Of a DNA stretch of 25,547 nucleotides, positions 1-25,547 are shown piece by piece (position 1 is the first letter of the stretch; the number at the start of each line of letters is the position of its first letter). Source of the DNA: a virus; IMG/VR virus record IMGVR_UViG_3300027881_000066, positions 1 to 25,547 of that record; one strand, given 5' to 3'. The translations under genes were made by a program, and so were the position numbers. A model generated the notes under the pieces. The model saw only the letters and a program-made list of their open reading frames with translations. It made no database searches and had not been told where the DNA came from.

Positions 1-1
1 T

Positions 2-262
2 GCCTTTGTACACGAACACGGCCATAATACGGATGTAAATACACCTACAAAATATGGTGCAAGCCCAATGATGCCGGGCATGTACGAGTGCTTGGACTGT
101 GCTCCCATTGTGTCTCAAGTAAGCTGTGATAATGGGGTGTATCATGGCCCATATCACGTATATCCAATGATATCACACACGTACACCATGTGTGTAGGGT
201 CTGATAAGAAGTATTATGTCAACTATCAGGCCTACAGCCCAGCCTCATCACCACCAGCTTGA
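2..262 (+). CDS. C-terminal fragment of an unknown protein, cut by the left edge
   Basis: The frame is open from base 2 to a TGA at 260-262, so this is probably the last 86 residues of a gene that starts outside the window; an in-frame ATG at 68 would alternatively give 64 residues. The fragment begins with a His-rich stretch (VHEHGHN) and is rich in Cys, Tyr, His and Pro, ending in SPASSPPA. I recognise no family. Cysteines sit in ECLDC and further on as single residues, so metal binding is possible but unproven. A hairpin-rich spacer follows. It could be an accidental open frame, though codon choice looks like that of neighbouring genes. Confidence 0.45.
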   Translation, partial: AFVHEHGHNTDVNTPTKYGASPMMPGMYECLDCAPIVSQVSCDNGVYHGPYHVYPMISHTYTMCVGSDKKYYVNYQAYSPASSPPA

Positions 263-584
263 ACATGAGGACCGGGGGGGCCATCGACCCCTCCCCCCAC
301 CGGGGTCTTCGATTTGAATCCTACCCCACCACCACACATAGGCAGACACACAACTGGGTTAGATATCCAAAACCGGGCCTACCGGCCCGACAAAATGAGT
401 CCCAACGGGACGATGAAGCTGTCCCTTTTACCGGACATCTCTATCGGTCATTTCTATGTGAGGATTCCCCCTATCATATTATTTTTTCACCAAATTCTGG
501 GTTCAAAAACCCGGTCATTATTTGGGCAGATATGAGCCACAAAGCCGTTATATGCCACTTTAATGAACCAATTTTGGTACCCCC
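263..584 (+). other. Gene-free spacer with a series of short hairpins
   Basis: I see no convincing gene here; the open frame across 259-588 has no ribosome site and runs into the promoter. The stretch holds small perfect inverted repeats: GACCCC/GGGGTC (286-291/302-307), CGGGCC/GGCCCG (374-379/384-389), GTCCC/GGGAC (399-403/407-411), TGTCC/GGACA (420-424/433-437) and CTGGGTT/AACCCGG (497-503/508-514). A G7 run (274-280) faces a C6 run (293-298) and could compete with the first stem. No tRNA fits. It may be the 3' untranslated end of the upstream transcript, or a small structured RNA. Confidence 0.5.
497..523 (+). terminator. Possible intrinsic terminator upstream of the first promoter
   Basis: A stem CTGGGTT/AACCCGG (7 pairs, one G-T) with a CAAA loop is followed by TCATTATTT. 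The stem is short and the T tract interrupted, so it would be a weak terminator. Its position, about 60 bases before the promoter at 585, suits the end of the upstream transcript. Confidence 0.35.
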
Positions 585-613
585 TTGACAAACCCAAAAT
601 CAGTGCTTATTAA
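585..613 (+). promoter_or_regulatory. Sigma70-type promoter, copy 1 of a phage-specific promoter motif
   Basis: A consensus -35 TTGACA (585-590) is followed after 17 bases by TATTAA (608-613); a second AT-rich box TATTAT lies at 614-619. The 20 bases 581-600 (CCCCTTGACAAACCCAAAAT) recur exactly at 3957-3976, where the -10 is TATTAT. Two near-identical copies, each in a spacer just before a gene block, support a real promoter read by host RNA polymerase, or a conserved phage variant of it. It would drive the small-gene block from 639. Confidence 0.8.
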
Positions 614-638
614 TATTATATCAAAGAGGGGGGATAAT

Positions 639-782
639 ATGTTAGAACAAATCATTGGTGGACTACTTGGGATTCTGGTTGGGGTCATTGTTGTTACATT
701 CGGATTTACGTGTCTCTGGATTTTGTGGGACTTCTGGGCCGGAGTATTCAACAAGTGGTTCGGTGACGGAAAGAGGTATTAG
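639..782 (+). CDS. Small one-span membrane protein
   Basis: A 47-residue protein starting at ATG 639, chosen because it has a purine-rich ribosome site (GAGGGGGG, 626-633) and lies just after the promoter; the longer open frame from 585 would start inside the -35 box. Residues about 5-28 are a continuous hydrophobic segment (GGLLGILVGVIVVTFGFTCLW), followed by an aromatic, basic tail ending GDGKRY. This fits an inner-membrane protein. It is the first gene of the block, abutting the next (TAG 780-782, ATG 783). The function is unknown; membrane miniproteins in this position of phages are often host-takeover or lysis-related, but nothing here decides it. Confidence 0.7.
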   Translation: MLEQIIGGLLGILVGVIVVTFGFTCLWILWDFWAGVFNKWFGDGKRY

Positions 783-1013
783 ATGATACACTGGGATATC
801 CTGTTCAAGCTGATACTGATGTTCTCAGCCGTGGTCGGCTGCTTCATCTATCTTACGATCATGGCAAAGCTGGGATCTGGTAAGAGTGAAAAACAAAAAC
901 GAATTGAGTATGACAACAAAAGAAAGGGGTCAGAATTTTTATGCAAACTCAGGTTACTGAAAGACCGTGCCGATATATTAGACGGCAATACGAAGGAGAA
1001 AGACGTGGAATAA
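783..1013 (+). CDS. Small membrane-anchored protein, basic cytoplasmic tail
   Basis: 76 residues. The start directly follows the previous stop, with GGAAAGAGG (769-777) as ribosome site. Residues about 8-28 form one hydrophobic span, followed by a strongly charged tail (KSEKQKRIEYDNKRK) and an acidic end (TKEKDVE). One span plus a Lys/Arg-rich segment suggests N-terminal membrane anchoring with the tail in the cytoplasm. The last 73 bases overlap the next gene in another frame. No family recognised. Pairing with the membrane protein at 639 suggests they could act together, for example as holin/antiholin-like or spanin-like parts, but there is no direct sign of this. Confidence 0.65.
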   Translation: MIHWDILFKLILMFSAVVGCFIYLTIMAKLGSGKSEKQKRIEYDNKRKGSEFLCKLRLLKDRADILDGNTKEKDVE

Positions 1014-1165
1014 TTATTGGAGTCGGGCCCGGTGTGTTTTTGGTTCGTGACTCTGAAGAGCTCACGACTCACAACGTACCGGCAAATTTAGTAAAGGAAG
1101 TCACCCTGTGGGGCCCGGATGACATACCGAAGGACTACTTCAGAAAACGGGGGATTAGAGTATAA
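941..1165 (+). CDS. Small hypothetical protein, overlapping the previous gene
   Basis: 74 residues from ATG 941; AAAGGGG upstream (924-930) is a plausible ribosome site though rather distant. The core (RRGIIIGVGPGVFLVRDSEE) reads like a small beta-barrel with a tight Gly turn, followed by NVPANLVKEVTLWGPDDIP and a basic end. This recalls small SH3/KOW-like folds, which is only an impression. The 73-base overlap with 783-1013 is long for this genome, where overlaps are usually 1-30 bases. The true start could lie further in (GTG at 1031), but no better ribosome site is visible. Its stop shares bases with the next start (TAATG). Confidence 0.55.
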   Translation: MQTQVTERPCRYIRRQYEGERRGIIIGVGPGVFLVRDSEELTTHNVPANLVKEVTLWGPDDIPKDYFRKRGIRV

Positions 1166-1503
1166 TGACAACAGTCTATTGCTACGATTACGTCTGGGAC
1201 GAACTACCACCACGGGACAGAGCTTACGTGCTGGCAAAGTTCATGAAGGAGTGGGCAGGCAACATCAAAGAGGGGTGCCGAATGGCCTCCGATGATGCCA
1301 TTGAATTAATGCAACAATATCCAGAAATATGGGGGGATTATGTCAGAGCATATATCGAAGAGACAGGACAAGACATCCACACCGGAGTTCCGGCAGAACT
1401 ACAAGGAGATCAGGTGGAACGGGAAGACGAACAGGACATCGAGCCGGAAATTGGCTGGCACACCGGAGAAGTCGGATGTGACACCTACGAAAAGGGACTG
1501 TGA
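1165..1503 (+). CDS. Acidic hypothetical protein
   Basis: 112 residues. ATG 1165 overlaps the preceding TAA (TAATG), a typical translational coupling. The N-terminal half is probably helical (RDRAYVLAKFMKEWAGNIKEG and DAIELMQQYPEIWGDYVRAYI); the second half is strongly acidic (VEREDEQDIEPE) and probably disordered. It is cytoplasmic, with no signal or membrane segment. No family recognised. Small acidic phage proteins sometimes mimic DNA or bind host enzymes; that is a general possibility only. The last 26 bases overlap the following zinc-ribbon gene. Confidence 0.65.
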   Translation: MTTVYCYDYVWDELPPRDRAYVLAKFMKEWAGNIKEGCRMASDDAIELMQQYPEIWGDYVRAYIEETGQDIHTGVPAELQGDQVEREDEQDIEPEIGWHTGEVGCDTYEKGL

Positions 1504-1618
1504 TAATTGCCGGTGGGAATATGAGCTCGACCTTGACATTGACAAACAGGATCACTGCTCAGAGTGTTATGTGATCTTTGACAACACGTGGCCCAAATGG
1601 GAAGCAAGGAGATATTAA
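1478..1618 (+). CDS. Zinc-ribbon miniprotein (46 aa, GTG start)
   Basis: The start is taken as GTG 1478, because CGGAG lies 8-10 bases upstream and because the frame upstream of it shadows the preceding gene. The 46 residues hold Cys8-x2-Cys11 and Cys27-x2-Cys30, the four-cysteine spacing of a zinc ribbon, with an acidic loop (YELDLDIDKQ) between the knuckles and a Trp-rich basic tail (NTWPKWEARRY). It is one of several CxxC/CxxC miniproteins in this block. Such ribbons bind nucleic acid or RNA polymerase subunits in many phages; the target here is unknown. The alternative longer start at 1340 is less likely. Confidence 0.6.
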   Translation: MTPTKRDCDNCRWEYELDLDIDKQDHCSECYVIFDNTWPKWEARRY

Positions 1619-1619
1619 A

Positions 1620-1907
1620 ATGGCTAAAGATCGAATGCTTGAACTAAACTACGTGCCGGACGGTGGGGTCATAATCCCGTTCAATGCATCTGAGAGCCTC
1701 TACGTTGAACGATTGGACTCTACCCAGATGCTCGACCTTACAAAGTGGGCACAAGCCCGTTACGACCACATCGTGGTCCGGGGTGACATGGATTCCGGTT
1801 GGTACACCATTTGGTGCTGGGATCTACCGGAAGTGGCAACACAGTCAATCACAGTTGGTCAAATTGATCATGACCACCCATTTGACAACTGGGAATTCAC
1901 AAACTAA
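1620..1907 (+). CDS. Hypothetical protein, 95 aa
   Basis: ATG 1620 is preceded by AAGGAGA (1606-1612), which decides the start over an in-frame ATG at 1578. The protein is Trp/Asp-rich with no Cys cluster, signal or membrane segment. It starts MAKDRMLELNYVPDGG and ends WEFTN; the middle alternates hydrophobic and polar residues (YDHIVVRGDMDSGWYTIWCW), suggesting a small mixed alpha/beta fold. It lies two bases after the zinc-ribbon gene and fourteen before the next gene, so it is co-transcribed with them. I do not recognise the family. Confidence 0.65.
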   Translation: MAKDRMLELNYVPDGGVIIPFNASESLYVERLDSTQMLDLTKWAQARYDHIVVRGDMDSGWYTIWCWDLPEVATQSITVGQIDHDHPFDNWEFTN

Positions 1908-1921
1908 AACAGGGGGATGTT

Positions 1922-2278
1922 ATGGACGTATACGATTTTCTGGGGAACGTAATAAAAGAAGGAGACATGATCGTGTGGCCGAATCGGCAGGGGAGTAGTC
2001 TTTGGATGAATTCGGGCCACGTTGTGCAAATCGGCCATGAACAGCTTGAAGGTTTGAGAGGGGTAGAGCTTGTCCCGGTGCTTCAGGTTGATCGAATGGC
2101 AAATCCCGGTATGAAAACCAAACGAGTGGAGATCTACCGGACAGAACGTGTTGTTGCTCTTGGTCGATGGGATAGGTTCCAGCCGATGAAAGAGCCATGT
2201 GAATTTCGTGATATGCCAAAGCCGTTTAAAGAGACGTGGCTGGACAGGGTGATGCAATGGATCAGAGACAGAGGCTAA
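1922..2278 (+). CDS. Hypothetical protein with SH3-like look, 118 aa
   Basis: The start has GGGGGAT immediately upstream. The N-terminal part, DVYDFLGNVIKEGDMIVWPN, and the strand-rich GHVVQIGHEQLEGLRGVELVPVL recall the small DUF-type phage proteins that begin by describing a strand-turn 'D..G..I..GD.V', usually SH3-like barrels; this is an impression of fold only. The C-terminal 30 residues are basic and aromatic (FKETWLDRVMQWIRDRG), possibly an amphipathic helix. No metal site, signal or membrane segment. It overlaps the next gene by 22 bases if that gene starts at 2257. Confidence 0.65.
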   Translation: MDVYDFLGNVIKEGDMIVWPNRQGSSLWMNSGHVVQIGHEQLEGLRGVELVPVLQVDRMANPGMKTKRVEIYRTERVVALGRWDRFQPMKEPCEFRDMPKPFKETWLDRVMQWIRDRG

Positions 2279-2481
2279 TCAGAGAGATGGCTAAAGAAAT
2301 TGAAAAACGTTTGAAAGTGGAGAAGCTGAAGCAGATCATCAAGGACTACCGGGGTATCATACACGAATACCGTACCCGGATCAGGTCGATTGAGGATGAG
2401 CTCATGGATGAGTATGGGGTGATCGTGCCAACGGAGACGGACCCCTTGTGTCAACGGGGGAACAGACGTAAACCAAAATAA
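2257..2481 (+). CDS. Small coiled-coil protein
   Basis: About 74 residues from ATG 2257 (AGGGTG 5 bases upstream); GTG 2236 or ATG 2287 are alternatives, and 2287 would avoid the overlap with the previous gene. Residues about 5-55 are almost entirely charged/hydrophobic heptad-like sequence (IREMAKEIEKRLKVEKLKQI, then RTRIRSIEDELMDEYG), so a helical coiled coil is likely, followed by a short loop and a basic end NRRKPK. It is soluble and probably oligomeric. Function unknown. Confidence 0.6.
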   Translation: MDQRQRLIREMAKEIEKRLKVEKLKQIIKDYRGIIHEYRTRIRSIEDELMDEYGVIVPTETDPLCQRGNRRKPK

Positions 2482-2500
2482 CCTATGGAGAACTGGAATC

Positions 2501-2734
2501 ATGCTGATATGTGGACAGACCGAATGCCGGTACTGCTTCAAACACTATACCGGCTCAACGGTCTGTAATCCACCGTCTGAGCCTACTCTTCGTCCGAAGT
2601 CAACCGATATGCAACCTGACGTACTACAATGCCTCATGTTCAAGAAACGTGAACATGGTGAAAAAGTGAACGAACTTCAACCCGGCCGGGGCAGCAGTGG
2701 GCTGTATCCCGGTCAGATAAGGAATCCAATATGA
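2501..2734 (+). CDS. Cys-rich miniprotein (possible zinc binder)
   Basis: 77 residues; ATGGAG at 2484-2489 supplies a ribosome site. Cys4, Cys9, Cys12 and Cys22 in the first 22 residues (CGQTECRYC, then C) could bind one metal ion, followed by a Pro/Gly-rich, probably unfolded tail. The stop overlaps the next start (ATGA at 2731-2734), so translation of the two is coupled. The spacing is not a textbook ribbon, so metal binding is inferred. No family recognised. Confidence 0.55.
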   Translation: MLICGQTECRYCFKHYTGSTVCNPPSEPTLRPKSTDMQPDVLQCLMFKKREHGEKVNELQPGRGSSGLYPGQIRNPI

Positions 2735-2940
2735 CCGTGCCATTCATCTGCTTTCAATGTGGGTACCGTGAGGAACGTGATTGTATGACCGGGCAGATAT
2801 GCCCGGAGTGTGGTAGATGCAGGCTTGTGGCTTACTGTCAGCACGGGCCAACCAAGACCGTGATGATGGAACGGGAACTTCATAAGCTGAGCCCCAAAAG
2901 GGTGAAGCTCAAACCTATTAAAGAATTATATAGAGATTAA
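2731..2940 (+). CDS. Zinc-ribbon miniprotein, 69 aa
   Basis: Cys7-x2-Cys10 (CFQC) and Cys24-x2-Cys27 (CPEC) form a standard zinc-ribbon pair, with extra Cys18, Cys30 and Cys36 nearby. The rest is basic (KLSPKRVKLKPIKELYRD), which suits nucleic-acid binding. It is translationally coupled to the preceding gene by ATGA and is the last gene before a gene-free stretch; a perfect hairpin begins at its stop codon. Exact role unknown; similar ribbons occur in rubredoxin-like and transcription-factor-like phage proteins. Confidence 0.7.
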   Translation: MTVPFICFQCGYREERDCMTGQICPECGRCRLVAYCQHGPTKTVMMERELHKLSPKRVKLKPIKELYRD

Positions 2941-2964
2941 GCCTATATTAGCATATAGGCTATT
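2940..2964 (+). terminator. Perfect hairpin at the end of the zinc-ribbon gene
   Basis: AGCCTATAT (2940-2948) pairs fully with ATATAGGCT (2953-2961) around a TAGC loop, starting on the last base of the stop codon. The stem is AT-rich and only ATT follows, so termination would be partial at most; it may instead protect the mRNA 3' end or mark a processing point. Confidence 0.4.
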
Positions 2965-3022
2965 AAAGTATAATAAGATATACTGTATTGTACCTTCGTG
3001 CCACTTGGACTCACATCATAGG

Positions 3023-3175
3023 GCCCCATCAGCCTCTAACGTAGTTTGAGCCGGAAGGTAAACAGCCCCACCGTTTGCCTTACGGGCAAGGTTAATTTGC
3101 TGTTTAAATTGGCCTTGCAAAGAGGAACGACCAGAGCCTGTTAGGCCTTCGGGAGTGACGTGAACGTGATGGGGC
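3023..3175 (+). ncRNA. Candidate structured RNA with closing stem and pseudoknot
   Basis: This 153-base segment lies in a gene-free gap and folds by eye into a closed domain. GCCCCATCA (3023-3031) pairs perfectly with TGATGGGGC (3167-3175). Inside, CCTCT (3033-3037) pairs with AGAGG (3121-3125), CC-GGAA-GG (3051-3058) is a GNRA hairpin, and GCCT-GTT-AGGC (3136-3146) a small hairpin. Bases 3086-3098 pair with 3106-3118 in a 13-bp hairpin (two G-T pairs) whose whole 7-base loop GCTGTTT (3099-3105) complements AAACAGC (3060-3066). A competing hairpin TTGCC/GGCAA (3075-3079/3085-3089) allows a switch. It matches no class I recognise; it could be a riboswitch-like leader for the gene at 3194, a ribozyme, or a phage small RNA. 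Confidence 0.55.
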
Positions 3176-3193
3176 ACGGTAAGGGAGATTTTT

Positions 3194-3388
3194 ATGAGTA
3201 TGAAAAATGAACCGGACCAGTTATGGGCCGTGGATTCAGGCTTTGCCATGGGTGGTCTAATCATCCGTGATAATAAATGTATTGAATGTGCACCTATATT
3301 CCAACGATGGTTCGTAGGACGAACGACCGGCACGATCCGGCAGATGTGCCGGAACAAGGGATGGAAACTTTATGTTAGCAAATTATAA
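3194..3388 (+). CDS. Cys-containing miniprotein, 64 aa
   Basis: AGGGAG (3182-3187) six bases before the ATG decides the start; an in-frame ATG two codons on is an alternative. Residues hold Cys29-x2-Cys32 (CIEC) and Cys52, and a basic aromatic end (GWKLYVSKL). One CxxC plus one Cys could form a partial metal site. This is the first gene after the structured-RNA candidate, only 18 bases from its closing stem, so it would be the regulated gene if that RNA is a leader. It overlaps the next small gene by 17 bases. Family unknown. Confidence 0.6.
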   Translation: MSMKNEPDQLWAVDSGFAMGGLIIRDNKCIECAPIFQRWFVGRTTGTIRQMCRNKGWKLYVSKL

Positions 3389-3515
3389 ATGTCTGGAGTG
3401 CCTGATGTTCTGGGAATCATTACCAGAAGTAACTGAATGCCCACGATGTGGTAGCTACCATGTTCAGTGGGTTAACTATGCAATATGGAGATTAATCCAA
3501 AATGAAACAGTGTGA
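3372..3515 (+). CDS. Zinc-ribbon miniprotein, 47 aa
   Basis: ATG TTA GCA begins a 47-codon frame that I read directly. It has Cys7-x2-Cys10 (CLEC) and Cys23-x2-Cys26 (CPRC), the exact layout of a short zinc ribbon, followed by an aromatic tail (YHVQWVNYAIWRLIQNETV). It overlaps the preceding gene by 17 bases and the next by 14, so all three are likely translated from one message. The close match to the ribbon pattern in such a short frame makes chance unlikely. Role unknown. Confidence 0.65.
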   Translation: MLANYKCLECLMFWESLPEVTECPRCGSYHVQWVNYAIWRLIQNETV

Positions 3516-3606
3516 AAAATGTGGTGCCCGAATTCTGGTACCTGCAACGAAGTGCCCCTTATGTGGGGGAACACTGAAGCCTGTGCTAAAAAAGGGAAAT
3601 GAATAA
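3502..3606 (+). CDS. Zinc-ribbon micropeptide, 34 aa
   Basis: The frame ATG 3502 to TAA 3604-3606 encodes 34 residues that are little more than a zinc ribbon: CEKC at residues 4-7 and CPLCGG at 18-23, with a basic tail (KPVLKKGNE). GGAG at 3487-3490 serves as ribosome site. It overlaps the gene before it, and its stop overlaps the HNH start (TAATG). This is the double-CxxC fold of the 'zinc-ribbon domain' type reduced to its minimum. The partner is unknown. Confidence 0.6.
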   Translation: MKQCEKCGARILVPATKCPLCGGTLKPVLKKGNE

Positions 3607-3932
3607 TGAAGATTGATTACAATCTCATAGATCATATAATCATGGATTGGGCAGCATTGCCTAAGGTAACCCGGATAGGGTTGAAGTTCAAACGGTTCTT
3701 CTGGCACTCATGGAAGCAGAAACAATACTGCCATAAATGTGGGCAGAGTTTTCACGGGTGCCCTGAGCAAATGGATCTGCACCATATTGATCCAGACAAG
3801 AAGGAATATTTGCTGGGGCAGTTGACGTTTGGGGTTTCAACAATAGCCAAGATCTACCCCGAATTAAGGAAATGCATCTGCTTATGTGCCAACTGCCATA
3901 GGACGTGGCATCGTAACCCACTGGATATATAA
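3606..3932 (+). CDS. HNH endonuclease (freestanding homing type)
   Basis: 108 residues. CHKC (42-45) is the first zinc knuckle, DLHHIDPDKKE (57-67) holds the HNH His pair and metal-binding Asp, and CLCANCHRTWH (92-102) gives the second knuckle with the conserved Asn and His. HNH nucleases of this layout nick or cut DNA using one metal ion, and freestanding copies in phages usually spread by homing. The start is fixed by the TAATG overlap with the preceding micropeptide. It ends the first gene block, directly before a hairpin and the second promoter, a typical junction position for such genes. Confidence 0.88.
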   Translation: MKIDYNLIDHIIMDWAALPKVTRIGLKFKRFFWHSWKQKQYCHKCGQSFHGCPEQMDLHHIDPDKKEYLLGQLTFGVSTIAKIYPELRKCICLCANCHRTWHRNPLDI

Positions 3933-3939
3933 GCAATAA

Positions 3940-3962
3940 AAGGGGTCCCAAACAGACCCCTT
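3940..3962 (+). terminator. 8-bp perfect hairpin closing the first gene block
   Basis: AAGGGGTC (3940-3947) pairs with GACCCCTT (3955-3962), loop CCAAACA. It follows the HNH stop by seven bases. There is no T tract, because its 3' arm runs into the TTGACA of the next promoter: two bases are shared. It may be a weak terminator, or an element whose folding as cruciform or RNA affects promoter use. Confidence 0.5.
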
Positions 3963-3988
3963 GACAAACCCAAAATAATGCTTATTAT
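3961..3988 (+). promoter_or_regulatory. Sigma70-type promoter, copy 2 of the phage promoter motif
   Basis: TTGACA (3961-3966), 16-base spacer, TATTAT (3983-3988). The block 3957-3976 is identical to 581-600, and GCTTATTA is also shared, with one base less in the spacer than copy 1. It precedes a leader of about 110 bases and the SPRY gene at 4109. Its close fit to the consensus predicts strong transcription by the host holoenzyme. Confidence 0.85.
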
Positions 3989-4108
3989 ATATATATGAGG
4001 CAACGACTTTAATACGAAATAAACTATGAGCCCTGTGAGAAATCTGGCCGGTGGCTGCTTTAGGCACCATGTCAAGGCAGCAGGGCAAACTACTTTAGAG
4101 GCTATACC
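3989..4108 (+). promoter_or_regulatory. Structured 5' leader of the SPRY gene, with a possible leader peptide
   Basis: Two nested stems are visible: GCCCT (4030-4034) with AGGGC (4082-4086), and GCTGCTTT (4054-4061) with AAGGCAGC (4074-4081; one G-T pair). A 28-codon frame (ATG 4026 to TGA 4110-4112) runs through it and overlaps the SPRY start as ATGA, but it has no clear ribosome site. The region could control translation of the downstream gene. Confidence 0.4.
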
Positions 4109-4786
4109 ATGAAACGACTGACAAACTTCAAGCCGGGTATGGGAACCATGACCAAAGAATTCTGGGCTACTGGCAGCAGTCCTATTGTGGTAACACTCAA
4201 CCCATTGGACAAGGCTGCACAGCTTACTCTCAGCAACGGTGACCTTACAATTTTAAAAACGGGTGCTAATGGCCGTGCTATGATCCGTGCCACCCACGGC
4301 ATCTCTTCCGGTAAGGGATACTTTGAGATGACTGCCACGTACAAGCAGGCTCAGGGCTTCTGTATTGGTCTGTGTGATAAAACCTATGCTGGTGACATGA
4401 TTACCCACATTGGTTTTGAAACTGGTCAGATATCGTGGTACACCACAAATACTGTGAAACGTGTCTACCAAGATGGTAGCTATTCCACCCAGTCCACAGG
4501 TGAGAATTATGTTACAGGTGAAACCGTTGGATGTGCCTTTGACATTGATGATGGCAAGATGTATATGTGTGATGATCTTGGTACTTGGCTTAATGGTGCT
4601 GATCCTGTAGCAGGTACCAACACAGAGCCAGAGTGGCAGGGAATGGACTCAGGTCCATGGTATCCGGGCCTTTCTCTATATGACAACCCCGATAGTATGA
4701 CAATCAACTTTGGAGCATCTGCCTTTGTTCATGGTGCCCCTTCTGGATATGTATCCTATAACGATTTGGTAACATCTCAACAATAA
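4109..4786 (+). CDS. SPRY/concanavalin-like domain protein, probably virion surface
   Basis: 225 residues. From about residue 45 to 215 the sequence follows a SPRY-type beta-sandwich: SSGKGYFEMTATYKQ, then GFCIGLCDKTY, HIGFETGQISWY, ENYVTGETVGCAFDIDDGKM, and PGLSLYDNPDSMTINFGASAF near the end. SPRY domains bind proteins or glycans. In phages they occur in fibres and capsid or tail decorations, so a role in surface binding is likely. It has no signal peptide. AGAGG (4096-4100) is the ribosome site. It sits alone behind its own strong promoter, which suggests high expression. The exact virion location is unknown. Confidence 0.72.
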   Translation: MKRLTNFKPGMGTMTKEFWATGSSPIVVTLNPLDKAAQLTLSNGDLTILKTGANGRAMIRATHGISSGKGYFEMTATYKQAQGFCIGLCDKTYAGDMITHIGFETGQISWYTTNTVKRVYQDGSYSTQSTGENYVTGETVGCAFDIDDGKMYMCDDLGTWLNGADPVAGTNTEPEWQGMDSGPWYPGLSLYDNPDSMTINFGASAFVHGAPSGYVSYNDLVTSQQ

Positions 4787-4806
4787 ACTTTAAAAGGAAA
4801 TTAATC

Positions 4807-5133
4807 ATGGTTCAGAAAGTCCAAGAGAATCTCCCGGTTGACCCCAGAGGAAATATAGTGTATGCTGTTTCTGGCATCAAAGAAATTATTGAAGTGTCGA
4901 TCACGGCAGCAGGCTTTGTGGCCTGCACAATGCCAGCAGACTCATCGTGCAAGAGCATCTTCGTTACAACCAGAGATGCTGCAGATATTCTTCTGTCACA
5001 TCTTTCTGCAGGCACCCGGTATGCCACACTGGCATCTGGCTTTGCCATCGATATAGCAGCCGTGGCTGCTGACGTTCTCTTCTATGTGAAGGGCACGTCA
5101 AGTACGACTTTAGAAATTCTTTGTTTCGATTAA
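4807..5133 (+). CDS. Small putative structural protein
   Basis: 108 residues, AAAAGGAAA as ribosome site. The sequence alternates short hydrophobic strands with Gly/Ala/Thr turns (IIEVSITAAGFVACTMPADS, ATLASGFAIDIAAVAADVLF, TTLEILCFD), typical of a small all-beta virion protein. It follows the SPRY gene by 20 bases and is probably on the same message. No known family. About 165 bases with no gene follow before tRNA-Asp. Confidence 0.6.
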   Translation: MVQKVQENLPVDPRGNIVYAVSGIKEIIEVSITAAGFVACTMPADSSCKSIFVTTRDAADILLSHLSAGTRYATLASGFAIDIAAVAADVLFYVKGTSSTTLEILCFD

Positions 5134-5298
5134 ATATGCCCCACCATCTCAGATAAGCCGACCTATTGTCACCTAATCTGTAACAGCAGAACGTGATAAG
5201 GTACCGGACGGAGAATAAAGTTGAAAGCACCCCTGACTGTTCAGGCTTGATGCTACTTCCACTCTCCGGTCTATGTGATAACGGGGCTCCACTTCTAC

Positions 5299-5374
5299 AG
5301 TTGTGTAGCTCAACGGTTAGAGCATCCGGTTGTCAGCCGGAAGGTTGCCAGTTCGAATCTGGTCACGACTGCCA
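5299..5374 (+). tRNA. tRNA-Asp (anticodon GTC)
   Basis: A full cloverleaf: acceptor AGTTGTG/CACGACT (one G-T), D arm GCTC/GAGC, anticodon stem TCCGG/CCGGA with loop TTGTCAG (anticodon GTC), variable AGGTT, T arm GCCAG-TTCGAAT-CTGGT, discriminator G and encoded CCA. It reads Asp codons GAC/GAT. The long open frame across it from 5193 is therefore not coding at that end. Confidence 0.95.
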
Positions 5375-5426
5375 AACATGTGTGATTGTAACTGGTAACG
5401 GCTGGGCTTCCAAAACGAAAGGGGAA

Positions 5427-5798
5427 ATGATGTTGCTTATTCAATGCACACCGGTTCCACACGACAACGTATATAATCTTGACACGTCTATTTATATAGA
5501 TGGAGTCAAGATACCAAAAGGCTTTAGATGGGACGGTGCTTCTATACCCCGGTTCCTCTGGGCCCTGATCTATTCTCCGTTCCACCCTGATGTCATGGCA
5601 CCCTCTATGGTGCATGACTACCTATATCGATACCACGATGGTCAGGATGGAAACCGGGTCTTCACTCGTAAGGCAGCAGATGACCTGTTTGAAAAGCTGT
5701 TAATTGCAAACGGAGTTGCAACGGAGACTGTCAATACCATGTACTCAGGGGTACGTATCGGTGGAAAATCAAGCTGGAGAGTTAACGTACTTCCATAG
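5427..5798 (+). CDS. DUF1353 phage protein
   Basis: 123 residues from ATG 5427; ATG 5430 is equally possible and better spaced from AAAGGGG (5418-5424). An open frame extends upstream to 5193 but crosses the tRNA, so it is rejected. The signature GFRWDGASIPRFLW (about residues 32-45) and the MVHDYLYRYH motif are those of the DUF1353 family, found in many phages and prophages. The family's biochemical role is unknown to me. The His/Asp cluster in HDYLY suggests a metal site. The gene lies between tRNA-Asp and an HNH gene. Confidence 0.8.
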   Translation: MMLLIQCTPVPHDNVYNLDTSIYIDGVKIPKGFRWDGASIPRFLWALIYSPFHPDVMAPSMVHDYLYRYHDGQDGNRVFTRKAADDLFEKLLIANGVATETVNTMYSGVRIGGKSSWRVNVLP

Positions 5799-5807
5799 GG
5801 GGAAATT

Positions 5808-6158
5808 ATGTTACATAAATGCAAGATGCATGGTATGACTGAGCACTCCAAAAGAAAAGATGGTTATTGGAGATGTAGGGCTTGTGCTATTGAAGCCGTT
5901 GCCCGGAGACGAAAGAAAATTAAACTTCTTCTCATTGAAGAGGGTGGTGGAAAATGTAAGAAGTGTGGGTACAACAAATGCCCTGCTGCACTGGAGTTTC
6001 ATCACAGAGATCCTACTGAAAAGGAAACCGTTAATCTTAAATCATGTTTGTCTATGAAGACGTTGCTAAAGGAAATAGCCAAGTGTGATCTGCTGTGTGC
6101 CAACTGCCACAGAGAAGAGCATTTTTCTTGGGACGGCTATCATAGTAGGATAGCATAG
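5808..6158 (+). CDS. HNH endonuclease, 3' end inside tRNA-Ile
   Basis: 116 residues; GGGGGAAA precedes the ATG by two to three bases. An N-terminal CRAC knuckle (23-26), CKKC (50-53), FHHRDPTEKE (64-73) and LLCANCHREEH (95-105) form the same zinc-stabilised HNH core as in the other copies. The C-terminal codons run into the tRNA-Ile gene: the last 15 bases (6144-6158), including the stop TAG, are the tRNA acceptor 5' strand and the start of the D arm. This looks like insertion of a mobile endonuclease gene right at a tRNA boundary. Confidence 0.88.
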   Translation: MLHKCKMHGMTEHSKRKDGYWRCRACAIEAVARRRKKIKLLLIEEGGGKCKKCGYNKCPAALEFHHRDPTEKETVNLKSCLSMKTLLKEIAKCDLLCANCHREEHFSWDGYHSRIA

Positions 6159-6221
6159 TCTGGCTAATGCACTCGACCGATAATCGAGAGATCGAAGGTT
6201 CGAATCCTTCTCCTACTACCA
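6144..6221 (+). tRNA. tRNA-Ile (anticodon GAT), unusual C33
   Basis: Acceptor AGTAGGA/TCCTACT, D arm GCAT/ATGC, anticodon stem CTCGA/TCGAG with loop CCGATAA, variable AGATC, T arm GAAGG-TTCGAAT-CCTTC, discriminator A, encoded CCA. The loop position before the anticodon is C where nearly all elongator tRNAs have U. All stems pair fully, so it is likely a real gene. Its 5' end is shared with the HNH gene. Confidence 0.9.
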
Positions 6222-6225
6222 AGCA

Positions 6226-6316
6226 AAGGATTTGGTTGAGGCTGAAACCAAGTGGATTCAACCACGGGGTTTAAATCCTTCATATCCGGTTGCCAACCGG
6301 GCCAGCAAATGGCCCG
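6226..6316 (+). other. Folded spacer between tRNA-Ile and tRNA-Thr
   Basis: AAGGATTT (6226-6233) pairs with AAATCCTT (6273-6280), enclosing GGTTGA/TCAACC (6234-6239/6258-6263) or, alternatively, GGTT/AACC and GTGG/CCAC hairpins. Then come CCGGTT-GCC-AACCGG (6286-6300) and CGGGCC/GGCCCG (6298-6303/6311-6316). It resembles a decayed tRNA in part but is too short for a cloverleaf. Confidence 0.4.
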
Positions 6317-6358
6317 ATCTCGTAGGCCCGGATCAAACAAAGCCTCATTTACATACTT

Positions 6359-6433
6359 GCCTTCAAAGCATTAACGGTGATGCACCGGTCTTGTAAACCG
6401 GAGAAGAGGGATCGTTACCTTCTGGAGGCTCCA
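6359..6433 (+). tRNA. Probable tRNA-Thr (anticodon TGT), atypical tertiary positions
   Basis: Acceptor GCCTTCA/TGGAGGC (one T-G), D arm GCAT/ATGC, anticodon stem CCGGT/ACCGG with loop CTTGTAA, short variable AGAA, T arm GAGGG-ATCGTTA-CCTTC, discriminator T, encoded CCA. Secondary structure is good. However, position 8 is A and 14 is T, and T-loop positions 54/58 are A and T: both usual U-A tertiary pairs appear reversed. It may be functional with odd tertiary contacts, or degenerate. Confidence 0.65.
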
Positions 6434-6487
6434 AACTGATAACGGATAATGACCGGGAAAACATTTTATTATATAGGGGATATTACT

Positions 6488-6796
6488 ATGGACCACATCT
6501 TTGAAGAGATTGAGAAAATTCAGGGAGAGAGACAGGCAGACCAACGAATTCAAAAGGTTCTGCTTGAACTTACCAATGTCGTTCACAACATCATGATCAA
6601 CGTTTTTCCTTCAATCTGTTGTGATGACTGCAATGAAGGAGAATCTGAGTCCGATGATCTTAGGGCCGAATTGACAGAACTGGCTGAAAAGAATGAAGCA
6701 CTTGAAGAAGAGAACGATGACCTTCGTGCTATTGCTACGGACCTTTCTGAGGATGAAAAAGAAGATGTCGAAGACGAAACTAAATCAGATAGCTAA
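6488..6796 (+). CDS. Acidic coiled-coil protein
   Basis: 102 residues from ATG 6488 (AGGGGA at 6475-6480); the upstream in-frame ATG 6449 has no ribosome site. The N-terminal helix (IFEEIEKIQGERQADQRIQK) leads to a CCDDC cluster, then a strongly acidic coiled coil (DDLRAELTELAEKNEALEEE) and an acidic tail (SEDEKEDVEDETKSDS). The heptads and length suggest a soluble oligomer. Function unknown. The next gene starts inside this one in another frame, overlapping by about 32 bases. Confidence 0.65.
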   Translation: MDHIFEEIEKIQGERQADQRIQKVLLELTNVVHNIMINVFPSICCDDCNEGESESDDLRAELTELAEKNEALEEENDDLRAIATDLSEDEKEDVEDETKSDS

Positions 6797-6947
6797 CGGC
6801 ACCTGCCCGGAATGTGGTGGACCCCTGAACGAGATTGATATCGAACTTCAGGGGTTTGATCAGGTCTATGCTGATCTTGAATGTGAGAATTGCTTTAATA
6901 CATTCAGAGTCCATTTCGATATTGTTGACTGGGAGAAAAGGATCTAA
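6765..6947 (+). CDS. Zinc-ribbon miniprotein, 60 aa
   Basis: Start taken at ATG 6765 (alternative ATG 6753, four codons earlier); farther upstream this frame only shadows the coiled-coil gene. Cys14-x2-Cys17 (CPEC) and Cys40-x2-Cys43 (CENC) form a zinc ribbon around an acidic insert (NEIDIELQGFDQVYADLE). The C-terminal FRVHFDIVDWEKRI may finish the fold as a strand. It is another member of this phage's set of unrelated small CxxC/CxxC proteins. It is followed after two bases by the exported protease gene. Confidence 0.65.
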   Translation: MSKTKLNQIANGTCPECGGPLNEIDIELQGFDQVYADLECENCFNTFRVHFDIVDWEKRI

Positions 6948-6949
6948 CC

Positions 6950-7555
6950 ATGTGGAAAAAACTATTACCCATATTTTTTGCACTTGCCTTTATTGGCAAT
7001 ATGTGTGCAAACCCGATGATAACATCTGCACAGACCACGGCTATATTTGATGATGGCCGTCATGTTGAACTCATGATTCATGGGCAAATTCATAATGCCC
7101 AAGATGAGATCAACCTACGTGCATTTTCTGCCGGAGATCTTGAGTCGATTAAGATCATAATCAACTCACCGGGTGGTGACGTTGTGGAGATGATGGGCAT
7201 GATGATGCACATTGAGGATCTAAAGGCCAACGGAGTACACGTAACAACTGAGGTCACCGGAAGAGCTCTGTCTGCTGGAGCCTTCCTGTGGCTGCTTGGT
7301 GATGAACGAATTGTTAATAAAGGTTCTAAACTCATGTTTCACAAACCAGCCTACGTGAATGCCTATGGTGCTGTTGACTGCAGTACCCTGCACGAAAGTG
7401 CCTGCTGGGCACTTGAGCTTGACACAAAATGGGGGTATGACCTACTACGAAGTATTGCCTCTGAGAAGGTAACCGACTACCTTTATAATGATAAGAACGT
7501 TTACATTAACGGCCAAGGGGCATTTGACCTTGGCTTAGCAACGGAGATAAAATAA
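6950..7555 (+). CDS. Exported ClpP/SppA-like serine protease
   Basis: 201 residues. Residues 1-27 are a classic signal peptide: MWKK, a hydrophobic core, and a likely cut after TSA (25-27). The mature part has the ClpP/crotonase-type fold: IINSPGGDV (70-78) forms the oxyanion region, GRALSAGAFLWL (104-115) carries the probable nucleophile Ser108, and MFHKP (129-133) the catalytic His131, as in the ClpP motifs SPGG, SxG and MIHxP. The acid is probably Asp176 or Asp181. Phage ClpP-like proteins are usually cytoplasmic prohead proteases next to portal genes; this one is 10 kb from the portal and predicted to leave the cytoplasm. A role in the envelope, at lysis or superinfection, is inference. 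Confidence 0.8.
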   Translation: MWKKLLPIFFALAFIGNMCANPMITSAQTTAIFDDGRHVELMIHGQIHNAQDEINLRAFSAGDLESIKIIINSPGGDVVEMMGMMMHIEDLKANGVHVTTEVTGRALSAGAFLWLLGDERIVNKGSKLMFHKPAYVNAYGAVDCSTLHESACWALELDTKWGYDLLRSIASEKVTDYLYNDKNVYINGQGAFDLGLATEIK

Positions 7556-7710
7556 TGTCTGAAAAAGAAACCAAGCCGGGTGCTGTAGACGATCCGGCAA
7601 TTGCTGGTCGTGCAACGACAGCCAATGAAAAGAAAAAGAAAATGCTTCAGGATATCTTTGATGACAACACAACTGGCCGTCCTCAGCATCCTGACAAAAA
7701 AGGATCATAA
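7555..7710 (+). CDS. Small hydrophilic protein, 51 aa
   Basis: ATG 7555 overlaps the protease stop (TAATG) and runs 51 codons to TAA 7708-7710, two bases before the next gene. The sequence is highly charged and probably disordered: MSEKETKPGAVDDPAIAGRA, then a lysine run (NEKKKK), LQDIF and a C-terminal PQHPDKKGS. The coupling and tight fit in the operon support it as a gene; no family recognised. Disordered, lysine-rich phage miniproteins can be assembly or packaging helpers, but that is not shown. Confidence 0.6.
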   Translation: MSEKETKPGAVDDPAIAGRATTANEKKKKMLQDIFDDNTTGRPQHPDKKGS

Positions 7711-7712
7711 TC

Positions 7713-8084
7713 ATGCCAACGGGGGTAAAGAAATTCAAAGACGAACAGAAGAGGTTAATCACAATCTTGAAAGAGGATCACAACTTCGACGTGATCAAAG
7801 AGATGGTTGAGCTCTACCACAAAGTAGTACGTTCCAGAATGGTCAAGGCATCCAAGTACAAAATGCAATTTCAGATGCTTGCCAAGATCATGGAATATGC
7901 TCTTCCCAAACTCCGGGTTGAAGAATCCAAGAATGAGACCGGGGATCAAATCACATTCAACATTATGGTCGGATCTAACGATCCAGCCACTCAAGCCCTT
8001 CCGGGCAATGCTCCAAAACAAATTGACATACCAACTAAGGTGGGAAAAGACGGATCATATATTATTAATATGGACAAACAATAG
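7713..8084 (+). CDS. Possible small terminase subunit
   Basis: 123 residues. A helical N-terminal half (KKFKDEQKRLITILKEDH, FDVIKEMVELYHKVV) leads to KASKYKMQFQMLAKIMEYALPKLR, then a VEES...TFNIMVG segment and a loose C-terminus. This pattern, helices followed by 'YxxPKLKxxE', recalls small terminase-like proteins that recognise phage DNA ends, but I cannot confirm this by eye. Against it is the distance of about 9.4 kb from the large terminase. A terminator follows 18 bases after the stop, ending this operon segment. Confidence 0.6.
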   Translation: MPTGVKKFKDEQKRLITILKEDHNFDVIKEMVELYHKVVRSRMVKASKYKMQFQMLAKIMEYALPKLRVEESKNETGDQITFNIMVGSNDPATQALPGNAPKQIDIPTKVGKDGSYIINMDKQ

Positions 8085-8102
8085 ATAGGGTAGCTCCCGA
8101 AT

Positions 8103-8130
8103 AGCCGTAATGTCCTACGGCTTTCTATTG
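8103..8130 (+). terminator. Intrinsic terminator
   Basis: AGCCGTA (8103-8109) pairs perfectly with TACGGCT (8116-8122) around ATGTCC, followed by TTCTATTGTTCATTT. The 7-bp GC-containing stem and T-rich tail fit a Rho-independent terminator for the 6488-8084 genes. Confidence 0.75.
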
Positions 8131-8160
8131 TTCATTTAGGACGATCAGGAGACAATGATC

Positions 8161-8628
8161 ATGGGAATATTAAAAGACGAAATAGGAAACACGTACAGCA
8201 GATTAACAGTTTTAGGACGTGCAGCTAATAAGGGCACCCGTGCTTGTTGGTTATGTCAATGTAGTTGTGGCAACACACACATTGTAACTGGCAAGTTACT
8301 TCGTTCTAAAGAGGTTAGATCGTGTGGCTGTTTGCATAAAGATGAAGTTAGAGAACGATTCCTAAAGCACGGGCACAATACAAAAAACGGCCCAAGCCCA
8401 ACCTATCACTCTTGGGCTGGTATGGTATCCCGGTGTACATACACAAAGCATGTTGGTTATCCTAACTATGGTGCCCGTGGCATTACCGTGTGTGAACGAT
8501 GGACTGACTTCACAAGATTTTTAAAGGACATGGGAGAGAAACCCCATGGCTTTTCCATATCCCGTATCGATCATGATAAGGGATACTACCCAGAAAATTG
8601 TGAGTGGGCCTTAAGGGGCACTCATTAG
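8161..8628 (+). CDS. AP2/HNH-type homing endonuclease-like protein
   Basis: 155 residues from ATG 8161; ATG 8155 is nearer the AGGAG (8147-8151) than usual, whereas 8161 has a 9-base spacing. The N-terminus (GNTYSRLTVLG) and a Cys cluster (CQCSCGNTH, SCGCLHKDE) are followed by HSWAGMVSRC, YPNYGARGITVCERW and SRIDHDKGYYPENCEWA. This combination is the widespread phage family annotated as HNH or AP2-domain endonuclease, in which RIDxDxxYxPxNCxW is the nuclease core. The gene sits alone between a terminator and a hairpin set, consistent with insertion as a mobile gene. Confidence 0.75.
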   Translation: MGILKDEIGNTYSRLTVLGRAANKGTRACWLCQCSCGNTHIVTGKLLRSKEVRSCGCLHKDEVRERFLKHGHNTKNGPSPTYHSWAGMVSRCTYTKHVGYPNYGARGITVCERWTDFTRFLKDMGEKPHGFSISRIDHDKGYYPENCEWALRGTH

Positions 8629-8691
8629 AGCCTCAGACCTTTGGCTGGGCTCAACGTTACTCATGTAACGATTAAGGCACAATAACGTGCC
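8628..8691 (+). other. Three hairpins in the leader of the 186-aa paralogue pair
   Basis: GAGCC/GGCTC (8628-8632/8648-8652), CGTTAC-TCAT-GTAACG (8655-8670) and GGCAC-AATAAC-GTGCC (8676-8691) lie back to back between the endonuclease stop and the next ribosome site. No T tract follows. They could stabilise the 5' end of a strongly expressed message or be processing sites; no promoter is evident. Confidence 0.5.
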
Positions 8692-8723
8692 AACAAATCT
8701 CTTGAGAAAAAGGAATTATTAAA

Positions 8724-9284
8724 ATGACCGTAACAACTAAAGTAGAAGGCAGAGCATATGCCGACCTCAGTGTCTGGGGTAAAAGGTTCGATAAAAGAGC
8801 CATGAAGGAACTTGCTGGGTATCTGAGTTCTCGTAACCTTGGTGTCACACAGGCTGGTGTTTATACCACCAACGATCCGGTCACCACAGGAACAAACCCG
8901 ATTATGATTAACGGTGTTTACATCCCGGCCCTGACAGCCGAAGCCAATGCTGACTGGTCTGATGCAGACACAGCCAGTACCATCGTAACTGGTGACATGA
9001 GAGGGGTTACTCTGGCAACGACTTACAGCCAGTGGATTATGATGCTTGCCCGTTCTTCCGGCCTGCTTCAAGTCCTTTCTGCCAGTGCACAGGTTCTGGA
9101 TGCTGCTATTGCTGCAGCCATTAAGATTCCTAAATGGGATGCCAGCACGTATGCTCCGATTGCCCTGCACAGCATTGATGCCACAACCGTGACATTTGGA
9201 ACAACTGACATTGGCTCTGCTATGGACACACCATATCAACTGCTTGGTCAGGTTCTTCCTCACCCCGACAACTTTGCTAACTAA
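8724..9284 (+). CDS. Putative virion protein, paralogue A (186 aa)
   Basis: AAAAAGGAA supplies the ribosome site. The first 36 residues (MTVTTKVEGRAYADLSVWGK, then RFDKRAMKELAGYLSS) and the last 15 (YQLLGQVLPHPDNFAN) closely match the next gene; the middle differs. The middle is Ala/Thr-rich beta sequence, consistent with a surface-exposed virion part, such as a head decoration or tail protein. It ends 15 bases before its partner, and a strong terminator closes the pair, which suggests a dedicated, abundant transcript. No family recognised. Confidence 0.75.
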   Translation: MTVTTKVEGRAYADLSVWGKRFDKRAMKELAGYLSSRNLGVTQAGVYTTNDPVTTGTNPIMINGVYIPALTAEANADWSDADTASTIVTGDMRGVTLATTYSQWIMMLARSSGLLQVLSASAQVLDAAIAAAIKIPKWDASTYAPIALHSIDATTVTFGTTDIGSAMDTPYQLLGQVLPHPDNFAN

Positions 9285-9299
9285 TAGGAGACATACAAT

Positions 9300-9860
9300 A
9301 TGACTGTTACAACTAAAGTTGAAGGCAGAACATATGCCGACCTGAGCACATGGGGAAAGAGATTTGATAAACGGGCTATGAAAGAACTGGCTGGTTATCT
9401 GTCTTGTAACAACCACGAAACTCAGGCAATCACGTTTTACAATGATGGTGATGACAATGACATCCAGTCTACCGGAACAAAGGTAGCTATGGTGAATGGT
9501 GTTCTTATTCCATCACTGCCCGTTGACACCGTTCTGGTTATCACTGACCAGCTTACCGGTGACGGTGCTGACCTTGAAGTAGCCGATGGCTATGAGATGA
9601 ACTATCTTGTGCTGGCAACAGCCGGTGGAGTTCTATCCACATGGCAGGCCGGTGTACAAGCCACAACTGGCAACTCTGAAGTCAAGTTCCCGAAGTTTGA
9701 TACCAGCCTGTACGTAGGTGTTGGACTCATTCTGTGGGACAACGATGATGCCTCTGCTGCTGGAAACCTTGGTGATGCTGCTGCTGACCTGAATACTGAT
9801 GGTACCTTCTATCAGCTACTTGGGCCGACTCTGCCTCACCCGGATAATTTTGCTAACTAA
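9300..9860 (+). CDS. Putative virion protein, paralogue B (186 aa)
   Basis: Exactly the same length as the preceding gene, with matching ends (MTVTTKVEGRTYADLSTWGK..., ...FYQLLGPTLPHPDNFAN) and a different, more acidic middle (DGDDNDIQSTGT, DNDDASAAGNLGD, AADLNTDGT). A tandem duplication followed by divergence of the central segment explains this. The conserved ends probably anchor both proteins in the same place of the virion while the middle is exposed. An intrinsic terminator follows 12 bases after the stop. Function unknown. Confidence 0.75.
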   Translation: MTVTTKVEGRTYADLSTWGKRFDKRAMKELAGYLSCNNHETQAITFYNDGDDNDIQSTGTKVAMVNGVLIPSLPVDTVLVITDQLTGDGADLEVADGYEMNYLVLATAGGVLSTWQAGVQATTGNSEVKFPKFDTSLYVGVGLILWDNDDASAAGNLGDAAADLNTDGTFYQLLGPTLPHPDNFAN

Positions 9861-9872
9861 CAAACCTGAATA

Positions 9873-9911
9873 GGGAAGTAGTGTTCCATGGCTACTTCCC
9901 TTTTCCTACTT
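9873..9911 (+). terminator. Strong intrinsic terminator
   Basis: GGGAAGTAG (9873-9881) pairs with CTACTTCCC (9892-9900), a perfect 9-bp stem with a 10-base loop, followed directly by TTTTCCTACTT. This is a textbook Rho-independent terminator after the 186-residue pair. Confidence 0.88.
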
Positions 9912-9925
9912 AAAGAGAGGTCCTC

Positions 9926-11626
9926 ATGGCCGAAAAATTTATAGACATTCTGATGAATGTCAACAACACAGAAATCAGACAGGCTCTTGAAGCCATGTTT
10001 AATATCGTTGGTGTTGGAAAAGACGATACGTCTGAAACTACAAAAGAGATCGTTGGTGATATCACGGGTGACGTGACAGGAGATCTTACCGGGGATGTAA
10101 CCGGAGATGTAACCGGTGATCTTACCGGAGACGTGACTGGTGATGTTACGGGAAACGTAACTGGTAATGTGAATGGAAACGGAACCCTTGGAACCCTTAC
10201 CCTTGACACGATGACCCCGGTGAATGCCGTTGCTGCTGCTGCCAAGCTAACGTCTTCTGGTGCTATGCAACCGGCTGTCCATGCCGTGTCCGTACTGACA
10301 AATGATACCACGGATATTGATGACACCAAGATAGTTACAATCGGTACCACCGTGTACAGATTTATGACCACCCCGGCCCAAGCATACGATGTCTTACGTG
10401 GAACCAGTGCTGCTAACTCTATTGCCAATCTGGCTGCTGCTATTAATGCTTCCGGTACTGGTGATGGGTCTGACTACTTTGCTGGTACACTGGCTCACCC
10501 GACTGCCTATGCCTCAGCCTCTGATGCCACAACCCTAACGGTTCAAGTTCTGATCCCCGGAGACGAGCAAAATGCTGCCGTCACAGAATCCGATGATGCA
10601 GGCTGGACATGGACAGGTGCTGACTTTGCAAATGGTACCGTAGCTGGTGTGACTTCGGCTGCTGCCACATTAACAATAGGCACCCGTGTCTACACAGTTG
10701 TTGATGAACTGTCTGAGACTAATGCTGTTGCAATCGTTGACCAGATTCTTTATGGTGGTGATGAAGCCACGTTGCTGGACAATATGCTGGTTGCCATTGA
10801 TGCTGGTGCCACAGAGGGCACGAACTATTCCACCGGCACAGTTGTGAATGCTGATGTTGAAAGTGGAGTAAACACAAACACAACCCAGATCGTAATTGCA
10901 CTTGTCAAAGGTGTTATTGGAAATGCCATAGCCATTGAGTGCACATGGGCCAACACTGACTGGGACGATGAAGTAACAAACGTCTTGGGTACAGAGGTTG
11001 CCGGTGTTGATGGCACCGTTGGATCTAAGGGACAGATTGCATGGGATGCTTCCTATGCATACGTCTGTATCCTTGCTAATACAATAGCTGATGCTAATTG
11101 GGAGAAGACCCCCATCTCAGGCACTGGTGTTCTTACCACTGATATACTTGGTAACGTAACCGGTAACGTAACTGGATCTGCCAGTGAAGTACCCGGAGAT
11201 GTTAACTTCTCTGCAAAGCTGAATGCAGCCCAAGAGAATATCACCCACTCGACCGATGTAACCATTGTATTTGATACTGAAGACTTTGACAACGGCTCCA
11301 ACTTTAATGTAGCTACTGGCATCTTCACAGCACCGGATACTGGAATATATCAGCTTAATGTTGGTGTACGTTTGGTCAACGTGGATGTTGATGCTGACTA
11401 CGTGCTGGTTGTATTGGTTACCCCAAGCAAGAATATAACAATCGGTATCATCGATCCCGGTTCTATACTGTCTGCTGACACAGATGCCTTCATGATTTTC
11501 AATGGTGGAGCCACTGTTGCACTAACTGCTGCTGATGAATGCTATGTGTATATACGTTCACAAGCTGGTGCATCTCAGGTTGACGTTCATGCATCGTCTG
11601 GTTTTTCTGGACACAAAATAAGCTAA
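9926..11626 (+). CDS. Tail/fibre-like protein: GDVT repeats, duplicated domain, C1q-like end
   Basis: 566 residues with four parts. Residues 1-40 are helical. Residues 43-86 are about ten tetrapeptides of the form G-D/N-V/L/I-T, a low-complexity stalk. The middle holds two related copies of a beta domain, each with an iGTxVY start (VTIGTTVYRF, LTIGTRVYTV), an xNLxAAINA-type helix (ANLAAAINA, DNMLVAIDA) and an Asp/Trp end. A short second GNVTGNVT run precedes a C1q/TNF-like jelly roll at about 425-566 (VTIVFDTEDFDNGSNF, GIFTAPDTGIYQLNV). C1q domains trimerise; with the stalk this suggests a trimeric fibre or virion spike that binds a receptor. The exact place is unknown. Confidence 0.75.
   Translation: MAEKFIDILMNVNNTEIRQALEAMFNIVGVGKDDTSETTKEIVGDITGDVTGDLTGDVTGDVTGDLTGDVTGDVTGNVTGNVNGNGTLGTLTLDTMTPVNAVAAAAKLTSSGAMQPAVHAVSVLTNDTTDIDDTKIVTIGTTVYRFMTTPAQAYDVLRGTSAANSIANLAAAINASGTGDGSDYFAGTLAHPTAYASASDATTLTVQVLIPGDEQNAAVTESDDAGWTWTGADFANGTVAGVTSAAATLTIGTRVYTVVDELSETNAVAIVDQILYGGDEATLLDNMLVAIDAGATEGTNYSTGTVVNADVESGVNTNTTQIVIALVKGVIGNAIAIECTWANTDWDDEVTNVLGTEVAGVDGTVGSKGQIAWDASYAYVCILANTIADANWEKTPISGTGVLTTDILGNVTGNVTGSASEVPGDVNFSAKLNAAQENITHSTDVTIVFDTEDFDNGSNFNVATGIFTAPDTGIYQLNVGVRLVNVDVDADYVLVVLVTPSKNITIGIIDPGSILSADTDAFMIFNGGATVALTAADECYVYIRSQAGASQVDVHASSGFSGHKIS
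10055..10182 (+). repeat. 12-bp coding repeat (GDVT tetrapeptides)
   Basis: Degenerate 12-base units such as GGT GAC GTG ACA and GGA GAT CTT ACC, about ten copies, encode G-D/N-V/L/I-T. Synonymous codons vary between units, so the protein repeat is being kept and the DNA is not a recent slip product. The repeat forms the stalk of the fibre-like protein. Confidence 0.85.
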
Positions 11627-11638
11627 GGAGATTAAACC

Positions 11639-12070
11639 ATGGCTAACTATGCAACAACATCTGGTCTGCAGGCCACATCCCTTCAACTGATGTCCCACAT
11701 TGCAGACATTAAATTTAAGAAAGTCTGGGAAAACCTGATTGCTATAATGACAGTTGAGTTTGCTGCTGCCGTAACTGGACAGGACGGCTATGCTGTAACA
11801 AGCACTCTGGTTGCCAGTCTGGAAAATGAACTGATCAACTTGTCTGACTTCTACCACCAGAAGATCCTTCGGATTTTCTTTAACAAGCTGGCTGCTGAGT
11901 TTGCTCTGGCCGGTGATGGTACGATGTTCAACTACACCGTTACCTCTGGCCTGCTGCTCGATCTCAAAGAGATGGTCCAGCCCCAGAATGACGTACTCAA
12001 ACGAGAAGCACTGATGGAATACTGTGATCTCATGTTTACTGAGTTCACGGCCATTGCTACTGCATCATAA
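11639..12070 (+). CDS. Helical hypothetical structural protein
   Basis: 143 residues, AAGGAGA as ribosome site. The sequence is mostly amphipathic helix (QLMSHIADIKFKKVWENLIA, ELINLSDFYHQKILRIFFNK, LKREALMEYCDLMFTEFTAI), with two Gly/Thr links. No signal or membrane segment, and no family recognised. It lies between the C1q-like fibre and a hairpin followed by the holin-like gene, so a tail role, such as an adaptor for the fibre, is a guess from position. Confidence 0.6.
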   Translation: MANYATTSGLQATSLQLMSHIADIKFKKVWENLIAIMTVEFAAAVTGQDGYAVTSTLVASLENELINLSDFYHQKILRIFFNKLAAEFALAGDGTMFNYTVTSGLLLDLKEMVQPQNDVLKREALMEYCDLMFTEFTAIATAS

Positions 12071-12094
12071 TAACCCCCACCCATCGATGGGATA

Positions 12095-12133
12095 GACCGG
12101 GTACGGTACCCCCTGCCTGCCCGGTCACTTTTA
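12095..12133 (+). terminator. Probable intrinsic terminator
   Basis: GACCGGG (12095-12101) pairs with CCCGGTC (12120-12126); the 18-base loop contains GGTACC. The tail is ACTTTTAT. The stem is GC-rich and perfect, but the loop is long and the T run short, so read-through is likely. Confidence 0.55.
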
Positions 12134-12148
12134 TAAGGGAGAGATAAA

Positions 12149-12556
12149 ATGCCACTACCTATCCTTGGAATTATAGGAATGATCTTCAAGCCACTCAGTA
12201 CAGCTTGGGAGAATCACCAAAAAAGAAAACATGCCAAGACAGCCTCAGACATTCTTATCAACGAAGCTGTCACTCAGGCTAAGATCACCCACATTGCAAA
12301 CGGCCAAACGGCTGACATCAAATGGGAGAACCTCTCTGTAACCAACTCCGGTTGGAAAGATGAATGGTTCACCATCATCCTTTCTATACCTGCTATCCTT
12401 GTCTTCATTCCCAACATGGCACCTTATGTAAAGGACGGCTTTGCTGCCCTAAAGGAATGCCCCGACTGGTATCAATGGATGCTGGGTATTGCTGTTGGAT
12501 CTGCCTTCGGTTATCGTAAGATTGCTGACTTCATGAAACTCAAGAAGGGTGACTAA
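12149..12556 (+). CDS. Holin-like membrane protein (3TM type)
   Basis: 135 residues. A short hydrophobic N-terminus (LPILGIIGMIF) is followed by a basic helix (NHQKRKHAKTASD) and two clear membrane spans at about 74-94 (WFTIILSIPAILVFIPNM) and 110-128 (WMLGIAVGSAFGY), with a basic end (FMKLKKGD). The motif GWKDEWF before the first span and the FGYRK after the second resemble the three-span holins of phages and gene-transfer agents. A holin would make pores in the inner membrane at lysis. No lysozyme or spanin is recognisable beside it, so the assignment is moderate. Confidence 0.62.
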   Translation: MPLPILGIIGMIFKPLSTAWENHQKRKHAKTASDILINEAVTQAKITHIANGQTADIKWENLSVTNSGWKDEWFTIILSIPAILVFIPNMAPYVKDGFAALKECPDWYQWMLGIAVGSAFGYRKIADFMKLKKGD

Positions 12557-12582
12557 CACTGAATAATACAGGAGAATAACCC

Positions 12583-13248
12583 ATGGCTGATACATGGCAT
12601 AATCCGGCACCGGATGTGAGTTGGAATGGGGATGTATGGAAGAATGCCAATCACCCGGACGGTGACATCTGGATGGCCTTAGCTACCCTGTTTGAGGAAG
12701 AGTCCTCATGGCATATTCAGAATACATGGTTCGAAGAGACTGCATGGCATATTCAAAACCTGCTGGAAGATGAAATCTCATGGCATATCCAGAACCTCAC
12801 AGAGGATGAGACTGCATGGTACATCCAAAATGCCACTGCCGACGAAGTTGCATGGCACATACAGAATTTGACTGAAGACGAGATTGCCTTTCACATCCAG
12901 AATGCAACGTCTGATGAAACAGCTTGGCATATTCAGAATCTATTGCAGCAGGCAACTGCTTGGAACATCTTTGAAAACGTCATTAAGTTCCTTGCCCTCT
13001 TTCATATCAATCCACTCACTTCATCATTCAAGCTGGAAGCACTTACATCTCAATTCACCTTTGATAAGCTGCAGTCCACCTACACACTTCTTGAGAACCT
13101 TGCCTCACAGTATGGCATTGAGTTCCCTCTGGTCAGTACCTTCGATGTTGATCCGGTTCTTGCTCAGACTTTTGAAATCGATGAAGAGGTTCACACAACC
13201 AAGAAAATTCAACCAAACGAATCTGGGACTAAGAGTCCCTACGAATAG
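12583..13248 (+). CDS. WHIQN 12-residue-repeat protein
   Basis: 221 residues; CAGGAG (12572-12577) upstream. After a Trp-rich head, eight exact 12-residue units run from residue 42: aromatic residues at 43, 55, 67, 79, 91, 103, 115 and 127, each as (S/A)-W/F-H/Y/N-I-Q-N followed by an acidic linker (LTEDET, ATADEV). A second, looser 9-10-residue beta repeat follows (LTSSFKLE, LTSQFTFD, LQSTYTLLE, LASQYGIEF, LVSTFDVD). Such regularity suggests an elongated solenoid or stacked beta/helix rod in the tail or fibre. No membrane segment. Family not recognised. Confidence 0.75.
   Translation: MADTWHNPAPDVSWNGDVWKNANHPDGDIWMALATLFEEESSWHIQNTWFEETAWHIQNLLEDEISWHIQNLTEDETAWYIQNATADEVAWHIQNLTEDEIAFHIQNATSDETAWHIQNLLQQATAWNIFENVIKFLALFHINPLTSSFKLEALTSQFTFDKLQSTYTLLENLASQYGIEFPLVSTFDVDPVLAQTFEIDEEVHTTKKIQPNESGTKSPYE
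12706..12996 (+). repeat. 36-bp tandem coding repeat, eight units
   Basis: Eight 36-base units encode the WHIQN repeat. Period is exact across the array, and the conserved part of each unit reads like GCATGGCATATTCAGAAT with synonymous changes between units. The acidic linkers vary more. No frame slip or extra base is seen, so the protein period is under selection. Confidence 0.88.
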
Positions 13249-13259
13249 GAGATATCCAC

Positions 13260-13733
13260 ATGGCTTCAAATTGTGTATTCACATTAACCGGGGGAGCAGC
13301 AAACTCTGATCCGAATGCTTCACTTGGTGGTGATGGTAGTTCTGAGATCATAAGTACAACCCCACTGCATAATTTATTCTATACTGTCAGCCCACCGGAT
13401 ATCACCGGGTCCAACTATATAACCTACCGGGCCATTGACATTCTCAACAACGGTGATGCCACAGCCAAGCTGGTGGAGTTCTACTGCACTGACACAGTTA
13501 ATGCTGAGTCGGTCATTGCTATTTGGTATGAGGCAGCACCCAGCCAGTCCATTGTCGATGAAGACACTGAGCCCATCGGGGCAAGCTGGTCCCTACCGTT
13601 GGTAGGAAGCAGAACATCCATTGCAGACATTGCTGCTGCAGCACGGGCCCGTATCTGGATCAGACGGACAGTCGATCAAGATGCCGATAACTTAATTGAT
13701 GACGAAGCTGTACTCCATTGTTGGTTTGCCTAA
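13260..13733 (+). CDS. Putative virion protein, all-beta
   Basis: 157 residues, TAGGAGATA as ribosome site. Short beta strands with Gly/Asp/Ser turns (CVFTLTGGAANSDPNASLGG, NYITYRAIDILNNGDATAKL) and an end with RARIWIRRTVDQDADN are typical of phage minor structural proteins. No signal or metal site. The stop overlaps the following HNH start (TAATG), so that gene lies inside the structural operon. No family recognised. Confidence 0.62.
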   Translation: MASNCVFTLTGGAANSDPNASLGGDGSSEIISTTPLHNLFYTVSPPDITGSNYITYRAIDILNNGDATAKLVEFYCTDTVNAESVIAIWYEAAPSQSIVDEDTEPIGASWSLPLVGSRTSIADIAAAARARIWIRRTVDQDADNLIDDEAVLHCWFA

Positions 13734-14095
13734 TGCCAAGACCACTACCAAAAACCTACATAGGTTGGTGCACGGCATGTGGCAGGGACGTGGTCAAATA
13801 TAAGAGTTCACGTAACTGTGTTGAATGTCGTAGCAAGAAACGAGTTGCTTGGAAACAAGCATGGCTGGAGTGGCTACACACTAACTATGATTTAAAATGT
13901 AATCGGTGTGGGTTTAGTACTTTTGCTGCTATGCAATTTCATCACGTAGATCCTAATAAGAAGGAGTTCACCATATCTCCACTTGTTAACGGTCAGTATG
14001 CCCTGAACGACAGAAACATTGAAAGGGTAAAACACGAAATAGATAAGTGTGAGATACTATGTGCTAACTGCCATATGATTGAGCACTACTCTTAA
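13733..14095 (+). CDS. HNH endonuclease inside the structural operon
   Basis: 120 residues from ATG 13733, which overlaps the upstream stop; five codons further upstream are open (ATG 13718) but lie within the preceding gene. CTAC (13-16), CVEC (29-32) and CNRC (56-59) are zinc knuckles, FHHVDPNKKE (69-78) holds the HNH His/Asp pair, and EILCANCHMIEH (106-117) the Asn/His part. This is the same family as the copies at 3606, 5808 and 23777. A freestanding nuclease between two virion genes is a usual site for homing genes. Start of the fibre gene follows after 13 bases with its own ribosome site. Confidence 0.88.
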   Translation: MPRPLPKTYIGWCTACGRDVVKYKSSRNCVECRSKKRVAWKQAWLEWLHTNYDLKCNRCGFSTFAAMQFHHVDPNKKEFTISPLVNGQYALNDRNIERVKHEIDKCEILCANCHMIEHYS

Positions 14096-14108
14096 GGAGA
14101 TATAACTC

Positions 14109-16847
14109 ATGGGAGCAACATGGTACCCAGCTACAGGAATAACAGGCACCGATGAATCCCTTGATAAGGTGCACGAACCCCTAACTTATACTGCCCTCAG
14201 TACAGGTGACATGGCATTCGTATACATGAAAGACCTGTACACCCGTATCTACACATACGATTCAACTCTTACCGATGCTGAAGATTTCTTTGGAATCATA
14301 GTCATCCCAGACGGCAACGTCTCTGGAACTGGTGCTTGGAAGGAAAAACGGACCACAGGTCTTATGACCTTCTGGGCTGGAACAATTGCCAATGAGATTG
14401 ATGCCACTGTCTCAGAAGCCGGTGGGGTTGTTTCTCTGGACTTTGAGTGCACCGGTAGTATCCCCGGTGTTGGAGTTTGGTCTGACGATATCATAGCAAT
14501 CCCCATCCAATCGGTTACATTAAACCACGGATCAGACATTGCACCAACTGAAAACTTTGCCTACATACTAAAGGCCGATCCTGTATCAATCGTCATTGGG
14601 TCAGACTGGCCTGCAACTGAGCATATAAAGATCGGTTACTTCCTTGTTCCCTCTGCAGCCCACGTTGCAGCTACTGGTGCTTACATCAACCAGAACTGGA
14701 ATGATGGGAATGAGCCTAATGGTATGGGCCACCTTGCAGCCCTTGGTGAGAACCATCGTCTAACTCAAGACGGTGCTCACTTTCACTCTGGTGTGACTGG
14801 CAACGGTGCAACCGATGACTACATTACAATCGTTACGGCTGACACCCCGGACAGTGCCTACTTTGTAACTACAGCCGGTGTTTGCTTCCAGATGCACAGG
14901 CATACGGTCCCGGCATTTAATTCTCAGACTGATGAGATGCATATTGCTAATGCCTTTGGACAGGCATATAAAGCTACTAACGATATCCGTGATGAAGAAG
15001 TTGATGCACTTAACGGCTCACTGACAAACAAATACTACAATGTGGTATTCTGGATGGTGGCTAATAAGTCTGGGGAGTATGCCCCGGTCATGATGAACAT
15101 GCCGACTGGATCTTACAACGGCCTTTCCAATGCTATCAACGATGTTGATGGATTTGATGTTTATGACATCCCCCGACAATTTAAAGAAGAGAGTGCCACT
15201 GGATTTCTTGTCTGCCGGATTACCTTTAGGCAAACAGCCAGTACCATTACTGTACATAATACCACGGACCTTCGTGGACGTACCCCCGGCTCAGCCTCTG
15301 GTACATCACTTGTAGCCGGTACTGAGTTTGCTGACAATCAGTTCAAGGTCTACAACGTGGCCGATGATACCAAGATCGTTGACATGGATCTTAGTGGTTT
15401 GACTTCACCATCCACCCGGACCATTACTCCAGCCGATGCAGACATGACCATCCTGTCTACTGTTAACCACGATGACCTGACTGACGGTGGAGACACAACC
15501 CTTCATGACCATGATGGGATCTCTGAGAATAATACCCATAGAAGCAGTGATGGTAAAGACCACTCTGATGTTGTGCTGAACAACACTCATAGGGCTTCTG
15601 ACGGTAAGGATCATAGTGACGTTGTTCTAAACAACACTCACCGTACTGGTGACGGATCAGATCATGCTGACGTTGCAACCAATACAGGCCTTGCTCATGC
15701 TGAGTCCCATACAGCAGCCTCTCATAGTGATCAGTCGGCAACGGGTGCTGAACTCGAAACCCTGACCGATGGGTCAGATGCCGATGCACTTCATACCCAT
15801 GGTGCCTTTGAAGCAAAAGGGAAGAACCTTATAATTAATGGAGCCATGCAGGTTGCTCAGAGATCTACCTCTGTAGCTGCCATTGGCAGTGGTAATTCTG
15901 GTTATCACACTATTGACAGATGGTATTTCTCTGAAGTAGGTGCCCCTGTTGGTGAGTTCACTATGTCACAGGATTCTGGCTTATCAGCAGTTGGAATGCC
16001 ATTTGACTATGCAATGAAGATTGACTGCACTACTGCTGAAGACTACACCGATGTTAATAGTGACATGCAGATTCTTACTCGTCTTGAGGCACAAAATTTT
16101 CAGCATATAAAATATGGGTCAGCAGATGCTGAGGACATGATATTCTCATTTTATACAAAGGGAAACAAAGCAGGCACGATGTGTGTGACTGTCACCCAAC
16201 CAGACGGATCAAGACAGTACGTGACTGAAGTTTCAATAACTGGTAATGGAAGCTGGGAGAGAAAGAGTATTACTATACCCGGTGATACTTCTGGTGTCAT
16301 TAATAATGACAACGGTGCTGGATTTCATATCAGATTTGTGCTTACAGCCGGAACAGGCAAAGATGATGCAACTGCTGGGTCTTGGGTTGCTGACTCTGGT
16401 GATGATGCTACTTCAAACCAGACGAATTTCTTAGACAATACAGCCAACAATCTTTGGATCACGGGGGTACAACTCGAAGTCGGATCTGCTCTTACAGACT
16501 ATGATCATCAACTAATAGAAAATGTTTTACGTTTATGCTACCGGTTTTATATAAGAGTTGTATCGACAGGATCTAATATGCCAGTAGGATCTGGATATTC
16601 CACATCTACCACTTCTTTAAGGGGTATGATTCCGACTCCTGTAACCATGAGGTTTGCTCCAGCTATTACTGGAATTGCTGGACACTACGGTCCAAGTGGT
16701 CCAATAGCATTAGCATCTATCAGTGCTATTACTGTAACAAGTCATAGCATCAGATACCGTGACACAGTTGTTGGAGCTACAACAGCAAGAGCCTATACAC
16801 CTTATATGGCAGCTGCCACTGACTTTGAACTTGATTCTGAAATATAA
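14109..16847 (+). CDS. Large tail fibre/receptor-binding-like protein, 912 aa
   Basis: AAGGAGA precedes the ATG. The N-terminal half (MGATWYPATGITGTDESLDK...) is beta-rich and includes HFHSGVTGNGATDDYI. Residues 474-524 hold three 17-residue repeats NNTHRxxDGKDHSDVVL, a pattern seen in phage fibres, followed by HAESHTAASHSDQSATG. From about 572, KNLIINGAMQVAQRST begins the C-terminal receptor-binding module common to long fibres and adhesins (GYHTIDRWYF), then a carbohydrate-binding-like beta domain (FSFYTKGNKAGTMCVTVTQP) and the tip. His-rich repeats may bind metal in a trimer axis. It is the strongest candidate for host recognition in the window. Confidence 0.82.
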   Translation: MGATWYPATGITGTDESLDKVHEPLTYTALSTGDMAFVYMKDLYTRIYTYDSTLTDAEDFFGIIVIPDGNVSGTGAWKEKRTTGLMTFWAGTIANEIDATVSEAGGVVSLDFECTGSIPGVGVWSDDIIAIPIQSVTLNHGSDIAPTENFAYILKADPVSIVIGSDWPATEHIKIGYFLVPSAAHVAATGAYINQNWNDGNEPNGMGHLAALGENHRLTQDGAHFHSGVTGNGATDDYITIVTADTPDSAYFVTTAGVCFQMHRHTVPAFNSQTDEMHIANAFGQAYKATNDIRDEEVDALNGSLTNKYYNVVFWMVANKSGEYAPVMMNMPTGSYNGLSNAINDVDGFDVYDIPRQFKEESATGFLVCRITFRQTASTITVHNTTDLRGRTPGSASGTSLVAGTEFADNQFKVYNVADDTKIVDMDLSGLTSPSTRTITPADADMTILSTVNHDDLTDGGDTTLHDHDGISENNTHRSSDGKDHSDVVLNNTHRASDGKDHSDVVLNNTHRTGDGSDHADVATNTGLAHAESHTAASHSDQSATGAELETLTDGSDADALHTHGAFEAKGKNLIINGAMQVAQRSTSVAAIGSGNSGYHTIDRWYFSEVGAPVGEFTMSQDSGLSAVGMPFDYAMKIDCTTAEDYTDVNSDMQILTRLEAQNFQHIKYGSADAEDMIFSFYTKGNKAGTMCVTVTQPDGSRQYVTEVSITGNGSWERKSITIPGDTSGVINNDNGAGFHIRFVLTAGTGKDDATAGSWVADSGDDATSNQTNFLDNTANNLWITGVQLEVGSALTDYDHQLIENVLRLCYRFYIRVVSTGSNMPVGSGYSTSTTSLRGMIPTPVTMRFAPAITGIAGHYGPSGPIALASISAITVTSHSIRYRDTVVGATTARAYTPYMAAATDFELDSEI
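15528..15680 (+). repeat. 51-bp coding repeat x3 in the fibre gene
   Basis: Three back-to-back 51-base units encode NNTHR-xx-DGKDHSDVVL; the third is changed (HRTGDGSDHADVATN). Synonymous differences between units show age. His and Asp positions are kept in all three. Confidence 0.85.
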
Positions 16848-16858
16848 AGGATATATAC

Positions 16859-17152
16859 ATGGAAAAATACAGATTAACCTCCGATGGAATATATGATAAT
16901 GAAACCCTTACATACATACCTCAAGGCCATAGAAAATATAAGTTGTTTCTTGATTGGGTAGATGCTGGAAACATCCCTGACCCAGAGTTTACTCAAGAAG
17001 AATTAGATGAACAAGTGCAATTTGAAGTGGATGCAGCCAATGAGGTAAAGATACAGAATGAGATTAGACGGTTTGCTATTGTAACACTCAAAGGCAGTGG
17101 GGACTTACCACCTGACTTTGAGGATACTAAAGACAAGGTTAAGGTGAAATAA
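16859..17152 (+). CDS. Small protein following the fibre, possible fibre chaperone
   Basis: 97 residues, 11 bases after the fibre stop. A beta-hairpin start (YRLTSDGIYDNETLTYIPQG) leads to FLDWVDAGNIPDPEFTQEE, the 'W-xx-GNxPxPE' element found in many small proteins encoded just after tail fibres, and then a charged helical end (VKIQNEIRRFAIVTLKGSGD). By position and motif, a fibre-associated or fibre-assembly role is plausible. There is no signal or metal site. Confidence 0.6.
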   Translation: MEKYRLTSDGIYDNETLTYIPQGHRKYKLFLDWVDAGNIPDPEFTQEELDEQVQFEVDAANEVKIQNEIRRFAIVTLKGSGDLPPDFEDTKDKVKVK

Positions 17153-17153
17153 T

Positions 17154-17525
17154 ATGAGTGCAATGGAATTTGAATCTGGCCGGATTGAAATAGGCCACAA
17201 TGCCACTGACTGGGGTCCGTTTCTGTTCGACTTTAGTGACGGCCTACCAACCGGTATTAGTATAGCTTCTATAGTGGTGAAGTCTTATCTTGGCCGGGTT
17301 GGCCCCAATGATAAGTTAAGTGATGAAACAGAGACAACCAGTGAGCTTGTTGCCACAGCAGCTACCGTGTCTTCTGATGTGGTGTCTGTACTTCTTACCC
17401 TGCCGTCTACTTCAGCATGGCTGGGTGTTGCTCATTCTTTGGTTTTTGAGTTCATAACTAATAATTCTGAAGCTGGCACCCATTCAGCTTTCTTTTACAG
17501 GGTGCAGATCGTAAGAGAGGCATAA
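17154..17525 (+). CDS. Hypothetical virion-associated protein
   Basis: 123 residues, one base after the previous stop. Strands with regular Thr/Ser/Val (SIASIVVKSYLGRVGP, VATAATVSSDVVSVLLTLPS, SLVFEFITNN) suggest an immunoglobulin-like or similar sandwich. The core DWGPFLFDFSDGLPTGISI is reminiscent of 'tail accessory' beta domains but I cannot name a family. It sits between the fibre cluster and the terminase. Confidence 0.58.
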   Translation: MSAMEFESGRIEIGHNATDWGPFLFDFSDGLPTGISIASIVVKSYLGRVGPNDKLSDETETTSELVATAATVSSDVVSVLLTLPSTSAWLGVAHSLVFEFITNNSEAGTHSAFFYRVQIVREA

Positions 17526-17526
17526 G

Positions 17527-18999
17527 ATGCAACTAACCTACAAGGCAAATAATACCTTAGCTGGAATGCACAGTGACCCGGCTAAATACCAGTTTGTCAG
17601 GGGAAGTGTGGGTTCAGGAAAGTCAATCGGCTGCATGTGGCATATCTTTTTGAATGCCCTTGAGCAGCCAGTCCAACCTGATGGTGTCCGTAGATCACGG
17701 TATGCCATTGTACGTGCATCATACCCAACACTGAAGTCCACAGTGATCAAGTCTATGATCCAGTGGTTCAATGAGAAGACTGGTAAGAAACTTTTGAACG
17801 TAGTTTATGATGTCCCGATCCGGGCTAACATGAAGTTCCCACACCCGGATGGCAAGAGCATTGTGGATATTGAATATATCTTTATTGCCCTTGACCGTGA
17901 GGAAGAAGTAAATAAACTCCAGTCTCTGGAGCTCACATCATGCTGGATGAATGAGGCTGCTGAAATCCCCAGAGGGATTCATCAGATGCTCAAGTCCCGT
18001 ATCAATCGTTACCCTGCAAAGGATGACGGTGGAGCTCACAAGCCACAGATCATCTGTGACTACAATGCTATTGACACTGAGCACTGGCTCTATAAGATTG
18101 CTGAGGAAGAGAAGCCAAAGAATCATCGATTCCATGTACAGCCACCGGCTATGCTCATGTGTGAGAAGAGCAGGGGTATTGTTGAAGACGTTGAGGGCAA
18201 CTGGTACGAAGTAAATCCTGATGCTGATAACAGAACCCATCTTGATGCAGATTATTACATTGATCAGATCCAAGGTGCTGATGCTGACTGGGTGTCTGTC
18301 TTTGTCATGAACAACTACGGGGATCTACGAAAAGGCAAACCAGTCTACAAGCATTATAATGATCGTATTCATACGGATGACAAACTGTCAGCCGACTGGC
18401 CCATGAAGGGAGTGCCCATACTTGTTGGAATCGACCTTGGCCTTGACCCGGCTGCTGCCTTCTGTCAGATGACCCCAACCGGCCAGCTTATTGTGTTTGA
18501 CGAGATCTCCACTGAGGACTGCTCTATTGAAGAGTTCATCGATGACTACCTGAGGCCCAGACTATTTAATAACTATCGTGGGTTCAAGTATGAGATCTTC
18601 ATTGACCCGGCTGGTACAGCCCGATCCCAGAATGATAAGAAGTCTGCAATGGACATCTTTAGAAAGGGACGGATACCGGTACGGACAGCATCCACCAATG
18701 AGCCTCTTGCAAGACGTGAGGCTGTCAACTACTTTCTCAGACGGACAGACAAGTTTAAGATCTGCCCTGAAAAATGCCCGGTACTCCGTAAGGGTTTTAT
18801 TGGTGAGTACAAATATGATCTTGTAGCCACCACAGTACGTGGTACCCAGTTCAAAGAGAAACCGGAAAAGAATCAGTACTCTCACGTTCACGATGGTCTT
18901 CAGTATGCTGCTCTTGCCTGCCATGGCAACAGTATCTTCAAGAAGGCTAAACGTGTAACATCATCACAAGGTCCAGCAGATGGAACGGCTGGCTACTAA
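17527..18999 (+). CDS. terL: Terminase large subunit
   Basis: 490 residues, the usual size. The packaging ATPase has Walker A GSVGSGKS (26-33), an adenine-side arginine region (RYAIVRASYPTLKSTV, 58-73) and a Walker-B-like strand with Asn-Glu (LTSCWMNEAAE, 136-146; Glu143 the likely catalytic carboxylate). The nuclease domain has VGIDLGLDPAA (about 300-310; Asp303), a second acidic strand FIDPAG, and HDGLQYA near the end, as in RNase H-like terminase nucleases. It powers genome packaging into the prohead at the portal. GAGAGGC gives the ribosome site. It directly precedes the portal, the classical order. Confidence 0.95.
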   Translation: MQLTYKANNTLAGMHSDPAKYQFVRGSVGSGKSIGCMWHIFLNALEQPVQPDGVRRSRYAIVRASYPTLKSTVIKSMIQWFNEKTGKKLLNVVYDVPIRANMKFPHPDGKSIVDIEYIFIALDREEEVNKLQSLELTSCWMNEAAEIPRGIHQMLKSRINRYPAKDDGGAHKPQIICDYNAIDTEHWLYKIAEEEKPKNHRFHVQPPAMLMCEKSRGIVEDVEGNWYEVNPDADNRTHLDADYYIDQIQGADADWVSVFVMNNYGDLRKGKPVYKHYNDRIHTDDKLSADWPMKGVPILVGIDLGLDPAAAFCQMTPTGQLIVFDEISTEDCSIEEFIDDYLRPRLFNNYRGFKYEIFIDPAGTARSQNDKKSAMDIFRKGRIPVRTASTNEPLARREAVNYFLRRTDKFKICPEKCPVLRKGFIGEYKYDLVATTVRGTQFKEKPEKNQYSHVHDGLQYAALACHGNSIFKKAKRVTSSQGPADGTAGY

Positions 19000-19010
19000 C
19001 TGGAGAACTC

Positions 19011-21146
19011 ATGGCTTTAAATGACACTGAACAAGCAGTCAAAGATGCCGATCAGGAAGTCTTTGATCATGCTTTTGAAGAAGCAGAAATACGGGGAGAC
19101 GAGTCCGATCATCTTGCTGGTTCCCTACAGAAAGACTCTGCACCGGCACAGATGTATTCTGAGTTCATCACACCCCTTGCAACGGCACTTAATAATAAGT
19201 GGACCATAGCTGAGGGTGATCGGAGATCGACAGAGCAGAGGATGCTCAGGGACCTTCGACAATACAGGGGTATATATGACCCTGAGATCTTGGCTAAGAT
19301 GCATCCCAAACGGTCTAAGGCTTTTATCCGGTTGTCCCGATCAAAGGTTAGAGCCGTGGACTCACGGGTCATGGACCTCCAGTTCCCTGCCAATAAGGAA
19401 AAGAACTGGTCCATCGAAACCACCCCGGTCCCAGAGATTAACCCTCAGGATCTTGAACAGTTGGCTGCTGCCTACTTTCAAGAGCTCAAGAAGATACCGG
19501 ACCCAGATGACCTGAAACGTATTGCAATGACAGCAGCCCGTGAACGTGCAACCAACATGGAGAAGGAAATCCACGACCAACTGGTTGAGTTTAAGTACCG
19601 GGATGTCATTCGTAAGGTTGTCCATAGTGGTAACCTTTATGGTACTGGTGTCCTGAAGGGACCCATCGTAAAGGAAAAGACCCGGAAGCAATGGGTGAAG
19701 GTTGGGCTGGAATGGAAGTTGGTCACAAAGAAATCAATTATGCCCAAGGCTCAGTTCGTACCTGTCTGGGACATCTACCCTGACATGAGTGCTAAAGAGC
19801 CTGAAGACATGGCCTATGTATTCCACCGTCACCTGATGGGCAAGCACAAACTCATCAAACTCTCCAAGAGATCTGACTTCAACCGTAAGGCAATCCTTGC
19901 CTACATGGAAACGAAGCCGGACGGAGATGCTGAGTGGAAACAGTACGAAGATGTTATGAGGGAGATGTCTTCAAACACCAATGCAAAATATCCTGAGTCC
20001 CAAATGCCTAAGAACAAGAAGTACGAAGTTGTAGAGTACTGGGGCATGATGGAGACAGGTGAAGTTGAGCAAGAACTTGGTATTGACCTGACAAGTGAAG
20101 ACGGCTTTAAAGACCCAGAGGTTATGGTCAATGCATGGATGCTTGGACCGATGATCATTAAGTTGGTAGTGAGCCCAATCGAGGGAAGTAAGTTTCCCTT
20201 CTTCTTTTATTACTTTGACAAAGACGAGACTCACATCTTTGGAGACGGCATACCAACAATCATGAGAGATCCACAAGCAATGCTGAATGCATCTGTTCGG
20301 GCTATGCTCGACAATGCTGCCATCAGTGCTGGCCCTATCATCGAAGCCAATATTGACCTGCTGGCAGATGGTGAAGATCCAAATGACATCTACCCATTCA
20401 GATCATTCCAACGTACCGGTATTGGTACAGACGGTTCTAACAAGGCAATCACCGTAACCAAGTTGCCAAGCTACACACAACAGTTCATGAAGATGGTTGA
20501 CTTCTTCAGGGCATCAGCAGACGAGACAACAAACATCCCGGCTGCTATGCATGGTGAGCAAGGCCAAGGCCAGATGGGTGCTGCAGGTAGAACAGCTACC
20601 GGCCTGTCAATGCTTATGGGCTCTGCCAACATCACACTGAAGGATCAACTGAAGAACTTTGATGATGGTATTACCAAACCGTTTATCAAGTCCATGTACT
20701 TCTGGAACATGGAGTTTAATAAGAAGGAAGACATAAAGGGTGACTTCAGTATCGTGGCAAGAGGATCTGCCAGTCTGGTTGCCAAAGAGGTTCGTCTTGA
20801 ATCCCTTAACCAGTTCATGGCTATTGTTGCCAACGATCCAGAAGCACAGATCGTTCTGGACCGTCGAGTTCTGTATGATGAATACCTGAAGATCCTTGAC
20901 CTTGGAGATGTCGGCCTGCTTAGATCAGAGGACGAGATTGCAAGCATCAGAGAACAGCAGTCTATTGCTGCACAGAAAGAGAAAGACTTTCAACAGCAGA
21001 CTGATTTAATCAAAGCACAGTCCGGTGGACACGTACCCGGAGCAGCCGGTGGGGTGATTGTTGATCCTCAAGGTAACCCGGCTTTACAGAACATGGACCA
21101 AGATGCCTTACGTGAAGGCAAGGTACCGGAGATTATCCAACCATAA
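19011..21146 (+). CDS. Portal protein (head-tail connector)
   Basis: 711 residues, in the size range of large portals of podophages and of phages with N4-gp56-type capsids. After an acidic N-terminus come a helical arm (ATALNNKWTIAEGDRRSTEQ), the RLSRSKVRAVDSRVMDLQFP region, and the wing/stem segment with FFFYYFDKDETHIFGDGIPT followed by DPQAMLNASVRAMLDNAA. The C-terminal part is helical and Gln-rich, likely the barrel. Twelve copies form the ring for DNA entry. It starts 11 bases after the large terminase, and its stop overlaps the next start. Confidence 0.88.
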   Translation: MALNDTEQAVKDADQEVFDHAFEEAEIRGDESDHLAGSLQKDSAPAQMYSEFITPLATALNNKWTIAEGDRRSTEQRMLRDLRQYRGIYDPEILAKMHPKRSKAFIRLSRSKVRAVDSRVMDLQFPANKEKNWSIETTPVPEINPQDLEQLAAAYFQELKKIPDPDDLKRIAMTAARERATNMEKEIHDQLVEFKYRDVIRKVVHSGNLYGTGVLKGPIVKEKTRKQWVKVGLEWKLVTKKSIMPKAQFVPVWDIYPDMSAKEPEDMAYVFHRHLMGKHKLIKLSKRSDFNRKAILAYMETKPDGDAEWKQYEDVMREMSSNTNAKYPESQMPKNKKYEVVEYWGMMETGEVEQELGIDLTSEDGFKDPEVMVNAWMLGPMIIKLVVSPIEGSKFPFFFYYFDKDETHIFGDGIPTIMRDPQAMLNASVRAMLDNAAISAGPIIEANIDLLADGEDPNDIYPFRSFQRTGIGTDGSNKAITVTKLPSYTQQFMKMVDFFRASADETTNIPAAMHGEQGQGQMGAAGRTATGLSMLMGSANITLKDQLKNFDDGITKPFIKSMYFWNMEFNKKEDIKGDFSIVARGSASLVAKEVRLESLNQFMAIVANDPEAQIVLDRRVLYDEYLKILDLGDVGLLRSEDEIASIREQQSIAAQKEKDFQQQTDLIKAQSGGHVPGAAGGVIVDPQGNPALQNMDQDALREGKVPEIIQP

Positions 21147-21412
21147 TGAAAGAAGAATTTAGACGTACTACTGAGGCTCTTGCAAAGTTACAGACCCACC
21201 GGTCTGAATCTTTGTACCTTGACTTCAAGGACCTTCTTAAAGAACTACAAGAAGACATCCGATTAGCCAATGACTATGAAGCCGATGTAAATCAACTATT
21301 CAGAAATCAAGGAGCAGTCAGAATTATTGACGATCTCTTGAAGGGTATGAATGCACAGCCCAAGAAAGAGAAGAAGCCCCAGATCTATGACGGTGGTTAT
21401 ACCGATATATAA
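21146..21412 (+). CDS. Small helical protein after the portal
   Basis: 88 residues; ATG overlaps the portal TAA (TAATG), so it is translated right after it. Highly helical and charged (LAKLQTHRSESLYLDFKDLL, KELQEDIRLANDYEADVNQL), ending in a basic segment (NAQPKKEKKPQIYDG). Such small proteins between portal and scaffold are often assembly factors or head accessories. No family recognised. Confidence 0.68.
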   Translation: MKEEFRRTTEALAKLQTHRSESLYLDFKDLLKELQEDIRLANDYEADVNQLFRNQGAVRIIDDLLKGMNAQPKKEKKPQIYDGGYTDI

Positions 21413-21429
21413 CTAAGGCAAGAGGGGAG

Positions 21430-21501
21430 ATGGACCCAAGCCTCATCAGCTTGGACATCCAAACATTAACGTCTAACGGGATATTGCCATGGCTATGGTG
21501 A
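21430..21501 (+). CDS. Possible 23-residue peptide between portal-linked gene and scaffold
   Basis: AGAGGGGAG lies immediately before ATG 21430, an excellent ribosome site, and the frame encodes MDPSLISLDIQTLTSNGILP plus WLW before a TGA. It fills the 105-base spacer between two structural genes. It may be a real micropeptide, a translational leader for the scaffold, or chance. Confidence 0.35.
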   Translation: MDPSLISLDIQTLTSNGILPWLW

Positions 21502-21517
21502 CCCCAAAGGAGAAACA

Positions 21518-22561
21518 ATGCCACAGACATTAGATGATAAGTTAGCCGAAAAACAAAAGAAGGAGCAAGACGAGTTTAGTGATGCCTTTGATGAAATCGA
21601 AGGTAAGGACCCAGAGTTACATAAAGCACTCCATGGTGATGAAGAGCATCTTGCAAAAGATGCCCCCAAAGGTGACAGCCTGAAGAAAGATGCTACGGAT
21701 GTAAAACCCGAAGCCGATGCTGATGATGCTGTTGCCAAGGATGCTGATGATGTCCAATTGGACAACACCGACTCTGGAGTCAACCCAGATCTGTTTACCG
21801 GCCTGAAGAAAGAATCAGCTACCGATGGACAGGCAGCAGATGCAAAGGACATCCAAATCTCAGAGCTCCAAGCCCAGCTACATGCTGAGCAGAACAAGAC
21901 CTCAAGTTGGGATGGCCGGATAAAAGCAGCCAACAAACGAGCAGACGAAGCCGAAGCCAAGAATAAAGAGTTTGAAGAAAGACTCAAGGCCTTGGAGAGT
22001 GGCACGGATGCCGTTGACAAGCCAGCAGCCGGTGACAAAGCAGCAGATATCAAGAAGTTCTTTGATGACTATCCTGAGTTCGAAGCCCCCATTAAAGCCC
22101 TGATTGCCAAAGGCATCACAGGACAAACTGGTGGGGTTACTATGGACGAAGTGAAAGCTGAGATCCTACCTGAAGTTGAAAAGGCCAATGCTTTATCTGA
22201 AGAACAGGTAAACCAAAATAAGTATATGTCAGACCTGCAGGAATATCATTCTGACGTTGTTAGTCTAATCAACTCTGGTAAAATCACAGAGTGGATCGAC
22301 AAGCAGCCTGCATACATTGCACGGGAACTGACACGTGTTTATCAAGGTGGCACTGTCGAAGAGGCCAAGACGTTAATTGATGAATTTAAACGTACCTCAG
22401 GGTACACAACCTCAAACAACTCAGAGCACAACGACTCAGAAAAGGATGACAAGTTGAAAAGCATGTTGGAAGTTGACTCAGATTCTGCTGGCCCACCGGC
22501 TGGTGAACCTGATAAGAACAACTTTGACGAAGCTGCCGACGAAGCATTCAAAGACGAGTAA
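21518..22561 (+). CDS. Scaffold-like protein
   Basis: 347 residues directly before the capsid gene. Very acidic and rich in Ala/Asp/Lys/Glu, with long charged helices (KQKKEQDEFSDAFDEIEGKD; HAEQNKTSSWDGRIKAANKR) and a disordered middle, then a more ordered section (FFDDYPEFEAPIKALIAKGI, YHSDVVSLINSGKITEWIDK) and an acidic end. Composition and position between portal and major capsid are the hallmarks of a scaffold protein, which shapes the prohead and leaves before DNA enters. No protease active site is visible. AAAGGAG gives the ribosome site. Confidence 0.8.
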   Translation: MPQTLDDKLAEKQKKEQDEFSDAFDEIEGKDPELHKALHGDEEHLAKDAPKGDSLKKDATDVKPEADADDAVAKDADDVQLDNTDSGVNPDLFTGLKKESATDGQAADAKDIQISELQAQLHAEQNKTSSWDGRIKAANKRADEAEAKNKEFEERLKALESGTDAVDKPAAGDKAADIKKFFDDYPEFEAPIKALIAKGITGQTGGVTMDEVKAEILPEVEKANALSEEQVNQNKYMSDLQEYHSDVVSLINSGKITEWIDKQPAYIARELTRVYQGGTVEEAKTLIDEFKRTSGYTTSNNSEHNDSEKDDKLKSMLEVDSDSAGPPAGEPDKNNFDEAADEAFKDE

Positions 22562-22603
22562 TCTACACCGGGGTGCTCTTGAATATCTGAAAGGATTATT
22601 ATC

Positions 22604-23650
22604 ATGACCACAACTACATATGGTGACATTTCCCCACGTACTGCTGCATTCGTCGTTCGTGACCTTCTGAAAAGAGGTCTTCCGTACATGGTACTGGAGA
22701 GATTCGGACAGAGCAAACCCCTGCCTGCAAACAACACTAAGACCGTCAAGTTTCGTCGGTACTACCTTGACTCTACTTGGAGTTCGTTTTCAGATTTCAA
22801 TCCTCAAGAATATTTTGATGGAAGCAACTTCACTCCGACTAACAAAGTTCTTACGGAAGGTGTAACACCGGATGCAACTTTGCTGGAAAGTTCAGACTAT
22901 GAAGCCACACTGGTACAGTATGGTGATCGTGTTGTCATTACTGACATCATCATGGACACTCATGAAGATCCCATTATGCAAGAAGCCGTGGACATTCTTG
23001 GTGAGCAAGCTGCAGTAATCATCGAGAAGACCCGTTACAATGTTGTGAAGGCTGGATCTAATGTCTTCTATGCAAATGGTACAGCACGTACCGATGTCAA
23101 CACTGTAATTGCCCTTGCCGACCAACGTGCCGTAACCCGGTTCCTGAAACGTCAGCTTGCCAAGCCTATTACAAAGACCGTCAAAAGCTCTGCCTCTTAC
23201 GGGACAGAAGCAATTGCTCCGTCTTTCGTAGGTATTTGTCACCCGGACATGGAGAATGATCTTCGTTCGATCAGTTCTTTCGTGCCTGCTGAGAAATATG
23301 GAAGCATGACACCGTGGGAAGGTGAGATAGGAAAAATTGAAGACTGCCGTTACATCTTCTCTACTATCATTGAGTCCTTTGCCGGTGGTGGAAATTCAGG
23401 TGGATCTTCTGTTATCGAGACTTCTTCGATTGCAGACGTTTACCCGATTCTGTACTTTGCCCGTGATGCCTTTGGTATCGTGGCATTCAAAGGAAAGAAT
23501 AGTCTGACACCGATGGTCGTTAACCCGACTCCTTCGGATTCAGATCCGTTGGCCCAACGTGGTCACGTAAGTTGGAAAGCCTATAGTGCTACAATCATCC
23601 TGAATGATTTCTTCATGGCACGGCTTGAGGTTGCTTGTACCGATCTATAA
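22604..23650 (+). CDS. Major capsid protein, N4-gp56 family
   Basis: 348 residues. The opening AAFVVRDLLKRGLPYMVLER, FGQSKPLPANNTKTVKFRRY, and LTEGVTPDATLLESSDYEAT are those of the N4-gp56-type capsid proteins (HK97-like fold). Later parts (VGICHPDMENDLRSISSFVP; PWEGEIGKIEDCRYIFSTII; DAFGIVAFKG) fit the A- and P-domain order of this family. Hundreds of copies form the head. AAAGGA upstream is the ribosome site. The 3' side is followed by a run of stable hairpins before an HNH gene, which could set the high expression apart from its neighbours. Confidence 0.9.
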   Translation: MTTTTYGDISPRTAAFVVRDLLKRGLPYMVLERFGQSKPLPANNTKTVKFRRYYLDSTWSSFSDFNPQEYFDGSNFTPTNKVLTEGVTPDATLLESSDYEATLVQYGDRVVITDIIMDTHEDPIMQEAVDILGEQAAVIIEKTRYNVVKAGSNVFYANGTARTDVNTVIALADQRAVTRFLKRQLAKPITKTVKSSASYGTEAIAPSFVGICHPDMENDLRSISSFVPAEKYGSMTPWEGEIGKIEDCRYIFSTIIESFAGGGNSGGSSVIETSSIADVYPILYFARDAFGIVAFKGKNSLTPMVVNPTPSDSDPLAQRGHVSWKAYSATIILNDFFMARLEVACTDL

Positions 23651-23763
23651 GACCAGATCGTAACAGCTAACCTATAATCTGCTGTCACCATTCGTGGTGC
23701 CAGTACGATTAAGGGTATGTGGGTTGTGTGGGAGTAACTCCCCCACTTCCCACAGCCCCATAC
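23641..23763 (+). other. Hairpin cluster downstream of the capsid gene
   Basis: Four successive hairpins: CGATCT/AGATCG (23641-23646/23655-23660, spanning the capsid stop), ACAGC/GCTGT (23663-23667/23681-23685), CACCA-TTCG-TGGTG (23686-23699), and a large one from 23715 to 23763 (GTATG/CATAC, GGG/CCC, TTGTG/CACAG, inner GGGAG-TAA-CTCCC). The last is followed by AAAAAGG, not T. It is probably a message-stabilising or processing element, or a pausing site, rather than a standard terminator. Confidence 0.6.
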
Positions 23764-23776
23764 AAAAAGGAAACCT

Positions 23777-24127
23777 ATGGCTACATATGAATGTTCGTAC
23801 TGTGGCAACGAGTTTAATCGTAAGCCCAGTCAGGTAAAACGTAGTTCCAAAATCTATTGTTCTTTGAAGTGTGTTGGTTTAGATAGACAGACTTCAGATG
23901 ATTATAGAAAGCATCAACGGAGACAAACCAGACGATACTTAGACTTCCGTGAGGAATGTCTTGAAGCCGTAGGGTATCAATGTTCTTGCTGTGCTGAAGA
24001 TGACATAATTTGTTTAGACCTTCACCACAGAGAACCTATTGAGACTCACCCGGAGCTATCGTTTGAAACCACTAACATTAAAGTCCTATGTGCTAATTGT
24101 CATAGGAAAATCCATAGAGGGGAGTAA
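23777..24127 (+). CDS. HNH endonuclease after the capsid gene
   Basis: 116 residues; AAAAAGGAAA before ATG. CSYC (6-9) and a second Cys pair (YCSLKC) lie in the N-terminus, CSCC in the middle, LHHREP gives the HNH His pair, and VLCANCHRKIH the Asn/His motif. It belongs with the copies at 3606, 5808 and 13733. The position between major capsid and the next head gene, following a hairpin cluster, is the classical insertion point for a freestanding homing nuclease that would favour a conserved head gene as target. Confidence 0.88.
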   Translation: MATYECSYCGNEFNRKPSQVKRSSKIYCSLKCVGLDRQTSDDYRKHQRRQTRRYLDFREECLEAVGYQCSCCAEDDIICLDLHHREPIETHPELSFETTNIKVLCANCHRKIHRGE

Positions 24128-24131
24128 TATT

Positions 24132-24623
24132 ATGAACTACAACAATATGAAAAATGCAGACCTGATCGACCTTGCAAAAGCACGGGGAATGGACACATCT
24201 AAATTTATCAACAAGAATGACAGCCTAAATCGTAAAGAGATATCCGATGCACTTCGTGCTGGGGATATCCGAAGCAAGGGCAGCATTGATATTCCTGTTG
24301 AGATCAATGAAGCAGGGGATGTAACATCCATTGAGAAGATAGAAAAGAAAGCCTGCCAGATCATCTTCTATTCTATGGAAGAAAACGATCTGCCTTACGT
24401 ACAGCTTGGCCTCAATGGCAAAGCCCTCTACATACCAAAGGAAATGGAATGCTGGATTCCTCATGAGTATGTTGAAGGTTGTCTACGAAATGCCGTCATG
24501 GATAAGATGGTAATGGACATCAACCACAAGGGTGACATTCGATATATGATCAAGAAGGTTCCCCGATACCAATACAACATTCTCGACATCCGAAACGTTG
24601 GAGAGATTGGAGAGGAAGAATAA
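24132..24623 (+). CDS. Hypothetical head-region protein
   Basis: 163 residues from ATG 24132 (GGGGAG at 24119-24124); upstream codons of the frame only shadow the HNH gene. A short SAP-like helical N-terminus (MKNADLIDLAKARGMDTSKF; LNRKEISDALRAGDI) is followed by a beta-rich part (QIIFYSMEENDLPYVQLGLN, ALYIPKEMECWIPHEYVEGC) and an acidic end. The initial segment resembles SAP or Rho-N DNA-binding helices. Position after the capsid gene suggests a head accessory. No named family. Confidence 0.65.
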   Translation: MNYNNMKNADLIDLAKARGMDTSKFINKNDSLNRKEISDALRAGDIRSKGSIDIPVEINEAGDVTSIEKIEKKACQIIFYSMEENDLPYVQLGLNGKALYIPKEMECWIPHEYVEGCLRNAVMDKMVMDINHKGDIRYMIKKVPRYQYNILDIRNVGEIGEEE

Positions 24624-24625
24624 GC

Positions 24626-25291
24626 ATGGCTCTGACTGCAAACGATCTTATCACTGAGGCCGTTGCACAGTACAATGACGAGTTGCAAGACGATGCTGAT
24701 TATGCCCGAATTAAAACTGCTACGTGGATCAAGTACCTCAACTCAGCCTTGAGGTCCTTGGTCCTTGTTCGGCCAGATTCGAATGTAACCAGAGCACCTG
24801 TCCAACTTGTTGCCGGGACTCAACAGGACATCCCGACTGCTGCTGTAAGGCTAATAAGCATACCAAGAAATATGGGTACAGATGGACTGACTGCCGGTAG
24901 AATCATTACACCAATCAACACTGAACTTCTGAACTTGACCAACCAGCTATGGCACCAAGCCACAGCTAAAACATATATCAATCACTTTATGCTGGACGAT
25001 GAGTCACCACGAACTTTCTTTGTGACCCCACCTGTCCATGCCGTGACAGCCGTGTATGTGGAGATGTTGTACTCTGAGATGCCCACTGTCATTACAGCAA
25101 CTGGTGATGCCATTGGAGTGTCTGATGTCTTTGCCAACCCTCTGATTGCTTGGATGCTATACCGTGCCTACACGGTTGATGACGAAGAGGTTAACTTTCA
25201 AAAGGGCACCAGTCACCTTACTGAGTTCATGAACCTACTACAGGTTGAACTGAAAGGTGGACTGCAAGTCACACCAACAAAGGATGAATAA
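24626..25291 (+). CDS. Head-tail adaptor-like protein (DUF6682-like)
   Basis: 221 residues, two bases after the previous stop. A helical start (ANDLITEAVAQYNDE; WIKYLNSALRSLVLVRPDSN) is followed by VQLVAGTQQDIPTAAVRLIS, PRTFFVTPPV and YVEMLYSEMPTVI. This order, an 'LN.a...l...rPd' helix, 'GtxQ.iP', then 'Y...Pp', is that of phage adaptor proteins of the DUF6682 kind, which lie downstream of the capsid gene and join portal to tail. The assignment is by eye. Confidence 0.7.
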   Translation: MALTANDLITEAVAQYNDELQDDADYARIKTATWIKYLNSALRSLVLVRPDSNVTRAPVQLVAGTQQDIPTAAVRLISIPRNMGTDGLTAGRIITPINTELLNLTNQLWHQATAKTYINHFMLDDESPRTFFVTPPVHAVTAVYVEMLYSEMPTVITATGDAIGVSDVFANPLIAWMLYRAYTVDDEEVNFQKGTSHLTEFMNLLQVELKGGLQVTPTKDE

Positions 25292-25293
25292 CA

Positions 25294-25547
25294 ATGGCAA
25301 CATACACTAACTTTGAAGACTTCCTACCATACATTCAAATGGAAGCACCCGGATGCCCCAGAGAAGTGGTTGAAGAGTTTGTCCGTAAATTTGTTATCAG
25401 ACTTTGTGAGAAGGCTCTGGTCTTAAGGAAGACTGCATCAGAGATTAACATCACAGCCAATGAACGAACATACGGTCTTAACTTCACTGAGAACCTCTTC
25501 CGGCCAACGGCCATCGTCTCTGCTGACTATGAGAGTGGGACTCACAT
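25294..25547 (+). CDS. Head-tail region protein, cut by the right edge
   Basis: The frame is open from ATG 25294 to the window end (84 codons and two bases), three bases after the adaptor stop. It reads MATYTNFEDFLPYIQMEAPG, then a helix (PREVVEEFVRKFVIRLCEKA) and a beta part (SEINITANERTYGLNFTENL; FRPTAIVSADYE). This start is common for small virion connectors that follow DUF6682-like adaptors. The rest is outside the window. Confidence 0.7.
   Translation, partial: MATYTNFEDFLPYIQMEAPGCPREVVEEFVRKFVIRLCEKALVLRKTASEINITANERTYGLNFTENLFRPTAIVSADYESGTH

Follow-up and report, generated by a model that had tools for sequence, protein, structure and literature searches.

A well-folded orphan RNA candidate in front of a run of small genes in a viral contig

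The window, which here means the whole stretch of 25,547 nt that was analyzed, is a 25.5-kb viral contig that stems from a survey of environmental DNA. Its right side carries genes for the terminase, the capsid and further proteins of the head and of packaging, and its left side many small genes on the + strand. In a ranking over the listed ORFs and tRNAs, the longest gap inside the contig is a gene-free one of 253 nt flanked by a zinc-finger ORF upstream and a 64-aa ORF downstream. A candidate structured RNA had been placed in a gene-free region by an earlier inspection of the letters (the sequence-only reading), and the gap at 2941-3193 bears this out. The RNA is oriented in the same direction as the surrounding genes, and same-direction genes run on from it through the rest of the contig. 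The features of the locus are as follows.

2940-2962, + strand: A+T-rich hairpin of 9 bp, located where the upstream zinc-finger ORF has its stop codon and not followed by a U-run (sequence, fold)
2941-3193, + strand: gene-free gap holding the RNA (gap ranking over listed ORFs and tRNAs)
2969-2974, + strand: TATAAT, bordering the stretch of highest A+T content in the window and possibly a -10 box, with no good -35 box (sequence, A+T ranking)
3021-3178, + strand: structured RNA candidate of roughly 155 nt (z -3.61, 0/200 shuffles; no meaningful Rfam match)
3180-3186, + strand: TAAGGGA, Shine-Dalgarno stretch of the next gene, just 3' of the closing stem (sequence)
3194-3388, + strand: first gene after the RNA, an ORF of 64 aa for which no relatives are known

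The distance from the Shine-Dalgarno stretch to the ATG of the 3194 gene is normal. The 60 nt with the highest A+T content in the contig (80%) begin at position 2917, beside repeats. The TATAAT at 2969 was absent from the output of the promoter scan, which also found no promoter with a proper -35 box in front of the RNA. A T7-like promoter in GACTCACATCATAGGG was rejected, as no second copy was found. There is no U-run terminator between the RNA and the 3194 gene, and the only + strand terminator-like call within the RNA is a weak hairpin at 3074-3090 that is predicted to be unformed. The cumulative GC skew has no minimum at the RNA region. Tiny cysteine-rich ORFs (77, 69, 47, and 34 aa) are found on both sides of the RNA between 2501 and 3606, and several of the tiny ORFs in this interval carry CxxC pairs and are zinc-ribbon-like.

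All pairings named in the sequence-only reading exist at their coordinates, as confirmed by a script that asserts each base pair. The elements within the RNA are listed below.

3023-3031 / 3167-3175, + strand: 5' and 3' arms of a 9-bp closing stem (base-pair script)
3033-3037 / 3121-3125, + strand: inner 5-bp stem, CCTCT paired with AGAGG (base-pair script; predicted at about 0.5)
3050-3059, + strand: GGAA (GNRA) hairpin GCC-GGAA-GGU, only 3 bp, -2.0 kcal/mol
3051-3085, + strand: hairpin A, CCG..AGGUAAAC / GUUUGCCU..CGG with the 9-nt loop AGCCCCACC, -14.0 kcal/mol, predicted at about 0.97
3060-3066, + strand: AAACAGC, upstream strand of a possible pseudoknot, complement of the loop at 3099-3105
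3086-3118, + strand: hairpin B, 13 bp perfect or 14 bp with a G-U pair, -15.1 kcal/mol, predicted at about 1.0

Hairpin B consists of arms at 3086-3098 and 3106-3118 and the loop GCTGTTT at 3099-3105. It is directly abutted by hairpin A, which has 11 bp around a 2x2 internal loop; each of the two hairpins is predicted at a probability of at least 0.96. Around 40 further bases follow the hairpin pair inside the closing stem. A TTGCC (3075-3079) and a GGCAA (3085-3089) are also present in the sequence. The closing stem has a probability near 1.0 (0.55 for its last pair) in folds of 3021-3205 and 3000-3230, and when the folded stretch is widened to 2976-3260 the values are ≈0.76 for the closing stem and 0.4 for the inner stem.

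The sequence-only reading had proposed that the loop of hairpin B forms a pseudoknot with the upstream AAACAGC. The 7-nt complement does exist, but hairpin A uses the AAAC of this strand together with the greater part of the GNRA hairpin, and so excludes both. The fold with hairpin A has an energy of -63.0 kcal/mol, compared with -56.3 kcal/mol for the best fold in which both pseudoknot strands are open and -53.9 kcal/mol for the full fold proposed earlier. A 7-bp helix contributes about -11 and the pseudoknot penalty is near +9.6, and with these values the pseudoknot fold is estimated to lie ≈5-7 kcal/mol behind the hairpin A fold. The pseudoknot (3060-3066/3099-3105) is therefore possible but not favored, and it is not the predicted ground state (hairpin A at ≈97%, -63.0 vs. 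-56.3 kcal/mol). The suggestion of an alternative fold that competes with the first, with the pseudoknot kept in either, finds no energetic support, the TTGCC/GGCAA hairpin being predicted at ≈0. The overall fold is supported in part: its stems are present, but hairpin A, the competitor for the pseudoknot strand, had been missed. It is in our view very unlikely that the RNA represents a new phage RNA class in which the 7-bp loop pseudoknot and hairpin A would form a two-state leader setting the expression of a small-protein operon.

The predicted folding energy of 3021-3178 on the + strand is -62.9 kcal/mol (z -3.61), more stable than all of 200 dinucleotide shuffles, a comparison that the sequence-only reading had proposed and that the RNA passes. 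The - strand counterpart has a z of -2.14, the wider cut 3010-3190 gives a z of -2.58 with 2 of 200 shuffles reaching its stability, and hairpins A and B alone (3051-3118) give a z of -4.25. Among shuffles, 0.55% contain a perfect hairpin of 13 bp or more, and 0.05% contain a hairpin of 10 bp or more with a loop for which a 7-nt Watson-Crick complement exists elsewhere; the true significance of all these chance tests is lower, because they were run on a stretch picked by eye. A stability scan of the + strand (155-nt windows in steps of 100 nt) placed the RNA stretch among the five most stable windows for their composition. Some of the other, equally scoring windows lie within genes or between tRNAs, and stability alone is therefore no proof. 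The RNA is a well-folded orphan candidate that is more structured than chance.

No Rfam 15 family matched over the RNA at gathering scores. Only meaningless matches were obtained at E-values up to 10, the sole one over the RNA being on the other strand (E 8.9) and far below the threshold. Together with the stability against shuffles, this supports the original description of a structured RNA candidate that matches no known class. The stretch CCGGAAGGUAAACAGCC in the RNA resembles CCGGAAGGAAGCAGCC, which we take to be a conserved part of SRP RNA helix 8, and bacterial SRP RNA was rejected because the remainder of helix 8 cannot form and the SRP families of Rfam gave no match at E-values up to 10. 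Retron msr-msd RNAs have an outer inverted repeat, then GC and a long hairpin, an arrangement that is also seen here with a repeat of 9 bp; a retron RNA was rejected as RVT_1 (reverse transcriptase) is absent from the contig. A TnpB omega RNA was discarded since PF07282 is likewise absent, with positive controls in both cases.

The put RNAs of HK022 measure ≈70 nt and are built from two adjacent stem-loops that follow early promoters; putR lies ≈270 nt downstream of the site where its transcript starts (PMC9378689). Hairpins A and B are by prediction also two abutting stem-loops (3051-3118, 68 nt), but unlike HK022 put this pair sits within two outer stems and lacks an evident promoter or terminator partner. 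We located HK022 putL via the residues named in PMC9378689 and found no likeness to this one put sequence (alignment score 17 vs. a mean of 16.9 for shuffled putL), and a put RNA by sequence was rejected since this score is on par with that of shuffled putL. The RNA is in none of the named families tested, and its position and shape are like those of known phage leader RNAs. As seen in phages for structured 5' leaders and for mRNA hairpins between cistrons (processing or stabilizing elements), it lies between genes on the same strand, has strong hairpins and is followed right after by a ribosome-binding site. It is larger and more complex than a simple hairpin.

Neither phages nor plasmids contained a relative of the RNA according to blastn, and exact 17-mers gave only three chance matches in viral contigs. 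Peptide patterns from a - strand reading of the RNA found nothing in viral or GTDB genome contigs. The whole records of relatives were searched by DNA and by a covariance model built from the single sequence, which reaches near relatives only, and this search, run without a positive control, gave nothing credible. With the covariance model on 163 collected sources, the best foreign match had an E-value of 7.2 and was inside a gene, and a 71% match in another sequence (L129) was rejected as it is also located inside a gene. No relatives were found when the 3194 ORF and the SPRY protein were used as neighbor anchors, and the DUF1353 protein led to distant phages only, among the matches listed. 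The capsid protein search gave 80 viral contigs and two distant prophages (Litchfieldella and Aeromonas). The proteins of the left arm of the window have almost no matches among these capsid-gene relatives, and most of the close relatives are short pieces covering the surroundings of capsid and terminase. Those that were fetched appear to leave out the genome arm that carries the RNA, and given that most are such short pieces, the RNA region seems to be unsampled in relatives rather than lost.

Several other features of the contig were recorded. Near-identical copies of CCTTGACAAACCCAAAAT.A.TGCTTATTA are found at 581-621 and 3957-3996; they contain a strong match to a promoter of the sigma-70 type (TTGACA-16-TATTAT at 3961) and probably mark two transcription units. 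A hairpin at 3940-3962, AAGGGGTC-CCAAACA-GACCCCTT, has AAACAG in its loop region and could pair through this loop with the CTGTTT that lies 850 nt upstream in the loop of hairpin B; only on the - strand does the 3940-3962 hairpin score as a terminator, and no - strand gene is apparent there. The left arm contains three tRNA genes, Asp-GTC (5299-5374), Ile-GAT (6144-6221), and Thr-TGT (6359-6433), and the 137-nt gap between the last two is very stable. Five free-standing HNH endonuclease genes are present in 25 kb (3606-3932, 5808-6158, 8155-8628, 13718-14095, and 23777-24127), four of which share a TATGTGCYAAYTGYCATAG-like stretch (LCANCH). The HNH gene at 23777 lies between the capsid gene and the next gene; one relative (L005) has none at this place and another (L011) appears to carry a different one. 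Two tandem paralogous genes of 186 aa (MTVTTKVEGR.YADLS.WGKRFDKRAMKELAGYLS) are located at 8724-9284 and 9300-9860, and the first, which was scanned, has no PHROG match. In-gene repeats are seen at 10052-10188 and 12687-12968, with units of 12 nt (GDVTGDLTG) and 36 nt (WHIQN).

The simplest reading of the RNA is that of a structured element that acts in cis within a phage messenger RNA, either as a leader or between cistrons, and we give this reading about an even chance of being right. As in leaders generally, the RNA is on the same strand as a gene that it directly precedes, with no terminator between them. It would be transcribed together with the small-protein operon starting at 3194, and in the cell it would fold around a core of the tandem hairpins A (3051-3085) and B (3086-3118) within the domain closed by the 9-bp stem. 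This domain would end just before the ribosome-binding site of the 3194 gene, so that the fold would leave this site outside. We infer that the RNA would then most likely act on its own transcript, with the message behind it receiving a 5' end that is defined, protected or processed. The cis-acting reading is favored by a + strand fold that is far better than those of the shuffles and better than that of the - strand, and by the z of -4.25 for A and B; against it stand the lower probabilities of the closing and inner stems in the longer fold, the missing -35 promoter and the orphan sequence. The RNA may equally sit inside a longer operon.

Behind the capsid gene, a strong hairpin is found both here (23714-23764) and in the twelve relatives looked at (L005, L010-L029). 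The stems of these hairpins differ greatly in sequence, and an alignment of nine sequences gave little usable covariation. Intercistronic structures seem to be normal in this phage group, and the hairpins behind the capsid gene of relatives fit such a general use.

If the RNA were instead processed from the transcript and worked in trans as a free-standing molecule, its compact shape, its 9-bp closing stem and an apical loop (GCTGTTT) that is free to pair would suit this role, and a matching AAACAG is at hand in the loop of the hairpin at 3940-3962. The RNA has no 3' terminator, however, and runs directly into the ribosome-binding site, and since the contig has nine copies of AAACAG on its + strand this match may be due to chance; we consider a trans-acting RNA unlikely. 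The inverted repeats could also act at the DNA level, as an origin or a protein-binding site, or the stability could have arisen by chance without any function. The neighboring 60 nt of highest A+T content (80%, from 2917) beside repeats, the lack of known relatives and the equal scores of other windows, some of them within genes, would agree with this. Yet the + strand is clearly more stable than the - strand, none of 200 shuffles is as stable and the cumulative GC skew has no minimum here, which makes such an explanation quite unlikely.

Abutting hairpins that span 68 nt, close to the ≈70 nt of HK022 put (PMC9378689), could bind the transcribing polymerase and cause read-through of terminators further down, and the same-direction genes do continue to the contig end. 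But the score against putL is no better than that of its shuffled versions, outer stems are foreign to put and no clear + strand terminator that would have to be overcome was found nearby, so we regard a put-like function as decidedly unlikely. Pairing of 3060-3066 with 3099-3105 might alternatively work as a switch, in which the pseudoknot disrupts hairpin A, leaving CCUUAC (3078-3083) free to mask the Shine-Dalgarno GUAAGG (3179-3184). Loop complements of this kind are rare in shuffles (0.05%) and the match of CCUUAC to GUAAGG is exact, but the fold is predicted to be several kcal/mol worse. Similar 6-nt matches upstream of the ribosome-binding site are seen in 6 of 42 contig genes, which puts the anti-Shine-Dalgarno pairing within chance, and it was rejected; the switch as a whole we hold to be very unlikely.

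As a single sequence without relatives, the RNA is a lead for probing and not yet a class. If the fold and an effect on expression were confirmed, the cis-acting element would be an unclassified structured leader from a phage group for which metagenomes are the main source of knowledge, and a possible case of phage transcripts being controlled by RNA only.
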